Shown piece by piece: positions 1 to 63,714 of a stretch of 63,714 nt of DNA (position 1 is its first letter; every line of letters starts with the position of its first letter). Position numbers and translations under genes: made by a program. The stretch lies in assembly GCA_016936255.1 (NCBI GenBank), contig JAFGYE010000033.1, positions 1 through 63,714 of the forward strand, given 5' to 3'. A model generated the notes under the pieces. It was not told where the DNA came from. It searched no databases and worked only from the letters and a program-made list of their open reading frames with translations. The DNA comes from Marinifilaceae bacterium (GTDB lineage: Bacteria > Bacteroidota > Bacteroidia > Bacteroidales > Marinifilaceae).

Positions 1-2
1 AT

Positions 3-449
3 CAGATTATTGGGATGCGTTTCGAAGATTTTGTAGTTGGCGAAACTCACGATACCGATATCGAAAAGCAAGTTGTAAGTGCTGATAGTGTTGAAGTTGG
101 GTCGACCAAACTAAAAAATGGCGAAACAATTAAAGTATACAATATTGTGAAAGCCAAATTGCATATTCACAAACGTGAGGTGATTTCTAAAGGAATACTT
201 TCTCTTCATATTATTGAATTCGAAAACCAAAAGGAAGTAAATAACAAACAATTTGGTGGTCAATTTAACTGGTTTTACCAATGGGGAAATTACAATGGTG
301 ACGAAAGAGCTTTAACAAAAGAAGAATTGAATATTTGCCATAGCGAGCCAATTCTCCCTCCTGCTCATCAGGATTTATTTGTAGAGTTTACAAAACCTAT
401 TTTCACTGATCTTACTGCGGAGTTAAGACGATTCTATAATCTATACTAA
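3..449 (+). CDS. hypothetical protein, probably 5'-truncated by the window edge
   Basis: I do not recognise this protein. An ATG lies at position 15, but the frame is open back to the first full codon at position 3, so the real start may lie outside the window. The visible product is about 144 residues, rich in charged and aromatic residues, with no signal peptide or membrane segment. A proline-bearing stretch (SEPILPPAHQD) near residue 110 and a C-terminus ending RRFYNLY look like a folded soluble domain. It is followed by a strong hairpin terminator at 531-565, so it is the last gene of its transcript. Confidence 0.6.
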   Translation, partial: QIIGMRFEDFVVGETHDTDIEKQVVSADSVEVGSTKLKNGETIKVYNIVKAKLHIHKREVISKGILSLHIIEFENQKEVNNKQFGGQFNWFYQWGNYNGDERALTKEELNICHSEPILPPAHQDLFVEFTKPIFTDLTAELRRFYNLY

Positions 450-530
450 TTAATACTCTTATGTTGAGAAAAGAACATATGATGCCAACTTAAGTTTATT
501 TACTGCCAGCAAAAGACGCACTCAAAAAAA

Positions 531-570
531 CAAAGAGGCAGAAATTTAATTTTTCTGCCTCTTTGTGTAT
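531..570. terminator. bidirectional intrinsic terminator
   Basis: A perfect 14-bp stem (531-544 with 552-565, core AAAGAGGCAG / CTGCCTCTTT) encloses a 7-base loop. It is preceded by a run of A and followed by a T-rich stretch, so it can end transcripts from both convergent genes around it. Confidence 0.85.
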
Positions 571-581
571 TTTAAAACTCC

Positions 582-1298
582 TTATCGATTGCGGTGAATC
601 AAATTGTAGTCAACAATTAGTGTTTTAAAAAACTCGAGAGGCTGCATTTCTGTCTTGATTCCCAGTTTTTCCATCACATTTTTTCGTGCCCGCAACCCAA
701 ATTGCAGCTTTTCAACCGGATCTTCCATGCTCTCAATCTGAGCAATCACCTTTTTAAACAAAGGCAGGTCCTTTTCGTTGATATTTCGCGACTCAGGAAA
801 AACCAGTTCATAATTTTCAGGAATATCAACCAAAATTGTATTTTCAATCGACACTTTTCGCTTTATTCTTATTACAGTCGTTTTTGCTAAAATATCGCCC
901 AGACGTTGTCCTTTTTCTCCCAGCACAATACACAAAATACCGCAAATACCATAGGTCAACGAAACATCAACCAATCGAAACATCCAGCGAATCAAATAAT
1001 TTAAAAAAGTGGGTGCTGATCCGTCAACAGTGCTCACTTTAATTTTCATGATTTTTTTTCCCGGAGTCTGACCGTTCATAAAAACCTCAAATATCAAGGA
1101 GTAAAACATTAAGGGGACTAAAAAAAACAAGATCCAAACTGCATCTTTTCCTATTAAGCCAATTACAAGCAGCAAAAGCATATAGATCACAAAAAAGAAT
1201 AATAAATCGAGCAAAGAGGCAGATATCCTTTCTCCAATACTTGCCAATTGAAAATTAATGCGAACATTTTGAGTTGTTTCTATTCCTATATCTGCCAT
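582..1298 (-). CDS. RDD family membrane protein
   Basis: Integral membrane protein of 238 residues. The RDD domain covers about residues 15-150: the early Arg and Asp are seen in GERISASLLD, followed by two hydrophobic helices (about 30-70), the conserved GQTPGKKIMKIKV segment and a third Arg/Asp-bearing helix (RWMFRLVDVSL). A hydrophilic tail of about 90 residues is probably cytoplasmic. RDD proteins are often found beside SpoIIM/MoxR operons in Bacteroidota, and here the gene diverges from one. The family's function is poorly defined (transport or envelope quality control). The family call is firm; the role is not known. Confidence 0.88.
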   Translation of the reverse strand: MADIGIETTQNVRINFQLASIGERISASLLDLLFFFVIYMLLLLVIGLIGKDAVWILFFLVPLMFYSLIFEVFMNGQTPGKKIMKIKVSTVDGSAPTFLNYLIRWMFRLVDVSLTYGICGILCIVLGEKGQRLGDILAKTTVIRIKRKVSIENTILVDIPENYELVFPESRNINEKDLPLFKKVIAQIESMEDPVEKLQFGLRARKNVMEKLGIKTEMQPLEFFKTLIVDYNLIHRNR

Positions 1299-1498
1299 TT
1301 GCTATTGAATTTTGTGAACCCGAATATACCTATCATAAGAAAATAAAAGAAATAATCGAATAATTATTTTCATCATTTAAAATCATTTTACTGACTTACT
1401 GCCAGTTAGTAAATCCACCAAGCATTTAAACTTAATCTGATATTTGTAATTTTCCTTAATTACAATAACTTTAGCATTGTTTTATAGAAATCCCCTAA

Positions 1499-2461
1499 AT
1501 GAAAGAAGTAGTTTTTCTGGATCGTAATAGTAAAAAATGGATAGAATTTGAAAATCTTCTTGCTGATGAATCCCATAACGATCCTGATTCCATTGCCAAT
1601 TTATACATCCAATTAACGGATGATCTTTCCTATGCACAAACCTTTTACCCAAATTCATCTACTACTGAATATCTCAATCAATTAAGTGTGAGTGTTCATC
1701 AACAAATTTATAAAAACCAAAAAGCACAAAAGGGAAAATTCAAGCAGTTTTGGACTACAGATTTGCCTTTAATTCTTTTCCAAACACGAAAACAATTACT
1801 TTATTCTTTACTAATATTTCTTACCGCTGCTCTTTTGGGTGTAGTATCGACAATTAATGATCAGTCTTTTGTACGCGCTATTCTTGGAGATAACTACGTA
1901 AATATGACCATTGACAACATAAAAAAAGGAGATCCAATGGCCGTTTACAAACAGGAAGGGCAAACAGAAATGTTTCTAGGAATTACCATCAATAACATTA
2001 AAGTCTCCTTTATGGCTTTTGTTTTTGGGATACTTACTGCTTTCGGAAGCGGATACATTCTTTTTAATAATGGAATTATGCTGGGAAGCTTCACTTATTT
2101 CTTTGTTGAAAATGGTTTGTTCTGGGAGAGCACCCGGGTAATATGGATACATGGAACGCTTGAAATTTCTGCCATTATTATCTCTGGAGCGGCAGGAATT
2201 GTAATGGGAAACAGTATTGTTTTCCCTGGCACCCTGCCTCGCAAAACATCCATGCAAATTGGAGTTCGCAAAGGCATTAAAATTGTAATTGGAATTATAC
2301 CTATGTTTATTGTTGCCGGCTTTTTAGAAGGCTATGTAACCCGACATACCGAAATGCCAATGTGGCTAAGTTGGATCATTATCATCTGTTCCCTGCTATT
2401 CGTAATTTGGTATTTTATTGTTAATCCTAAAACCACATATCAAAAACTAAGCAATTCATAA
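1499..2461 (+). CDS. SpoIIM (stage II sporulation protein M / DUF95) family membrane protein
   Basis: Membrane protein of 320 residues, first gene of a six-gene operon running to 7653. About 95 soluble N-terminal residues are followed by a hydrophobic helix (near 103-120) and then a bundle of helices to the C-terminus. The region with FMAFVFGILTAFGSGYILFNNGIMLG and the Glu-containing helix LEISAIIISGAAG are typical of the SpoIIM/DUF95 family, which occurs widely in non-sporulating bacteria together with MoxR and DUF58 genes. In this context it is presumed to belong to a membrane complex built around the MoxR chaperone, not to sporulation. Confidence 0.88.
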   Translation: MKEVVFLDRNSKKWIEFENLLADESHNDPDSIANLYIQLTDDLSYAQTFYPNSSTTEYLNQLSVSVHQQIYKNQKAQKGKFKQFWTTDLPLILFQTRKQLLYSLLIFLTAALLGVVSTINDQSFVRAILGDNYVNMTIDNIKKGDPMAVYKQEGQTEMFLGITINNIKVSFMAFVFGILTAFGSGYILFNNGIMLGSFTYFFVENGLFWESTRVIWIHGTLEISAIIISGAAGIVMGNSIVFPGTLPRKTSMQIGVRKGIKIVIGIIPMFIVAGFLEGYVTRHTEMPMWLSWIIIICSLLFVIWYFIVNPKTTYQKLSNS

Positions 2462-2481
2462 AAACCAATTAATTTAAAAAA

Positions 2482-3339
2482 ATGACAGATAATAAGTTAC
2501 AACTCGAAAAAAATCGTGACTTTGGAGAACTTTTCAACGACACCTTCCTTTTTATAAAGTACAATTTTAAAAATTTACTAAAAGGAATCATCTACTTTGT
2601 AATTCCGTTTACTTTGCTTCAGGGAATTGCCCTTGGAGTCATCCAATACGAAACTCTTTCCTCTTTATCCTTCGGTGATAAAATAAATGTATTCTCATCG
2701 GGTTCGGTACTTACGGCAACAATGTTTAGTTACCTTTTTATGTTACTGGCCTATTCTTTTGCTATGGCATTTGTATTTCAGTATATGAAATTATACAAAT
2801 CTTCGGATAGTGAAATAGTTGATCTGAAGCAGGTTTGGAACGCAATGCTTGGAGTAACCCCTAAAATCTTTTTGACAATTATTTCTATTGGGATTATTTC
2901 CGGAATTGGATTTGTTCTATTGGTTGTTCCCGGCATTTACTTAATGATTTGTTTTAGTCTTGTTATTCCAATCATTATTTTCGAAGGCGATTCGATTGGC
3001 GAAGCTCTAAACAACTGTTTTGCATTGATAAAAAATAACTGGTGGAGAACATTTGTTTTTCTTATTGTGATTGCCATGCTGGCCGCTTGTCTGCAATTTG
3101 TTTTTCAACTGCCAATGTTAATTTATCAAACAATAGCTACTTTTCATGTCGTTCAAGAAGGTGCTATGCAAAGCAATCAAAGTATAATGATTCTCTTTTC
3201 AATTATACAAACCGCTGGTGCATCGCTAATGCAACTGATTCCTATTACCGGGATTGGAATAATGTACTTTAGTCTGGTTGAGCAAAAACAAAATCCTGCA
3301 TTACTAAAAGAGTTGGAAAGCGTTGGAGCTAATGAATAA
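2482..3339 (+). CDS. multi-pass membrane protein of the MoxR operon, unknown function
   Basis: Protein of 285 residues with about six hydrophobic segments. The N-terminus (DFGELFNDTFLFIKYNFKN) resembles the start of glycerophosphoryl-diester-phosphodiesterase membrane-domain proteins that share this place in Bacteroidota operons. No catalytic motif is visible. It begins 20 bases after the SpoIIM stop, and its stop overlaps the start of the next gene, so it is translated as part of the operon. I infer a structural role in the same envelope complex. Confidence 0.75.
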   Translation: MTDNKLQLEKNRDFGELFNDTFLFIKYNFKNLLKGIIYFVIPFTLLQGIALGVIQYETLSSLSFGDKINVFSSGSVLTATMFSYLFMLLAYSFAMAFVFQYMKLYKSSDSEIVDLKQVWNAMLGVTPKIFLTIISIGIISGIGFVLLVVPGIYLMICFSLVIPIIIFEGDSIGEALNNCFALIKNNWWRTFVFLIVIAMLAACLQFVFQLPMLIYQTIATFHVVQEGAMQSNQSIMILFSIIQTAGASLMQLIPITGIGIMYFSLVEQKQNPALLKELESVGANE

Positions 3340-4078
3340 AAAAACACTTGCAATACTATTTACAGGCTGGTTTCAATTATTTATTGGAACCAGCCAAATT
3401 TTAGCACAGGAAACTTTCCGCTCCGATACCATCATAACAGATACCGGACAAGTTCAATTGTGGGAAAAATCCATCCCAAAAGAACGTATTGAAAATTACC
3501 GTAAACAAAGCGATTTCAATTACGATTTTACCAATGTAAAACAAGAAAGTGTGTGGGATCGTTTCACTCAGTGGATCAGAAATTGGTTAAATTTCATGAT
3601 CAAAGGACTGGGAGTCATTTGGTTTCTGAGATACCTTATTCTTGCCGGGCTTGTTATCATTTTAATTGCGCTGATTTACAAAAGCAAATTTACCGGCTTG
3701 TTTCGTTCCCAACAGGAAATTACATCTCTGGAGTTTAGTGATACTGCGAACCCGACAAAAATTAATTGGGAGCAAAAAATTAATGAAGCATTTCTTCAAA
3801 AAGAATATCGGTTAGCTTTGCGTTATCACTTTTTATCCCTGTTAAAAAATTTAAGTCAGCACCATTTAATAAGCTGGAAATCGGAAAAAACCAATTACGA
3901 TTACATCCGGGAGATAAAACAGGATAAAATAAAAGCAGATTTTATTGAATTAAGCAAATTGTATGAAGCCGTTTGGTATGGCGATTTCCCCATAACCAAA
4001 ACAGATTATGACCAAATTAATAACGAATTTGGCCGGTTGAATCTCCTTCTTCCGCAAGTAAAAGAATTCGCATCATGA
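3332..4078 (+). CDS. DUF4129 domain-containing membrane protein
   Basis: I place the start at the ATG at 3332, which overlaps the preceding stop (ATGAATAA). It gives a clean signal peptide ending near ILAQ. An upstream TTG at 3323 is in frame but would spoil the signal. Of about 248 residues, the middle carries one transmembrane helix (about 100-120) and the C-terminal half carries the DUF4129-like helical region (WEQKINEAFLQKEYRLALRYHFLSLL, later WYGDFPI). In related operons DUF4129 proteins sit between MoxR and DUF4350 genes. The stop overlaps the next start (ATGA). Confidence 0.82.
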   Translation: MNKKTLAILFTGWFQLFIGTSQILAQETFRSDTIITDTGQVQLWEKSIPKERIENYRKQSDFNYDFTNVKQESVWDRFTQWIRNWLNFMIKGLGVIWFLRYLILAGLVIILIALIYKSKFTGLFRSQQEITSLEFSDTANPTKINWEQKINEAFLQKEYRLALRYHFLSLLKNLSQHHLISWKSEKTNYDYIREIKQDKIKADFIELSKLYEAVWYGDFPITKTDYDQINNEFGRLNLLLPQVKEFAS

Positions 4079-5265
4079 GAATAAATATCCCCAAAAATGC
4101 ACTTCCCGTAATTGGAATTCTAATCATTCTTATATTGATGGAACTTTTTGCGCCTCAGCCAATCGACTGGACAAAAAGTTTTAATGAGGATGACAAACGA
4201 CCGTTTGGTTGTTTTCTACTGAAGGAATTGATACAAAAGGATTTATTTCCTGATCAGGAATTTAAAATCAGCAGCAATGCTATCTGTAACTATCCGGAGA
4301 CTGATAGCCTCGAAACAAAAAAGAATTACATTTTTGTGACCAATGATTTTTCGCCTCAGGCATGGGAAATTAATGCAATTATGAATTTGGCTAAAAATGG
4401 AAATCAAGTATTTATTGCAAGTTCAAATTTAGGAAAAGCCTTTTCAGATTCTTTGCATGTGCATATCGAAAGTGATATTCAGTTTTCCGAATTGGTGGCG
4501 GCAAAAGAAAAATCTCAAAATTTCGAAAATCCAGATTTACAGGAAAAATCGAAGTATAAATACCCAAAAGCATTTGACAATTCAACAATAACCAAATTTA
4601 ATAAAGACAGTGTAATTGTTCTGGGGCGCGATCATCAAAGAAAAATTCAGTTGTTGAAAGTTCCCTATGGAAAAGGCAATTTCTTAATTAGCTGTCAGCC
4701 ATTAGCCTTTACCAATTACAATGCAGTACAAAATGAGAATGCAAATTATATTGCAGGAGTATTCAGCTATTTACCTCCCAATCCGATAGTGTGGGATGAA
4801 TATTACAAACCTCTTAGAGCTTTGCGCTCCACAAGTCCAATCATTTTTCTGCTTTCGAGTCCTCCATTGAAAATGGCCTACTACCTTTTGCTCGCCTGCT
4901 TACTTCTTGTTCTTATTTTTCAAGGCAAACGTCAGCAAAAAATGATTCCCGTTCTAAAACCATTGCCCAATACCTCTCTTGAATTTATTAAAACAATGGG
5001 CCGGTTGTATTACAACCGTAAAAATCACAAAGACATTGCTCTAAAGAAAATTAAATACCTGAAAGAATTTTGTAAGAGCCGCTATCATATCGATTTAAAC
5101 ATTGATACTTTACATGAAACAAGTAAGCGTTCGGGAATTTCCTTAAAAACCCTTGAAATTCTTCTTAATCAAGCAGATAAAATAACTAATTCTCAGAACA
5201 TATCACAGGAGACACTGGAAGATTTACACTCAAAAGTGGAATACATTTATAAATCCGGCAAATAA
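4075..5265 (+). CDS. DUF4350 domain-containing membrane protein
   Basis: Protein of 396 residues with an N-terminal membrane anchor (about 10-27), a domain facing the periplasm, and a second transmembrane helix near residue 265. The lumenal part follows the DUF4350 pattern: RPFGCFLLKELI early, a strand-rich Rossmann-like middle (VTNDFSPQAWEINAIM, NGNQVFIASS), and GKGNFLISCQPLAFTNYN near the end. It starts within the stop codon of the DUF4129 gene. Such proteins are thought to work with MoxR/DUF58, but no activity has been assigned. Confidence 0.82.
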   Translation: MRINIPKNALPVIGILIILILMELFAPQPIDWTKSFNEDDKRPFGCFLLKELIQKDLFPDQEFKISSNAICNYPETDSLETKKNYIFVTNDFSPQAWEINAIMNLAKNGNQVFIASSNLGKAFSDSLHVHIESDIQFSELVAAKEKSQNFENPDLQEKSKYKYPKAFDNSTITKFNKDSVIVLGRDHQRKIQLLKVPYGKGNFLISCQPLAFTNYNAVQNENANYIAGVFSYLPPNPIVWDEYYKPLRALRSTSPIIFLLSSPPLKMAYYLLLACLLLVLIFQGKRQQKMIPVLKPLPNTSLEFIKTMGRLYYNRKNHKDIALKKIKYLKEFCKSRYHIDLNIDTLHETSKRSGISLKTLEILLNQADKITNSQNISQETLEDLHSKVEYIYKSGK

Positions 5266-5278
5266 AATAAACCCTACA

Positions 5279-6259
5279 ATGGAAAACAAACTGCAATTTA
5301 AAAACCGCATAGATTTGGAAGAGCTTAATCATCTGATTGGCCAAATTAAATATGAAATTAAAAAAGTAATTATCGGTCAGGAGAAAAATATCGACCTGCT
5401 GTTGGTCGGATTGTTTGCTAAAGGCCACGTTTTAATTGAAGGTGTTCCAGGAATAGCAAAAACCCTATCTGCCAAACTGCTCGCCAAATCAATTTCCTCC
5501 GGTTTTTCACGCATTCAATTTACCCCCGATTTAATGCCATCCGATGTTTTGGGAACTACCATATTCAACTTAAGCACATCAAAATTTGAGTTTAACAAAG
5601 GTCCTATTTTTTCTAATATTATATTGATAGATGAAATTAACCGGGCTTCAGCAAAAACACAATCAGCACTTTTCGAAGTGATGGAAGAAGCTCAGATTAG
5701 TATTGATGGAACCACTCATAAAATGGAACAGCCATTTTGGGTAATTGCAACACAAAACCCTATCGAGCAAGAAGGAACTTACCGTTTGCCGGAAGCGCAG
5801 CTGGATCGTTTTCTCATGAAAATAGAATTTACTTATCCTGATGAACAGGAAGAACTTGAAATTCTATCGACAAAAAATGCAAGAAAAGGTAAAAATGAAA
5901 CATTTGAAATAACTGAGGTATTAAATTCAGAACAAATTAATCTATTGCGTCAGCAGGTTCAGGAAATACACATTGAGGAGAACCTTCAGAAGTATATTGT
6001 TCAAATTGTTCAAAGCACAAGAAATCATCCTGGAATTATTCTGGGAGCTTCGCCAAGAGCATCGGTTGCAGTAATGATGGCGGCAAAAGCCCTTTCGGCC
6101 ATAAGAGGCAGAGATTTCGTTACGCCGGATGATATTAAAGAAGTGGCGATTCCTGCCTTGCATCACAGACTAATACTAACTCCTGAAAAAGAAATGGAAG
6201 GTGTGCTTCCAAAACAAATTATTGCGCAAATTATGGAAGGAATTGAAATTCCTCGATAG
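5279..6259 (+). CDS. MoxR family AAA+ ATPase
   Basis: Cytoplasmic AAA+ chaperone of 326 residues, the normal length. Walker A is GVPGIAKT (55-62) and Walker B is IILIDEINRA (about 114-123). The sensor/arginine-finger region ATQNPIEQEGTYRLPEAQLDRF is intact, so it should hydrolyse ATP. MoxR proteins remodel or load cofactors on partner proteins that usually carry a von Willebrand A domain. Here the partner is most likely the DUF58 protein encoded just downstream, with the four membrane proteins upstream forming the rest of the complex. Confidence 0.95.
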   Translation: MENKLQFKNRIDLEELNHLIGQIKYEIKKVIIGQEKNIDLLLVGLFAKGHVLIEGVPGIAKTLSAKLLAKSISSGFSRIQFTPDLMPSDVLGTTIFNLSTSKFEFNKGPIFSNIILIDEINRASAKTQSALFEVMEEAQISIDGTTHKMEQPFWVIATQNPIEQEGTYRLPEAQLDRFLMKIEFTYPDEQEELEILSTKNARKGKNETFEITEVLNSEQINLLRQQVQEIHIEENLQKYIVQIVQSTRNHPGIILGASPRASVAVMMAAKALSAIRGRDFVTPDDIKEVAIPALHHRLILTPEKEMEGVLPKQIIAQIMEGIEIPR

Positions 6260-6321
6260 CAAATCCGAACCAATCCGTTCAGAAAAAAATCAATGTTCCC
6301 AATACTAATGAACTACCATTA

Positions 6322-7653
6322 ATGAAATTCATTAAATCAATATATCTAAAACCAAAATTTTACTGGATACTGGTAATTGTGGCTGTAATCTCCATTCTCG
6401 GGCATTTTATTCCATTTCTATTTCCAGCAGCCCGGCTTCTCTTGCTTTTATTTTTGGTATGTCTGGCTTTGGATATCTTTATTCTCTACCGAGAGAAAAA
6501 AGGAATAACTGCATCGCGAAAGTGTCCTGAGAAACTATCAAACGGAGATGAGAATACCATTTTAATACTGATAGAAAATAATTATTCGTTATCCACACAA
6601 ACAGATGTTATTGATGAGTTGCCGGTTCAGTTTCAAAAAAGGGATTTTCTTTATTCTTTTCAACTAAAACCCGGTGAAGAAAAGCAAATAAATTACGAAG
6701 TAAGACCCACAGCAAGAGGTGAATATCATTTTGGTTTTTTGAATGTTTTTGTTGCTTCCTTTTTAGGGCTCATAAAAAGAAGATACAAAATAGAGGCAGA
6801 ACAAATGCTTCCTTGTTATCCATCGTTTATGCAAATGCGTCAATACGAATTATTGGCCATTTCGAATCGTTTGAGCGATTATGGTGTGAAACGGATACGA
6901 CGAATCGGGCACCAAATGGAATTCGACCAAATCCGGGAATATGTAAAAGGTGATGATTACAGAACCATTAACTGGAAAGCTACTGCCCGTAAATCGCAAA
7001 TAATGGTGAACCAGTATCAGGATGAAAAGTCACAACCTGTTTACTGTCTTATTGATACCGGCCGATCGATGAAAATGCCCTTTGATGGTTTAACTCTTCT
7101 TGATTATGCAATTAATACAAGTCTGGTTATTTCAAATACTGCTGTAATTAAACATGATAAAGCCGGAGTAATTTGTTTTGGGAAGAATATCAATGCCCAC
7201 GTTCCCGCTGATGGAAGAAGAACTCAGATCAGGAAAATAATGGAGGTTCTCTACAACCAGAAAACCAATTATCCTGAACCCAATTATGAATTATTACACA
7301 ACTCTGCCCGACGATTGCTTAGAAACAGAAGTTTACTAATTCTCTTCACCAACTTTGAAAGTCTTGATTCAATGAAACGTCAACTACCTTATTTACAAGG
7401 ATTGGCAAAAGATCATTTGTTAATTCTTGTGTTTTTTACGAACACCGAGATCAAAGAAATTACTAAAAAACCTGCCAAAAGCATAGAAGATATTTATATT
7501 AAAACCATAGGCGAAAAATTTATTTACGACAAAAAATTAATCGCAAAAGAATTGGAAAAATATGGAATTCATGCGATATTGAGCAAGCCTAAAGATTTAA
7601 CTACCAACACACTCAATAAATATCTCGAATTTAAGTCAAGAGGATTGATCTAA
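6322..7653 (+). CDS. DUF58 domain-containing protein (vWA-like MoxR partner)
   Basis: Protein of 443 residues and last gene of the operon. Two hydrophobic helices near the N-terminus (about 12-55) anchor it. The DUF58 signature lies at residues 199-220 (MEFDQIREY, then GDDYRTINWKATARK). It leads into a von Willebrand A-type fold whose metal-binding motif DTGRSM is at 245-250 (consensus DxGxS), so the MIDAS site appears intact. Family members are the usual vWA partners of MoxR ATPases. No terminator is seen before the cyclophilin gene 44 bases downstream, so read-through is possible. Confidence 0.92.
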   Translation: MKFIKSIYLKPKFYWILVIVAVISILGHFIPFLFPAARLLLLLFLVCLALDIFILYREKKGITASRKCPEKLSNGDENTILILIENNYSLSTQTDVIDELPVQFQKRDFLYSFQLKPGEEKQINYEVRPTARGEYHFGFLNVFVASFLGLIKRRYKIEAEQMLPCYPSFMQMRQYELLAISNRLSDYGVKRIRRIGHQMEFDQIREYVKGDDYRTINWKATARKSQIMVNQYQDEKSQPVYCLIDTGRSMKMPFDGLTLLDYAINTSLVISNTAVIKHDKAGVICFGKNINAHVPADGRRTQIRKIMEVLYNQKTNYPEPNYELLHNSARRLLRNRSLLILFTNFESLDSMKRQLPYLQGLAKDHLLILVFFTNTEIKEITKKPAKSIEDIYIKTIGEKFIYDKKLIAKELEKYGIHAILSKPKDLTTNTLNKYLEFKSRGLI

Positions 7654-7696
7654 ATAGATTATTCAATTGAAGTATCAGAAATAAAATAAACGAATC

Positions 7697-8272
7697 ATGA
7701 AACACATTTATCTCTTTCTTGTATTTATTCTAATACTAACAGGTTGTACAAATGCTCAGAATCCTAAAGTTGAAATTACAACGACACTAGGAAAAATCGA
7801 ATTGGAAATTTTCAATGACAAAGCACCAGTTACAGCTACATATTTTTTGGAGAATGTAAAAAACAATGTCTTTCAGGATGCTTTCTTCTACCGTGTGGTT
7901 AGAATGGATAACCAACCTAATAATAACATTAAAATTGAAGTTATTCAAGGCGGATTGTACTTTGATTCTATTGTTGATACGAAGCCCACAATTGCTCATG
8001 AAACAACAAAAGAAACCGGTATTTTACATACCAATGGCGTTATTTCCATGGCAAGAAATCAGCCGGGATCGGCCTCAACAGAATTCTTTATTTGCATTGG
8101 AGATCAACCCAATTTAGATTTTGAAGGAATGCGTAATCCGGACGGACAAGGTTTTGCCACATTTGGAAAAGTGACAAAAGGAATGGATGTAGTCAAATTA
8201 ATTCAACAACAAAAAGATAATGCACAAATGCTGGTTGAACGAATCAGTATTTTATCCATCATCCAAAAATAG
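7697..8272 (+). CDS. cyclophilin-type peptidyl-prolyl isomerase, lipoprotein
   Basis: Peptidyl-prolyl cis-trans isomerase of 191 residues. The N-terminus is a lipoprotein signal with lipobox LTGC (Cys 17), so it should be lipid-anchored outside the cytoplasm. The cyclophilin core follows: TTLGKIELEIFNDKAPVT, then FFYRVVR (the catalytic Arg region), GVISMARNQPGSASTEFFI and FATFGKVTKGMDVV. This is the PpiB-like short bacterial form. It probably helps fold exported proteins. It converges with the HAD gene at 8278 with only five bases between the stops. Confidence 0.93.
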   Translation: MKHIYLFLVFILILTGCTNAQNPKVEITTTLGKIELEIFNDKAPVTATYFLENVKNNVFQDAFFYRVVRMDNQPNNNIKIEVIQGGLYFDSIVDTKPTIAHETTKETGILHTNGVISMARNQPGSASTEFFICIGDQPNLDFEGMRNPDGQGFATFGKVTKGMDVVKLIQQQKDNAQMLVERISILSIIQK

Positions 8273-8277
8273 TTGAC

Positions 8278-8967
8278 TTAGATAAGCTGAAGTAATTCCC
8301 TGATGTTTTGAATCTCATTTACACCTGCATTTTGTAATTCTTCATCACTCACTAATTCGTGCTCCCAGGTTGTATGAAATGGTACATAAACAGCCTTGCC
8401 ACCAAGGTTCAATACGGGAATTATATCCGATTTTAAAGAATTTCCTACCATTAAAAACTCATTTACAGGAATATCAAGATGTTGAATCAGCTTTTTGTAA
8501 TCCTCCTCTTTCTTATCGCTCATCACTTCGATATGATGAAAATATTTTAGCAGGCCTGACTTTTTCAATTTCCTTTCCTGATCGAGTAAATCACCTTTGG
8601 TAGCAACAATCAACCTGTATTTTCCCTGAAGGCTTTCCAGCACCTCGACAACACCATCCAATAATTCAATGGACTTATTCATCTGCTGTTTTCCCAATTC
8701 AATAATTGCCTGAATTTTTTCTGAACTAATATTTCCTTTTGTGATTTTCAAACTTGTTTCTATCATCGATAGAATAAAAGCCTTTGTACCATATCCATAC
8801 AAAGGTATGTTGCCAATCTCCGTTGCAAATAATTCTTCGGTGACCTCCTCAAGGCTCATTCCATTTTTCATCAGATTACAAAACGCCATTTCAGATTCTC
8901 TGAAATAGGGTTCATTCACCCAAAGGGTATCATCTGCATCAAATGCAATCACTTTTATTCCATTCAT
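8278..8967 (-). CDS. HAD-superfamily hydrolase
   Basis: Soluble HAD phosphatase of about 229 residues. The start is set at the internal ATG at 8967 (MNGIKVIAFDADDTLW), which puts motif I close to the N-terminus as in the family. The longer frame from 9006 adds 13 residues of no clear purpose. Motif I is DADDTLW, motif II is the VATKGD segment, and motif IV is GNSLKSDIIP. The cap between them is helical (subfamily IA). The substrate cannot be read from the sequence. Confidence 0.88.
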   Translation of the reverse strand: MNGIKVIAFDADDTLWVNEPYFRESEMAFCNLMKNGMSLEEVTEELFATEIGNIPLYGYGTKAFILSMIETSLKITKGNISSEKIQAIIELGKQQMNKSIELLDGVVEVLESLQGKYRLIVATKGDLLDQERKLKKSGLLKYFHHIEVMSDKKEEDYKKLIQHLDIPVNEFLMVGNSLKSDIIPVLNLGGKAVYVPFHTTWEHELVSDEELQNAGVNEIQNIRELLQLI

Positions 8968-9106
8968 GTTTATTTTTTTTGTTACAGCAAAGCTGCAAAA
9001 AGACATTAAGAATACAAAAACTGAACTGCAAAAACGAACAAAATAATTGCAAAAATAAAATCAGCCACTCATCAAAATACATACAACCAACTCATAACCA
9101 ATTAAA

Positions 9107-9138
9107 TTTGATTATATTTTAGTATTTCCGTAATTTGA
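9107..9138 (+). promoter_or_regulatory. Bacteroidota-type promoter for the 9169 gene
   Basis: TTTG at 9107-9110, a 20-base spacer, and a -7 element TAATTTGA at 9131-9138 (imperfect against TAnnTTTG). The inferred start of transcription is about 25 bases before the ATG at 9169. Confidence 0.45.
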
Positions 9139-9168
9139 AAATGCATATTCTCAGAAAGCGCATAACCT

Positions 9169-9546
9169 ATGGAAAAACGTATGTTGTTTCAAGACAATCC
9201 TTCGCAATTTTATCTTATTGCGGCCAGAATTATCGGATTCCTGATTACAGGTGTCTTCATGCTGTTTATGGTACCTGAATTTATTGCCTTATTAAGTAAG
9301 GAAACAGCCAACAATGAAGGATGGATATTAATATTTTATCTCCTTTCAATTGCCTATGGCTGTAGCTTTCTAATCTCTTTCTGGAAAGTTGGACTGGGTG
9401 GATTACTACTCGTAATCAGCAGTGTTTTAATCACACTTTATGCATTTATCGATTCCAATAGCTGGATCGTTTTACTTCTGTTTATTCCTCTTTCGTTCTC
9501 AGGGATTTTATTTCTGATTTATTGGAGAAAAAAACAAATCAGCTAA
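9169..9546 (+). CDS. small four-helix membrane protein, unknown function
   Basis: Protein of 125 residues that I cannot assign to a function. It has four predicted membrane helices (about 18-38, 50-66, 70-95, 98-118), short charged loops and a basic C-terminal end (WRKKQIS). It stands alone behind its own promoter and converges with the PrpE-like phosphatase gene. Small membrane proteins of this shape are common in Bacteroidota. Confidence 0.7.
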   Translation: MEKRMLFQDNPSQFYLIAARIIGFLITGVFMLFMVPEFIALLSKETANNEGWILIFYLLSIAYGCSFLISFWKVGLGGLLLVISSVLITLYAFIDSNSWIVLLLFIPLSFSGILFLIYWRKKQIS

Positions 9547-9561
9547 AGAGCAATGTCCCTC

Positions 9562-10500
9562 CTACTTTACCATGGATTTTTTAACCTTTTTTACCGAAAT
9601 AATATTCTTCTGATTCAATGGAAGAGTATTATCCCAGCGATAGGCAACAAAAACACCATCATTGGCAATACAACCATCCACGCAGCACAAATTATTACGA
9701 ACAATACCTGCTTTATCTCCCAAACAATAATGTCCGAAAAATACAGGATATTCGTCTTCGGAATAAAGTGGAATATCAAAGTAGAGTTGAGATGGAATGG
9801 TGTATTGGGGTAAGTGAAATCTATTTCCAAATGAAATCTCTTCAAAACTTTTCCCATTCATTGGCTCCCACCATTTAATCCGATAAGCTGAACGTTTAAA
9901 ACCATAATCATCTTTCAAAACCAAATTATCAGGAAAAGCAAACTCTCTGCCTTTTAACAAAAGCATGGTCGCGTCGAACACTTTACCTCTTTCAAAATTT
10001 ATTTTTCTTAAAAACTCCTTACTCAAGCAATTTTCCGGATTTTCTTTCTTCAGAAGTTCAATAGCTTCCTGATCCCAGCAAGCATGAACAACACGAAATC
10101 CATCCAACTCAATATATAATGGCAAAGACCGTAACCATTTCAAGTAAGATTTTCGTTTCACCTTATCTAATTTGAACTCTTCGTAAGTCTTTTTTATTTG
10201 TGTTTTGTTCTTCAGATTATGCCCTCTTAAAAAAAGACCATCACTGTCTTTGGTATAAAAAGTAAGTACATTCAGTTCGTGATTTCCCACTATAGCATAG
10301 GCATTACCTGCAGTAACCATTTCACGGATAATTCGGAGTGTCTCAAAAATATGGGGTCCCCGATCTACATAATCTCCAACAAAAACAGCTTTTCTTTCAG
10401 GATGAAAATATCCTTCCTTTCCTTCAATGTAGTCAAGACTATGCAACATATGTTTCAATGTTGCAGCTTCACCATGAATATCTCCAATAATATCGTACAC
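9562..10500 (-). CDS. metallophosphoesterase, PrpE / diadenosine-tetraphosphatase-like
   Basis: Calcineurin-like phosphoesterase of 312 residues. The metal-binding motifs are all present near the N-terminus: GDIHG (about 6-10), GDYVDRG (about 43-49) and GNHE (about 72-75). Later His residues occur in FGHYCLG. The best match in layout is the PrpE/ApaH-like group, which acts on phosphoproteins or dinucleoside polyphosphates. The start codon is GTG at 10500. It is a single gene running toward a convergent neighbour. Confidence 0.88.
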   Translation of the reverse strand: MYDIIGDIHGEAATLKHMLHSLDYIEGKEGYFHPERKAVFVGDYVDRGPHIFETLRIIREMVTAGNAYAIVGNHELNVLTFYTKDSDGLFLRGHNLKNKTQIKKTYEEFKLDKVKRKSYLKWLRSLPLYIELDGFRVVHACWDQEAIELLKKENPENCLSKEFLRKINFERGKVFDATMLLLKGREFAFPDNLVLKDDYGFKRSAYRIKWWEPMNGKSFEEISFGNRFHLPQYTIPSQLYFDIPLYSEDEYPVFFGHYCLGDKAGIVRNNLCCVDGCIANDGVFVAYRWDNTLPLNQKNIISVKKVKKSMVK

Positions 10501-10534
10501 GCTAATCTTTATTTTTTATTCAAATCAAAAATAT

Positions 10535-10565
10535 AAAAAAATCCTGAAAACAAATTCTCAGGATT
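10535..10565 (-). terminator. intrinsic terminator of the class V aminotransferase gene
   Basis: Stem AATCCTGA / TCAGGATT (10558-10565 with 10540-10547) followed on the minus strand by a run of seven T. It lies just beyond the stop at 10599 and before the PrpE-like gene on the same strand. Confidence 0.75.
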
Positions 10566-10598
10566 AAAATCATATCAGTCAATAAAGAGGCAAACCTC

Positions 10599-12071
10599 TT
10601 ACAAGTTAAACAAATCATTAACAACAATCTTTTTCTTGGCTTTTTTATCTCCACTGTAGAAAAACTCATTTGTTTTGCGATTGTAGGAATAATCATTTTT
10701 CCAGTCTTCGAAATTCTCAACAATTTTCTCCAAACTATCAATAAAAAACAAAACCTCTTTATTCGCTGTTGTAGGATGCAGAGACCAACGCACCCATCCT
10801 GGCTTGTGAGTTAAATCGCCTGAAGTAATTTCACTTGTAATAGCATCTGATTGCTCCTGACTCACCTCCAACAGATAATGTCCATAGGTTCCTGCACACG
10901 CACAGCCACCTCTTACTTGAATTCCAAAACGGTCATTCAACAGTTTCACCAATAGGTTGTAATGAATGTACTCAACGTAAAAAGACAATATTCCCAAACG
11001 GGATTTAATATTCTCGGCAAGTACATGTACATCTTTTACTGCTTTTAAACGCTCAAACGCCAAATCGAGAAGCTCTTCTTCTCTTGCCGCAATATTTTTA
11101 GTTCCCATCTGATTTTTCACTTCAATTGCCAAAGCAATTCGAATCGACTGCAGAAATCCAGGTGTTCCACCATCCTCACGGGCTTCAATACTATCAACAT
11201 ATTTGTATTTTCCCCATGGATTGGTCCAATCTACTGTTCCTCCTCCCGGATTATCCGGAACCTCATTTTTATATAGCTTCGAATCAAAAATCATTACTCC
11301 GGAAGAACCTGGACCACCTAAAAATTTATGGGGAGAGAAGAAAATCCCATCCAATTTTTCCAATTCATCTTCAGGATGCATGTTGATATCAACGTAAGGT
11401 GCTGAAGCCGCAAAATCAATAAAACAAATTCCACCAAATTCATGCATTAATTTAGCCATTTGATGAAATGGAGTCGCAATACCGGTTACATTCGAACAGG
11501 CAGTAAAGGATCCAATTTTCATTTTACGCTCTTTGTATTTCTCCAACTGATTTCTCAACTCGTTCAAATCAATCGTCAAATCATTCGCCGGAGGAATCAC
11601 AACCACATCAACATTGGTTTCGTACCATGAAGTTTGATTGGAGTGATGCTCCATGTGAGTAATAAAAACGACTGGTTTTTCTCTTTCTTTTTGACAAGCG
11701 TGCCGGCCTAAAATCCCACAACCTTTCAAGCCTAAAATCCTTTGCAGCTTATTAATAACAGCAGTCATTCCGAAACCAGCATGAATAATTACATCATCAG
11801 GACCAGCATTTACATGCTTTTTAATCAACTCTTGAGCCCGGCGATACGATTGAGTCATTAAGGTACCTGTTTCGTTCGTTTCGGTATGTGTGTTTGCCAC
11901 ATATGGCCCAAATTCTTTGGCTATTTTCTTTTCGATAGGTGCATATAAGCGACCACTTGCAATCCAATCGCCGTAAACAATTTTTTGCTTTCCGAATGGG
12001 GAATAAAAACCAGCATCGTGACCGATCGTATTTTTACGAAACTTCTTAAAATATTTTTCCAGATTACTCAT
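10599..12071 (-). CDS. aminotransferase class V-fold PLP protein (cysteine-desulfurase-like)
   Basis: PLP-dependent enzyme of 490 residues. The Schiff-base lysine lies in SPHKFLGGPGSSG, the usual class V arrangement. Other family marks are HMEHHSNQTSW (cofactor-stacking His) and GGCACAGTYGHYLL near the C-terminus, where NifS/SufS enzymes keep their reactive cysteine. The protein is about 80 residues longer than SufS and has no suf or isc neighbours, so I would not call it a true Fe-S desulfurase; it may act on another amino acid or sulfur substrate. It is a single gene. Confidence 0.85.
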   Translation of the reverse strand: MSNLEKYFKKFRKNTIGHDAGFYSPFGKQKIVYGDWIASGRLYAPIEKKIAKEFGPYVANTHTETNETGTLMTQSYRRAQELIKKHVNAGPDDVIIHAGFGMTAVINKLQRILGLKGCGILGRHACQKEREKPVVFITHMEHHSNQTSWYETNVDVVVIPPANDLTIDLNELRNQLEKYKERKMKIGSFTACSNVTGIATPFHQMAKLMHEFGGICFIDFAASAPYVDINMHPEDELEKLDGIFFSPHKFLGGPGSSGVMIFDSKLYKNEVPDNPGGGTVDWTNPWGKYKYVDSIEAREDGGTPGFLQSIRIALAIEVKNQMGTKNIAAREEELLDLAFERLKAVKDVHVLAENIKSRLGILSFYVEYIHYNLLVKLLNDRFGIQVRGGCACAGTYGHYLLEVSQEQSDAITSEITSGDLTHKPGWVRWSLHPTTANKEVLFFIDSLEKIVENFEDWKNDYSYNRKTNEFFYSGDKKAKKKIVVNDLFNL

Positions 12072-12322
12072 TTAGATTAGGCTTATGTATGTTATTGTTG
12101 TTTGTGTCGTAATTTATTAATTATCCTTTCTTTAAGGACAACTAAAACCCTCTTATGGGTGAAATATTATCAAAAAAAATATTCATTAATTTCATTCAAT
12201 AAAACGCGTGTGAAATTAGATATTCTTCAAATGAAAATCAAGTAGGTTTTGCAGGTTTTTAGCTATTTACATATTCAAGTAGTTGTACTGAAATACATTT
12301 ACAATTTTTTAATACATACAGC
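12072..12322. other. divergent intergenic region, nothing else recognised
   Basis: AT-rich spacer between the divergent aminotransferase and acyl-CoA ligase genes. Apart from the ligase promoter just after it, I see no open frame, repeat or RNA structure that I could defend. Confidence 0.5.
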
Positions 12323-12353
12323 TTGTTTAGAACAGGCTAATCAGCTATTTTTG
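12323..12353 (+). promoter_or_regulatory. Bacteroidota-type promoter for the acyl-CoA ligase
   Basis: TTG at 12323-12325, a 20-base spacer, and a perfect -7 element TATTTTTG at 12346-12353 (consensus TAnnTTTG). The start codon is 43 bases downstream. Confidence 0.75.
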
Positions 12354-12395
12354 AAACTCGTTAAAATCAAGTGCATTCTTACAATATAAAAGTAA

Positions 12396-14297
12396 ATGAA
12401 AACTATCATACAACTCTTTGAGAACAGCGTTGATCTATTTGGTGAAAATCCTTTCCTGTGGGAGAAAACCAATTCAGAATATCAATCTGTTAGTTACCAG
12501 TCACTATACGAAGAAGTGCTGCTTTTTGCCGCTGGTTTATATTCATTAGGGATTCAAAAAGCAGATCGAATCGGGCTTCTTTCTGAAGGTAGAAATGCAT
12601 GGGTGCTGTCGGAGCTTGGGATTTTATTTTCCGGTGCAGTAAATGTTCCTTTATCGGTAAAGTTAGATGCTCAAAATGAACTGAAATTTCGATTGAATCA
12701 TTCCGAAGCCCGTATGCTTGTTGTTTCAAAAAATCATCTCGAGAAAATCAGATTGATTAAAGACCAGTTGGAAAGTATTGAAACCATAATTGTTCTAGAT
12801 GAAAATACTGAGCTTCAAGAGAAGGAAATTTCACTTTCTCAACTCCTAAAAATGGGTGAAGAGTTATCTGAAAATGATAAATCCAAACTTAAAGAGATTC
12901 AAAAAAACATTGAGGCAGATGATGATGCAAACATCTCTTACACTTCAGGAACCACAGCTGATCCGAAAGGTATTATTCTTACACACAACAACTACGCGAG
13001 TAATGTGTATCAGGCATCGAACCTGATGGAAATTCCTGCCAACTTTAAAACCTTATTGATACTCCCCTGGGATCATTCATTTGCACACACAGCGGGAATT
13101 TACAGTTTCATGCTTAAAGGAGCTTCAATTGCTGCTGTTCAGCAAGGTAAATCGCCTATGGAAGCATTAAAGAACATCCCCAATAATATAAAAGAAATTA
13201 AGCCTGACATTATATTGAGTGTTCCTGCTTTGGCTAAAAACTTTAAAAAAAATATCGAAAAAGGAATAAAAGCCAAAGGCCCTAAGATTGAGAAACTTTT
13301 TAATAAAGCTCTTGAAGTAGCCTACAAATACAATGATGCCGGCTGGAACAAAGGAAAAGGAACACGTATGTTTCTAAAGCCATTATACATGTTCTATGAC
13401 AAAATACTTTTCTCGAAAGTGAGAGAGAATTTTGGTGGCAACTTAAAATTCTTTGTTGGCGGAGGTGCTCTTTTAGACATAGAACTGCAACGCTTTTTTT
13501 ATGCTATTGGAATCCCTATGTATCAAGGGTATGGATTATCCGAAGCATCACCTATTATTTCTTCCAATGCTCACCACAATCATAAATTAGGATCATCAGG
13601 TTTCATTGTTCCCAATATGGATTTAAAAATCTGCGACGACAATGGCAATGCACTTCCCGCTGGGGAAAAAGGCGAAATTGTGATCAAAGGTGGTAATGTA
13701 ATGAAAGGCTACTGGAAAAACGAGAGAGCATCTGCAGAATCTCTTCGTGATGGCTGGTTACATACCGGCGATATGGGTTATGTAGATCAGGATGGATTTC
13801 TTTATGTTTTAGGTCGTTTCAAATCTCTTTTGATTGCCAATGATGGTGAAAAATTTAGCCCCGAAGGGATTGAAGAAGCATTTGTGGATCAATCACCATT
13901 ACTTGATCAGTGTTTACTTTATAACAACCAAAATCCTTATACCATTGCACTGGTGGTTCCCAATAAAGGAGCTGTTCTGGCTCGATTAAAACCACTCCAG
14001 CTTACTTTAGAGTCGGAGGAAGGACAAACAGCAGCTTTGGAATTAATACAAAATGAGCTAAATGAGTATCGTCCGGGAGGAAAGCACGAAGACATGTTTC
14101 CTCACAGATGGCTGCCAACAGCAATTGGAATTTTACCCGAAGCTTTTACCGAAGAAAATAAGTTGCTAAACTCTACTATGAAAGTGGTTCGCGACAGAGT
14201 AATTGGCTTTTTTAAAGAACATGTTGATTTTCTTTATACCCCGGATGGAAAAGACTTATTTAATTCCAGAAACAAAGAAAACCTCAGGGATTTTTAA
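12396..14297 (+). CDS. AMP-binding long-chain fatty acid-CoA ligase
   Basis: Adenylate-forming enzyme of 633 residues that activates fatty acids to acyl-CoA through an acyl-AMP. The P-loop motif A3 is YTSGTTADPKG (about 183-193). Motif A5 is GYGLSEASP, and motifs A7-A8 are GWLHTGDMGYVDQDGFLYVLGRFKSLL. The length and the long insertion rich in Lys and Asn between A3 and A5 fit the FadD15-like long-chain ligases of Bacteroidota. The final catalytic Lys region near the C-terminus (NSTMKVVRDRV) is present. It is monocistronic with its own promoter. Confidence 0.93.
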   Translation: MKTIIQLFENSVDLFGENPFLWEKTNSEYQSVSYQSLYEEVLLFAAGLYSLGIQKADRIGLLSEGRNAWVLSELGILFSGAVNVPLSVKLDAQNELKFRLNHSEARMLVVSKNHLEKIRLIKDQLESIETIIVLDENTELQEKEISLSQLLKMGEELSENDKSKLKEIQKNIEADDDANISYTSGTTADPKGIILTHNNYASNVYQASNLMEIPANFKTLLILPWDHSFAHTAGIYSFMLKGASIAAVQQGKSPMEALKNIPNNIKEIKPDIILSVPALAKNFKKNIEKGIKAKGPKIEKLFNKALEVAYKYNDAGWNKGKGTRMFLKPLYMFYDKILFSKVRENFGGNLKFFVGGGALLDIELQRFFYAIGIPMYQGYGLSEASPIISSNAHHNHKLGSSGFIVPNMDLKICDDNGNALPAGEKGEIVIKGGNVMKGYWKNERASAESLRDGWLHTGDMGYVDQDGFLYVLGRFKSLLIANDGEKFSPEGIEEAFVDQSPLLDQCLLYNNQNPYTIALVVPNKGAVLARLKPLQLTLESEEGQTAALELIQNELNEYRPGGKHEDMFPHRWLPTAIGILPEAFTEENKLLNSTMKVVRDRVIGFFKEHVDFLYTPDGKDLFNSRNKENLRDF

Positions 14298-14364
14298 AAA
14301 CAACACGACTATAAATTAATATCAAATTAACTATTTAAACTCATTACGAATAATATTTAATTAG

Positions 14365-14372
14365 TAGATTTG
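14365..14372 (+). promoter_or_regulatory. -7 promoter element of the alkaline phosphatase gene
   Basis: Perfect TAGATTTG (TAnnTTTG) 22 bases before the ATG at 14394. I see no clear -33 TTG at the expected distance. The element overlaps the possible TTG start at 14370, which argues for the ATG. Confidence 0.5.
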
Positions 14373-14393
14373 GTAAAATTTAAACAAAATAAA

Positions 14394-15923
14394 ATGTTAC
14401 ACACCAAGATCAACTTGAAACAAATTTTTGCCATTGCATTACTGCTGATTTCCTTTAACAGCATCGCTCAACCCAGCAAAAGAGATTCTTACAAGAGTAA
14501 AGCGCCCAAATATATTTTCTATTTTATAGGCGATGGTATGGGCTTATCGCAAACCAATGCGGCAGAAGCCTATTTGGGATCTTTGGAAAACGGTAACGGC
14601 ATTAAAAAATTACAGTTAAGTACTCTTCCTAATCAAGGATTTTATACCACCTACGCACTCAACCGATTCATTACAGGTTCTGCTGCTGCAGGTACTGCAT
14701 TGGCTACCGGACATAAAACTACAATTAATACCATTTCGATGGATGCACAGAGATTGCATCCGTTAAAAACCATTGCTGAAATGGCAAAAGAAAAAGGCTA
14801 TAAAGTTGGAATTGTATCATCGGTTTCTATCGATCATGCTACGCCTGCAACTTTTTATGCTCATCAGCCTTCCCGAAATATGTATTATAAAATTAGTCTG
14901 GATTTAAGTAAAAGTGGATTCAACTATTTTGCTGGTGGTGGATTTAAACACCCCGAAGGCGATGGTAAAACAGACGAGAAAAATTCCCTGTCGAATTTTG
15001 GAATGGGAGCAAATGAAGATATTGAAGATAAAGAGCCAAACTCCATAAAAGTTGCTGAATTAAAAGGATATACTTTTGTAAATACGATTCAGGATTTTAA
15101 AATGCTGAAAAATGGAGATGATAAAATTATTGCGATTGCCCCAAATCTAGGTGGAGGTTCTGCTCTTCCCTATTCTATAGATCAGAAAAACGGGGATGAT
15201 ATCTCATTGGCCGAATTCACCGAAAAAGGCATCCATCTTTTAGACAATCCCAATGGATTTTTCATGATGATTGAAGGAGGGAAAATAGACTGGGCCAGTC
15301 ATGCCAATGATGCCGCTACCGTAATAAAGGAAGTGCTGCAATTCGATAAGGCTGTGGCAACAGCCATGGAATTTTATAATAAGCATCCGAAAGAAACATT
15401 AATTCTTGTTTGTGGTGATCACGAAACAGGAGGTTTGGCGCTGGGATTTGCCGGCAGCCATTACGACTCATCTTTTGGTTTGCTGCAACATCAAAATATA
15501 TCCTACGAGGCTTTTTCGGATAAAATAGCTTTGTATAAAAAAGAACATACCGATAACTACAGCATTGCAGATGGTTTAGAACTGGCAAAAGAACATTTTG
15601 GCTTGGGCGATGCATCAAAAGGCCTTCAATTATCGCCATATGAAAACCAGCAATTGAAAGATGCATTTGAAAAAAGCATGACCTATGATGCTAAAATGAC
15701 AAAGAATGATCAGTTCTATTTGTTATATGGAAGTTACGATCCATTTACCGTAACTGCTTGTCATATTTTATCGCATAAGGCAGGTATTGGCTGGACTTCT
15801 TATTCTCACACAGCTTCACCAATACCTATTCGCTCAATTGGTACCGGAGCAAGTTTATTTACTGGTTTTTTTGACAATACTGACATTCCGAAAAACCTGA
15901 TGAAACTGATTGAAAACAAATAA
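14394..15923 (+). CDS. alkaline phosphatase
   Basis: Secreted phosphomonoesterase of about 509 residues from the ATG at 14394, which gives a signal peptide ending near NSIAQ. The upstream TTG at 14370 lies within the promoter. The metal and catalytic motifs are in order: FYFIGDGMG (first metal Asp), TGSAAAGTALATG (nucleophilic Ser; the family often has DSAxxxT), SIDHATPATFYAH, EGGKIDWASHANDA (metal ligands) and VCGDHETGG (Asp-His pair), with a late His in SYSHTASPIPI. It should work in the periplasm to release phosphate. No Pho box could be recognised. Confidence 0.93.
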   Translation: MLHTKINLKQIFAIALLLISFNSIAQPSKRDSYKSKAPKYIFYFIGDGMGLSQTNAAEAYLGSLENGNGIKKLQLSTLPNQGFYTTYALNRFITGSAAAGTALATGHKTTINTISMDAQRLHPLKTIAEMAKEKGYKVGIVSSVSIDHATPATFYAHQPSRNMYYKISLDLSKSGFNYFAGGGFKHPEGDGKTDEKNSLSNFGMGANEDIEDKEPNSIKVAELKGYTFVNTIQDFKMLKNGDDKIIAIAPNLGGGSALPYSIDQKNGDDISLAEFTEKGIHLLDNPNGFFMMIEGGKIDWASHANDAATVIKEVLQFDKAVATAMEFYNKHPKETLILVCGDHETGGLALGFAGSHYDSSFGLLQHQNISYEAFSDKIALYKKEHTDNYSIADGLELAKEHFGLGDASKGLQLSPYENQQLKDAFEKSMTYDAKMTKNDQFYLLYGSYDPFTVTACHILSHKAGIGWTSYSHTASPIPIRSIGTGASLFTGFFDNTDIPKNLMKLIENK

Positions 15924-15941
15924 AATCTGATATATATCTAG

Positions 15942-15970
15942 AACGCCCTGCAGTAATGTAGGGCGTTTTT
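15942..15970 (+). terminator. intrinsic terminator after alkaline phosphatase
   Basis: Stem AACGCCCT / AGGGCGTT (15942-15949 with 15960-15967) running into a T tract to 15970. Confidence 0.85.
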
Positions 15971-16055
15971 ATCAAGTCGAAAAGTCCTTGGTCATTTCCC
16001 CTTTCAACCATTCAAGACTCCTCAAGAATTTCAACTTTTCTATACCTTTACAACT

Positions 16056-17198
16056 ATGTTCAAATTCCAGCTTCCTCAAAAATCAGATCTTATATTGGTT
16101 GGTTTGCTTCTCATTTTAAGTACGGCAATACTATATCTTCCAACAGGATTTTCTGAAAATAACTATGAAAATTCAGAACGTGTGAAAGCCTTGGTTTTAG
16201 CTACAGATAATTCTCTTGTTGTAGAAACCGGAATTCTAAAAACCGGATCCCAAACTGTTCAGATAAAAATATTAAACGGAAAATTTAAAGGAAAAGAACT
16301 GACTGCCTTTAATCAATTGATCGGAAGAATGGAATTCGACAAATATTTTTTTCCCGGTGATAAAACACTCACGGTTCTTAATTTTAATCAGGATAAATCT
16401 GAAATAATCAGCGCCAATGTAATCGATCATTACAGAATTAATTTGGAAGCTTTCTTACTTGGATTATTTGTTCTATTCCTGATTTCATTTGCAGGATGGA
16501 CCGGTGTAAAGGCAATGCTTTCGTTTCTTTTTGCCGGAATCACTATTTGGAAATTACTATTGCCCGGCTTACTTAAAGGTTATGCCCCAATCCCTCTCTC
16601 GCTGGGTATCGTTGCTTTACTTACCTCTGTAATCATCTTTTTGGTAGCCGGAACCAATAGAAAAGGGCTTGTGGCCTTTTTCGGTGCCATGAGTGGTATC
16701 GCTGTTACCTGTATCATGGCCATACTCTTTGGAAAACTATTCAATATTCATGGTGCCATTAAACCATTCTCGGAAACATTGCTCTATTCAGGCTATTCCT
16801 ACCTAAATCTTACTGAAATTTTTCTAGCCGGGATTTTTATCTCCTCATCCGGAGCAGTAATGGATATCTCGATGGACATTGCCGCTTCGCAAGCTGAGGT
16901 GTACCTGCAAAACAACAGCATTACAGCCAAACAGTTACGAAAATCAGGTTTCTCGGTAGGAAAAGCTGTTGTAGGAACAATGACAACAACCCTGCTTCTT
17001 GCATATTCAGGCGGATTTTCAGCTTTATTAATGGTATTTATTGCACAAGGAACCCCAATGATCAATATCCTGAACCTAAATTACGTCTCAGGTGAAATAC
17101 TGCACACATTGGTCGGTAGTTTTGGATTGATACTGGTTGCTCCTTTTACTGCAATTATTGGTGCATGGGTGTTTACAAGAAAAAAGAGAGGGCACTAA
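16056..17198 (+). CDS. YibE/F family membrane protein
   Basis: Membrane protein of 380 residues. After one N-terminal helix there is a small extracytoplasmic domain (about 35-125) with strands such as VVETGILKTGSQTVQIKILNG. A block of seven or so helices follows, including ISSSGAVMDISMDIAASQAEV, which is the family's best conserved region. YibE/F proteins are found widely without a settled function. The gene stands alone after the phosphatase terminator. Confidence 0.9.
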   Translation: MFKFQLPQKSDLILVGLLLILSTAILYLPTGFSENNYENSERVKALVLATDNSLVVETGILKTGSQTVQIKILNGKFKGKELTAFNQLIGRMEFDKYFFPGDKTLTVLNFNQDKSEIISANVIDHYRINLEAFLLGLFVLFLISFAGWTGVKAMLSFLFAGITIWKLLLPGLLKGYAPIPLSLGIVALLTSVIIFLVAGTNRKGLVAFFGAMSGIAVTCIMAILFGKLFNIHGAIKPFSETLLYSGYSYLNLTEIFLAGIFISSSGAVMDISMDIAASQAEVYLQNNSITAKQLRKSGFSVGKAVVGTMTTTLLLAYSGGFSALLMVFIAQGTPMINILNLNYVSGEILHTLVGSFGLILVAPFTAIIGAWVFTRKKRGH

Positions 17199-17290
17199 AG
17201 CTACTTACATAGCCTTCGCAAAAAAACCGAGACTTAATTCCACGCTGAACTTTTCCTAAAAATCGAAAGGAACTTTTATTCGAAATAAAT

Positions 17291-17480
17291 TGCCAAATTT
17301 TATTCAATTAAAAATTCAACATATCCAATTAATGGAAAAGAATACCTGTTAGCCTTACCCATTCTAAATTTATTCTTTCCGAAAAATCAAGGCTGGGTAT
17401 TAGTCTTAAATCCCTACTTTGCGCCTTCATTAAAACCGTTCGAGAAAGGAGCAGTATCCTACTCAAATATATTCGCCTAA
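17291..17480 (+). pseudogene. possible gene remnant: protein-like open stretch without a start codon
   Basis: In the spacer between the YibE/F and acetyltransferase-like genes one frame stays open for about 63 codons between a TAA and the TAA at 17478-17480. The predicted peptide looks protein-like (LALPILNLFFPKNQGW, then NPYFAPSLKPFEKGAV) but has no Met. It could be the tail of a decayed gene, or chance. I see nothing else in this spacer. Confidence 0.25.
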
Positions 17481-17491
17481 TATTTCATCTT

Positions 17492-18613
17492 ATGAGTATC
17501 CAAATTGTAGAAGTCCTGAATCAGCGTCAACGCAAAACCTTTGTAAACTTTCCAATTAAGCTGTATAAGGATAATCAATTTTGGGTTCCTCCTTTTAAGG
17601 CAGGCGAACTGGAACTCTTACTGCCCGAAAAGAATCCTGCTTTTGATTTTTGCAAGGCTAAATTTTGGCTGGCTTACCAAAATGGAAAAATCGTAGGACG
17701 AATTGGTGCCATTGTGAACCAACTTTGTATCGAAAAACAAAGTGAGAAAATTGGCCGGATTACACGAATGGAGTTTGTTGACAGCCATGAAGTTTCCGAA
17801 AAACTCTTTGAAACCGCAGAAGAATGGCTGAAAAACCAAGGAATGATTGGTGTAAACGGACCGCTGGGATTTTCGAACTTAGATCATGCTGGTTTGTTGA
17901 TTGAAGGACACGAATGGCTTCCTTCCATGGCTTCCGATTATCATTTTGCCTACTATCAAAATCATTTCGAAAGATTGGCTTATGCAAAGGAAATTGATTG
18001 GTTGGAATTTAGAATCAACCTACCGGAAGAAACCCCGGAGAAAGCAAGCCGGGTTGCCGAACTAATCCAAAAAAGATATGGTTTGCAAACCATAAACTTC
18101 ACAACAAAAAAAGAGCTGGAACCTTACAAAGAAAAAATATTTAAGGTTTTTAACGATGCCTTTTCCGATTTGTTTGGCTCTATTAAACTCCCCGAAAAGT
18201 TAATCCGTTTCTACATTTCAAAATACTTTCCCATTCTGAATCCCCGATACGTTAAAATCATTTTAAACAAAGAAGATAAATTGGTTGGATTCATTATTGC
18301 TTTGCCTTCCTTATCGAAAGCCCTGCAAAAAGCCAAGGGCAAATTATTACCATTCGGATGGTGGCATCTTAAAAAGGCACTCGAACACCCTACCGAAATG
18401 GATTTGATGCTGACTGGTGTAGATCACGACTGCCAAAAACTGGGATTCGTATCCATATTGATGAATGAATTGCTAAAAACATCAAATAGTGACGGACTAA
18501 AATTTGCTGAAACAACCGGAATGCTCGAAAACAATCATGTAGCTATTCAACTTTGGAAATCATTCGATCACATTCAGCACAAACGCAAACGCTGCTACCG
18601 CAAAATGTTTTAA
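17492..18613 (+). CDS. GNAT-like acetyltransferase domain protein, function unknown
   Basis: Soluble protein of 373 residues. The N-terminal part (AYQNGKIVGRIGAIVNQ) and the C-terminal part (NKEDKLVGFIIALPSLS, then GVDHDCQKLGFVSILMNELLKT) resemble the strand-helix pattern of two GNAT-type folds, as in the double-GNAT proteins annotated hypothetical in many Bacteroidota. The middle contains FGSIKLPEKLIRFYISKYFP. No substrate can be inferred. It stands alone, with no clear promoter match. Confidence 0.7.
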   Translation: MSIQIVEVLNQRQRKTFVNFPIKLYKDNQFWVPPFKAGELELLLPEKNPAFDFCKAKFWLAYQNGKIVGRIGAIVNQLCIEKQSEKIGRITRMEFVDSHEVSEKLFETAEEWLKNQGMIGVNGPLGFSNLDHAGLLIEGHEWLPSMASDYHFAYYQNHFERLAYAKEIDWLEFRINLPEETPEKASRVAELIQKRYGLQTINFTTKKELEPYKEKIFKVFNDAFSDLFGSIKLPEKLIRFYISKYFPILNPRYVKIILNKEDKLVGFIIALPSLSKALQKAKGKLLPFGWWHLKKALEHPTEMDLMLTGVDHDCQKLGFVSILMNELLKTSNSDGLKFAETTGMLENNHVAIQLWKSFDHIQHKRKRCYRKMF

Positions 18614-18850
18614 GTCCATAATAAAGAGAGACAACCAGCAAAGGAAAAAAAATGCATTTTACTATTGAGAACAACAGTATACGAATAGGTATTTTAAATA
18701 ACATCAGCAATATTCCATAAAGTATGTAAGTAAAGTTATTCTGATTTTTTCTTCGATGAAAAAACATACAAAAAATCGTAGAAAACATCCTTAAATACTT
18801 TGTGCTCTTTGTGGGAATTTTTATCGCTTACCTGATGCTTACTTTAAAAG

Positions 18851-19654
18851 TTAGTTTAGAATATATCTTTCAACCACTTCGGCCACACCATGATCGTTAT
18901 TCGAAGCAACAATAACATCGGCACATCCTCGAAGCTCTGGCGTTACATTATCTACCCAAACACCCAAACCGGCATATTCAACCATAGTTAAATCGTTGCC
19001 CGCATTACCAACAGCAATAATTTCCTCCTGACGGATTCCTAACTTCTCAGCCAATCGGGCAATACTTGCGGCCTTATCAATTCCTTGCGGCATCACTTCC
19101 AAAAAGAAAGGTTTCGAAATGGCAACACTCTTATTTGGTTTTTCATGCTTCAATTTCGCTTCCACCGTTTTCAGGTATTCCGGCTCTTCCAATAGAATGC
19201 ATTTCACGGCCGGTTCAGTTACGGCAGTCTTAAAGCAATCTACCTTATTAAATTTCATCTGCGTAAGCTGAACCTCTACATCGATATATTGCGAGGTAGT
19301 TTCGCTAATGATACTATCTGCAGTATAGGTGATGATATCAACATTATTGGCCAAAGAAAAATCGTGCAAACCATGAATTTGTTCCTTGCTTAAGCTCTGT
19401 ATGAAAATTGGGATTTGTTTATTCAGGTCGGTAATTATTGCTCCATTATACGAAATAATGTACGATCCGTATTTTTTCAATTCAAGCTCTTCGGCGTATT
19501 TTAGCATGGCAGGTGTTGGTCGGCCCGATGCCAAAACAACATAAACACCTTTCTCCTGCGCCTTCATCAGCATTTCTTTGTTCCGATCTGATATGCTGTG
19601 ATCGTCGCACAAAAGCGTATCGTCCAAATCGAGGACTAACATTTTATATTTCAT
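18851..19654 (-). CDS. Cof-type HAD-IIB family hydrolase
   Basis: Soluble phosphatase of 267 residues. Motif I is LDLDDTLLCDD at the N-terminus, motif II is the VLASGRP segment (about 41-47), and the conserved Lys of motif III lies before the IIB cap (SKPFFLEVMPQGIDKA). Motif IV reads VGNAGNDLTMVEYAG, whereas the usual form is GDxxND, so the first Asp is replaced by Asn. The second Asp is kept, so activity is likely. Relatives act on sugar phosphates or flavin nucleotides. Confidence 0.9.
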   Translation of the reverse strand: MKYKMLVLDLDDTLLCDDHSISDRNKEMLMKAQEKGVYVVLASGRPTPAMLKYAEELELKKYGSYIISYNGAIITDLNKQIPIFIQSLSKEQIHGLHDFSLANNVDIITYTADSIISETTSQYIDVEVQLTQMKFNKVDCFKTAVTEPAVKCILLEEPEYLKTVEAKLKHEKPNKSVAISKPFFLEVMPQGIDKAASIARLAEKLGIRQEEIIAVGNAGNDLTMVEYAGLGVWVDNVTPELRGCADVIVASNNDHGVAEVVERYILN

Positions 19655-19936
19655 CTCTAACTATTTTCACCATCTCTTCATCGTAACTCCTCCATCCCCC
19701 TCACAAGATGACTTTCTAACCAGAGATATTTTAAAATTAAGCTTGCGAAAATAGAAACAATTATTGAATTCTCACAATGCTCACTATTAATTTAATAGTA
19801 AGATTAAACTGATAGCATCAGATTCCAAAAATCCAAAACTAGTAGCTATTTCTTTTGTCTAACAATTCGCAGTTTCACAGGCCTTTCAATAATATTCATT
19901 AAATTCGGCTCCTATTAGCAATAAAAACAATAACTG

Positions 19937-20182
19937 ATGAATAATTTAGCTGCATTAAACAAGCAATCGACCAAACAGGAAGTTCTAGATGAGCTTGTAA
20001 AATTATTTACACCCTATGCGCGTAACCTTTTGGGTTCGGGAGCTGATTTTAGCTACATGAACATGTATGCCGATAATTTTCGTGATCAGATACTAAGTCA
20101 GACCAGCCTTTCGGAATATGATGTTTATACGATTTTAAACGAAGCTTGTGATCTTAGCTGGAGAAACCAAGTGAAGCAATAA
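19937..20182 (+). CDS. small hypothetical protein
   Basis: An 81-residue soluble, mostly helical protein that I do not recognise. It has no Cys, signal or membrane segment. A central SGADFSYMNMYADNF segment and an acidic, Trp-ending C-terminus (CDLSWRNQVKQ) suggest a real fold. The gene is followed at once by a hairpin terminator, which supports expression. There is a plausible -7 element (TAAATTCG) about 35 bases upstream. Confidence 0.6.
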   Translation: MNNLAALNKQSTKQEVLDELVKLFTPYARNLLGSGADFSYMNMYADNFRDQILSQTSLSEYDVYTILNEACDLSWRNQVKQ

Positions 20183-20183
20183 A

Positions 20184-20208
20184 AAAGCGAAGTTGCGGAC
20201 TTCGCTTT
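20184..20208 (+). terminator. intrinsic terminator after the 81-residue gene
   Basis: Perfect 10-bp stem AAAGCGAAGT / ACTTCGCTTT with a 5-base loop, directly after the stop codon. The T tail is short. The 260 bases beyond it up to 20472 hold nothing I can identify. Confidence 0.7.
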
Positions 20209-20471
20209 AAGTATGCATATATGTTACTGAAATTCTTCAATTTTTAAAAATCCTAAGTTTGATATGATCTTAGAACCATTTTTTTTTCCTTTGAAATAGG
20301 TAAATGGGATGATAAAAACTTAGAATTAAAGCCAAAACAGTAATTTGAACGCGTTGCTGTAAAATTGAACGTTTCCTCTTCGGCATTAAGCAATTTGAAG
20401 ACAAATAATGCTATACAAAAAACGACTTTGTATGTGAGTCAGAACTGAAATTGGAGGTTCCGGCTATACTG

Positions 20472-21125
20472 TTACCTCCCTTCCCACTCCTGATAAAATT
20501 CATCAAGATAGATCTGCATAAAAGCATGACGTTTTTCGGCCATCGCTTTTCCTGCTTGGGTGTTCATCCGATCTTTCAGTAAGAGTAATTTTTCGTAAAA
20601 ATGATTGATGGTTGGAGCATCACTGTTCTTGTATTCCTCTTTGCTCATGTTTAAATTTGCAGGGATCGTTGGATTATATATTTCGCGGTTTTTATGTCCG
20701 CCGTAGTTAAAGGTTCGGGCAATGCCAATAGCTCCAATGGCATCCATTCGGTCGGCATCCTGCACCACATCCAATTCCGGCGATTTAAATTTCTGCGCTT
20801 CCTTGCCTCCCTTAAACGAGATGTTGGTAATGATATTCTCTACATGAAAAATAGTTTCCTCATCAACCAAGAGGGAAGTAAGAAATTCTCTGGCCAAACG
20901 TGGACCAATTTCCTCATCGCCACCATGAAATTTAGAATCGGCAATGTCGTGAAGCAAAGCACCCAGCTCTACCACAAACAAATCTACCTTTTCTGTCTTA
21001 GCTAACTCTTTTGACGATTTCCACACCCGGTAAATGTGCCACCAATCGTGCCCTCCTTCGGCATTGGCAAGTGTTTGTTTTACGAATTCAACTGTTTGAA
21101 CAATTATACTTTCCTTATTCATCAT
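20472..21125 (-). CDS. HD domain phosphohydrolase (YedJ-like)
   Basis: Soluble metal-dependent phosphohydrolase of 217 residues. The HD motif elements are seen in order: His in GGHDWWHIYRVW (about 23-34), HD in LGALLHDIAD (about 55-64), and the final Asp in DVVQDADRMDAIGAIGIARTF. The WHIYRVW and DADRMDAIGA segments are characteristic of the YedJ/YpgQ-type group that may act on nucleotides. It is the second-last gene in a run of minus-strand genes, with 37 bases to the cytochrome gene upstream. Confidence 0.88.
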   Translation of the reverse strand: MMNKESIIVQTVEFVKQTLANAEGGHDWWHIYRVWKSSKELAKTEKVDLFVVELGALLHDIADSKFHGGDEEIGPRLAREFLTSLLVDEETIFHVENIITNISFKGGKEAQKFKSPELDVVQDADRMDAIGAIGIARTFNYGGHKNREIYNPTIPANLNMSKEEYKNSDAPTINHFYEKLLLLKDRMNTQAGKAMAEKRHAFMQIYLDEFYQEWEGR

Positions 21126-21162
21126 TATCTATTTATCAGCTTCAATTATCTTCCTATGCATT

Positions 21163-21735
21163 TTACTCTTTCAGGCCACCGACCATTCTCGAAACAATTC
21201 CTTTTTGTTTTGTGAATTCTTCAAGTAAGACTCCTGCCAAATGAATTGCGATAAAAAGAATCAAGTAATAATTAGAAAGTACATGTATCCCTTCCATTGA
21301 TTTTTTCAAACTTTTCGGACCCCATTCTATAAAAATTCCGGTAACTAATGAAATCAAAACACATACATAAAAAATGATGTACGTCCATTTTTGAATTTTC
21401 TCTTTTACTGATAAATTTTTATCCTGTGGATTTTGAATTTTCATTTGTCCAAAAAATGGAATCGTGAAACGAACCGCAAATAACCCAACCAATACATAAC
21501 CAATGTACAAATGCCAATTCCACATTGGCTGTCGTATTTGTTTTGCTAAACGAATGAGCTGGTCATGCGATAAAGACAGATCAATACTCACCAAATAATT
21601 TTGTATAATATCTGCCACATTATTTTTATTCAACCAAGTTGATCTCAAAAATATAGTGGCTAACAACAGCAAAAAAGAAACTGCTATTGCCCAATGAATA
21701 ATTCGGTAAATTTTAGAATATTCTTTATTTTCCAT
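21163..21735 (-). CDS. cytochrome b561-like membrane protein (b/b6 domain)
   Basis: Four-helix membrane protein of 190 residues with heme ligands in the right places: His in YRIIHWAIAVSF (helix 1), His in WNWHLYIGYVLVG (helix 2) and His in LILFIAIHLAGVLLEEF (helix 4). This is the cytochrome b561/Ni-Fe-hydrogenase b-type fold that passes electrons across or along the cytoplasmic membrane. There is no hydrogenase or dehydrogenase partner nearby, so its donor is unknown. Confidence 0.88.
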   Translation of the reverse strand: MENKEYSKIYRIIHWAIAVSFLLLLATIFLRSTWLNKNNVADIIQNYLVSIDLSLSHDQLIRLAKQIRQPMWNWHLYIGYVLVGLFAVRFTIPFFGQMKIQNPQDKNLSVKEKIQKWTYIIFYVCVLISLVTGIFIEWGPKSLKKSMEGIHVLSNYYLILFIAIHLAGVLLEEFTKQKGIVSRMVGGLKE

Positions 21736-21778
21736 GGTATTTTTTTTATGATATTCGTATTACAGCCCTACATTTTAA

Positions 21779-22330
21779 TCAATTTATTAACTGGTTTTGG
21801 GCTTCAACTTGTTCTTCAATTATCTTTCGACAAAGATTTTTCGCAAATTCCTCATCCTGATACAACTCATGTTCCTGATCCGGAATCAAATTAAGATCCA
21901 ACTCCAAATCCCGAAACCACTCCACGTCAGGCTTGTATCGATCGTTGGCTCCGAAATAAAGGACACACTTACAGTCCGGCTTTTCCTTTTCGTACCTTAA
22001 CCGAGTTGATGATATGGCATAAAGGGTGGAAATATTAAGGCCTTTCAACCCGGCTTTCCAGGCAATTACTCCTCCTATACTAAAGGCAAGAACAATAATG
22101 GTCTCTTTCTCCTGCAGGCCAAGTTTGTACACTCCACGATCAATTCCTCCATTCACAAACCGGGCATGAAGCCGCCCTTCCGTATTATCCGACAAATCAA
22201 GATCAACCAATTTACGGGAATCGAAGTATTCTATTTCGAAGCATGGGTTCAATATCTTTTGATAAGAATGCATCCATCCCGCTTCTTCAAATCCCCACAA
22301 ATCAGATAATATGATAAGTCTTTTCTTCAT
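21779..22330 (-). CDS. alpha/beta hydrolase-fold protein
   Basis: Soluble protein of 183 residues. The nucleophile elbow reads VLAFSIGG, a variant of GxSxG with Ala at the first position. A late acid/His region (NLIPDQEHELYQDEEF) could supply the rest of the triad. It lacks a signal peptide and has a short lid, similar to small esterase or dienelactone-hydrolase-like proteins. It ends 44 bases before the cytochrome gene on the same strand and may be co-transcribed. Confidence 0.75.
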   Translation of the reverse strand: MKKRLIILSDLWGFEEAGWMHSYQKILNPCFEIEYFDSRKLVDLDLSDNTEGRLHARFVNGGIDRGVYKLGLQEKETIIVLAFSIGGVIAWKAGLKGLNISTLYAISSTRLRYEKEKPDCKCVLYFGANDRYKPDVEWFRDLELDLNLIPDQEHELYQDEEFAKNLCRKIIEEQVEAQNQLIN

Positions 22331-22475
22331 GTTGCAGTTAATTTTTGCAGTAGCTGAAGATAAGGAAAATTGTATTCTGGAAGTAAGGAAAAAGTTTAAA
22401 AATAAAGCTCATTTTACTGCTGTATTTCGCAATGTTTTAAAAATTCCTCAACTTTGCTTTTCTTAAACCAGCCTT

Positions 22476-23210
22476 ATGCTCGATAAAAAACTGCAAATTT
22501 CAAACAAGCCAGCACCTGATCAATTGCTCTTAAAAGAACAAATTGAAGCTTTACGGAAAGAATTGGAATTCATCGAGCAAAAAACAATTGCTTTTGAAAC
22601 CCTGTTGCGTACCAGTTTGGCTGATGTATTAATTGAGGAGCAAGAATTGAGGATTATCTATAAAAAATTAAAGCAAGCCAAAAAGGAAAAAAGGCTGGAA
22701 CAAAAAAAGCGCGGTAAGAATTACAAAGAACCGATCGGAATTAAACCTATCAGCACGACTGCAGTAAACAAAACTTCAAACAAGGAGGAACAAAAGGAAA
22801 TTAAGCGCCTGTATCGGGAAGCTATGCTTCATGTTCATCCCGATAAATTTTCGATGAACGAAGAGAAAATTGATCTCGCAACGGAAATAACCAGCCAGCT
22901 AATTGATATTTACAAATCGGGTAACCTGCATGAACTTCAACAATACCATGCGCATATTTTTAGTGGCAATGCTCTCAATCAGGAAATTAAAGTTCTTCCT
23001 AAGGGAATAAAAATAATCGCTCAGAATTCTTATCTGAAAAAAGAAAAAGAACATTTGGAAGAATTGTTGCTTACTGCAAAAAACAGACATACTTACAAAG
23101 TATTGACTGAATATTCTGATCCGCTCCTTTTTGTTGAAGAATTGAAGGTTTACTATGCCGATAAAATTGCAAAATTAAGGAAGCGTACCAGGAAGGCCGT
23201 CTGGAAATGA
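22476..23210 (+). CDS. free-standing J-domain protein with a coiled-coil N-terminus
   Basis: Soluble protein of 244 residues. The Hsp70-stimulating HPD triad lies at residues 121-123 in a helix-loop-helix context (RLYREAMLHVHPDKF, then LATEITSQLIDIYKSGNL), which is the J-domain core placed in mid-protein. The first 80 residues form a strongly charged coiled coil, and the C-terminal 90 residues are again helical and basic. It has no Gly/Phe or zinc region, so it is not DnaJ. It may direct DnaK to a special client. It ends in a hairpin terminator. Confidence 0.82.
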   Translation: MLDKKLQISNKPAPDQLLLKEQIEALRKELEFIEQKTIAFETLLRTSLADVLIEEQELRIIYKKLKQAKKEKRLEQKKRGKNYKEPIGIKPISTTAVNKTSNKEEQKEIKRLYREAMLHVHPDKFSMNEEKIDLATEITSQLIDIYKSGNLHELQQYHAHIFSGNALNQEIKVLPKGIKIIAQNSYLKKEKEHLEELLLTAKNRHTYKVLTEYSDPLLFVEELKVYYADKIAKLRKRTRKAVWK

Positions 23211-23211
23211 A

Positions 23212-23247
23212 AAATCCCAACAGAACAATATCGTCCTATTGGGATTT
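23212..23247 (+). terminator. terminator after the J-domain gene
   Basis: Stem AAATCCCAA / TTGGGATTT (23212-23220 with 23239-23247) directly after the stop, with a weak T tail. Confidence 0.6.
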
Positions 23248-23303
23248 CCCTTCAAATCTCATTCTATGTAGACACGCCATGGCATGTCCCTGCAGTTAAA
23301 AAA

Positions 23304-23546
23304 TTAATAACCGATTCCAGCAGCCATAATGTTGTTCGGATCGAAAGCATGGCATGGTGTTACGCCGTGCACCATATCGCATTTCGGACAATGTCCTTCA
23401 AATTCTTCCATCGTGAAGGTTTCCTTACAACCATGGCATTCAATATCCAAAGGCATTGGCATTAATTGCTGTGCAAAACCCATCATTCTTACTTTGTCAA
23501 CTACTTGTTGTCCGTTCTCGAAACTTCCTGCGCATCCGTCATGCAT
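23304..23546 (-). CDS. 80-residue Cys-rich protein, last gene of the metal-cluster operon
   Basis: Small soluble protein. I start it at the ATG at 23546 because AGGAGG lies seven bases upstream; the longer frame begins inside a repetitive spacer. Its Cys residues form a pattern of likely metal ligands: Cys5, the pair ECHGC (37 and 40), the pair CPKC (53 and 56) and TPCHAF (Cys65-His66). The two central pairs would make one zinc-ribbon or iron site. I infer that it is a scaffold, carrier or client of the GTPase and ATPase encoded upstream. I do not know a named family. Confidence 0.7.
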   Translation of the reverse strand: MHDGCAGSFENGQQVVDKVRMMGFAQQLMPMPLDIECHGCKETFTMEEFEGHCPKCDMVHGVTPCHAFDPNNIMAAGIGY

Positions 23547-23568
23547 AATTTTATCCTCCTGTTTTTTC

Positions 23569-23600
23569 AGATCTGAGATTGGAGATTTGAGATCTGAGAT
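23569..23600. repeat. short direct repeat in the operon spacer
   Basis: AGATCTGAGAT occurs at 23569-23579 and again at 23590-23600, exactly 21 bases apart, with a related GGAGATTTGAG between. It lies between the ATPase stop and the Cys-rich gene. Confidence 0.5.
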
Positions 23601-23694
23601 CCCGTCCAATTTCAATATCTTATTTTATATTTTTAATTCTTATTCAATATTATCAGTAAACGAAATGATTATTGTAAATCATCTCAAATCTCTT

Positions 23695-24723
23695 TTAAAT
23701 TCCTATGTCTTCCTTTTTAATGATTTCACCATTACGAAGTCTTGTTCTCATGTTTTGAACCACAGCATCCATACGCTCCAAATCAACCAATAGCATTCTC
23801 TCCTCATCACTGGTTTCGATCACTTTATGAATTCCACCATTTTTTATTACTATTCTTTTGTCGCCCATTAAGGCCAAAATAGGATCATGAGTAGCCATTA
23901 AAACAATTTTTTCTTCGCCAATCAGCAAGTCAAGTGCTTTTTTACGGTCGATACCGGCATTCTCAATCTCATCAATCAAAATAATCGGCGACTTACTCAA
24001 AATAGCAGTATCAGCAATCATTAATGCTCTCGATTGTCCGCCACTCAAACTTGTAATAGGAGTGGTTAACTCAAACTTTTCTCCGGCAAGCTTATTTGCT
24101 TCTTCAATTATCTTGGCAATAAGACCTTCAACATCCTCAACCAATCTACTTTGTGCATGTAATTCTAAAAACTCATAAACAGTTAGATCCATAACAAAGT
24201 TCATATTCTGAGATAGTTGAGCAACCAATTTATGTCCTGAGCTTACCCGCCACTTCTTGTCTCCCATTTCTTCATTCACCAAAATGGTTCGTGAAGTCGG
24301 AGTATCATTTTGGGCTACCCACTCAATATCGCCAAGCAATCTACTTTTTCCCGATCCGGTTGGTCCAACAATACAAACAATCTCGCTTTTTCTGATTTTT
24401 AATTCTCCAAACTGTTCCGCCTCGCCAGATTTATTGGTTCCAGGAAGAATGGTGATGCTATGAACTCCATCATCCTCATCTTCACCCAAAAATTCAAGCA
24501 TTTGTGAAATATAAGTCGTCATCGAATTCAGGAGCTGATCTTTATCAATAGCTCTGTTCTCTGCCTCCTCCTCGTCATCTAAAAACTTCAGATAATCGAC
24601 TAATTTTTCGCCAATCTGTCCATTAACTTGCAATGTATTCTCTTCAAAAAAACCTGGAAGAAAAGGATATTGCTCGAATAATTCGGCGATTGTTTTTTGT
24701 TGTATATCTTGAACTGTGATCAT
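23695..24723 (-). CDS. soluble ABC-type ATPase with an N-terminal helical domain
   Basis: Cytoplasmic ATPase of 342 residues. Residues 1-50 form a helical domain similar to that at the start of the solute-binding-like protein in this operon (TIAELFEQYPFLPGFF), followed by an acidic linker. The ABC core has Walker A GPTGSGKS (120-127), signature LSGGQ (226-230), Walker B IILIDEIE (247-254) and switch His in ATHD (279). No permease gene is present, so this is not an ordinary importer. Its dimer could power a conformational change on a partner such as the GTPase or Cys-rich protein. Function unknown; the family is clear. Confidence 0.85.
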   Translation of the reverse strand: MITVQDIQQKTIAELFEQYPFLPGFFEENTLQVNGQIGEKLVDYLKFLDDEEEAENRAIDKDQLLNSMTTYISQMLEFLGEDEDDGVHSITILPGTNKSGEAEQFGELKIRKSEIVCIVGPTGSGKSRLLGDIEWVAQNDTPTSRTILVNEEMGDKKWRVSSGHKLVAQLSQNMNFVMDLTVYEFLELHAQSRLVEDVEGLIAKIIEEANKLAGEKFELTTPITSLSGGQSRALMIADTAILSKSPIILIDEIENAGIDRKKALDLLIGEEKIVLMATHDPILALMGDKRIVIKNGGIHKVIETSDEERMLLVDLERMDAVVQNMRTRLRNGEIIKKEDIGI

Positions 24724-24757
24724 GTTTCTGCTTTTGTAATTGTTATATCGCTTTCAA

Positions 24758-24872
24758 CACCCCTCTCCCTATTGGGATCTCCCCTTAAAAAGGGAGAAAA
24801 TCCTTATTTTGCTTTCGCATCTTCGAATCGATATCTTCCCTTTCAGAGGAAGTGCCGACAGGCGAAGGGGTG
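24758..24872. repeat. imperfect inverted repeat, likely dispersed intergenic element
   Basis: A 115-bp stretch bounded by CACCCCT (24758-24764) and AGGGGTG (24866-24872). Internally there is a CCCCTT-AAAA-AGGG hairpin near 24781-24794 and a second purine/pyrimidine arm. The shape matches the palindromic, GC-richer elements scattered between Bacteroidota genes. It sits inside the four-gene operon, between ATPase and GTPase, and could act on the mRNA. Confidence 0.55.
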
Positions 24873-24904
24873 GACTCAACTTGGCGCTTTCAGCTATTAC
24901 TACT

Positions 24905-25612
24905 TTACTTTTCGCCCTTCTTGTCGCTCATATCAATCTTTCTCACATTACCCATTTGGTAACTTTCTCCAATTCTGGTTTCGCCCAAACAGTATGAACA
25001 AAGTGCTGATGGCATTGAGAATCGTAATTTTTCGCCCACCAATGTCTTTATTTCAACTTTTTCATCATAAAGCAAAGTGCTTAATTCATAAGCTCCCTGA
25101 CCCGTTAATCCATTTATGTGCATAATGCTTGCTCCAGGATTCACCTGATTTACTCTCGATGCAAACACTTCTCTTTCAGCCTGCGATACAATATCACCTT
25201 TTGTAATAATCACGATATCGGAACTCTTTAACATCGGACCAATTTTCTTTGGGGTGTTAATTCCACTTAAGTTATCGATAACACAAACAGCCGTAATACT
25301 TTTTACATAGGGCGAACAACGGTTACACAATCCGGCACTTTCCGTGATTAATAAATCCAATCCTTCCTTAATTCCCCATTGGGTTACCTCTTCAATATTA
25401 CTTACAAAATAATGATCCGGACAAAGTGAACCTGACAATCCCTTTTTCACCTTCACGCCAGCCTTTTCGTACAAAATATCATCATCTGTATATAGACAAT
25501 CAAATTTTACCACACCAACTTCTAATCCTCTCTTCTTTAACGAATCAATGGTCTTTAAAATCACCGCTGTTTTTCCTGATGAAGGAGGTCCTGAAACTGT
25601 AACTAAGTTCAT
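24905..25612 (-). CDS. HypB/CobW/UreG-like P-loop GTPase with CxxC motifs
   Basis: Soluble protein of 235 residues in the metallochaperone GTPase class. The P-loop is GPPSSGKT (8-15). The switch segment ITESAGLCNRCSP carries Cys96 and Cys99 exactly where HypB, UreG and CobW place their Glu-Ser/Asn-Gly motif, and the base-recognition motif is ITKGD (137-141). A second pair, CSYC, is at 205-208 in a C-terminal ribbon. Known relatives insert nickel, cobalt or zinc into enzymes. No hydrogenase, urease or CODH gene is in the window, so the target is open. Confidence 0.82.
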   Translation of the reverse strand: MNLVTVSGPPSSGKTAVILKTIDSLKKRGLEVGVVKFDCLYTDDDILYEKAGVKVKKGLSGSLCPDHYFVSNIEEVTQWGIKEGLDLLITESAGLCNRCSPYVKSITAVCVIDNLSGINTPKKIGPMLKSSDIVIITKGDIVSQAEREVFASRVNQVNPGASIMHINGLTGQGAYELSTLLYDEKVEIKTLVGEKLRFSMPSALCSYCLGETRIGESYQMGNVRKIDMSDKKGEK

Positions 25613-25647
25613 ATCTGATTATTTTAAAATCTGTAATTTTAGTAATA

Positions 25648-26934
25648 CTACTTCTGAGGCATATAATTCAACGGTCCCAAATTAGCAAACGATTCATCCT
25701 GAATGGACTTATTAAAAATGCGCTCACATTCCTTTATTAAAGCACCAATATCGTTACTGTTAATGTAATCCCAACCCAACCACATAAATTTATTCTCTGC
25801 AGGTAATCGGTTATCCACTTCAGGATTGATACTTGGAAACAAACCTTGATGTGAAAGAATCTCTCCTACCGCTTTCGAGGCAAAGAAATCAATAACAGGC
25901 TGCGTTTTCTCCAATCTATCTTTCTTGGTCAACATGAAAATAGGACTGATAATTGCACCATCTTCCGGCCAAACAGCTACCATTGGACCACCCACTTTCA
26001 CCATTTTGGTAAAGAAGTAAGGCATGATTGTAATAGCTGGTCGTACGTTCTTTTTGGTATGAGACTTCACCATTTGTGCAGGATGCATACTCTCCAATAA
26101 ACAAGCTCCTAAGCCTCTTACTCCCTCTTCGCCGTATGCCTTGTAAATGTGCAGCAACATCGAATTGAATAAATCAAAATCGCTGATTGGCAAACTTACA
26201 CTGCGCTTAAATTCCGGCTTAAAAATATCAGCCCATGTGCGTGGAATCGGACGATCTCCTAATTCGGCGGTATTTACCAAAAAAACTGCAGGTACAACAC
26301 CAATCATTGAATAATGTCCTTCCGGATCTTGCAAACAAATCTCATCATTGTCAAAATCCTTGTTCAAACGCTTAAAACCAGTACTGTCTTTAAAAACACC
26401 CTGCTTCTTAAATTTCCCCATCAATTTATCATCGAAGAATAAATCAAAACCTGCTGAAATAAAAATATCTGCTAAATTATCGGTGTTCTCCTGATTGATT
26501 ACATCATCGATTAACCAATCCAATCCCATCGAAGCAGCTTTCAAGTCATAAATAATCTCATTTTCATGCTCCTTCTCATACTCTTCAATGAAAGCATCAA
26601 TCCCTTCCACCAAAGGAATTCGAACCGGACAAGGCAACAACCCTTGCACATGAATAGAATCTGATTTTTGTACTTTGCTATTTTGATTCAAATCACCATC
26701 CACCGAATTTCTATTTCCATCAATTCCTTCTATCAACAAGGTAGAAAAAGTATCCACATTTAATTTTTTCATCTTCAAAGCCAATTCCAAAGAAAGAGAT
26801 TTACCAAAGACCGCTCTCTTCGCCTCATCCTCCAATTGCTTGAATCCATTTGAAACAAAAATTTTAATTGTTTCAGGGTACTTAGTACAAATATCAAGCA
26901 AACTATCCGTGGTCTTAAAATATTGATTCTTCAT
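25648..26934 (-). CDS. cytoplasmic solute-binding-like protein with N-terminal DUF1858-like domain
   Basis: First gene of the four-gene operon. I start it at the ATG at 26934; the longer frame from 26985 would run across the promoter's -7 element. Residues 1-70 form a DUF1858-like helical domain (TTDSLLDICTKYP, then FVSNGF). After a linker, residues of about 97-428 look like a type II ABC solute-binding protein of the Fe3+/thiamine class (GLDWLIDDV, YYFFT-like motifs, KSHTKKNVRPAITIMPYFF). There is no signal peptide, so it should stay in the cytoplasm, where it may bind a metal, an oxyanion or a cofactor precursor. Confidence 0.8.
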   Translation of the reverse strand: MKNQYFKTTDSLLDICTKYPETIKIFVSNGFKQLEDEAKRAVFGKSLSLELALKMKKLNVDTFSTLLIEGIDGNRNSVDGDLNQNSKVQKSDSIHVQGLLPCPVRIPLVEGIDAFIEEYEKEHENEIIYDLKAASMGLDWLIDDVINQENTDNLADIFISAGFDLFFDDKLMGKFKKQGVFKDSTGFKRLNKDFDNDEICLQDPEGHYSMIGVVPAVFLVNTAELGDRPIPRTWADIFKPEFKRSVSLPISDFDLFNSMLLHIYKAYGEEGVRGLGACLLESMHPAQMVKSHTKKNVRPAITIMPYFFTKMVKVGGPMVAVWPEDGAIISPIFMLTKKDRLEKTQPVIDFFASKAVGEILSHQGLFPSINPEVDNRLPAENKFMWLGWDYINSNDIGALIKECERIFNKSIQDESFANLGPLNYMPQK

Positions 26935-26965
26935 TTCGAAACAGAATTTAAATGATTTCTTGATA

Positions 26966-26973
26966 CAAATGTA
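26966..26973 (-). promoter_or_regulatory. -7 promoter element of the four-gene operon
   Basis: Perfect TACATTTG (TAnnTTTG) on the minus strand, 32 bases before the ATG at 26934. No good -33 TTG is found, which is common for promoters needing an activator. Confidence 0.65.
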
Positions 26974-26994
26974 TAACCGATCCATTCAGAAAAC

Positions 26995-27010
26995 TGTAAC
27001 CGATGTTACA
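26995..27010. promoter_or_regulatory. Crp/Fnr-type operator, perfect palindrome
   Basis: TGTAAC-CGAT-GTTACA is a perfect 6-4-6 palindrome. Its centre is about 40 bases upstream of the inferred start of the minus-strand operon, the classic class II activator position. The GTAAC-N4-GTTAC form is the one I recall being described for HcpR-type Crp/Fnr regulators in Bacteroidota and Clostridia. Confidence 0.72.
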
Positions 27011-27201
27011 CATCTAAAAAATAGATGCCGAAAAACTGAACAAAAAATGACATCTAAACGTAAAATACGTGACGAAACAATTTGTAAAAATGACTAACGA
27101 CTTATTTTTACTGACTAAAATTAGCCTCTTGACTATTTTAGACTATATTTACATCAGTCAAAATTGATTCTTTTAAGTTCTAATTCCATAAAAAAAAGAA
27201 G

Positions 27202-29493
27202 ATGATGAGCAGATACAAAGCCAAACTAACGCATCTATCCATAAAAACCAGTTTCGTTTTACTATTGTTGTGCTCAGCTGTTTCCGGGTTTTCTCAAAAC
27301 GATACAGTTCGTATCAATTCCGATTATCAGATCATGTATTGCTCGGCAACCAATGGTACTGTGTTGCCGATGCAGGAAATACAACTTCTTTTAAAAGGAC
27401 CTAAAGATAAAAAATGGTTTGTAAGCTTTTCTGTTAACAACAGTCCTACCATGATTCTTAATGGTAATGAAGGCATCGATTTTTCAGAGTACAACATGTC
27501 TCTCTTTTTTAAGAACACTTCGGGGCACATAAAAAACTATACCATCGAATTAAAGGAAGCTTGGCTTGAAGATTTGTCTCCAGTTTTTATTCCTGAAGAA
27601 TCTAAATCAGCAACCATTCAAGTTATGCCATTGGCAACTCCTGAAATTGAGGATTATCATCCAAAGGCAAAAATTAATACTTCGCACAAATATGCCGCTA
27701 AAATTGGAAAAAACTCAAACTATTCTGTTTGGGTACCTGAAGGTGCAACCTTACTGGAAAATAAAAGCGAGATTGAAGATAACAAACAAGAAATTGAATT
27801 GAATATTAAATGGCCGGATCATGAAGCTTCAAATTATTTTAAATTAATAGAAACAGATGCATTTGGCTGTAACAGCGATACAATTTTTGCAGGCCTTGAA
27901 GTAGTGAAAAGCTTTCAGGTTACTTTCGGTGATAACAACAATCTATGCGAAGGTCAAAGCCTCGTACTCACACCAATTATTGATTTACCTTCCAATTATT
28001 CCTATTTATGGAGCACCGGTGAAAATACAAAAGAAATTAGCATAAATAAAGAAGGAACCTATGAACTTACTGTGACCGACCTAAATGACAATCAAATTGT
28101 AAAATCTAAGGTCGAAGTTATCAGTCAGAAATCACCAGCAATAAACATCGAAGATCATATCGTGATAAATGATGAAAATCCTATTCTTGATATTTTCGAA
28201 AAGGGATTGACTTATTTATGGTCAGATGGTTCAACGGACTCAGAACTTAACATTCCGAAATCAGGCACGTATTCTGTTACAGTAACATCCAGTAATGGTT
28301 GTTCTTCGACAAAATCATTTTCGGCTAAAATGAAATCAGAACTTTTTGAAATAACTCTTCCGGAAGTAGTTCAATTATGTGGAACTCAAAAAATGAATTT
28401 AGAACCTGGTATATCTATTAATCAGGCGTATAGATACCTTTGGAAAAATGGATCTTCCGATCCATCAATAACCATCGATCATGCAGGAGATTATTGGGTT
28501 AAAATTACTGACCCAGATGGTTTTCAGCAAACAGCAACTACAAAAGTGATTTATCATCCAAACCCAATTATTGATTTGGGAACAGATATTACATTATGGG
28601 ATGAAGAAAGTGCTGTTTTAGATGCTGGCAATGAAGGTGCTGAATTTATTTGGAATACCGGTGAAAATACCCAAAGCATAACTGTAAACAGTGGTGGTGT
28701 TTTTGTTGTTGAAGTATCGGATGAATACAATTGTTCAAATAAAGACACGCTGTATGTTCATCACCGAAAAGGCGAAAAGTACGGTGTATTCTTGGGTGAA
28801 GATCATTCAATTTGTTCGGGTGATTCAATATTGATCAATCCTATTATTGAAGGAAATCCGGTTTATCCATTGCAGTACAACTGGCTTGGACTTGCAAACA
28901 AAACCCCTGAAATCTATTTAAAAGAAAATGGTCATTATTGTCTGGAAGTAACAGACGCTAATGGTAATATGGAATCAGATTGTTTGGAAATTAATCTGTT
29001 GCCGACTCCGAAAATTGATTTAAGCCAGGACTTGGAGAGTTATTCAGATAAAAAAATTGTTTTAGATGCAGGAACTCCAAACTGCTTTTACAAATGGGTA
29101 ACCGGAGAAATTACCCGGAAAATTACCGTTCAAACCGAAGGCAGATATTGGGTGGAAGTTACCACCGATTTAAATTGTACTGCCAGTGACACAATAGATG
29201 TAGGCTTTCTGGAGAACTATCCATATGTTGGTTTACCAAAAGCATTCTCTCCAAATGGCGATGGTCATAACGATAAACTATTTGTTAGGGGTGAGGATGT
29301 AAAAGAAGTTACTTTGATAATTTACAACCGATTGGGACAAAAACTTTTCGAGACCACTAATATCAATAGCGGATGGGATGGATTTTTCAAAGGACAAATG
29401 CAGGATATTGATGTTTATGTTTATGTTCTGGAGGTAACTTTTTTAGATGGCAAAACAATCATGAAAAAAGGAAATGTAGCCCTTCTGCGCTAA
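27202..29493 (+). CDS. T9SS type B sorting-domain (CHU_C) surface protein with Ig-like repeats
   Basis: Exported protein of 763 residues. The N-terminal signal ends near SGFSQ. The body consists of repeated beta-sandwich units of about 80-90 residues with a recurring pattern seen as YLWSTGENTKEI, YLWSDGSTDSEL, FIWNTGENTQSI and YKWVTGEITRKI, each followed by a YxVxVTD strand. The last 85 residues form the gliding-motility type C-terminal domain: AFSPNGDGHNDKL, then VTLIIYNRLGQKLFET and GWDGFFKGQ. This domain directs secretion by the type IX system. It is probably an adhesin or cell-surface structural protein. Confidence 0.92.
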   Translation: MMSRYKAKLTHLSIKTSFVLLLLCSAVSGFSQNDTVRINSDYQIMYCSATNGTVLPMQEIQLLLKGPKDKKWFVSFSVNNSPTMILNGNEGIDFSEYNMSLFFKNTSGHIKNYTIELKEAWLEDLSPVFIPEESKSATIQVMPLATPEIEDYHPKAKINTSHKYAAKIGKNSNYSVWVPEGATLLENKSEIEDNKQEIELNIKWPDHEASNYFKLIETDAFGCNSDTIFAGLEVVKSFQVTFGDNNNLCEGQSLVLTPIIDLPSNYSYLWSTGENTKEISINKEGTYELTVTDLNDNQIVKSKVEVISQKSPAINIEDHIVINDENPILDIFEKGLTYLWSDGSTDSELNIPKSGTYSVTVTSSNGCSSTKSFSAKMKSELFEITLPEVVQLCGTQKMNLEPGISINQAYRYLWKNGSSDPSITIDHAGDYWVKITDPDGFQQTATTKVIYHPNPIIDLGTDITLWDEESAVLDAGNEGAEFIWNTGENTQSITVNSGGVFVVEVSDEYNCSNKDTLYVHHRKGEKYGVFLGEDHSICSGDSILINPIIEGNPVYPLQYNWLGLANKTPEIYLKENGHYCLEVTDANGNMESDCLEINLLPTPKIDLSQDLESYSDKKIVLDAGTPNCFYKWVTGEITRKITVQTEGRYWVEVTTDLNCTASDTIDVGFLENYPYVGLPKAFSPNGDGHNDKLFVRGEDVKEVTLIIYNRLGQKLFETTNINSGWDGFFKGQMQDIDVYVYVLEVTFLDGKTIMKKGNVALLR

Positions 29494-29647
29494 GCTAAGG
29501 ATAAAATCATCTTCTGTTTATTATATAAGTTGTGTAAATTTCAGCTTGTCACAAACTAAAACAACTCTAACCATGCTTGTTCCCAAAAAAGTCAGGTGAA
29601 TCCATCAATCGGTTAGCATGAATTTAAGACCAATTCATCCCTTATTC

Positions 29648-29678
29648 TTTGTAAACTGCTAAGAAACTTCTAATATTG
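29648..29678 (+). promoter_or_regulatory. promoter of the Crp/Fnr regulator gene
   Basis: TTTG at 29648-29651, a 19-base spacer, and TAATATTG at 29671-29678 (one mismatch to TAnnTTTG). The ATG is 27 bases downstream. Confidence 0.65.
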
Positions 29679-29705
29679 AGGAAATATTAACCGAACATTC
29701 GAAAA

Positions 29706-30377
29706 ATGCTATTTCAACAACTTTCTCAATCACCCGTTTTCAGAGGAATTTCTCCTGACGAAATGGAAAATTTGCTGATCGACTCACAATATCAGATTAA
29801 GAAATTTTCGAAAGGTGACATGCTTGCCTTTCGGGAAGATCGTTGCGAAAATTTAATGATTGTTTTAAAAGGAAGTGTGAAAGGAGAAATGCTTGATCCT
29901 TCCGGGAAAAGTATTAAGATAGAAGATATAATGGCTCCCTATCCAATTGCATCAGCATTTTTATTCGGACAGAGAAATCAATTTCCGGTAAACGTAACGG
30001 CAAATGAAGAGGTAGAAGTATTCTATCTATCCAAAACCTCGGTTATTGAAATGTTTCAAAAAAATAAGGTATTTCTGACCAATTACTTAAATTCTATATC
30101 GAATAGAAGTCAGTTTTTAGCCAACAAGCTGATGTTCCTAAACTTTAAAACCATAAAAGGCAAGTTGGCCAATTATCTTCTTAAACTATCGGCTCCGGAT
30201 AAAACCGAAATTACCTTACCAAAATCTCAGGCAGAAATGGCTCTGTTTTTTGGAGTTACCCGTCCTTCTTTTGCCCGAAGCTTAAAAGAAATGGAACAGG
30301 AAGGTTTAATTGAAACCAACAGAAGAGAAATAAAAATTCTAAATAAGCAACAACTCATCCGGCTTTTGCAACAATAG
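29706..30377 (+). CDS. Crp/Fnr family transcriptional regulator
   Basis: DNA-binding regulator of 223 residues. A cyclic-nucleotide-binding-type beta barrel spans about residues 15-125 (GDMLAFREDRCENLMIVLKGSVKGE), followed by the dimerisation helix and a C-terminal winged helix-turn-helix (SQAEMALFFGVTRPSFARSLKEME). It lacks the N-terminal Cys cluster of Fnr, so it would not carry that type of Fe-S sensor; HcpR-type regulators sense NO through another cofactor. It lies upstream of a flavodiiron gene. I infer a redox or NO response, and it is a candidate binder of the operator at 26995-27010. Confidence 0.9.
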   Translation: MLFQQLSQSPVFRGISPDEMENLLIDSQYQIKKFSKGDMLAFREDRCENLMIVLKGSVKGEMLDPSGKSIKIEDIMAPYPIASAFLFGQRNQFPVNVTANEEVEVFYLSKTSVIEMFQKNKVFLTNYLNSISNRSQFLANKLMFLNFKTIKGKLANYLLKLSAPDKTEITLPKSQAEMALFFGVTRPSFARSLKEMEQEGLIETNRREIKILNKQQLIRLLQQ

Positions 30378-30431
30378 GTAAAAAAAATTTTAGAAGATGT
30401 TGTAGAAGCATTTCGAAAATAAAAATATTCT

Positions 30432-30439
30432 TAATTTTG
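30432..30439 (+). promoter_or_regulatory. -7 promoter element upstream of the flavodiiron gene
   Basis: Perfect TAATTTTG, 138 bases before the ATG at 30577. No TTG is found at the usual distance. If used, it gives a long leader that contains the hairpin at 30457-30484. Confidence 0.45.
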
Positions 30440-30456
30440 TGGGCTGTAAACAGAGA

Positions 30457-30484
30457 GCTTTGATTTCTTATTCCAAATCAGAGC
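30457..30484 (+). other. hairpin in the flavodiiron 5' leader
   Basis: GCTTTGATTT pairs with AAATCAGAGC over 10 bp (one G-U pair) around an 8-base loop. As DNA it is also an imperfect palindrome, so it could be an operator or an mRNA element. Confidence 0.4.
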
Positions 30485-30576
30485 AAATAAGATTTTAAAC
30501 TCATTTTTATTTCGACAATAGTTGCTGCAATGAGATAGAAAGGTCTGAATATGCAAAATTGACAAAATCATAAAGA

Positions 30577-31776
30577 ATGCACAATAGAAACAACATTACT
30601 GACAAAATTTTCTGGGTAGGAACAAATGACCGAAGGACTCACTTATTTGAAAACTACTGGCCATTACCAAAAGGTGTAGCATATAACTCCTATGTTATCG
30701 TTGATGAAAAAACAGCCATTGTAGATACCGTTGAAAAAGGTACTATGGATGAATATTTGGATAACATTGCTGAGGTATTGGATGGTCGCAAAGCAGATTA
30801 TTTGATCATTAACCATATGGAACCTGATCATTCAGGATCTATTCGTTCTTTGGTTGAGCGATATCCTGAAATGAAAATAGTAGGAAACAAAAAAACCTTT
30901 CCGATGTTGGAGCGTTTCTATGGAATCAAAGAAAATCTACTTGAGGTTCAGGAAGGTGATCAAATTGACCTGGGAGAACACAAATTAGACTTCTATATGG
31001 TTCCGATGCTGCATTGGCCGGAAACCATGGTTACTTTTGAAGCCACACAAGGAATTTTATTTTCGGGTGATGCGTTTGGTGCCTTTGGAACTTTGGATGG
31101 TGGTATTTTCGATGATGAGTTGGATTTGGATTATTTGGATGAAGAAATCAGCCGTTACTATTCCAATATTGTTGGAAAGTATGGTCGTCCAACTCAAAAT
31201 GCATTGAAGAAATTAGGTGGATTGGAGATCAAAATGATTTGTGCAACCCACGGACCAATTTGGAGAAGTCACGTAGCCGATATCGTTGCCAAATACGACA
31301 AATGGAGTCAGTATAAAACCGATGAAGGTTGTGTAATCGTATATTCTTCGATGTATGGAAATACCGAAAAAATGGCTGATAACATTGCCCGCCAATTGGT
31401 TAAAAAAGGAATTAAGAAAGTTCGTATTCACGATTCTTCAAAAACACATCCATCTTATATCATCAACGATATTTTTAAATATCGTGGTGTAATTTTAGGT
31501 TCTTGTGCTTATAATGGTGATGTTTTCCCAACCATGGAAACCCTGATTAATGAATTGGAGCACATGGCTATTAAAGATCACGTTTTAGGCGTATTCGGTT
31601 CCAAATCATGGGGAGGCGGCGGATTAAAACGCCTGAATAAATTTGCCGAAGAAATTAAATGGGAAACTATTGAAGCTACACCGGAAGCTCTTTGTGCTCC
31701 TAACTCTGAAGATTTCGATCAATGCGAAGCTTTGGCTGAAGGAATGGCAAGCCGATTAAAAGAACTTTACAAATAG
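30577..31776 (+). CDS. fprA: flavodiiron protein (FprA / A-type flavoprotein)
   Basis: Cytoplasmic enzyme of 399 residues that reduces O2 to water and/or NO to N2O. The N-terminal metallo-beta-lactamase-like half holds the di-iron ligands: HMEPDH (His80, Glu82, Asp84, His85), HW in VPMLHWPETM, FSGDAFGAFG (Asp) and ATHGPIW (His). The C-terminal half is a flavodoxin domain starting at CVIVYSSMYGNTEKMADNIA, which binds FMN. There is no extra rubredoxin domain, so it needs an outside electron donor. It is preceded by a Crp/Fnr gene on the same strand, which suggests anaerobic oxidative or nitrosative stress defence. Confidence 0.95.
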   Translation: MHNRNNITDKIFWVGTNDRRTHLFENYWPLPKGVAYNSYVIVDEKTAIVDTVEKGTMDEYLDNIAEVLDGRKADYLIINHMEPDHSGSIRSLVERYPEMKIVGNKKTFPMLERFYGIKENLLEVQEGDQIDLGEHKLDFYMVPMLHWPETMVTFEATQGILFSGDAFGAFGTLDGGIFDDELDLDYLDEEISRYYSNIVGKYGRPTQNALKKLGGLEIKMICATHGPIWRSHVADIVAKYDKWSQYKTDEGCVIVYSSMYGNTEKMADNIARQLVKKGIKKVRIHDSSKTHPSYIINDIFKYRGVILGSCAYNGDVFPTMETLINELEHMAIKDHVLGVFGSKSWGGGGLKRLNKFAEEIKWETIEATPEALCAPNSEDFDQCEALAEGMASRLKELYK

Positions 31777-31798
31777 AAAATTAGTACTCGATATAATG

Positions 31799-31827
31799 AA
31801 CTCCTCCGCATCCGGGGGAGTTTTTTT
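31799..31827 (+). terminator. intrinsic terminator after fprA
   Basis: Ten-bp stem AACTCCTCCG / CGGGGGAGTT (one G-U pair) with a 2-base gap loop, followed by seven T (31821-31827). Confidence 0.88.
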
Positions 31828-31996
31828 GTGTCATTTAATTAAAATATATATTCCATATAGTATCGTCTGATTAAATGTGGAGTTCGAAATTGAGTCCGGA
31901 GACCGGGACCCGTGCAGTGAAGAATGCGTTAAGAACAAAAAGTTGTCTGAGCACAGCGAGTTCTTTTTATTCATATATAAATTTCATAAATAGGAG

Positions 31997-32115
31997 TTCA
32001 TGATCTCACAAGTTCGGTAGTTTAGTATTCGAACTAGTAACGAGTGGTTGAGGACGTTTTCGATGATTTTTTGTTTACTTTTTCATCCAAGTACCGAACG
32101 AAGTGAGATTATGAA
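31997..32115. repeat. long imperfect inverted repeat in a gene-free region
   Basis: Arms 31997-32019 and 32092-32115 match with few differences (TTCATGATCTCAC and GTTCGGTA against their complements). They enclose 72 bases. The 459-base gap between fprA and the outer-membrane gene also holds a smaller inverted pair AAGAAC / GTTCTT near 31930-31970 around a CTCGCTGTGCTCAGACA motif (minus strand). No open frame of note is present. It looks like a dispersed, non-coding palindromic element. Confidence 0.55.
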
Positions 32116-32183
32116 TACCCGTTTAAATTAAGAATGAATCAAAAAGTAAAAGCCCGTCTGGCTTGAAGACAAAATTTACAACA

Positions 32184-32213
32184 AACAACTCCCTCAATAA
32201 TTGAGTTGTTTTT
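32184..32213 (+). terminator. hairpin with T tract, end of the intergenic element
   Basis: Stem AACAACTC / GAGTTGTT (32184-32191 with 32203-32210) running into TTTTT. It could end read-through on the plus strand. Confidence 0.6.
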
Positions 32214-32235
32214 CAATGTAATAGAGAATTACTAA

Positions 32236-32850
32236 TTAGAAAACAATCCCCAGCTGAAGACGAATAAAATCATAATTGCGGGATAAGTTTGCGCTAAAAC
32301 CAATATTGCCACTGACATTTGGCCCCATTTCCCATCTAATCCCAAATGAAGGAACAAGCCACGCATTATAATTCCGATCATCCTCTTCGTAACAATTGGA
32401 ATAATAGCAATCATCCTCATCTTCCGGATCAATAATTTCCAATGCTATTGTAATTAAATCGGTTCCCAATCCAATATAAGGTTTCACTTTCCCTTCACCC
32501 AGAAATAATTTTGCATTCACCAACCATAAAAAATTGGTCTCTTTAAAATTTATTTCATCAGCATAACCTGTATCATAGTAATCTCGCCAAGAGGTAAGAG
32601 TAAATTCAGTTCCAAAATAAAAATTTCCTGAATTCACACCTAAATCCAAACTAAAAGCACTTCCCAATTTCGCAAACTCTTTCACATCGCCGGATGTCCA
32701 TGCAGGACCATAATGGAAACCCGCTTCAAATTTTGAAATGTGATCGATATCAGGAGAATATTTCTCTACTGGTTTTTCGTAGGTATACTGAGCGAAAGAG
32801 TAATTCGCCAACAGAATAATGACAGATAATAAAAAGAGTTTAGTTTTCAT
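32236..32850 (-). CDS. outer membrane beta-barrel protein
   Basis: The start is at the ATG at 32850, which gives the signal peptide MKTKLFLLSVIILLANYSFA; the upstream in-frame Met would hide it. The mature part of about 185 residues has alternating amphipathic strands (KFEAGFHYGPAWTSG, FYFGTEFTLTSWRDYY, VKPYIGLGTDL, PSFGIRWEMG) and ends with a typical barrel-closing strand (YDFIRLQLGIVF). An acidic, Asp/Cys/Tyr-rich loop occurs in the middle. It is a small eight-stranded type porin or OmpW/OmpA-like barrel of unknown role. Confidence 0.8.
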   Translation of the reverse strand: MKTKLFLLSVIILLANYSFAQYTYEKPVEKYSPDIDHISKFEAGFHYGPAWTSGDVKEFAKLGSAFSLDLGVNSGNFYFGTEFTLTSWRDYYDTGYADEINFKETNFLWLVNAKLFLGEGKVKPYIGLGTDLITIALEIIDPEDEDDCYYSNCYEEDDRNYNAWLVPSFGIRWEMGPNVSGNIGFSANLSRNYDFIRLQLGIVF

Positions 32851-32933
32851 GATGTCCTTTTTAGAATTGATCCTTTTCATCAATAAGACAAACAACTGCA
32901 CCTCTTCACTTACTCAAAACAGTATCTTCCAAC

Positions 32934-32969
32934 AAAAAATGGCTGTCTCATTTGTATAAGACAGCCATT
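32934..32969 (-). terminator. intrinsic terminator of the aspartate aminotransferase gene
   Basis: Perfect 11-bp stem AATGGCTGTCT / AGACAGCCATT, followed on the minus strand by six T. Confidence 0.88.
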
Positions 32970-32989
32970 CAATTATATAATTCAATTGA

Positions 32990-34183
32990 TTATTTCAATT
33001 TCTCTACCGATGCTTTTATTCGACAGATAGCTTCTGCCATTTGCTCTTCGCTGGTGGCATAAGACAATCGCAAACATTCAGGAGATCCGAATGCCTCACC
33101 GGTTACAGTTGCAACATTGGCATCTTCCAACAAAAATAAACTTAAATCTGTAGAATTGTTAATGGTATGACTTCCATTTGCTTTCCCAAATAATTGAGAA
33201 ACTTTAGGAAACAGATAAAATGCACCATTTGGCTCACGAGTTTCGAAACCAGGTACTTCTCGAATTTGTTCCAAAGCTAAATCTCTTCTTTTGTGAAATG
33301 CTTCTCTCATGGCAACAGTTGTTGACTGATCACCATCTAAAGCGGCAACAGAAGCAATTTGAGCAATCGAAGATGCACCGGATGTCATCTGGCCCTGTAA
33401 CTTGTTACAAGCTTTTGCAATCCATAATGGAGCCGCAATGTAGCCAATCCTCCATCCAGTCATAGCATAACCTTTAGAAACACCATTAATTACTACTACC
33501 CGATCAAAGATATTTTCAAATTGAGCAATGCTTTCGTGAGCACCAACGTAATTGATGTGCTCATAAATTTCATCTGAAAGAATTGTAATATCAGGATATT
33601 TCACAAAAACATCTGCAAGTGCTCTTAATTCCTCTTTTGAATATAAACTTCCTGTAGGATTGCTTGGCGAACTGAATAAAAAAGCTTTTGTTTTTGGAGT
33701 AATCGCTGCTTCCAATTGTTCAGGAGTAATTTTAAAATCCTGTTCGATTGGTGCATATACAAATATATTAATCCCTCCAGCTAATTTTACAATCTCGCTG
33801 TAACTTACCCAATAAGGCGAAGGAATGATTACTTCATCTCCTTCATTTATAATACTCAAAATAACGTTGGTTATGGATTGCTTCGCTCCATTTGAAACAA
33901 CAATTTGATCAACAGTGTATTCCAAATTATTTTCTCGTTTTAGCTTACTCACCACTGCCTGACGCAACTCTACATAACCAGGAACCGGCGAATAATGAGA
34001 ATAATTATCATCAATAGCCTTTTGTGCTGCCTTCTTAATGTGATCAGGAGTATCAAAATCTGGTTCACCTACACTCAGATTGATAACATCAATCCCGAGA
34101 GCTTTCATTTCTCTACTTTTTTGAGACATAGCAAGAGTTGGAGATACTTCCATTCCTGCAATACGATCCGAAACTTTCAACAT
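32990..34183 (-). CDS. pyridoxal phosphate aminotransferase class I (aspartate aminotransferase)
   Basis: Cytoplasmic enzyme of 397 residues that moves the amino group between aspartate and 2-oxoglutarate. The PLP lysine is in the motif VSKGYAMTGWRIGY. Other marks are NLSVGEPDFDTPDHI near the N-terminus, SPSNPTGSLY (Asn and Pro of the cofactor pocket), DEIYEH and the substrate-carboxylate Arg in LRLSYATS. This is the class Ib (thermophile/Bacteroidota) type of AspC. It is monocistronic with its own terminator. Confidence 0.95.
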   Translation of the reverse strand: MLKVSDRIAGMEVSPTLAMSQKSREMKALGIDVINLSVGEPDFDTPDHIKKAAQKAIDDNYSHYSPVPGYVELRQAVVSKLKRENNLEYTVDQIVVSNGAKQSITNVILSIINEGDEVIIPSPYWVSYSEIVKLAGGINIFVYAPIEQDFKITPEQLEAAITPKTKAFLFSSPSNPTGSLYSKEELRALADVFVKYPDITILSDEIYEHINYVGAHESIAQFENIFDRVVVINGVSKGYAMTGWRIGYIAAPLWIAKACNKLQGQMTSGASSIAQIASVAALDGDQSTTVAMREAFHKRRDLALEQIREVPGFETREPNGAFYLFPKVSQLFGKANGSHTINNSTDLSLFLLEDANVATVTGEAFGSPECLRLSYATSEEQMAEAICRIKASVEKLK

Positions 34184-34370
34184 TGTAAATTAATTTAGGG
34201 ATTTTGTAAATTGCTTAATACTTTTGTGTTTGTTGTTGTTTTTCCCCCTGACAAATAAAATAAACGGTGTGATTAGTTTATCTTCGAATTATCATTTCAG
34301 TGGATAAAGATACAGTTTTTAAATACATAGGGAGTCCATAACTATCGAAAAATCTAAAGTAACTATTAAA

Positions 34371-34895
34371 ATGAAAGACATTCTTGAAATTAGTAAGTAT
34401 ATCCTGCCATCATTGGTTGTTTTTGCTACTGCTTATCTGCTGATAAAGCAATTTTTAAAGCATGAAGAGCGCAAAATCAAGCATCAGATTTTACTGAAGA
34501 ATCAAAAACAAACTACTCCAATAAGACTTCAGGCGTGCGAACGGTTAATTATATTTCTGGAACGAATTCATCCGGAATCATTAATTTTAAGAGAAAATAA
34601 CAGCGGATTAACCAATTTGCAATTGCAGCAAAAATTAATTCTTGCCATTCGTAACGAATACGAACACAATCTTGCACAGCAACTATATGTTACCGATGAA
34701 TCTTGGATGCTGTTAAAAAATGCAAAAGACAGCACAATCCGATTAATTAATACTGAAGCTGCGCAGGTACTACCTGAAGATTCATCAATTGCTTTGTGCA
34801 AAGCTATTATTGAAACTCAGATGCAGCAACAAAAACCGGCTATTGCAAAAGCAATTTCAGCATTAAAAAATGAGATTCAACAAATCTGGAGCTGA
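34371..34895 (+). CDS. membrane-anchored helical protein, unknown function
   Basis: Protein of 174 residues with one N-terminal membrane helix (about 8-28) and a cytoplasmic helical body. The segment PIRLQACERLIIFLERIHPESL and the later NEYEHNLAQQLYVTDESWMLLKNAKDSTIRLIN look well ordered and are typical of a conserved Bacteroidota family that I know only as hypothetical. It precedes the DEAD-box gene on the same strand, but that gene has its own promoter element. Confidence 0.72.
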   Translation: MKDILEISKYILPSLVVFATAYLLIKQFLKHEERKIKHQILLKNQKQTTPIRLQACERLIIFLERIHPESLILRENNSGLTNLQLQQKLILAIRNEYEHNLAQQLYVTDESWMLLKNAKDSTIRLINTEAAQVLPEDSSIALCKAIIETQMQQQKPAIAKAISALKNEIQQIWS

Positions 34896-34967
34896 TTTAA
34901 AGCATTGAATAGCTATCAAAATAAGGATGATAAATGATGAAAGGACACTAATGTCGGTTTATTTGCC

Positions 34968-34975
34968 TATTTTTG
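34968..34975 (+). promoter_or_regulatory. -7 promoter element of the DEAD-box helicase gene
   Basis: Perfect TATTTTTG, 19 bases before the ATG at 34994. It overlaps the possible TTG start at 34973, which favours the ATG. The -33 box is not obvious. Confidence 0.6.
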
Positions 34976-34993
34976 CACAAATTTTCAAATACC

Positions 34994-36328
34994 ATGGTAA
35001 TGATTTCATTTGACGACATCAAAATAAGCAAACAGATTAGAATGGCGCTTGACGAGGCGGGATTCGAGAAACCAACAGAAATACAAGAGAAGGTATTTTC
35101 CCCTATTCGTGCAGGTAAAGATGTAATTGGGATTGCTCAAACAGGAACAGGTAAAACCCTGGCCTATTTGATGCCGATTTTAATGAAATTAAACTACGCA
35201 CAAGGATTTGATCCAAGAGCATTAATCGTTGTTCCTACCCGTGAATTGGTTTTACAGGTTATTGAAACAATTGAACTACTGTCTCCTTATATGAACCTTC
35301 GTGCTGTTGGGGTGTATGGCGGGGTGAACATCAATACTCAAAAGGAAAAATTGTATGCAGGTATCGATATCATTGTGGCAACTCCTGGTCGTTTAATGGA
35401 TATCTACATGACCAGAATCCTGAAATTTACCATGATTAAAACCTTAGTGGTTGATGAAGCTGACAAATTGATGGATTTGGGTTTTATGCCTCAGTTAAAG
35501 GCGATTTTCGAAATTATTCCTGAAGTTCATCAGAACTTACTGTTCTCGGCAACATTCTCGGATACTGTTGCACAATTAGCTGATGATTTCCTGATTGCTC
35601 CGGAACGGATAGAAATTGCTCCACAGGCTTCCACTGTAGAAAACATTCATCAAATTCAATATCAGGCTCCAAATATTCTTAGTAAAATAGCTTTACTTAA
35701 GCACCTTTTGAAAGACAAAGAGGTATTTAACAAGGTGATGATATTTACCGAAACCAAAAAAAATGCGGATCGGATTGTGGATCGTCTGGAAGATTTTTTG
35801 GGCGAAGACCTAAGTGTGATTCACTCGAACAAAGCACAAAACACAAGGATTAAAGCTCTTAACGACTTTAAAGAAGGTCGGTCAAGAGTATTGATTGCTT
35901 CTGATGTGGCTGCCCGTGGTATCGATATTGATAACATCAGCCACGTGATCAACTTCGACATCCCCAGCAACTACGTTGAGTATGTTCACCGTGTAGGTCG
36001 TACCGGGCGTGCCGAAAGAGATGGTACTGCCATTAGCTTTGTAAATAAAGGCGAAGAGGAGTTGATGGAACAGGTAGAAGCTTTAATTAAAAAGCCTATT
36101 GAAATAGGCGTTGTTCCTATCGAAGTTGTATTTACAAGCCAATTGCTTGAAGATGAAAAAATACAAACCCGGAATATTAAAATTAAAAACACCATTCGTT
36201 TGGATTTATCCAGTGGAGCCTTTCATAAAAAATCAGCTAAAAATTCAAAGACTCCATCGGGCTCAAAAGGCCGCCAAAAGGCAATTGAGAATAAGAAACG
36301 AAACCGAAAGAAGAAATCGAAAAAATAA
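34994..36328 (+). CDS. DEAD/DEAH box ATP-dependent RNA helicase
   Basis: RNA helicase of about 444 residues. The motifs are in order: Q motif (PTEIQEKVFSPI), I AQTGTGKT, Ia PTRELV, Ib ATPGRLMD, II VDEADKLMD, III SATFS, IV MIFTETKKNADR, V DVAARGIDI and VI HRVGRTGR. A basic, low-complexity C-terminal tail (many Lys, Arg and Ser) probably binds RNA. It resembles the RhlE group, which acts in ribosome assembly and cold growth. The start is taken as the ATG at 34994. Confidence 0.94.
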   Translation: MVMISFDDIKISKQIRMALDEAGFEKPTEIQEKVFSPIRAGKDVIGIAQTGTGKTLAYLMPILMKLNYAQGFDPRALIVVPTRELVLQVIETIELLSPYMNLRAVGVYGGVNINTQKEKLYAGIDIIVATPGRLMDIYMTRILKFTMIKTLVVDEADKLMDLGFMPQLKAIFEIIPEVHQNLLFSATFSDTVAQLADDFLIAPERIEIAPQASTVENIHQIQYQAPNILSKIALLKHLLKDKEVFNKVMIFTETKKNADRIVDRLEDFLGEDLSVIHSNKAQNTRIKALNDFKEGRSRVLIASDVAARGIDIDNISHVINFDIPSNYVEYVHRVGRTGRAERDGTAISFVNKGEEELMEQVEALIKKPIEIGVVPIEVVFTSQLLEDEKIQTRNIKIKNTIRLDLSSGAFHKKSAKNSKTPSGSKGRQKAIENKKRNRKKKSKK

Positions 36329-36338
36329 ACAAAACAAT

Positions 36339-36362
36339 GAAAAGCCCGAAAGGGCTTTTTTT
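36339..36362 (+). terminator. intrinsic terminator after the helicase gene
   Basis: Eight-bp stem AAAAGCCC / GGGCTTTT with a GAAA tetraloop and a T run ending at 36362. Confidence 0.9.
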
Positions 36363-36463
36363 GTGCATCAAAAAGCCTTAACAAATAAGGGGTGCCTGCA
36401 TTTAAAAGCTTATAAATTCAGGAAGGCTTTGTTTTTTATATTTTCCGGAAAAAACATATCAAC

Positions 36464-36495
36464 AAAAAAACGGCCGGACTGTAATATTCCGGCCG
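36464..36495 (-). terminator. intrinsic terminator of htpG
   Basis: GC-rich stem CGGCCGGA / TCCGGCCG (36488-36495 with 36471-36478), followed on the minus strand by seven T. Confidence 0.88.
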
Positions 36496-36517
36496 CCATA
36501 TAACTGTGAATTATCAA

Positions 36518-38569
36518 TTACTTGATCATATCAACACTTCGTTTTACGAATTTAGCTAACTCTTCGCCCTTCAGCATGTTGTTGGCAAGCAATGCCAGGT
36601 CAATTAATTGTTTTACCAACTGATTGTCCTTACCATATCCTTTTAACAAAGCCTCTTTTTCAGCATTCACTTCAGAAATTTGTTTCTGAACCTCAGCCAT
36701 TTTATCTTTTTCCTCCTGAGGAACTTCATCCGCTTTCTTATCCTTTTTCAAAGCATCCAATTGCTCTCTTTCCTCGAATAATGGAGTTAGTTTTGCTGAA
36801 ACCTCAGCAAGCTTTTCGCCCATCTTAGCATCCTTATCGTTCAGAATGTTTTCAATTAAAGCATGATCCGAATTAACAACCAAATTAAAAGAATCAGGCA
36901 TTTCACCATAGAACCCCATTCCCGCATTCATGGCTGCCATATCTTTCATACGACGCATAAATTCCGATTGGGTAATCAGCAATGGCTGCGCTTCCTCTCC
37001 TAACGATTCGAAAGCTACAATATAGTTTACCTTTCCCGATGGCAAATGAGAATTGAAAACAGGAATCAAATCATTTCTTTGCTCCTGAGTAAGCTTAGAT
37101 GCTTTCACCTCATCTTTTTGAATCAATTTTTCAATGATATCAGAATCAACACGAACATATTTTGTAGTTGGTGTTTTTTGCTCCAAATGATTAATCAGGT
37201 GATTGTCTAACTGACTATCCATTACCAAAACATCATATCCTTTTGCTTTTGCAGCCTCAATGTAAGTATACTGAGCATCTACATCAGTAGCATATAAAGT
37301 AATGATGTTGCTGTCTTTATCTGTCTGATTTTCCTTGATAATTGCCTCATACTCTTCTATTGTAAAATACTTTCCTTCGGTATTTTTAAACAACATGAAT
37401 TTCTTGGAACGATCGTAGAATTTATCTTCAGTTAACATTCCGTACTGAATGAATATGCGCAAATCATCCCATTTTTTCTCAAAATCTGCACGGTCATTCT
37501 TGAAGATATCATTCAAGCTATCAGCAACCTTTTTAGAGATATGGCTGGCAATTTTCTTTACATTCCCATCACTTTGCAAGTAAGAACGGGATACGTTCAA
37601 TGGAATATCCGGAGAATCAAGCACACCATGAAGCATGGTTAAGAACTCAGGAACAATTCCTTCCACCGAATCGGTAACAAACACCTGATTGCAGTACAAT
37701 TGAATTTTGTTCTTTTGAATTTCTACGCTGTTCTTAATTTTCGGGAAATACAGTACACCGGTCAGGTTAAAAGGATAATCAACATTCAGGTGAATGTGAA
37801 ACAATGGGTCCTCGCCCATTGGATACAACTGGCGATAAAAATCGCTGTAATCTTCCTCCTTCAAATCAGCAGGCTTCTTTGTCCATGCAGGATTTGTATC
37901 ATTAATAATATTGTCTTCGTCGGTATCAACATTCTTCCCGTCTTTCCATTCCTTTTTCTTTCCAAAAGCAATTTCTACAGGTAAAAACTTACAATATTTG
38001 TTCAACAATTCCTGAATACGGCTCTCTTCCAAAAAGGCTTCTTCCTCTTCCGAAATGTGCATCACAATATCAGTTCCCCGATCAGCTTTCTCTGCTTTTT
38101 CCAAAGTATATTCAGGATTTCCTTCACAGCTCCACTTTACTGCTTCGGCACCGTCTTTGTGCGAAAGAGAAATAATATCTACCTTATCGGATACCATAAA
38201 CGAAGAGTAAAAACCCAATCCAAAATGACCAATAATGGCATTCGCCTGATCTTTGTATTTATCCATGAACTCTTCAGCTCCCGAAAATGCAATCTGATTG
38301 ATGTATTTTTCAATCTCTTCCTGAGTCATACCAATACCGTTATCGGAAATAGTAATCGTCTTTGCTTCTTTATCAATACTAACAGAAACTCTTAATTCTC
38401 CTACTTCCCCCTTAAATTCTCCTGAAGAAGCTAAAGTTTTCAATTTTTGAGTTGCGTCAACTGCATTAGAAACAATTTCACGCAAAAAGATATCGTGATC
38501 TGAGTACAAAAACTTCTTAATAATTGGAAACAGATCGTTACTGGTAACACCAATTTTTCCTGTTGACAT
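36518..38569 (-). CDS. htpG: molecular chaperone HtpG (Hsp90)
   Basis: Cytoplasmic ATP-dependent chaperone of 683 residues, somewhat longer than the 620-630 of E. coli HtpG, as usual in Bacteroidota. The N-terminal GHKL ATP site is intact: FLREIVSNAVDA (Asn binding Mg), ISDNGIGM (Asp of the adenine pocket) and GHFGLGFYSSFMV. The middle domain carries the catalytic-loop Arg region (PLNVSRSYLQSD). A Lys/Glu-rich coiled insert (LDALKKDKKADEVPQEEKDKM) lies in the C-terminal part. It has no neighbour in its transcript. Confidence 0.96.
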   Translation of the reverse strand: MSTGKIGVTSNDLFPIIKKFLYSDHDIFLREIVSNAVDATQKLKTLASSGEFKGEVGELRVSVSIDKEAKTITISDNGIGMTQEEIEKYINQIAFSGAEEFMDKYKDQANAIIGHFGLGFYSSFMVSDKVDIISLSHKDGAEAVKWSCEGNPEYTLEKAEKADRGTDIVMHISEEEEAFLEESRIQELLNKYCKFLPVEIAFGKKKEWKDGKNVDTDEDNIINDTNPAWTKKPADLKEEDYSDFYRQLYPMGEDPLFHIHLNVDYPFNLTGVLYFPKIKNSVEIQKNKIQLYCNQVFVTDSVEGIVPEFLTMLHGVLDSPDIPLNVSRSYLQSDGNVKKIASHISKKVADSLNDIFKNDRADFEKKWDDLRIFIQYGMLTEDKFYDRSKKFMLFKNTEGKYFTIEEYEAIIKENQTDKDSNIITLYATDVDAQYTYIEAAKAKGYDVLVMDSQLDNHLINHLEQKTPTTKYVRVDSDIIEKLIQKDEVKASKLTQEQRNDLIPVFNSHLPSGKVNYIVAFESLGEEAQPLLITQSEFMRRMKDMAAMNAGMGFYGEMPDSFNLVVNSDHALIENILNDKDAKMGEKLAEVSAKLTPLFEEREQLDALKKDKKADEVPQEEKDKMAEVQKQISEVNAEKEALLKGYGKDNQLVKQLIDLALLANNMLKGEELAKFVKRSVDMIK

Positions 38570-38731
38570 AGTTATATCGTTTTAAAATTTTGAATTACAA
38601 TTTTTCGAATGTGGAATAGTCAAAGCCTATGCCAAGAGAAATTTTCTGTCAATAAGACAGGAAACAAGAAAAAATTTCAGAATACTGTCAGTTTATCTTA
38701 ACAAAACGAGTGAAAACGACATTTACTCTTC

Positions 38732-38750
38732 CGATTTAAGGCTTAAATCG
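38732..38750. promoter_or_regulatory. palindrome in the htpG / ABC exporter divergent spacer
   Basis: CGATTTAA-GGC-TTAAATCG is a perfect 8-3-8 palindrome, extended on both sides by CTTC and AAAAG. A second hairpin-like pair, TTTTCTGTC / GACAGGAAA, is nearby around 38640-38662. Either could bind a regulator of htpG or of the ABC operon. Confidence 0.4.
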
Positions 38751-38778
38751 AAAAGCTTAACAATAACCACTATAATAG

Positions 38779-38809
38779 TTGGCGTAAACGACTTGAATAT
38801 TTAATTTTA
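38779..38809 (+). promoter_or_regulatory. promoter of the ABC exporter operon
   Basis: TTG at 38779-38781, a 20-base spacer, and TAATTTTA at 38802-38809 (one mismatch to TAnnTTTG). The ATG is 28 bases downstream. Confidence 0.6.
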
Positions 38810-38836
38810 TGTCGCAAAAATTTAACCCTATACCTC

Positions 38837-39634
38837 ATGTTGGAAAAATCACCTTCTGTTATCTCTATTCATAATTTAGAGAAAAGCTACCAAAATGGCA
38901 GACAATCGAATAAAGTATTAAAAGGAATTAATATTGACATTCAGCCAGGCCAAATTATCGGCTACATCGGACCCAATGGTGCTGGAAAATCAACGACAGT
39001 TAAAATATTATGTGGCTTACTTCCCGATTTTGACGGTGATATTAGCATTCTCGGATATGACCTTAAAACCCAACCGATCGAAATTAAAAAGCGAATTGGC
39101 TACATTCCTGAAAATGTGGCTTTGTATGACACGTTAACGCCAAGAGAATATCTTCAGTTTGTTGGTGAATTGCACGGAATGGTTCATGATAACATCAATC
39201 AAAAAATTGGGAAGCTTCTGAATTTATTTGAGATGAAAGCTCATGCCGATGAGCGCCTTAACTCCTTTTCGAAAGGAATGAGACAAAAAATATTAATCAT
39301 TTCCGGTTTGATTCACAATCCGGATATCATATTTATGGATGAACCCTTATCAGGATTAGATGCCAACTCGGTGATAATCGTAAAAGAGATTCTTACGCAA
39401 TTGGCCCGCGAGGGTAAAACCATTTTCTACAGTTCGCACATTATGGATGTAGTCGAGAAAATATCCGATCGGATTATTCTTATTGATAATGGAAATATTG
39501 TGGCCGATGGCAGTTTTGCAGAATTGAATTCAAAAGATCACACCGGATCCTTAGAAAAACTTTTCACCGAACTTACAGGTACTTCAGGTCACAGTAAAAA
39601 AGCAGAAGAAATTATTCATGTATTTGAGAACTAA
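38837..39634 (+). CDS. ABC transporter ATP-binding protein
   Basis: Nucleotide-binding subunit of 265 residues for the membrane protein encoded immediately downstream. Walker A is GPNGAGKST (about 47-55), the signature region is SFSKGMRQK, Walker B is IIFMDEPLSGLD and the switch His is in SSHIMD. The presence of YIPENVALYDTLTPREYLQF and the SFSKGMRQK signature places it with the drug/Na+/antibiotic efflux-type (CcmA-like) exporters. The substrate is unknown. Confidence 0.93.
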   Translation: MLEKSPSVISIHNLEKSYQNGRQSNKVLKGINIDIQPGQIIGYIGPNGAGKSTTVKILCGLLPDFDGDISILGYDLKTQPIEIKKRIGYIPENVALYDTLTPREYLQFVGELHGMVHDNINQKIGKLLNLFEMKAHADERLNSFSKGMRQKILIISGLIHNPDIIFMDEPLSGLDANSVIIVKEILTQLAREGKTIFYSSHIMDVVEKISDRIILIDNGNIVADGSFAELNSKDHTGSLEKLFTELTGTSGHSKKAEEIIHVFEN

Positions 39635-39637
39635 AGT

Positions 39638-41293
39638 ATGATAAAAATAATACTTCTCAGTTTACTTCCTTTCAAAGGAATTATTCGTGCAATGGGTGTG
39701 GATTTCGAACATCTTTGCAGTATTCTTAAGGTGAAATTAATGATGGACAACAGAAGAAGTCTGTCATTGTCACAAAAAGGTAAAGAATCAAAAAATCAGC
39801 TGTTGCTGCAATCTTTTCTTTATGCTGTAATGGGAATGCTGATTGGCATAAGTTTAACGCACATAAATTCACCATTGGTAAGCTATACCATCTTCTTTTC
39901 TTTTATCATGGTGATGATTGCCATGTTGATGATATCGGAATTCACGAATATTTTAATTGATACCAGAGACAACAGTATTTTAATGCCAAGACCGATTAGC
40001 AGCAGGACAATTGTAATGGCTAAAATAATACACATTGCAATCTACTTAACTCATATGAGTCTTTCGCTCTCGGTTTTTGTGATTGTACTTACCCTTATTA
40101 ATCACGGGGTTTTAGCGACCATCCTGCTCTTCTTTTTAATTATTCTGGCCTCGTTATTCACACTGTTCCTTACCAATATTTTCTATCTGGGACTAATGAA
40201 TGTTGTGAATGGGCAGAAATTAAAAGACATCATTGTATATTTTCAAATTGCCATGGCCATTTTATTTATGGGTGCTTATCAACTCATGCCGCGAATGATG
40301 GATTTTATCAACATTTCAGACATGACAATGTCTATACATTGGTGGTCCTATTTCGTTCCTCCAATTTGGATGAGTGGCACAATGGATAGTTTTATTTATG
40401 GTACATACGACTTATCACACTTTACTTTTATCGCTTCTTCTCTTTTGGTACCAATTCTTAGTTTGTTTTTTGTAATTAAAGTGTTGGCTCCGAAATTCAA
40501 CAAAGCACTGGGACAATTAGACGTTGCCGGAAGCAAAAAAACAAAAGTGAAAACGGAGAATAAAGACCCAAATAAGTTCATCAATAAAGTCTCCCAATTG
40601 GTTACCAAAACAAAAGAGGAAGAGGCTGCATTTAAAATGGTTTGGCTGATGAGCGGGCGTGAGAGAAAATACAAGCAAACCGTATTTCCTTCTTTTGGTT
40701 ACATTCTTATTTTCTGCCTTATGTTCGCGTTTAAATCGAAGGAGGCTTTCAATTTGGAGACATTGGCTGCAAGCCAAAAATACCTCTGGTTTATTTACAC
40801 AAGCATTTTTCTTGCATTTAGTATAACACAGCAATTGGGCTATAGCGATGAACCAAAATCAAGCTGGTTCTATCGGTCTCTTCCCCTCTCAAGTCCGGGA
40901 CAAATTCTGATTGGTTCCTTTAAATCAGTAATGATGAAATTTTATCTACCAACCATCACGATCATTGGAAGTGTTTGCTTATATATTTGGGGAATACAGG
41001 TGCTGGATGATATCATTTTTGGTGCACTTTCCATATTTCTGGTTACCTCTCTTCTATTTTCGTGGCAAAATCCACAGTTCCCTTTCTCAGTAGAAAGAAA
41101 TACACAAGACATGGGCGGTAATTTTATGAAAGGAATGTTGTTAATGGTTTCCGGTGGTTTGCTTGGCGGTTTACATTACGGATTAAGCTTTATTCCTTAT
41201 AGCTTGTTTCTTGCCATTCCAATATTAATACTACTTCTTTATTTTAATCTAAAAGCATTAAGAAATATATCCTGGCAAAAGATAAATGACTGA
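39638..41293 (+). CDS. ABC exporter permease-like membrane protein
   Basis: Integral membrane protein of 551 residues, three bases after the ATPase gene. It has about 12 hydrophobic helices in two halves, split by a charged stretch near residue 290-320 (SKKTKVKTENKDPNKF). The first half holds ISEFTNILIDTRDNSILMPRPISSRTIVMAKI, typical of large ABC-2-like permeases in Bacteroidota. It should form the channel of an exporter with the preceding ATPase. The substrate cannot be told. Confidence 0.82.
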   Translation: MIKIILLSLLPFKGIIRAMGVDFEHLCSILKVKLMMDNRRSLSLSQKGKESKNQLLLQSFLYAVMGMLIGISLTHINSPLVSYTIFFSFIMVMIAMLMISEFTNILIDTRDNSILMPRPISSRTIVMAKIIHIAIYLTHMSLSLSVFVIVLTLINHGVLATILLFFLIILASLFTLFLTNIFYLGLMNVVNGQKLKDIIVYFQIAMAILFMGAYQLMPRMMDFINISDMTMSIHWWSYFVPPIWMSGTMDSFIYGTYDLSHFTFIASSLLVPILSLFFVIKVLAPKFNKALGQLDVAGSKKTKVKTENKDPNKFINKVSQLVTKTKEEEAAFKMVWLMSGRERKYKQTVFPSFGYILIFCLMFAFKSKEAFNLETLAASQKYLWFIYTSIFLAFSITQQLGYSDEPKSSWFYRSLPLSSPGQILIGSFKSVMMKFYLPTITIIGSVCLYIWGIQVLDDIIFGALSIFLVTSLLFSWQNPQFPFSVERNTQDMGGNFMKGMLLMVSGGLLGGLHYGLSFIPYSLFLAIPILILLLYFNLKALRNISWQKIND

Positions 41294-41296
41294 TAC

Positions 41297-41337
41297 AACA
41301 AAGGCTGTTTTTCTTACTAAGAACAGCCTTTGTTTTT
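41297..41337 (+). terminator. intrinsic terminator of the ABC exporter operon
   Basis: Perfect 13-bp stem (41297-41309 with 41322-41334, core AAAGGCTGTT / AACAGCCTTT), running into TTTTT. Confidence 0.9.
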
Positions 41338-41567
41338 ATTACATAAAATACCACTAATTAGCTTAGACAATCCACACAAAACAAACTGTTAAATAATATT
41401 CCTTTTTATTAAAAAAACACAAAACGAAACTACTGCTTAACTTTACATTGTGATTTTTTGATAAATTTACAATCCTTAAAAGGAGGCAATATCAGCCAAT
41501 TAAAATTCCATTGTATCCTTTTTAAACTTTCAATCGCCTAAGTGTTGTTACTAACAAAAAACAAAGT

Positions 41568-44201
41568 ATGATCAAATTCACAATTAGTTTACTTCTCCTC
41601 TTATGCTCTTTACTGAGCAATGCTCAACAAATTACAGGTACAATATCCGATACGGATGGAAATGCAATTCCCTTTGCCAACATCTATAATAAAGAGCTTG
41701 CCACCGGCACAACTTCAAATATCGACGGACAGTATCAATTGGCTCTTCCGCAAGGAGAATGGGAGCTCGAATACCGCTATTTGGGTTTTAAAACCAAAGA
41801 AGCAAAGGTGATAATTAATGACAAAGATGTGGAAATGAATGTTGCTTTGGCTCCTCAAACCTATCAACTAAAGGAGGTAAAAGTGTTGGCCAGCGGTGAG
41901 GATCCGGCTTACTATGTGATGCGAAAAGCAATTGCAATGGGCGATTATTACACCAAGCAAATCAGCGAATACAACAATACCGTATATTTAAAGGGATCTG
42001 GTAAAATTACCAGTGTGCCGAGGCTTTTAAAAAAGAAACTGGCCAAAGAAGATATTACAGAAGGGATGACTTTTGTAACGGAAAACATATCAAAAATTCA
42101 CTTCGAGCTTCCCGATAAAATTGAAGAGGAAGTGATATCCGTCCGTTCATCGGGTTTAGGCGAGCAGGCCAACCCGATGCAGTTTATTAAGGCAAACTTA
42201 TACGATACCAAGGACGATGGATTCATATCACCCTTGGATAAAACGGCATTTTCTGTCTATAAATTTCAGTTGGAATCGGTTTTTGAAGATCAGGGAAGAA
42301 TGATCAACAGAATTAAGGTAACGCCCAGACGAAAAGGGAAAGATCTTTTTCGCGGATTCCTAAACATAGCCGAAAATTTCTGGAACATCCATTCTGCCGA
42401 TTTAAAACTAAATCTTCCAATGACAGATATACACATGCATCAATTGTATGCGCCTGTTAGCGAAAGTGTATGGATGCCGGTAAGTTTCGATTTCGATGTG
42501 AATTTTAAAGGCATGGGATTTGGCTTGGATATAATTTATGTTGCTTCCATTAAGGATTATCAAATAACACTCAATCCTGATTTGGATCATGATTACCTAA
42601 AACAACAGGAACTGACTTTAAATCAGGAAGCTGAAAGCATCAGGAAATTAACTAATCAGCAAGATTCAGAAATACTATCCGTTAAAGAAAAAAAGCGGAA
42701 AGATGAAATCCAAAATCTTCTGGAAAAAGACGATATGAATAATGCGGAGATGCGAAAGTTATACCGATTGATGGAAAAAGAAAATCAGGAAAAGCGTGCA
42801 GAGAAAATTAAAGAGCCACTGGAAATCAAAATTGACAGACTGAAAATTGCTAAAGATGCCAAAGACAAAGATTCTTTATACTGGACTCAAATGAGACCCA
42901 TTCCTTTATCGGAAGATGAGAAGACCAGTTTCACGAAAAAGGATTCGATCGAAATTGTTCGCAACACCCCGGAATACAAAGATTCTGTTCGTCAGGCAAA
43001 TCGCAAATTTAAGTTCAAACATGTTTTGTTTGGTAAAACGTATCAGTACAAAGAAGAAAATTCTTCCCTTGCCATCCCAGGTCTTTTTGCTTTCGATAAG
43101 ATTTCCTACAACACGGTTCAAGGCTTTACATTCGATGCCCCCTTCTCCTATTCTAAAAAAGATACCATCGGTCATTATTTTGATTTTTCGCCAGATTTCA
43201 CCTATGCTTTTTCCAGAAAACATTTCGATTATTCATTGAGCATCAGATATCGTTATAACGGACTAAAGCGAGCTTGGTTCGGGTTTAAAGCAGGAAGCAA
43301 AGCTGTCGATTTTAATGAAGATTCAGGTATTAATCCGATGCTGAATATGATAACTTCGCTTTATTATAAAGACAATCATTTAAAACTGTATGACAAAAAC
43401 TATGTGAATATTTGGCATGAAACCGATCTGGCAAACGGATTAAATCTCCATACAGAATTGGAGTATGCCAACCGAAAACAACTTTACAACACCAATAAAT
43501 TCTATTTCACAGGTCCGAAAAACAATGCCTACACTCCCAATATCCCTGCAGGAGTAAATCCCGAATTGGTTAGGGATAATAAAGCCTTAACTTTTACAGC
43601 CGAATTAGAATATACACCTCACTATCGATACACCATTAAAAAAGGTGTAAAACACATGGTCAGCTATCATTCGCAGCCAACTTTTTCCCTGCTTTACAAA
43701 CAGGGAATTAAAGATGTTTTCGATTCGGAAACCGACTATTCCTTACTGGAAGCCTCGGTAAAACAAGCATTCGATGTGGGCTTTAACGATCGAATAAACT
43801 ACTGCGCTAAAGCAGGAAGTTTCCTTAGCAACAAGCAAAGTTTCTTTGCTGATTACCGTCATTTTAATACAAGCAAACCAACCGTAATGTTTGCGAACAA
43901 ATGGGACACTTTCCGATTGCTTGATTTTTACCAACACTCTACTGCTGAAGATTATCTGGAAGCACACCTGCAATACACGTCTGATCGGTTTCTGCTGAAG
44001 CAATTGCCCATTCTGAATAATTCATTGGCCATTCAGGAAAAGTTCTTTGCCAATTATTTGACTCATGCCGACAAAAAGAATTATTGGGAAGTTGGTTACG
44101 GTTTATCGCAAATATTCCTTTTTATGGATGTAGAAGTGGTTTGGAGTTTTAATGGCAAGAATCACCGGGACACAGGAATTAAATTGAAGTTTAATCTGTA
44201 A
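41568..44201 (+). CDS. CarboxypepD_reg-like and DUF5686 outer-membrane protein
   Basis: Exported protein of 877 residues. The signal peptide ends near LLSNAQQ. A carboxypeptidase-regulatory-like beta-sandwich (about 22-100: ITGTISDTDGNAIPFANIYNKE) is followed by the DUF5686 region, which contains a long charged coiled section (about 345-430, rich in Glu, Lys and Arg) and a C-terminal beta barrel with many aromatic-ended strands (FDYSLSIRYRYNGLKR, YWEVGYGLSQIFLF). The layout is like TonB-linked surface proteins, but no plug domain is seen. It probably sits in the outer membrane; its function is unknown. Confidence 0.88.
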   Translation: MIKFTISLLLLLCSLLSNAQQITGTISDTDGNAIPFANIYNKELATGTTSNIDGQYQLALPQGEWELEYRYLGFKTKEAKVIINDKDVEMNVALAPQTYQLKEVKVLASGEDPAYYVMRKAIAMGDYYTKQISEYNNTVYLKGSGKITSVPRLLKKKLAKEDITEGMTFVTENISKIHFELPDKIEEEVISVRSSGLGEQANPMQFIKANLYDTKDDGFISPLDKTAFSVYKFQLESVFEDQGRMINRIKVTPRRKGKDLFRGFLNIAENFWNIHSADLKLNLPMTDIHMHQLYAPVSESVWMPVSFDFDVNFKGMGFGLDIIYVASIKDYQITLNPDLDHDYLKQQELTLNQEAESIRKLTNQQDSEILSVKEKKRKDEIQNLLEKDDMNNAEMRKLYRLMEKENQEKRAEKIKEPLEIKIDRLKIAKDAKDKDSLYWTQMRPIPLSEDEKTSFTKKDSIEIVRNTPEYKDSVRQANRKFKFKHVLFGKTYQYKEENSSLAIPGLFAFDKISYNTVQGFTFDAPFSYSKKDTIGHYFDFSPDFTYAFSRKHFDYSLSIRYRYNGLKRAWFGFKAGSKAVDFNEDSGINPMLNMITSLYYKDNHLKLYDKNYVNIWHETDLANGLNLHTELEYANRKQLYNTNKFYFTGPKNNAYTPNIPAGVNPELVRDNKALTFTAELEYTPHYRYTIKKGVKHMVSYHSQPTFSLLYKQGIKDVFDSETDYSLLEASVKQAFDVGFNDRINYCAKAGSFLSNKQSFFADYRHFNTSKPTVMFANKWDTFRLLDFYQHSTAEDYLEAHLQYTSDRFLLKQLPILNNSLAIQEKFFANYLTHADKKNYWEVGYGLSQIFLFMDVEVVWSFNGKNHRDTGIKLKFNL

Positions 44202-44215
44202 AAAACAGTTGTTTA

Positions 44216-44243
44216 AAAAGAGAGGTCGATTGGCCTCTCTTTT
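44216..44243 (+). terminator. intrinsic terminator after the DUF5686 gene
   Basis: Stem AAAAGAGAGG / CCTCTCTTTT (44216-44225 with 44234-44243), 15 bases past the stop codon. Confidence 0.85.
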
Positions 44244-44381
44244 CAATTTTAGCCTGTCTACTTATTTCAGCTTATGGTAGCTTGAGTATTATTAATCGTG
44301 CACTGCTATCTGGCAGCATCATTTTGTAATGCAACATTCCTGCTTTTAAAAAGCGAAGCTGCTACAAGCAATAAACTGGCG

Positions 44382-44549
44382 GCGGAATGCTTCAACGCTA
44401 TGGTCATGAATTGCTGCGCGATGGCGGAACACTTCAACGCGATAACCCCAAATTGCTACGCGATGGCGGAAAACTTCAACGCAATGGAGTAAGTTTTCAA
44501 CGCGTTATCCTTAAACTGCAACGCAATGGCGCAATACTTCAACGAAGCG
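44382..44549. repeat. degenerate 21-bp tandem repeat array, eight units
   Basis: Eight consecutive 21-bp units can be aligned without gaps, consensus close to GCGGAAAACTTCAACGCGATG. The array is more GC-rich than its surroundings. Because 21 is a multiple of three, each frame reads a seven-residue repeat: one frame gives AENFNAM-like units (open 44298-44492), another gives LQRDGGK-like units (open 44387-44605). No good start signal is seen and the array lies between two convergent genes, so I treat it as a repeat and not a gene. Confidence 0.75.
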
Positions 44550-44560
44550 GTCGTGAGATG

Positions 44561-44596
44561 AAAAAGAGGCTGTCTCATAAACTACGAAACAGCCTC
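44561..44596 (-). terminator. intrinsic terminator of the M49 peptidase operon
   Basis: Stem GAGGCTGT / ACAGCCTC (44566-44573 with 44589-44596), followed on the minus strand by TTTTT. Confidence 0.75.
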
Positions 44597-44664
44597 ATTT
44601 TATAGCATCCCAATTCGGGAATATTTTTCAAATCTTAAAGTCTCATTTGAGACCTCCTCAAGTC

Positions 44665-46629
44665 TTAATTTATATTCGGCAGAAAGGAATACCTCTCTCC
44701 ATATTCCAGCATCTGCTCCATAAAATCCATTGGGTAGGAAATTGTAACATCAACAATTTTACCTTCTTTGTAAACCGGGTGGTAATCCGGATTAATAAAG
44801 CCGGCATAAGCAGCCAAATTCAGCTTTTCAAATCGTTCCTTCACTTCTTTGTGCAATTCGACATCAACTTTAACGGCATAATCTTCAACCAGACGTTTAC
44901 CAGCCTCAAAATCGCCTTCCGATTTTATTCGTTGTACTTCTTTCAATAAATCTCCGAATAGTATTCTCAGTTTTTGATAATCATTCACAACATAGTAAGT
45001 CTTCCCTGCTTCATGAATCTTCTCAATTACCTGCTCCTCTTCGCCTTTCTCATAAACCCATTTGGCAATTAACTGGCGGTTTCTCATGTGCGATTCCTCA
45101 ATTTCTTTCCCCAACTCAATTCTTGTCAGCTGAGTAATTAATCCATTACGGATGTATCCATCATATTCTGCCTTAGCAACCTCCAAGCTTGGCATCAATC
45201 CCAAGTCTACCATTTTAGGATCCATCATGTAATACAAGGCAAATAAATCAGCCCGGGCCTCTTCCAGTGTTGAATGGTAATTTTTTAATGCATCCATCCC
45301 CACACCAGGCAACAACTGTCCCGAACCATGACCAAGACATTCGTGCAAGTCGGTATGCAGGTTTCCTCCCAAATATCCATGCTCTTTCGCACGTACAACT
45401 TCCTCTTTACTATAGGCGAATTCATCAATCATTCCACTTTTTAAAGACGACTGATGATAGGCATGCGTAATATTATCTATCGTAACTGATTTACTTCCAT
45501 GTTCTTTACGAATCCATTCTGCATTTGGTAAATTAACCCCAATAGGCGTTGCCGGATGACAATCGCCTCCCAACATCGCGACGGTAATTACCTTTGCACT
45601 CACTCCTTTCACCTCTTTTTTCTTGAATCGTTCATCAATAGGAGAGTGATCTTCGAACCACTGTGCATTATCGGAAATAATCACAGCTCTTTTTGTAGCT
45701 TCAATATCTTTAAAATTCACGATAGATTCCCAGCTGGCTTTTATTGCCAAGGCATCGCCATACACTTCAATAAAACCATTCACTACATCAACATGAGCAT
45801 CCAGATCTTTTACCCACAAAATGGAATATTCGTCGAAGGTTTTTAAATCGCCGGTTTTATAAAACTCAACCAATTTCACCAACGATTCCCGTTGAAGTTC
45901 ACTATCTGCAACAGGAATTGCTTTCTCCAACCAAAACACGATTTTTTCGATGGCTTCGGAATACATTCCTCCAATCTTCCATATTTTTTCTATCAGCTCA
46001 CCATTTTCCTTCACCAATTTGGAATTCAAACCTGCAGAAACTGGTTTTTCCGGATCTCCCTTTTCCATTTTGGCATAAAAATCTTCCGCCTCCTTCTCAC
46101 AAACTCCCTCATAATAGTTATTTGCAGAATCCTTTATTAAATCCAGTTCAGGATTCAAAACCACCCGTTTTGCATCCACATCTTCATCGAACAAAACAGG
46201 AACCAATCTGGTCAGCAAACCAACAACATCTTCTCCCTCCAACAAAGGCAGCAATTCGTAATTTGTATTGCTCAAGAGTTCGCCAAAGTACTCTTCAGAG
46301 AATTCCGGCATAAACTTATCCATCGAGTAATGATGATGAATTCCGTTTGAGAACCATACTCTCTTGGTATAGACCAAAAAGCTTTTAAATTCATTCGATT
46401 CTCTGTCTCCATCGTACGATTTAGCAATCGCTTCCAAAGTACGGCGAATACTCAGGTTATTTTTATTGTTTTGATCGAACAGAATATCACGACCACAACG
46501 TGCGGCTTCCGCCAGATAATAAATCAATTCTTTCTGACCTAAGGTCAAATTTTCGAATCCAGGAACCTGGTATCTTAGTATTTTTATATCGGCAAACTGT
46601 TCGGTTTGATATTGGAATGTTTCACTCAT
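44665..46629 (-). CDS. dipeptidyl-peptidase III-like zinc peptidase (family M49)
   Basis: Metallopeptidase of 654 residues without signal peptide. The zinc motif HECLGH is at residues 429-434, the six-residue HExxGH form unique to M49, and the second metal-ligand motif EEARAD is at 456-461. Both catalytic Glu residues are present. M49 enzymes cut dipeptides from the N-terminus of short peptides. Genes of this kind in Bacteroides were often misnamed dihydrofolate reductase. It starts five bases after the stop of the 280-codon frame upstream, so the two are co-transcribed. Confidence 0.92.
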   Translation of the reverse strand: MSETFQYQTEQFADIKILRYQVPGFENLTLGQKELIYYLAEAARCGRDILFDQNNKNNLSIRRTLEAIAKSYDGDRESNEFKSFLVYTKRVWFSNGIHHHYSMDKFMPEFSEEYFGELLSNTNYELLPLLEGEDVVGLLTRLVPVLFDEDVDAKRVVLNPELDLIKDSANNYYEGVCEKEAEDFYAKMEKGDPEKPVSAGLNSKLVKENGELIEKIWKIGGMYSEAIEKIVFWLEKAIPVADSELQRESLVKLVEFYKTGDLKTFDEYSILWVKDLDAHVDVVNGFIEVYGDALAIKASWESIVNFKDIEATKRAVIISDNAQWFEDHSPIDERFKKKEVKGVSAKVITVAMLGGDCHPATPIGVNLPNAEWIRKEHGSKSVTIDNITHAYHQSSLKSGMIDEFAYSKEEVVRAKEHGYLGGNLHTDLHECLGHGSGQLLPGVGMDALKNYHSTLEEARADLFALYYMMDPKMVDLGLMPSLEVAKAEYDGYIRNGLITQLTRIELGKEIEESHMRNRQLIAKWVYEKGEEEQVIEKIHEAGKTYYVVNDYQKLRILFGDLLKEVQRIKSEGDFEAGKRLVEDYAVKVDVELHKEVKERFEKLNLAAYAGFINPDYHPVYKEGKIVDVTISYPMDFMEQMLEYGERYSFLPNIN

Positions 46630-46634
46630 TTCTC

Positions 46635-47444
46635 TTACTTATTTCTTACATCAACATTTTCAACTAATACCCATTTCCCTTTCTGATACTCGAGAGCATC
46701 GTATGAAAAATCGGGCCCGTAATATTCAAATTGATTCTGATAAATTGGCGATGACGGCGCCAAATGATCAAATACAATTTTCTTCTCCTTTTCATTGTAT
46801 TGAATAGTCATTCTGGCCTGTTTGGCATATTCAAAAATTATTCTGTTTAAAGTTTTTCCTTTCCAGATAATCACCGGCATACCAAAAACAGCTTGCCCTT
46901 TCTCATCAAAACTGAGCACTTCGATAAGCTTCTTGTTTGTTCGAAAATCATTTCCATCCCATCCAAACAAAAAATAAGAATTGCCTGTTTTTGCCTTGAA
47001 CGGAATAATTTGATAGTACAACGCACCCGGCCAGCCTTCTGCTTTATACTGATGAAACACATCAGCAACATGGTGCATATCTGTCAAAATATCCACCCGG
47101 ATAGATTTCTTTAACTTACTTTGAAGCAAAGCAAAATACCGATAAGTTCCGTCTCTCAAAACACAATTCCAATTGAAAATCCGAAATTTCTGATCAGGAG
47201 AAGTTAACTTCCCCATTTTAGATAATTCTGAAAAGGGATAATCAAAACTCTGTTCTTCAACCAACAAATCTGCAAACAATTTTTCAATTTTAGTGCTAAT
47301 ACTCAATTTCAAAGAATCAGTACCGGCCAAAACCAAACTTTCAAACTCAAATTTAATTTGTTGCTCCTTCTCCAATAAACTAATCTGTGAAAAAAGATTC
47401 GAAACCCCAAGTAAAAAAAGAAATAAAACCAGCAATTTTCTCAT
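46635..47444 (-). CDS. exported protein of unknown function, operon partner of the M49 peptidase
   Basis: I start this gene at the ATG at 47444, which gives the signal peptide MRKLLVLFLFLLGVSNLFS; the longer frame adds 11 charged residues in front. The mature protein of about 250 residues contains ordered strands (RIFNWNCVLRDGTYRYFALLQSK, YYQIIPFKAKTGNSYFLFGWDGND) but no motif that I recognise. It lies immediately before the M49 gene. The periplasmic location makes a direct complex with the peptidase unlikely. Confidence 0.75.
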   Translation of the reverse strand: MRKLLVLFLFLLGVSNLFSQISLLEKEQQIKFEFESLVLAGTDSLKLSISTKIEKLFADLLVEEQSFDYPFSELSKMGKLTSPDQKFRIFNWNCVLRDGTYRYFALLQSKLKKSIRVDILTDMHHVADVFHQYKAEGWPGALYYQIIPFKAKTGNSYFLFGWDGNDFRTNKKLIEVLSFDEKGQAVFGMPVIIWKGKTLNRIIFEYAKQARMTIQYNEKEKKIVFDHLAPSSPIYQNQFEYYGPDFSYDALEYQKGKWVLVENVDVRNK

Positions 47445-47489
47445 CAATCTATTTTTTTCATCTAATTCCTTAACCAATTCCGAGACTGA

Positions 47490-48683
47490 TTATTTTTCTA
47501 CTTTATCCATTGCCTGAATTAACAATTTAGAAGCATGATGAATTTCCTCATCAGTAATATTTAAAGGCGGTGCAATGCGAAAAGCACCTGGACAAAACAA
47601 GAAAGGATCCATAATAACTCCCAACTCATAAGCTTCTTTCATGATTGCAAGCATAATCTCCTGAGATTCTAAAATCACTGCAATAAAAAGTCCCAATTGC
47701 CGAAAGCCCTTCACCAAAGGATGATCTTTAAGAAGGCTCACAAAAAGTTCTCCTTTACGCTGAACGTCATCAATGATATGTTCCTCTAAAAGTACTTCCA
47801 GAGCAGCCTTAGCTGCTGCACAACAAACAGGATGTCCTCCAAAAGTGGTAATGTGACCCAGCATTGGATTGCTCTTGAATGAATCAAGTATCTTTTTATC
47901 TGATATAAAAGCTCCAATTGGCATTCCGCCTCCCATTGCCTTCGCCAGACAAAGAATATCGGGAACCACATCGAAATGCTCAAATGCAAAAAGTTTTCCT
48001 GTTCGGCCAAATCCCATTTGAACCTCATCGAAAATCAGTAAAGCGCCTTTTTCAGTACATTTTGCCCGTAAAATCTGAATAAATTCTTTGGATGGAACAA
48101 TCATTCCCCCTTCCGACTGGATGGGTTCCAAAATAACACAGGCTGTTTTATTGGTTATTTGGTTTAAATCCAAAATATTTCCGAATTCTATAATTCGAAT
48201 GTCCGGCAATAAGGGACGAAAGGCATTTTTCATTTCCTCGTCGCCCAATACACTTAAAGCTCCGTGAGTACTTCCGTGATATGCATTTTTAAAAGTAACA
48301 ATCTCAGATCTGCCAGTATATCTCTTGGCTAATTTTAAAGCTCCTTCATTGGCTTCACTCCCCGAATTCACAAAATATACAGAATTTAATTTTTTAGGTA
48401 AATTATCGGATAACAGCTTGGCCAATTGAACCTGAGGCGATTCGATAAATTCACCATACACCATTAAGTGCATATATTTATCAACCTGATCTTTAACGGC
48501 TTGCCTGACACGCGGATGCCCATGCCCAAGATTACTTACAGAAACGCCCGATACGAGATCCAAATATGGCTTTCCGTCCGGGCTGTACATATATATACCT
48601 TCTGCCCTCTCTATTTCCAATGCAATAGGAAAATCAGAGGTTGTAGCTACATGCTGCAGAAATAATTGTCGATTTGTAATCAT
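47490..48683 (-). CDS. class III aminotransferase (acetylornithine / ornithine aminotransferase-like)
   Basis: PLP enzyme of 397 residues. Family marks are VNSGSEANEGALKLAKRYTGR (phosphate binding), AYHGSTHGAL, IFDEVQMGFGRTGKLFAFEHF (Asp pairing with PLP) and the lysine in CLAKAMGGGMPIGAF. The length and motif set fit ArgD/RocD-like enzymes. No arginine biosynthesis genes are nearby, so the substrate could be ornithine, acetylornithine or another omega-amino acid. The N-terminus has an odd YMYSPDGKPYLDLVSGVSV strand typical of the class. Confidence 0.9.
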   Translation of the reverse strand: MITNRQLFLQHVATTSDFPIALEIERAEGIYMYSPDGKPYLDLVSGVSVSNLGHGHPRVRQAVKDQVDKYMHLMVYGEFIESPQVQLAKLLSDNLPKKLNSVYFVNSGSEANEGALKLAKRYTGRSEIVTFKNAYHGSTHGALSVLGDEEMKNAFRPLLPDIRIIEFGNILDLNQITNKTACVILEPIQSEGGMIVPSKEFIQILRAKCTEKGALLIFDEVQMGFGRTGKLFAFEHFDVVPDILCLAKAMGGGMPIGAFISDKKILDSFKSNPMLGHITTFGGHPVCCAAAKAALEVLLEEHIIDDVQRKGELFVSLLKDHPLVKGFRQLGLFIAVILESQEIMLAIMKEAYELGVIMDPFLFCPGAFRIAPPLNITDEEIHHASKLLIQAMDKVEK

Positions 48684-48737
48684 AAACAGAATTTTTATTT
48701 AAATACAAAATTCAATAAAAATCCTGCCATAAAAAAA

Positions 48738-49445
48738 CTATCGTGTCATTAAATTGATATCTCCTAATAATTTATCACGATATGATTTTCCAATAGGAAT
48801 TGCTTTTGACCCACCTTCAGTTTCAATCACAACTGAATTATCTTCAATCACTCCAATTTTACTCAAATTAACGATATATGAACGGTGGATTCTCGAAAAA
48901 CGGGTAGAAGGCATTTTTTCTTCGATGGCCTTCATGGTAAAATGTATTGTATATTTTTCATGATAAGAATTCACAACCACATAATTTTCAAGAGCTTCAA
49001 TCCACAATATATCATCGTAATTCAAACGAACCAATGCCGAATTACTTTTTATAAAAATCTCGTTCTTATCCTGCATAAAACCTTCGCTGTTTTTATAGCG
49101 ACGATTTGCCTTACTAACCGCTTTAAAAAACCGACTGTAACTAATAGGCTTTAAAAGGTAATCTGTAACGTCATACTCAAAAGCTTCAAGAGCATATTGT
49201 TCTTTTGAAGAGATAATGATAATTTGTGGTGTTGTACTTAAGCTATTTAAGAATTCCATGCCACTCATTTCAGGCATTTCAATATCTAAAAATATCAAAT
49301 CAACAGGTTCGTTTTTTTTGATATTATTTATAGCTTCAATTGCACTTGGATAAGATGCTCCAAATGATAGAAAATCTGTTCTTTCAATATAACTTTCAAC
49401 AACTTTTCTCGAAAGTTTATCATCGTCAATTACAACACAATTCAT
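48738..49445 (-). CDS. LytTR-family response regulator
   Basis: Two-domain regulator of 235 residues. The receiver domain has the acidic pair DDD (7-9), phosphorylation site Asp54 in FLDIEMPEMSG, and the conserved Lys in LLKPISYSRF. The C-terminal LytTR DNA-binding domain spans about 130-232 (IWIEALENYVVV, then RIHRSYIVNLSKI). Family members bind direct repeats of about 9-10 bp. No histidine kinase gene is adjacent, so its partner is elsewhere. Confidence 0.93.
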   Translation of the reverse strand: MNCVVIDDDKLSRKVVESYIERTDFLSFGASYPSAIEAINNIKKNEPVDLIFLDIEMPEMSGMEFLNSLSTTPQIIIISSKEQYALEAFEYDVTDYLLKPISYSRFFKAVSKANRRYKNSEGFMQDKNEIFIKSNSALVRLNYDDILWIEALENYVVVNSYHEKYTIHFTMKAIEEKMPSTRFSRIHRSYIVNLSKIGVIEDNSVVIETEGGSKAIPIGKSYRDKLLGDINLMTR

Positions 49446-49609
49446 ATAGTGGTAGTTAATTTTTATTCATAAATAGGTAAATAAATCATATTTATCTACG
49501 TCAAGGTAGTTTTTATCAAAAATAACAATCTTTTTACCATTTCCGAAATATTTAACCAAAATATTCCAGTTCATAAGATTTAACCTAATATAATTTCTTT
49601 AAATTGGTT

Positions 49610-50296
49610 TTACGACTGCTTCTTTTTAAGAAATTTATCGAGAAGCTCATCTCCCGATCTTACAGATCTTAACAACCAATCTAATTTTAACTTTAGCTTT
49701 TCATCCTCAGACAATTGCCAGTCAATATCCGATCGTCGGAGCTCTGTAGTAAGATGATTTAAAACTATGGCTGCGGAAACCGAAATATTTAAACTTTCGG
49801 TAAAACCATACATTGGAATTTTCACAAATTCATCAGCATTATCCATTACTTCATCCGATAAACCCGTCAGCTCCGTTCCAAAAAAAAATGCCGCTTTCCC
49901 CTTAGTCAAATCAAAATCGGGTAAAAGAATATCATTCGAATGAGGACTGGTTGCAATGATTCTATATCCCTGATTTTTTAATTTTGAAATTGTACTTAAG
50001 GTATTTCTTTCTTCTTTATTGTATTTGTGCAAATCCATCCACTTTGATGCTCCCATGACAACATCAGGATTCAAATGGTATTCATTGTAATTTTCAATAA
50101 CATGCAAATCCTGAATACCAAAACAATCGCACGAACGAATTACTGCACTGGCATTTTGTGCTTGAAAAATATCTTCCAAAACCAAGGTTATATATCTTGT
50201 TCTGTTTTCGATATTTTTATCTAATAATCCGATACGATTTTCACTGGTAAAACCTTCTAAAAAATGAATCGCTTCCTGCAATAATTTCTTCTCCAT
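49610..50296 (-). CDS. TrmH-family (SpoU) RNA 2'-O-methyltransferase
   Basis: SPOUT-fold methyltransferase of 228 residues. The three motifs are present: motif 1 around RYITLVLEDIFQAQNASAVIRSCD, motif 2 FFFGTELTGLSDEV and motif 3 IPMYGFTESLNISVSAAIVL, which forms the trefoil knot binding S-adenosylmethionine. The size and the C-terminal extension fit TrmH, which methylates the ribose of G18 in tRNA. It is monocistronic, between LytTR and HU. Confidence 0.92.
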   Translation of the reverse strand: MEKKLLQEAIHFLEGFTSENRIGLLDKNIENRTRYITLVLEDIFQAQNASAVIRSCDCFGIQDLHVIENYNEYHLNPDVVMGASKWMDLHKYNKEERNTLSTISKLKNQGYRIIATSPHSNDILLPDFDLTKGKAAFFFGTELTGLSDEVMDNADEFVKIPMYGFTESLNISVSAAIVLNHLTTELRRSDIDWQLSEDEKLKLKLDWLLRSVRSGDELLDKFLKKKQS

Positions 50297-50314
50297 TCAT
50301 TAAAAATTAGGAAT

Positions 50315-50345
50315 AAAAAAAAGGAGGTATTATTAATACACCCCC
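50315..50345 (-). terminator. terminator of the HU gene
   Basis: On the minus strand an imperfect hairpin (GTATT / AATAC core with G/C flanks) is followed by eight T (50315-50322), 25 bases past the HU stop. Confidence 0.6.
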
Positions 50346-50371
50346 TCTAACATCTTGTTGACAACAATTAT

Positions 50372-50644
50372 CTATTGTACAGAGTCTGCTAATTCAGAAC
50401 CGGCCTTAAATTTGATAACTTTTTTTGCTGGAATATTGATTGGTTTACCAGTTTGAGGATTTCTACCAGTTCTAGCATCACGCTTAGAAACAGAAAATGA
50501 ACCAAATCCTACAAGTGCTACTCTATCATCACTTTTTAATGCTTCAGTAGTAGTTTCAATGAAAGCATCTAATGCTTTTTTAGAATCAGCTTTAGTCAAA
50601 CCAGCTTTGTTTGCAATTGCATCAATTAATTGAGCTTTGTTCAT
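50372..50644 (-). CDS. HU family DNA-binding protein
   Basis: Histone-like protein of 90 residues, exactly the usual length. It begins [21 protein letters not shown] and carries the DNA-binding arm signature [25 protein letters not shown] with the Pro used to bend DNA. It dimerises and coats or bends the nucleoid. It has a near-perfect promoter (50696-50726) and its own terminator, which fits a highly expressed single gene. Confidence 0.97.
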
Positions 50645-50695
50645 AACTTTATAAAATTTTAGGGTTAAAAATTGCTTTAAATTTGAATCATATAC

Positions 50696-50726
50696 AAATA
50701 TAAAGGATTTCTGATGGTTTGCAAAT
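50696..50726 (-). promoter_or_regulatory. strong promoter of the HU gene
   Basis: On the minus strand: TTTG (50726-50723), a 19-base spacer, then perfect TATATTTG (50703-50696). This is the best match to the Bacteroidota housekeeping sigma consensus in the window. Confidence 0.88.
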
Positions 50727-51075
50727 TTCCGATAAGAAAAAATAAGAAATTTAACCTTTCAAAGATCGAAACATAATAAAACCATAAATTTTTATGCTAT
50801 TCCCTATAAACAATAAAGAGCAGAATCTGAATTAAATCATAACTCTATTTAAAGATGTTTCTTATTTAACTGATTTACGAAATGCTTTATTCGCCTACAT
50901 TTAATATGACAAGCCCATACTGAACCTAAACCCCAATATCACACACGCGCAAACAGTTGACATTCAGCATTATAGTGAAAACAATCAACATACAAAACAA
51001 TCATCACGATCTCAAGGCTATGCCGTTTAAATGCATTACTCAATGATATACATCATTATGAGATGATTAGTAACA
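50727..51075. other. gene-free spacer, nothing recognised
   Basis: AT-rich sequence between the HU promoter and the thr operon terminator. I found no open frame, tRNA, strong hairpin or repeat worth naming. Confidence 0.5.
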
Positions 51076-51104
51076 AAAGGCTGTCACAAATAATGACAGC
51101 CTTT
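51076..51104 (-). terminator. intrinsic terminator of the thr operon
   Basis: Perfect 11-bp stem AAAGGCTGTCA / TGACAGCCTTT with a 7-base loop just past the thrC stop, followed by a short T run on the minus strand. Confidence 0.8.
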
Positions 51105-51113
51105 CGAAGTATT

Positions 51114-52409
51114 CTATTTAAGTAAAAGGAAGCTTTTAAAATCTGAAAAATTCTTACTTATTAAAATACTCTTTTTTTCTTTTCCCAAACACTCCTGAAG
51201 ATAGTCCGGAACTTTTATTTCAGTATTAAGTACCTTTTCAACTGTATCCTTAAATTTTGCCGGATGAGCTGTTTCCAAAAAAACACCTACCTCACTCTTC
51301 GTATTTAAGTATCTTTTCAAACCCAAGTATCCAACGGCACCATGTGGATCAAGAATGTATTTATTCCTGCTATACAGGTCTGCTATTGCCTCTTGAGTTT
51401 CCTCATCCGAAAACCAAGCTCCTTTTATATCTTTAGTAATGTCTGCATGATTCTCCTGATACAACTCCATCATGCGCGCAAAATTACTGGGAGCACCTAC
51501 ATCCATTGCGTTTGAAATAGTTTGAACAGACGCTTTTGGCTCATATTTCCCAGAATTCAAATAGTCTGGCACAACCTTATTTATATTTGCCGATGCAATA
51601 AATGAATCAATCGGCAATCCCATCTGTTTTGCCAGCAATCCTCCTGTAAGATTTCCATAATTTCCGCTAGGGACTGAAAATACAACTTTTTTACTGGTTG
51701 GCTGCAATTGTGCCCAAGCATGGAAATAATAGAAACTTTGTGGCAACAAGCGAGCAATATTTATAGAATTTGCAGAAGTCAAATTCAATTCCATATTTAA
51801 ATCATCATCCCCAAAAGCCGTTTTCACCAATGCCTGACAATCATCAAAAGTACCATCCACCTCAAGAGCTGTAATATTTTGCCCCATAGTGGTTAATTGC
51901 TGCTCTTGAATCTTACTTACCTTACCTGCAGGATATAATATAATTACCTTTACTCCCTCAACACCTAAAAAGCCATTGGCAACTGCACTTCCCGTATCTC
52001 CTGAGGTCGCAACTAAAATTGTTACTTCTTTCTGATTCTGTTTGGCAAAGGCACTCAGACATCGTGACATAAATCTGGCACCTACATCTTTAAATGCACA
52101 GGTTGGCCCATGAAACAGCTCTAAAGTGTTAATGCCATCTTCTATAGCCACCACAGGAATCTTAAAATTGAGTACCTCTTCGGTAATTTTCTTCAAATCC
52201 GAATCCGAAATGTCGTCACCCACAAAATGCTTGGCCACTTCATATCCTATTTCGGGCAAACTTAATTCTGTCAAACGTTGAAAAAATTCATCATTCAGCT
52301 TTGGTATTGAAACCGGAAAAAACAATCCATTATCCGGCGCAAGTCCTTTTATTACAGCTTCCTTAAAGCTATAACGTATATCTTTATTATTTGTACTAAA
52401 GTATTTCAC
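51114..52409 (-). CDS. thrC: threonine synthase
   Basis: PLP enzyme of 431 residues that turns O-phosphohomoserine into threonine. The cofactor lysine is in FHGPTCAFKDVGARFM, and the phosphate-binding region is VATSGDTGSAVANGF. Both are intact. It starts with GTG, 63 bases after thrB, and is the last gene of the operon. The shorter ThrC form, as in E. coli, fits its length. Confidence 0.95.
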   Translation of the reverse strand: MKYFSTNNKDIRYSFKEAVIKGLAPDNGLFFPVSIPKLNDEFFQRLTELSLPEIGYEVAKHFVGDDISDSDLKKITEEVLNFKIPVVAIEDGINTLELFHGPTCAFKDVGARFMSRCLSAFAKQNQKEVTILVATSGDTGSAVANGFLGVEGVKVIILYPAGKVSKIQEQQLTTMGQNITALEVDGTFDDCQALVKTAFGDDDLNMELNLTSANSINIARLLPQSFYYFHAWAQLQPTSKKVVFSVPSGNYGNLTGGLLAKQMGLPIDSFIASANINKVVPDYLNSGKYEPKASVQTISNAMDVGAPSNFARMMELYQENHADITKDIKGAWFSDEETQEAIADLYSRNKYILDPHGAVGYLGLKRYLNTKSEVGVFLETAHPAKFKDTVEKVLNTEIKVPDYLQECLGKEKKSILISKNFSDFKSFLLLK

Positions 52410-52472
52410 AAGTCTATCCTTTCTTCAAATTCCTGAATCAAAATCTATTCGATTTCTTAATTTATCACACTT

Positions 52473-53399
52473 TTACAGAATTTTCACTCCACCTTCACTA
52501 ACTTTGGAAACATAAATTCTGTAATCCAAATTGGTACGTTCGTATACTGTATCCATTGCGGCCGCAATAACATCAGCAGATTCCTTTCCATTTGCCAATG
52601 CGAATACAGATGGTCCCGATCCGGAAATACTGCAGCCCAATGCTCCGGCTTCCATAACAGACAGTTTCAATTCATCAAATTCAGGAATCAAAACTTTCCT
52701 TTGAGGCTCTACAATATGATCTTCAAGAGAACGTCCGATCAAATCATAATTGGAAGTATAAAGTCCGGCCATTAGGCCTGCCACATTTCCCCACTGACGA
52801 ATTGCCTTTTTCAGAGAAATTTGAGGAGACAATATTTCTCTCGCTTCTTTGGTCTTGATTTCAATTTGCGGATGAATAACGGCGCACCACAAATCTACTG
52901 GCGGCTCAATATGAATCACATCCAAAGGATTGTATCCCCGAATCAGACAAAAACCGCCTAGTGTTGCAGGAGCAACATTATCGGCATGAACATCACCCGA
53001 AGCAACTTCTTCACCTTTCATTGCAAAATCAACCAACTGCATTCTTGTATAGGGTTTGCCTAATAATTCATTTACTGCAACAACCGCACCTGCAGCACTT
53101 GCCGCACTAGATCCGATTCCACTGCCAGGCTTGATATTTTTAATGATCTCAACATCAAAACCCTGATTGCTTTCCAAATCATCCAATAAAGCCTGAATGG
53201 CTACACCTGCAACATTTTTCTTTGGATCTGTAGGAAGATCCTCATAATCCTTCACCGATTGTATAATGATTTTATTCTGATCATTTTTGGTAATAATCAT
53301 TTCATCACCCACCCCATCGATGGCAAATCCCAATATATCAAACCCACAACCAACGTTGGAAACGCTGCCCGGAGCAAAAACTTTCACACTATCTGACAT
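52473..53399 (-). CDS. thrB: homoserine kinase
   Basis: GHMP-family kinase of about 308 residues. The ATP-binding motif is PGSGIGSSAASAAG. The N-terminal KVFAPGSVSNVGCGFDILG and the C-terminal SGSGPSVFAL are also conserved. I start it at the ATG at 53399 because the frame's first codon at 53408 is TTG. It phosphorylates homoserine for ThrC. The gap to thrA is about 25 bases, so the two are translated from one mRNA. Confidence 0.95.
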   Translation of the reverse strand: MSDSVKVFAPGSVSNVGCGFDILGFAIDGVGDEMIITKNDQNKIIIQSVKDYEDLPTDPKKNVAGVAIQALLDDLESNQGFDVEIIKNIKPGSGIGSSAASAAGAVVAVNELLGKPYTRMQLVDFAMKGEEVASGDVHADNVAPATLGGFCLIRGYNPLDVIHIEPPVDLWCAVIHPQIEIKTKEAREILSPQISLKKAIRQWGNVAGLMAGLYTSNYDLIGRSLEDHIVEPQRKVLIPEFDELKLSVMEAGALGCSISGSGPSVFALANGKESADVIAAAMDTVYERTNLDYRIYVSKVSEGGVKIL

Positions 53400-53424
53400 G
53401 TTATTCAATTTTCTTTGTTGGTAA

Positions 53425-55860
53425 TTAATTGCTGGTTATTCTAATGATATCACCAAAAATCCCAGAAGCTGTTACTTCTGCTCCGGCTCCGGCTCCCTTA
53501 ATAATCAATGGCTGATCGTTGTACCACTTCGTTTTCAACGAAATCACATTATCCTTACCATGTATATCATAAAATGGATGGTCGGGTGTAACCTCTTTAA
53601 GGCTTACATTAGCTTTGCCATCTGCTAAAGAAGCGATGTAACGGTATCTGATGTTTTTTTCAGCCATCACAGTTCTCCAAGCCTCAAAATGATCGTTGTG
53701 AGCTTCAAGATCGCGGATCAAATCAGCTGCCGTTTGTCCATTCAGGCAAGATAATGGAATCATAGGCTCATGCTCTACATCCTGCACTTCCAACTTGTAA
53801 CCAGCTTCACGGGATAATATCAAAAGCTTTCTTAATACATCCATTCCGCTCAGGTCGATTTTTGGATCTGGCTCAGTAAACCCTTGGTCCATTGCCATCT
53901 TCACTGCTTCAACAAAGGATTTACCATTATTAAACTCATTCATTATGAAGTTCAAACTACCAGACACAACAGCGTCAATTCCAACAATTTTATCGCCGGT
54001 ATGAATTAAGCTATTGATCGTGCTAATGACTGGCAATCCTGCTCCCACATTGCTCTCGAACATGAACTCAACATTGTGCTTTTTTGCTGCCGCTTTAATT
54101 CTCAGGTAATTACCAAATTCTGAAGAAGCTGCAATTTTATTGCATGCCACAATAGAAACAGTAGAATTCAAAACCTGCTGATACACCTTACTTACAGCTT
54201 CACTTGCAGTGATATCGACAAACACAGAATTTCTAAGGTTCGCCTGATCCATTCTCTTTACAAATTCCTGCAAATTGGCCACCTCAGATTCGTCCTCCAA
54301 TTTTTGCTTCCAATCCTGAAGCATATTTTCATCTTTTGCAAAGTACATTTTCCTACTATTGGTCACTGCACGAACAATCAGTTGCAATCCTTTCTCTTCA
54401 AGCAAATAATCGTATTGATTTTTAATGAATTCCAATAATTTCCCCCCCACATTACCAACTCCTGCAATGTACAGATTCACTTTTTTATACGTTGAGATGA
54501 AGAAATCTTCGTGAATAACATTTAATACTTTTTTTACATCGAAGGTTGGAACCATGAAAGTAATGTTTAATTCATTACCTCCCTGAGCCATAGCCCGAAT
54601 ATTTACTCCGTTTTTACCAAGTACACTAAACACTTTTCCTGAAATTCCTGGAGTATATCCCATGTCTTCACCTACAACGGCAACAATTGACAGATCCTGC
54701 TCAACGGCTGGTTCATTCACCAAATTCATCCCTATTTCCATTTCGAACTCAGAACGAACTGCTTCAATAGCCAACTCCCGATCACCTTCATTAATCCCAA
54801 CACTCATACTCTGCTCCGATGAAGCCTGAGTAATTAGAACTACATTAATTTTATTCTGAGCCAAACAAGTAAAAAAACGAGATGCAAATCCACTTATACC
54901 AACCATTCCACTACCTGAAAGTGTGAATAAATTGATGTTATTAATTGAAGAAAGTCCTCGTACTATAGAACGTTCACTTTTAGGTGAAGTGGTGATTAAA
55001 GTTCCCTTTTCATCGGGAGCAAAAGTATTTTTAATACGAACATTTATTTTGTTCTGCAGTACCGGAATTAAGGTTGGAGGATAGATGACCTTAGCACCAA
55101 AATGAGAAAGCTCCATTGCTTCCTGAAAAGACATTTGCTCAATTGGCAGTGCCTGCGATACCAATCTTGGATCGGCAGTAAACATACCGCTAACATCAGT
55201 CCAGATTTCCAACTCGCTGCACTTTAATCCTGCAGCCAAAATAGAAGCTGTGTAATCCGATCCTCCCCGCCCGAGCAGTGTCATTTCACCCTTCTGACCT
55301 GAAGCTATGAAGCCGGGAAACAAGGCTACTTGAAATTTGACATCTTTTACCGCTTCCAAATTCTTATTGGTCTGCTCACTATTTAGAAATACTCCTTTTC
55401 CATTCTGTGTTTTGATAAAATCTCTGGAATCGAAAAGCACAGTATTCATCCCGCATTGATTTAGATAGGCTGAAAAAATTAAAGATGATAATATCTCCCC
55501 CGATCCCATTACAGCATTTTTCACCTTTTGCGAGATTTCTTCCAAGAGATAAACCCCTTGAAGTAATTCTGCTATCTCATCAAATTTCTTTGATGTACCC
55601 AATTCTATTTCTTCTTGTAGATCAAGTTCATTAATCACTTGAAAATGTCTTTCCTTTATTTTCAAAAGAGCATCTTCATATTCTTTATTTCTATTACCGG
55701 CCAGATTAATACATCTTTCCAACTCATCGGTAACTCCGCCAAAAGCTGAAACAACTACAACTTGTTTACAGTTGGCATAATCCCTTTTAATGATCTCCTG
55801 AACCCGCTTACAATTCCCTGAATTGGAAACTGAGCTCCCTCCAAATTTTAAAACCTTCAT
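53425..55860 (-). CDS. thrA: bifunctional aspartokinase / homoserine dehydrogenase I
   Basis: Fused enzyme of 811 residues for the first and third steps from aspartate to threonine. The aspartokinase part starts MKVLKFGGSSVSN and includes ELEIWTDVSGMFTADPR; it ends near residue 290. Two ACT-type regulatory domains (about 300-455) should sense threonine. The homoserine dehydrogenase part begins at the NAD-binding IAGVGNVGGKLLEF (about 464) and contains NKIAASS and SGSLNFIMNEF. It is first in the thrABC operon, 219 bases after the leader peptide stop. Confidence 0.96.
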   Translation of the reverse strand: MKVLKFGGSSVSNSGNCKRVQEIIKRDYANCKQVVVVSAFGGVTDELERCINLAGNRNKEYEDALLKIKERHFQVINELDLQEEIELGTSKKFDEIAELLQGVYLLEEISQKVKNAVMGSGEILSSLIFSAYLNQCGMNTVLFDSRDFIKTQNGKGVFLNSEQTNKNLEAVKDVKFQVALFPGFIASGQKGEMTLLGRGGSDYTASILAAGLKCSELEIWTDVSGMFTADPRLVSQALPIEQMSFQEAMELSHFGAKVIYPPTLIPVLQNKINVRIKNTFAPDEKGTLITTSPKSERSIVRGLSSINNINLFTLSGSGMVGISGFASRFFTCLAQNKINVVLITQASSEQSMSVGINEGDRELAIEAVRSEFEMEIGMNLVNEPAVEQDLSIVAVVGEDMGYTPGISGKVFSVLGKNGVNIRAMAQGGNELNITFMVPTFDVKKVLNVIHEDFFISTYKKVNLYIAGVGNVGGKLLEFIKNQYDYLLEEKGLQLIVRAVTNSRKMYFAKDENMLQDWKQKLEDESEVANLQEFVKRMDQANLRNSVFVDITASEAVSKVYQQVLNSTVSIVACNKIAASSEFGNYLRIKAAAKKHNVEFMFESNVGAGLPVISTINSLIHTGDKIVGIDAVVSGSLNFIMNEFNNGKSFVEAVKMAMDQGFTEPDPKIDLSGMDVLRKLLILSREAGYKLEVQDVEHEPMIPLSCLNGQTAADLIRDLEAHNDHFEAWRTVMAEKNIRYRYIASLADGKANVSLKEVTPDHPFYDIHGKDNVISLKTKWYNDQPLIIKGAGAGAEVTASGIFGDIIRITSN

Positions 55861-55980
55861 TGACTAATTTCTTATGATGGATTTCCTTCCGTACAAATGT
55901 CCGGTTGTCCATCGGTTGATATAAATTTTGGTTAAATAGTTATTCTGCTTTGTTATTAAGAATGCTCCAAATTAGTACCA

Positions 55981-56039
55981 ATTGCTGCACAATCAGTGAT
56001 TGTACAAGGTACAAAATACCTTATGGCTTTTTGAGCAAT
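55981..56039 (-). ncRNA. predicted three-way-junction RNA structure in the thrA leader
   Basis: On the minus strand an outer stem (ATTGCT / AGCAAT) encloses two adjacent perfect or near-perfect hairpins: AAGGTA-TTTTG-TACCTT and GTACAATC-ACT-GATTGTGC (one G-U pair). It lies between the attenuator and thrA. It could protect or control the mRNA; its role is unknown. Confidence 0.4.
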
Positions 56040-56064
56040 CAACTACTCACCTGTGGCGATATGT

Positions 56065-56089
56065 AAAAATTCAACCCCCTAAAGGGTTG
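56065..56089 (-). terminator. attenuator hairpin of the thr operon
   Basis: CAACCC-TTTAGG-GGGTTG followed by AA and five U on the minus strand. Its 5' arm covers the last two Thr codons of the leader peptide, so a stalled ribosome would block it. Confidence 0.7.
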
Positions 56090-56174
56090 TGGTTGTAGTT
56101 GTGATTATTGCAGGAATAGTACAAATAGAAGTTTCAGACATAGACATTCCCATGTTGGTTCTCAACATGTTCAT
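56079..56174 (-). CDS. thrL: thr operon leader peptide
   Basis: A 31-codon open frame begins MNMLRTNMGM and ends IITTTTTTL, then a stop. It holds nine Thr and four Ile codons, six Thr in a row at the end. This is the classic composition of a leader peptide whose translation reports charged tRNA-Thr and tRNA-Ile, as in E. coli thrL, although the sequence is different. Inner ATG codons at 56153 and 56168 are other possible starts. The attenuator hairpin overlaps its end and thrA follows on the same strand. Confidence 0.82.
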   Translation of the reverse strand: MNMLRTNMGMSMSETSICTIPAIITTTTTTL

Positions 56175-56232
56175 TTCAACCGCTATGTTATTTATCTGTT
56201 TCAAAAAAGCTATTCCTCATCTTTAAGAGATT

Positions 56233-56240
56233 CAAATATA
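56233..56240 (-). promoter_or_regulatory. -7 promoter element of the thr operon
   Basis: Perfect TATATTTG on the minus strand, about 59 bases before the leader-peptide ATG. No clear -33 TTG is found at 18-21 bases. The remaining spacer up to 56515 holds a poly-T stretch and nothing else I recognise. Confidence 0.6.
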
Positions 56241-56515
56241 TGCTTTTTTTTTTCTTATCCGTATCATTTCAAAAGGATTCTTTCGAATATTATTATCCAT
56301 TTTTTATCCTTTGATCCAATGCAAACGATATCAATCTACCTTTTTTAGCTTTTACTAAAATCCATTTTCAGTGATTCATATTGTTATTTCTCCTCCACTA
56401 CAATCACAATAAAACAATCATTATAGTCTCATTGTGAGCTGTTTAATAAATATTAATTAGAATAATTCTAAATAAAATTGTAAATTGAGTCTTTATTCAC
56501 CAAAACAATATTATC

Positions 56516-57247
56516 ATGAAAAAAAGAATAATTGGTTTAGCAATTGCTTTATGTTTCAGTTTTGCTGTTACAGCACAAACCAATGAGAAAGCAGAGAAAA
56601 CAGTTGTTGAGAGTGTTTACATTTTACCAAAAAAAGGAATGGCTGATGAGTTTGAAAAAGCAATTAAAGCTCACAATGAAAAATTTCATCCAAAAGGTGA
56701 TTATGTGGCAGGTTTACGAAAAGTTGAATACGGTGACAAAGCCGGCTGGTATGTTTGGATAATGGGACCCACAACATATGCTGCTTTAGACACCCGCCCT
56801 ACAAAAGAAAATGGTCATGAAGACGATTGGGATAAAACAATAGAACCTCTGATTCAAAAATATGGCCCAATCAATCTTTGGAATTACAACCCTAAATTAT
56901 CTTTTGGAAAAGAAATTTTAATGAATGCCAGGTATTATGAAGCTTGGGCTATCGATCTGAAAAAAGGTCAGTATTACCGATTTGAAGCAATTGCTGAAAA
57001 ACTAATGAAAACATCTGAAAAATTGGGATTTGCATTTCTAATTTTCAACAACCCATTGCATACAAGCGAAAGTGCTGATGTTGGAATGATATGGGATTTT
57101 AAAAGCTATGCCGATTGGTCTTCAGACAGTGGATTTAAAAAAGAGTTTGAAAAACTATATGGAGAAGGATCATGGCAAAACATGTTTAATGAATGGATGG
57201 ATATTACCAATGATTACAATGCTGAATTAAGAACCATCATTAGATAA
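56516..57247 (+). CDS. secreted protein with two ferredoxin-like (ABM-type) halves, unknown function
   Basis: Exported protein of 243 residues with a signal peptide ending near FAVTAQ. The mature part looks like two copies of a dimeric alpha-beta barrel unit: the first at about 30-90 (VVESVYILPKKGMADEFEKAI, then GWYVWIMGPTTYA) and the second at about 140-205 (YYEAWAIDLKKGQYYRFEAIAEKL, then DVGMIWDFKSYADW). Similar folds occur in heme-degrading and polyketide-cyclase-like proteins. No catalytic residue can be named. It is monocistronic. Confidence 0.75.
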   Translation: MKKRIIGLAIALCFSFAVTAQTNEKAEKTVVESVYILPKKGMADEFEKAIKAHNEKFHPKGDYVAGLRKVEYGDKAGWYVWIMGPTTYAALDTRPTKENGHEDDWDKTIEPLIQKYGPINLWNYNPKLSFGKEILMNARYYEAWAIDLKKGQYYRFEAIAEKLMKTSEKLGFAFLIFNNPLHTSESADVGMIWDFKSYADWSSDSGFKKEFEKLYGEGSWQNMFNEWMDITNDYNAELRTIIR

Positions 57248-57260
57248 ATACAACCAGCCT

Positions 57261-57296
57261 AAGCAGTTAATTGGAATTCCAATTAACTGCTTTTTT
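57261..57296 (+). terminator. intrinsic terminator after the secreted protein gene
   Basis: Perfect 32-base palindrome (57261-57292, core TTAATTGGAATTCCAATTAA) that folds into a long stem and runs into TTTTTT. Confidence 0.88.
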
Positions 57297-57321
57297 ATGC
57301 CTGAAATTTTATATGATTCCC

Positions 57322-57353
57322 TTTGCATACTTAACCTGAGTTTACAATATTTG
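57322..57353 (+). promoter_or_regulatory. promoter of the HAD phosphatase gene
   Basis: TTTG at 57322-57325, a 20-base spacer, and AATATTTG at 57346-57353 (one mismatch). It lies inside the longer reading frame and so supports the ATG at 57381. Confidence 0.65.
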
Positions 57354-57380
57354 TACTTCTTAAACTTAATACAGATTGTA

Positions 57381-58031
57381 ATGATAAAAGGAGTAGTTTT
57401 TGACCTTGATGGCACACTAGCCAATTCAATTGAAGACATTGCAGATTCAATGAATGTTGTTTTAACAGAAAAAGGATTTCCAACACATGACTATGACACG
57501 TACAAAACTTTTGTTGGACGTGGACTGAAATCCCTGGTTGAAAATGCCCTGCCCGATTCTGTAAATGATGAATCTATATTAGAAGCCTGTTTTAACAGAA
57601 TGATGATTGTTTATGACAATAATTGCACGGCTAAAACTTGTTTGTATCCAGATATTGCAGAACTTCTTACAGAACTGCAGAAAAAAGGCATTAAAATTGG
57701 GATATTCTCGAACAAAGCCAATGAGTTAACACAAAAAGTAGTGAAAGTTTTACTCTCTGACTGGACATTGGAAATGGTAATTGGTGCAGGTGGAGATATT
57801 CCTAGAAAACCAAATCCTAAAGGAGCTATACTTATTAGTGCAAAAATGCGCATTGCTCCTGAAGAAATAATGTATGTTGGCGATTCAGGAGTTGATATGC
57901 AGACAGCCGAAAATTCCGGAATGTACGCAGCAGGGGTTTTATGGGGTTTTCGGGATATGGAAGAATTACTTGAAAACGGAGCAAAGATCCTTGTCGAAAA
58001 CCCAATGGACCTGCTTAATTCTTTCAATTAA
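57381..58031 (+). CDS. HAD family hydrolase, phosphoglycolate phosphatase-like
   Basis: Soluble phosphatase of about 216 residues. The start is set at the ATG at 57381 because it places motif I at the N-terminus (GVVFDLDGTLANS) and follows the promoter; the frame from 57297 adds an unrelated hydrophobic stretch. Motif II is the IFSNKAN segment, motif III is the Lys in GGDIPRKPNP, and motif IV is MYVGDSGVDMQTAENSG. The set is typical of Gph, which removes phosphate from 2-phosphoglycolate, but related sugar-phosphate phosphatases look alike. Confidence 0.9.
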   Translation: MIKGVVFDLDGTLANSIEDIADSMNVVLTEKGFPTHDYDTYKTFVGRGLKSLVENALPDSVNDESILEACFNRMMIVYDNNCTAKTCLYPDIAELLTELQKKGIKIGIFSNKANELTQKVVKVLLSDWTLEMVIGAGGDIPRKPNPKGAILISAKMRIAPEEIMYVGDSGVDMQTAENSGMYAAGVLWGFRDMEELLENGAKILVENPMDLLNSFN

Positions 58032-58061
58032 AATATCAGATAAAACAGGAAAGAGAATAAA

Positions 58062-58997
58062 CTAATGAGTATGTTTTCTTTCCTGACTTATAACACTTTC
58101 ATCTTCGCAAAAACCATTTATTTCCGGCTGAAGTGTAACATGACTAATTTCAAATTCGTTATGAAGCATGTGCTCCAGATTGTGCAGAACCTTACTTATT
58201 TCACTCAATTTGATATCGTTTCTAAAACTAATGTGAGCTTCGAAATTAATCTGGTTATCATCCAGTTGCCAAAGGTGCACATGATGCATATTTTCAATTT
58301 CCTCCAGCTCTTTAACTTTCATATGAATTTCTTCCAGGTTGAGATGAACAGGAGCAAACTGCATAAGAATTCGAACGCTTTCCTTTACCAGACCCCAACT
58401 CGAATAAACCAAATAAAGTGCGATAAGTATTGACAGAACGCTATCGACCCACGGAATTTCCCAAAGGTACATTGCCAATCCTCCCAGCACCACTGCTACC
58501 GATGATACCATATCCGATAACAGGTGCAGATAAGCCGACCGCATATTTATATTGCCCTTAGCATCTTTCTTCACCAGTAACATACTAAGCCAATTCAATA
58601 GTATTGACAAACCTCCCAAAATCATCACCAATCCCGTTTCAATCTCATGAGGTTCCGAAATCCGCTGGACGGCTTCCTTCAAAAGAAAAAATGCGATTAC
58701 CCCTAAAGATATTGCATTAAATAAAGCCGCTAATATCTCTGCCCTTTTATACCCGAATGTTTGTTTTGCTGTTTGTTTCCGACTCGACAATTTACTTGCA
58801 AACCAACTTATGATTAAAGCAAGAACATCACTAAAATTATGCATGGCATCGGACAAAAGAGCCAAACTCCCCGACGCAAATCCCCCTATAACTTGAGCAA
58901 CCGTTAATCCAACATTTAAAAGAATTGCAATTCCTAAATTTCGCCCTTTTAAATCACCATGATCGTGATGCGCATGTCCATGATTCCCTTTTCCCAT
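58062..58997 (-). CDS. cation diffusion facilitator family transporter (CzcD/ZnT-like)
   Basis: Six-helix metal/proton antiporter of 311 residues. The N-terminus is His-rich (HGHAHHDHGD), a metal-binding feature of zinc exporters. The transport site is visible as SDAMHNFSDVLAL in helix 2 (His and Asp), with HLLSDMVSSVAVVLGG in helix 5. A cytoplasmic ferredoxin-like domain closes the protein (about 205-300, MHHVHLWQLDDNQINFEAHI). It exports zinc, cobalt or cadmium. It is monocistronic. Confidence 0.94.
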   Translation of the reverse strand: MGKGNHGHAHHDHGDLKGRNLGIAILLNVGLTVAQVIGGFASGSLALLSDAMHNFSDVLALIISWFASKLSSRKQTAKQTFGYKRAEILAALFNAISLGVIAFFLLKEAVQRISEPHEIETGLVMILGGLSILLNWLSMLLVKKDAKGNINMRSAYLHLLSDMVSSVAVVLGGLAMYLWEIPWVDSVLSILIALYLVYSSWGLVKESVRILMQFAPVHLNLEEIHMKVKELEEIENMHHVHLWQLDDNQINFEAHISFRNDIKLSEISKVLHNLEHMLHNEFEISHVTLQPEINGFCEDESVISQERKHTH

Positions 58998-59209
58998 ATT
59001 AGCCTCATTTAATAAGCCTATAAATATAACAAGGAATTCTTTTTTTTAATCAAACTAATTATAAATTATAAAATAAATTTTGACCTCCTTTTATTCCAAA
59101 CACAATCTTTTCCTTTTTAAATCCTAAAGACCACAGGCTTTTTAAATGAATGGCATTTTTATAGAATAACTCACTTTCACATCAATTTTTCAATCTGCAC
59201 ACATACACA
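58998..59209. other. divergent spacer upstream of the Moco operon, nothing recognised
   Basis: AT-rich spacer with several runs of T and A. No gene or repeat is seen before the operon promoter at 59210. Confidence 0.5.
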
Positions 59210-59239
59210 TTTGTAGATTCATTAATATTAATATCTTTA
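59210..59239 (+). promoter_or_regulatory. promoter of the molybdenum-cofactor operon
   Basis: TTTG at 59210-59213, an 18-base spacer, and TATCTTTA at 59232-59239 (one mismatch). Transcription would start near 59246, just before the aptamer. Confidence 0.55.
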
Positions 59240-59255
59240 CCGTTGAAATAAAGTA

Positions 59256-59372
59256 ATCTCCGAGTTTATAATTTCTAAGCCACAGCAAAAACGGAACGAA
59301 TTATAAACCGATGGGTAAATTGGGAAACGAATTTGCCTCCCGCTGGGCTTAAACCCTAAATTTGGAAAGGAG
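59256..59372 (+). ncRNA. Moco RNA motif (molybdenum-cofactor riboswitch aptamer)
   Basis: The leader of the Moco genes contains conserved-looking blocks in the order CTCCGAG, AAGCCAC, GGAACGA, GGGAAACG and TTGCCTCCC, which match my recollection of the Moco RNA motif. The folding is supported by a perfect 10-bp stem (59264-59273 with 59299-59308), a second stem GGGTAAATT / AATTTGCCTCCC around the GGGAAACG loop, a GGG / CCC hairpin (59345-59355) and a closing CTCC / GGAG pair. It is followed by a terminator and then by mobB-moeA-moaA-moaC, which is the expected context. Confidence 0.75.
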
Positions 59373-59455
59373 TGTTTTTGTGATTTAGATGATACGGATA
59401 ATGCAGGAATTATGCCTTAGTAAGCATTTTACCAGCTTTTCCGACTGAATACATA

Positions 59456-59488
59456 AACCTCCGATTCTGAATGGAATTGGAGGTTTTT
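59456..59488 (+). terminator. riboswitch expression-platform terminator
   Basis: Stem AACCTCC / GGAGGTT (59456-59462 with 59479-59485) running into T residues, only 12 bases before the ATG at 59500. The 3' arm is also a Shine-Dalgarno-like GGAGG, so the hairpin could act on translation as well. Confidence 0.75.
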
Positions 59489-59499
59489 ATATTAAAAAA

Positions 59500-60045
59500 A
59501 TGAAAAGGATTAAAAGGAACATACTATTAATTGCAGGAACTGGCCGAAATGTTGGGAAAACTTTATTTGCATGCCGATTAATCGAAGAATTGAGATGCAA
59601 AAATAAGCTTGTCTGCATTAAAGTATCGCCTCACTTTCATGATTTAAACGCCGGTTTGAAAATCATTCAGGAAACAGAAAATTTTGTAATTTCGAAAGAA
59701 ATCAATGAAACCGGCAGTAAAGATAGTAACCGAATGTTTCGATCTGGAAGCAAAGAGGTGTATTACGTTCAGGCTAAAGATGATTATCTTCATGAAGTAC
59801 TCTCTTATTTTGAAAAAACACTATCACCCGAAACTCCAATAATCTGTGAATCGGGAGGTTTAAGAGACTTAATTGAGCCCGGACTTTTTTTAATGATCAA
59901 TAAAAAAAATAATAACAACATAAAACCCCGAGCTGTTGGCTACAGAAAATTAGCAGACAAATGGATTGAATTTAACGGTGAGGAATTTGATTTTACTGCA
60001 AAAAAAATTGCTTTTACTACTAATGGCTGGGAAATAAAAAACTAA
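59500..60045 (+). CDS. MobB-like P-loop protein of molybdopterin biosynthesis
   Basis: Nucleotide-binding protein of 181 residues, first gene of the Moco operon. The P-loop GTGRNVGKT is at 13-21, followed by the helix FACRLIEEL. A conserved His-rich strand (KVSPHFHDL) and CESGGLRDLIEPGLFLM resemble MobB, which helps attach a nucleotide to molybdopterin. The C-terminal half is less similar, so I call it MobB-like. It ends four bases before moeA. Confidence 0.72.
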   Translation: MKRIKRNILLIAGTGRNVGKTLFACRLIEELRCKNKLVCIKVSPHFHDLNAGLKIIQETENFVISKEINETGSKDSNRMFRSGSKEVYYVQAKDDYLHEVLSYFEKTLSPETPIICESGGLRDLIEPGLFLMINKKNNNNIKPRAVGYRKLADKWIEFNGEEFDFTAKKIAFTTNGWEIKN

Positions 60046-60049
60046 CAAT

Positions 60050-61225
60050 ATGATTACGTTTCACGAGGCTTTAAAAACTGTGAAAAATGCCACTAAAAAG
60101 TTGGATGCCGAAAATATCAATCTTGCTGATTGTTTGAATCGGGTTCTTGCACAAGATGTTCTTTCAGACATGTCTATTCCTCCATTTAATAAATCGGCCA
60201 TGGATGGATATGCCTGCAAACAATCTGATTTGGCAAACAATCTTGAAGTTTTAGAAATTATTGCGGCAGGTTATGCTCCAAGCAAAGCTGTCGGAAACAA
60301 TCAGTGTTCCAAAATTATGACTGGAGCTATGGTGCCGGAAGGTGCCGATACAGTAATCATGATTGAACACACCGAAGAAATTGATGACAATCACATCCGA
60401 TTTACAAAAGAAAAAACAAAACCGAACATTTGCCTTAAAGGGGAAGATATTTTAGAAAATGATGTTGTTCTAAAGAGAGGAACCCGATTAAAAGCACAGC
60501 ACATTTCTGTATTGGCAAGTGTTGGCTGTACAAATCCTCTTGTTTTCAGACAACCAAAAGTAGCAACAATTGCAACCGGAAGCGAATTGGTTGAACCAGA
60601 TCAAAAACCTGAAATATCCCAAATCCGAAATGTAAACTCATGGCAATTACAAGCTCAGTTGCAAAAAATGGGCATTAAGGGCAATAGTCTCGGAATTGTT
60701 TCTGATTCGAAAGAGGCTACCAAGGAAGCAATGGTAAAATGTTTGGAAGAGAATGATGTTCTTATCATATCAGGTGGCGTTTCGGTTGGTGACTTCGATT
60801 ATATTCCTCAAATTCTAAAAGAACTTGGTTTCAATATTTGGTTTCATTCAATCATGGTTAAACCCGGAAAACATACCGTTTTTGCGACCTGCAAGGAGAA
60901 ATATGTTTTAGGTTTACCTGGAAATCCGGTTTCCTCATTTGTACAATTTGAATTACTCGGCAAACCATTACTTTATCGACTTATGGGACATGATTACAAC
61001 GCTCCGATGGTACGAATGCCAATTGCTTCAGATTACCAGCGAAAAAGAACCGACAGGCTTGAATTTTTGCCTGTTCGCTTTAATGCAGACAATCAGGTTG
61101 TGCCTATTAGCTATCATGGTTCGGCACACATTAATGCTTTTACTTTAGCCAATGGAATTATGGCAGTTCCAAGGGAAGTTGATGAATTTACGGAAGGAGA
61201 ATTTGTTCATGTTAGACAATTATAA
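60050..61225 (+). CDS. moeA: molybdopterin molybdenumtransferase MoeA
   Basis: Enzyme of 391 residues, the normal length, that inserts molybdate into adenylated molybdopterin. The first domain has the signature NKSAMDGYACKQSDL (early Asp/Lys). The MogA-like core contains TIATGSELVEP, SGGVSVGDFDYI and LPGNPVSSFVQFE. The C-terminal domain IV is present (LPVRFNADNQVVP). It overlaps the moaA start by 17 bases. Confidence 0.95.
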   Translation: MITFHEALKTVKNATKKLDAENINLADCLNRVLAQDVLSDMSIPPFNKSAMDGYACKQSDLANNLEVLEIIAAGYAPSKAVGNNQCSKIMTGAMVPEGADTVIMIEHTEEIDDNHIRFTKEKTKPNICLKGEDILENDVVLKRGTRLKAQHISVLASVGCTNPLVFRQPKVATIATGSELVEPDQKPEISQIRNVNSWQLQAQLQKMGIKGNSLGIVSDSKEATKEAMVKCLEENDVLIISGGVSVGDFDYIPQILKELGFNIWFHSIMVKPGKHTVFATCKEKYVLGLPGNPVSSFVQFELLGKPLLYRLMGHDYNAPMVRMPIASDYQRKRTDRLEFLPVRFNADNQVVPISYHGSAHINAFTLANGIMAVPREVDEFTEGEFVHVRQL

Positions 61226-62009
61226 TAGAAACATAAATTACCTGCGAATCTCGGTTACGGATCGCTGCAATCTTCGATGTACTTATTGTATGCCCGAGAA
61301 AGGTATTGATTTAATGGCTCACGATGAAGTATTGAGCTTTGAGCAGATTGCCGATTTTGCAAAGGAAGCAGTAGCAAACGGAATCAGTAAAATAAGACTG
61401 ACCGGTGGTGAACCTCTGGTTAGAAAAGGTATTGTTGATTTGGTGAAATTACTTTCTGATATTTCCGGAATTGAGGAAATTGCCATGACCACTAATGGCA
61501 TATTACTTGATCAGTTTGCTGATCAATTAGCCAAAGCCGGATTACAAAGGGTGAACATTAGTTTAGATACGCTCAATCCTGAAAAATATAAAAAAATAAC
61601 CCGACTGGGTGATATTGAAGATGTTTTTAAAGGAATTAAAGCAGCTCAAAAGGCTGGGTTGCATCCCGTAAAAATAAACTGCGTTCGAATGCTTGATGCA
61701 GATTTGGATGACCTAGAAAATTTACGCCAATTTTGCAAGAGTAATCATCTGGAATTACGATTCATTAAACAAATGGATTTAGCTACTGGGGAATTCTCTG
61801 TTGTTGAAGGTGGCAAAGGAGGTAACTGTTTGGAATGCAACCGAATTAGGCTTACAGCCAATGGAAAAGTAAAACCCTGCTTGTTCAATGCCAGTGAATT
61901 CGACATTAAAGAATTAGGTAATAAACAAGCAATCAATAAATCGATCAACCAAAAACCAAAAGCCGGCACAAAAAATAAAAACGGCAGTTTTTACGGAATC
62001 GGAGGATAA
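61209..62009 (+). CDS. moaA: GTP 3',8-cyclase MoaA (radical SAM), short form
   Basis: Radical S-adenosylmethionine enzyme that starts Moco synthesis from GTP. The start is the ATG at 61209, giving LRISVTDRC close to the N-terminus; the frame from 61152 adds residues inside moeA. The first cluster is CNLRCTYC. The second cluster has the expected spacing C-x2-C-x13-C (GNCLECNRIRLTANGKVKPC), and the C-terminal GG is present. The protein is only about 266 residues against about 330 in E. coli: the segment between the two clusters is shortened, as seen in many Bacteroidota. Confidence 0.93.
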   Translation: MLDNYNRNINYLRISVTDRCNLRCTYCMPEKGIDLMAHDEVLSFEQIADFAKEAVANGISKIRLTGGEPLVRKGIVDLVKLLSDISGIEEIAMTTNGILLDQFADQLAKAGLQRVNISLDTLNPEKYKKITRLGDIEDVFKGIKAAQKAGLHPVKINCVRMLDADLDDLENLRQFCKSNHLELRFIKQMDLATGEFSVVEGGKGGNCLECNRIRLTANGKVKPCLFNASEFDIKELGNKQAINKSINQKPKAGTKNKNGSFYGIGG

Positions 62010-62072
62010 ATTTAAAACAGAGATCAGTTACCCCTGAGCAATGAATAATGATAAGAAAACAACTTTAAATTG

Positions 62073-62531
62073 ATGGGAGAATTTAGTCATATAGACAAAG
62101 ATGGGAAAGCCAATATGGTTGATGTGGGTCATAAAGCTCCGCAAATAAGAGAAGCCAAAGCTGTTGGCATCATCTATTTAAAAGCCCGAACCATCGAATT
62201 AATTAAAGAAAATGCGCTAAAAAAAGGCGATGTATTGACTATTGCCGAAATAGCCGGTATTCAGGCAGCTAAACGCACAAGCGATTTAATTCCCTTATGT
62301 CATACACTTCAGATTACCAAAGCTGAAGTAAAATGCAGCATTATAGAGAAGGGTGTTCAGGTAAATACCCGGATAAAATGCATTGGACAAACGGGAGTAG
62401 AAATGGAAGCGTTAACCGCTGCCAGCATCGCTCTGCTAACCATTTACGATATGTGTAAAGCTGTTGATAAATCAATGGTGTTAGGCGAAATTGCGCTTGT
62501 AGAAAAAACAAAAACCGATTTGAAGCAATAA
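62073..62531 (+). CDS. moaC: cyclic pyranopterin monophosphate synthase MoaC
   Basis: Partner of MoaA, about 152 residues from the ATG at 62073 (a TTG precedes it). The active-site segments are present: the conserved VDVGHK region, the LIPLCHTL loop (most family members have LCHP, here Thr) and TGVEMEALTAASIALLTIYDMCKAVDK with the catalytic Lys. The Pro-to-Thr change lies beside the conserved His and is worth noting, but the protein looks functional. Confidence 0.94.
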   Translation: MGEFSHIDKDGKANMVDVGHKAPQIREAKAVGIIYLKARTIELIKENALKKGDVLTIAEIAGIQAAKRTSDLIPLCHTLQITKAEVKCSIIEKGVQVNTRIKCIGQTGVEMEALTAASIALLTIYDMCKAVDKSMVLGEIALVEKTKTDLKQ

Positions 62532-62537
62532 AACACG

Positions 62538-63485
62538 ATGAGCATGAGCACAAAAGAAGTATCAGTACTATCTGTAAATATATCTGAAAAAAAAGGAGTA
62601 ATCAAAAAGCCTGTTGATTCCATAGAATTGCATTCTCTTGGTGTTGTAAATGATGCACATTCGGGAAACTGGCACCGTCAGGTTAGCTTGCTGGCCAAAG
62701 AAAGTATCGATAAATTTTCGGTACAAGCCAAACGCAATATCAATTTTGGAGAATTTGCCGAGAATATTACCACCGAAGGACTTTTACTTCATTTGACTGC
62801 TCCACTTGATCGTTTCCACATAGGTGACATGATTTTGGAAGTAACTCAGATTGGTAAAAAATGCCATGGAGACAACTGCAGTATTTTTCGTGAAATAGGA
62901 AACTGTGTAATGCCAAAAGAAGGTATTTTTTGCAGAGTTTTAAACGGAGGTAATTTAAAAGCCGGTGATGTTCTTTGCTATCATCCAAGAGTAATAAAAA
63001 CCATGGTAATCACTCTTAGCGACAGAGCCAGCCGAGGTGAATATGCTGATAAAAGCGGTCCGTTACTGGAGAAATTAGCTGAAGAATTCTTCAAATCGAA
63101 AAACCGGCATTATCAAATAGAAAAATTCATTATTCCTGATCAAGAATTTGATCTTACCAATCTACTTGAAAAAGCAAAAGAGGAAGATTTTGATCTTGTA
63201 TTCACTACAGGTGGAACAGGTATTGGACCAAAAGACATTACTCCTGATGTAGTAAAAAAACACATCACAAAAGAGATAACCGGAATTATGGAATTGATTC
63301 GGGTAAAATATGGAATGGAAAAGCCAAATGCATTGGTTAGTCGTGGCATTGCAGGTGTTATGAATAAAACTCTAATTTATACCATGCCTGGTAGTCCAAA
63401 AGCCGTAAATGAATACTGCTCGGAGATTTTTAAGACGATTGAACACTCACTTTACATGATGAATGAGTTGGATATTCATGGCTAA
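62538..63485 (+). CDS. MOSC domain fused to MogA/MoaB-type molybdopterin adenylyltransferase
   Basis: Two-domain protein of 315 residues. The N-terminal MOSC domain (about 1-150) has HSGNWHRQVSLL and a cysteine-bearing KKCHGDNCSIF region, the place where MOSC proteins hold a sulfur or bind molybdenum cofactor. The C-terminal MogA/MoaB domain (about 155-315) holds ITLSDRASRGEYADKSGPLL, TTGGTGIGPKDITPD and MPGSPKAVNEY, the residues for adenylating molybdopterin. MogA works with MoeA, the gene three places upstream. It starts six bases after moaC. Confidence 0.93.
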   Translation: MSMSTKEVSVLSVNISEKKGVIKKPVDSIELHSLGVVNDAHSGNWHRQVSLLAKESIDKFSVQAKRNINFGEFAENITTEGLLLHLTAPLDRFHIGDMILEVTQIGKKCHGDNCSIFREIGNCVMPKEGIFCRVLNGGNLKAGDVLCYHPRVIKTMVITLSDRASRGEYADKSGPLLEKLAEEFFKSKNRHYQIEKFIIPDQEFDLTNLLEKAKEEDFDLVFTTGGTGIGPKDITPDVVKKHITKEITGIMELIRVKYGMEKPNALVSRGIAGVMNKTLIYTMPGSPKAVNEYCSEIFKTIEHSLYMMNELDIHG

Positions 63486-63549
63486 TTAAAATTAATTGAA
63501 TTGAAGATCAAGCTATTTCAAATAAATTACTCTCTGAAGTAAAATAATG

Positions 63550-63581
63550 TTTGGCTGCAAGTATTTTTTATTCTACATTTG
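63550..63581 (+). promoter_or_regulatory. promoter of the tRNA-Ser gene
   Basis: TTTG at 63550-63553, a 20-base spacer, and a perfect TACATTTG at 63574-63581. It lies 50 bases before the tRNA. Confidence 0.75.
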
Positions 63582-63631
63582 CACCCGTTATCACAAGAGA
63601 TAGCAGAGCAATTAAAGCTCAAAAGTATATT

Positions 63632-63714
63632 GGAGAGATGGCAGAGTGGTCGAATGCGGTAGTCTTGAAAACTATTGTGCGGCAACGTACCGGGGGTTCG
63701 AATCCCTCTCTCTC
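63632..63714 (+). tRNA. tRNA-Ser(UGA), 3' end cut by the window
   Basis: The acceptor 5' arm GGAGAGA, D arm (GCAGAGTGGTCGAATGC) and anticodon loop CTTGAAA with anticodon TGA are visible. A class II variable arm (TTGTGCGGCAACGTA) and a T loop TTCGAAT follow. The 3' acceptor arm stops at TCTCTC; about two bases and any CCA lie beyond the window. The long variable arm and TGA fit Ser. Confidence 0.93.

Follow-up and report, generated by a model that had tools for sequence, protein, structure and literature searches.

A four-gene operon with an HcpR2 operator as a probable member of the Hcp nitric-oxide response in a Marinifilaceae bacterium

The window analyzed here, a 63,714-nucleotide stretch of DNA from a Marinifilaceae bacterium, contains a four-gene operon, and there is strong support for its membership in the Hcp/HcpR nitric-oxide response. 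Hcp, the hybrid cluster protein, is an enzyme that detoxifies nitric oxide and has an unusual iron center. We hypothesize that the operon, switched by HcpR2, is a partner of Hcp and that it carries iron and assembles or restores the hybrid cluster, a reading to which we assign a probability of about 0.5. The first-pass annotation had proposed a metal- or cofactor-insertion machine; a cytoplasmic metal- or cofactor-handling set is retained from this proposal, whereas the metal transfer itself we infer. The earlier reading was incomplete, as it missed both the HcpR2 regulon and the likely client, Hcp.

The operon is a run of four genes on the minus strand, as annotated previously. The first gene (positions 25648-26934) encodes a 428-residue solute-binding-like protein (SBP) composed of DUF1858 and SBP_bac_6 domains. 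It is followed by the genes of a 235-residue GTPase (24905-25612; Pfam cobW), a 342-residue soluble ABC ATPase (23695-24723; Pfam ABC_tran), and an 80-residue protein with two CxxC pairs (23304-23546), referred to here as the Cys protein. The run of open reading frames and a Pfam scan confirm that the operon lacks a permease gene. Labilibaculum euxinus has an identical GTPase, and the window accordingly belongs to a Labilibaculum-type genome. Relatives of the operon were taken as the best 80 of 409, picked by GTPase similarity only, and the sample therefore leans towards near relatives. The order SBP-GTPase-ABC ATPase is kept in 77 of these best 80, and in the other three the GTPase starts no more than 225 bases from the edge of the piece. 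The full set of genes stands in order in 66 of the 80. The conservation of gene order exceeds chance, and the four families occur together in records of several phyla, contrary to the rare co-occurrence that would have refuted the first-pass annotation. The Cys gene is an accessory member and not part of an invariant core: over 87 loci, comprising the 80 relatives and seven drawn later, it occurs in 69, is missing from 12 (of 81 judgeable), and is not judgeable in 6. All seven later-drawn loci are among those without the Cys gene.

The operator TGTAACATCGGTTACA (26995-27010, minus strand) has perfect arms and is located about 60 bp upstream of the SBP start. It matches perfectly the HcpR2 consensus GTAACnnnnGTTAC given in the accessible part of the study by Rodionov and colleagues (PMC1274295). 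The genome of the bacterium contains exactly two perfect copies of the 12-base form of the operator, one upstream of the operon (C99:26995-27010) and the other 139 bp upstream of the sole hcp gene (C64:26432-26447). Computed from the base frequencies of the window, about 0.5 perfect copies are expected by chance per genome, and 2e-5 per 200-bp promoter. Six further places carry one mismatch, and at up to two mismatches the operator is not enriched in this genome (252 places, compared with 369 for the reversed control); the argument for co-regulation is drawn solely from the perfect copies. The operator site is the sole link between the operon and Hcp in this genome.

The promoter element TACATTTG (26966-26973, minus strand) starts 37 nt after the operator does, and the earlier claim of a promoter and an operator preceding the operon holds. 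The element conforms to TAnnTTTG, which we take to be the Bacteroidota -7 promoter consensus. Among the Marinifilaceae, every piece that includes the promoter (17 of 17; that of L021 does not include it) shows the 37-nt spacing, and the intervening bases differ among relatives. In the hcp promoter of the same genome, the element reads CATCTTTG, with one mismatch, and has the same offset from its operator. The spacing places the operator near -41, the usual position of Crp/Fnr activators, and the geometry fits an activator.

A Crp/Fnr-family regulator is encoded on the opposite strand (29706-30377, plus strand), 2.8 kb past the start of the operon and separated from it by one gene. Its recognition helix contains the residues TRPS, placed according to the CRP numbering. 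HcpR2 is reported to contain Pro in place of Glu181, with an Arg-Pro pair, in the accessible text of PMC1274295, and the regulator is, judged from its sequence, likely HcpR. The RPS residues are present in 20 of 22 Crp/Fnr rows from the pieces of relatives. The Crp/Fnr protein of locus L082 carries RET, and the best SBP site of this locus has three mismatches. Two Tepidibacter pieces contain an RPS regulator and a site with one mismatch, and an Aminicenantes piece (L032) has a perfect HcpR2 site upstream of the operon. No HcpR2 site was found in the 300 bases upstream of the regulator gene. The neighboring FprA flavodiiron gene (30577-31776) was rejected as a regulon member, as its 199-base upstream gap is devoid of an HcpR2 site (best four mismatches). 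The operon shares with the HcpR2 regulon (hcp, frdX) the operator, the RPS-type regulator, and the neighborhood of hcp. Such regulons have been predicted for most Bacteroides, P. gingivalis, and F. nucleatum, in an account whose accessible portion does not name the operon (PMC1274295).

Many oxygen-avoiding bacteria have the gene set next to hcp or under its genetic switch, and the proximity of the operon to hcp recurs in several phyla. Twenty-two of the 62 non-Marinifilaceae pieces encode Hcp; their record titles name spirochaetes, Cloacimonadota, Fusobacteria (L036, at a distance of 8 kb), several Bacillota, and one bacterium without placement, and no Hcp was found in the Marinifilaceae pieces. 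Two draws of genomes were used to compare carriers of the module with the rest of their phyla. The first, from the phylum of Schnuerera sp. L059 (taken as Bacillota_A), comprises 199 genomes, six of which have a close GTPase (at least 74% identity). All six encode full-length Hcp, within about 5 kb in five of them; Hcp is present in 146 of the 199 genomes, and this draw alone is not significant for the mere presence of Hcp (p 0.15). The second draw, from the phylum of spirochaete L050, comprises 198 genomes with eight carriers, one of them split across two contigs. Hcp is present in seven of the eight, within about 3 kb in six, compared with 56 of the remaining 190. When the draws are pooled, leaving out the chosen center carrier of each, Hcp is found in 11 of 12 carriers versus 196 of 383 other genomes (p 0.005). 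A draw from Bacteroidota contains a GTPase relative in 19 of 296 genomes, 18 of which have Hcp, but says little about the module because the relatives outside the genome studied here are of a distant kind (62-66% identity). Across a tree of 61 Hcp proteins (from 66 sequences, after four short ones and one duplicate were dropped), the carrier label needs nine changes, of which at least four are forced, compared with a shuffled mean of about 20.5. The tree rejects the module as a marker of one Hcp sequence clade. Near-copies increase the clustering of carriers on it.

A genome search for Hcp, covering 50 of the 62 non-Marinifilaceae loci, found the protein in 41, over the cut-off in 40; the other nine gave no Prismane match over the cut-off. 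The nine Hcp-less carriers (three Aminicenantes, four spirochaetes, and two small genomes of 1.5 and 1.2 Mb) represent either gaps in incomplete genomes or a module with more than one client. They speak for the main rival explanation, a general repair of nitric-oxide damage or recycling of iron, in which the module, as a nucleotide-driven counterpart of YtfE/RIC, would re-metallate many NO-hit iron centers and Hcp would be a co-regulated neighbor and not the sole client. A weak match to the iron-sulfur repair protein ScdA in one of 33 SBPs points in the same direction, as do NifS/NifU-like genes, identified by eye, on the flanks of the operon in some of the spirochaete pieces. However, Hcp adjoins the operon in several phyla, and in the genome studied here the operon shares its perfect site with hcp only; both observations argue for a specific tie. 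The operon has a link to nitric oxide in common with the repair proteins YtfE, RIC, and ScdA, but it is a nucleotide-driven set, and the Pfam scan did not find the di-iron hemerythrin domain of YtfE/RIC in any of the four proteins. We regard general repair as rather unlikely, though worth keeping in mind.

The SBP has no hydrophobic N-terminal stretch: the highest 15-residue mean hydropathy of segments starting within the first 60 residues is 0.96, in agreement with the earlier claim that it lacks a signal peptide. An alternative start at 26985 would extend the protein to 445 residues; the start at 26934 is preferred because the former is upstream of the promoter element. The overall fold of the binding domain is closest to the ferric-binding proteins, FbpA-like (VIA-align). 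The fold is common to FbpA/FutA at an identity of about 12%; unlike these proteins, the SBP is cytoplasmic, carries an N-terminal DUF1858 domain, and lacks a permease. Residues C102, H284, M288, and Y306 are invariant. Cys102 is positioned, as judged by residue offset only, near what we take to be an iron ligand of FbpA. A profile search found similarity to aminoethylphosphonate binders and named no iron family. Both the fold and the profile similarity would suit a role in ligand sequestration or transport, with the SBP buffering iron or another ligand, such as a phosphonate-like anion, for a permease elsewhere or for storage, and related modules do adjoin importers. Nevertheless, the tie to hcp, the missing signal peptide, and the lack of a permease in the operon and its flanks make this role improbable. 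Ordinary ABC import, which relies on an exported binding protein and a permease, is rejected, as the Pfam scan, hydropathy, and open reading frames reveal neither.

The GTPase contains a GPPSSGKT P-loop, a TKGD motif, and the cysteine motifs CPDH (64-67), CNRC (96-99), and CSYC (205-208). Together with the cobW match, these motifs support its previous assignment to the HypB/UreG class. Residues C64 and H67 align with the Cys-His motif of E. coli HypB, which is a metal motif of the HypB G domain, with two residues inserted between. The Cys protein has an MHDGC start (varied in few relatives, for example to MHSGC), the two CxxC pairs noted previously, and a PCHAF motif. It shares the two CxxC pairs and the MH[DE] start, which has a role in HypA, with E. 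coli HypA. Nickel insertion for hydrogenase, urease, or CO dehydrogenase, of the Hyp, Ure, or Coo type, would draw on these likenesses, but the scores remain below family cut-offs: 47.5 bits for the GTPase against HypB TIGR00073 (48.7 in the genome search; curated cut-off 121.2), 29.8 bits against UreG TIGR00101 (204.2), and 19.8 bits for the Cys protein against HypA PF01155 (gathering cut-off 28.9), the best of its exclusively sub-threshold Pfam matches. Homology of the Cys protein to HypA is not supported by a fold search with its confident model, in which the best PDB match has an E of only 0.77 and HypA is not among the 50 matches listed. The sole Prismane match of the genome is Hcp, presumably of class I according to its Cys spacing. 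Maturation of hydrogenase or CODH was rejected for this genome, in which Ni-CODH and a HypB over the cut-off are absent. Judged by these Prismane and HypB searches, nickel insertion is largely refuted for this organism, and we consider it the least probable of the alternatives. The GTPase and the Cys protein also differ from the HypA/HypB pair in their link to Hcp and in their partners, a carrier with the FbpA fold and the soluble ABC ATPase. The CooC/CooJ/CooT system of Ni-CODH would serve a client of the same superfamily, as Hcp and Ni-CODH are both Prismane proteins; CooC, CooJ, and CooT belong to other protein families than the operon proteins. The operon matches none of the named pathways tested, in line with the first-pass annotation.

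The ABC ATPase carries Walker A, LSGGQ, Walker B, and H-loop motifs, and its N-terminal approximately 75 residues bear a modest resemblance to DUF1858. The CxxC pairs could also be those of a redox partner, the missing electron donor of class I Hcp, which the accessible part of PMC10210160 describes as unknown. However, flavin, haem, and ferredoxin families were not found in a Pfam scan of the four proteins (E up to 0.1), and electron transfer is ill-suited to two NTPases, which renders this role very improbable.

We propose that the hybrid-cluster partner operates as follows. Nitric oxide would activate HcpR2, which would bind near -41 and switch on hcp and the operon together. The cytoplasmic SBP with its ferric-binding fold may hold iron or an iron complex at the site containing Cys102. 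The GTPase, with a putative Cys/His metal site of its own, and the ABC ATPase may dock through the DUF1858-type domains. The use of GTP and ATP would drive the hand-over of the metal, probably assisted by the small Cys protein where present. The most likely recipient would be the hybrid cluster, either in newly made Hcp or in Hcp damaged by NO.

Hcp genes of classes I and III are often isolated, without a synteny partner, according to the accessible part of the work of Lemaire and colleagues (PMC10210160). Similarly, work from 2026 on 1476 HCP genes, in the portion available, considers the neighbors too varied for interpretation and finds 49% of class I HCP genes without neighbors (PMC13056359). 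To the extent of our literature search, the link between the operon and Hcp thus seems to be new. We found no description of the operon in the literature, including the accessible parts of PMC1274295, PMC5701242, PMC12915319, PMC8593673, PMC9268430, PMC10210160, PMC6344411, and PMC13056359, nor a statement of the assembly route of the hybrid cluster in the accessible Hcp literature searched. A conserved, co-regulated partner set makes the question of hybrid-cluster assembly directly testable. If the proposal is true, parts of the binding-protein and ABC-ATPase type have a new use in intracellular metal delivery instead of membrane transport.

We tentatively propose, with less confidence than for the partnership with Hcp, that class I Hcp has a dedicated NO-induced maturation machine, in which a cytoplasmic relative of the periplasmic ferric-binding proteins would load the iron, and that this machine is one branch of a wider carrier-GTPase-ATPase family, which we found named nowhere and whose members may each serve a different metal enzyme or importer. 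In a quick GTPase tree of 95 rows, from which matches shorter than 200 residues were left out, the close kind forms one side of a branch with SH-aLRT 99. Hcp is nearby in 26 of 71 close-kind rows and in none of the 24 rows of other kinds. According to Pfam, genes beside the other kinds encode Peripla_BP_2 and/or FecCD proteins (L087, L090, L091, L093, and L095), DUF364 (L093), and an Fe-S protein (L003 and L101). Additional neighbors were identified by eye or through BLAST against the Fe-S protein of L003. The genome studied here contains one other-kind relative, with the order ABC-GTPase-FeS, on contig C66.

Modules of a solute-binding protein (SBP), a GTPase and an ATPase that are related to the operon are present in sequence pieces L086, L087 and L090-L100, and apparently constitute a broader module family that has not yet been described. 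Several of them have ABC importers, of the FecCD/Peripla_BP_2 type or others, and methyltransferases as neighbours, and one adjoins DUF364. The genome that holds the window contains a second module on its contig C66 (L003:8536-10849), composed of an ABC ATPase, a GTPase approximately 43% identical to that of the operon, and a PF04060 Fe-S protein. The SBP gene is missing from this module. The ABC ATPase-GTPase-Fe-S set is also found in pieces L101-L103 and L105-L109.

The gap between the GTPase and ABC ATPase genes of the operon contains a repeat-like stretch (24725-24904) and differs in length among Marinifilaceae relatives. A small cupin gene precedes the SBP gene in relatives L025, L026, L030, L034, L040, L042, L081 and L145 (the last recognized by eye). 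In Desulfovibrio desulfuricans, a cupin adjoining hcp is NO-induced (PMC5701242). In spirochaete pieces L033, L035, L046 and L048, divergent NifS/NifU-like genes, named by eye, are located upstream of the operon.

An FprA-type flavodiiron protein gene (30577-31776) adjoins the HcpR-like regulator gene; no HcpR2 site was found upstream of the flavodiiron gene. The molybdenum cofactor genes MobB, MoeA, MoaA, MoaC and MogA-like, named by eye, occupy positions 59500-63485. Of these, MoaA has a short reading frame (285 aa), and the end of MoeA overlaps with it.
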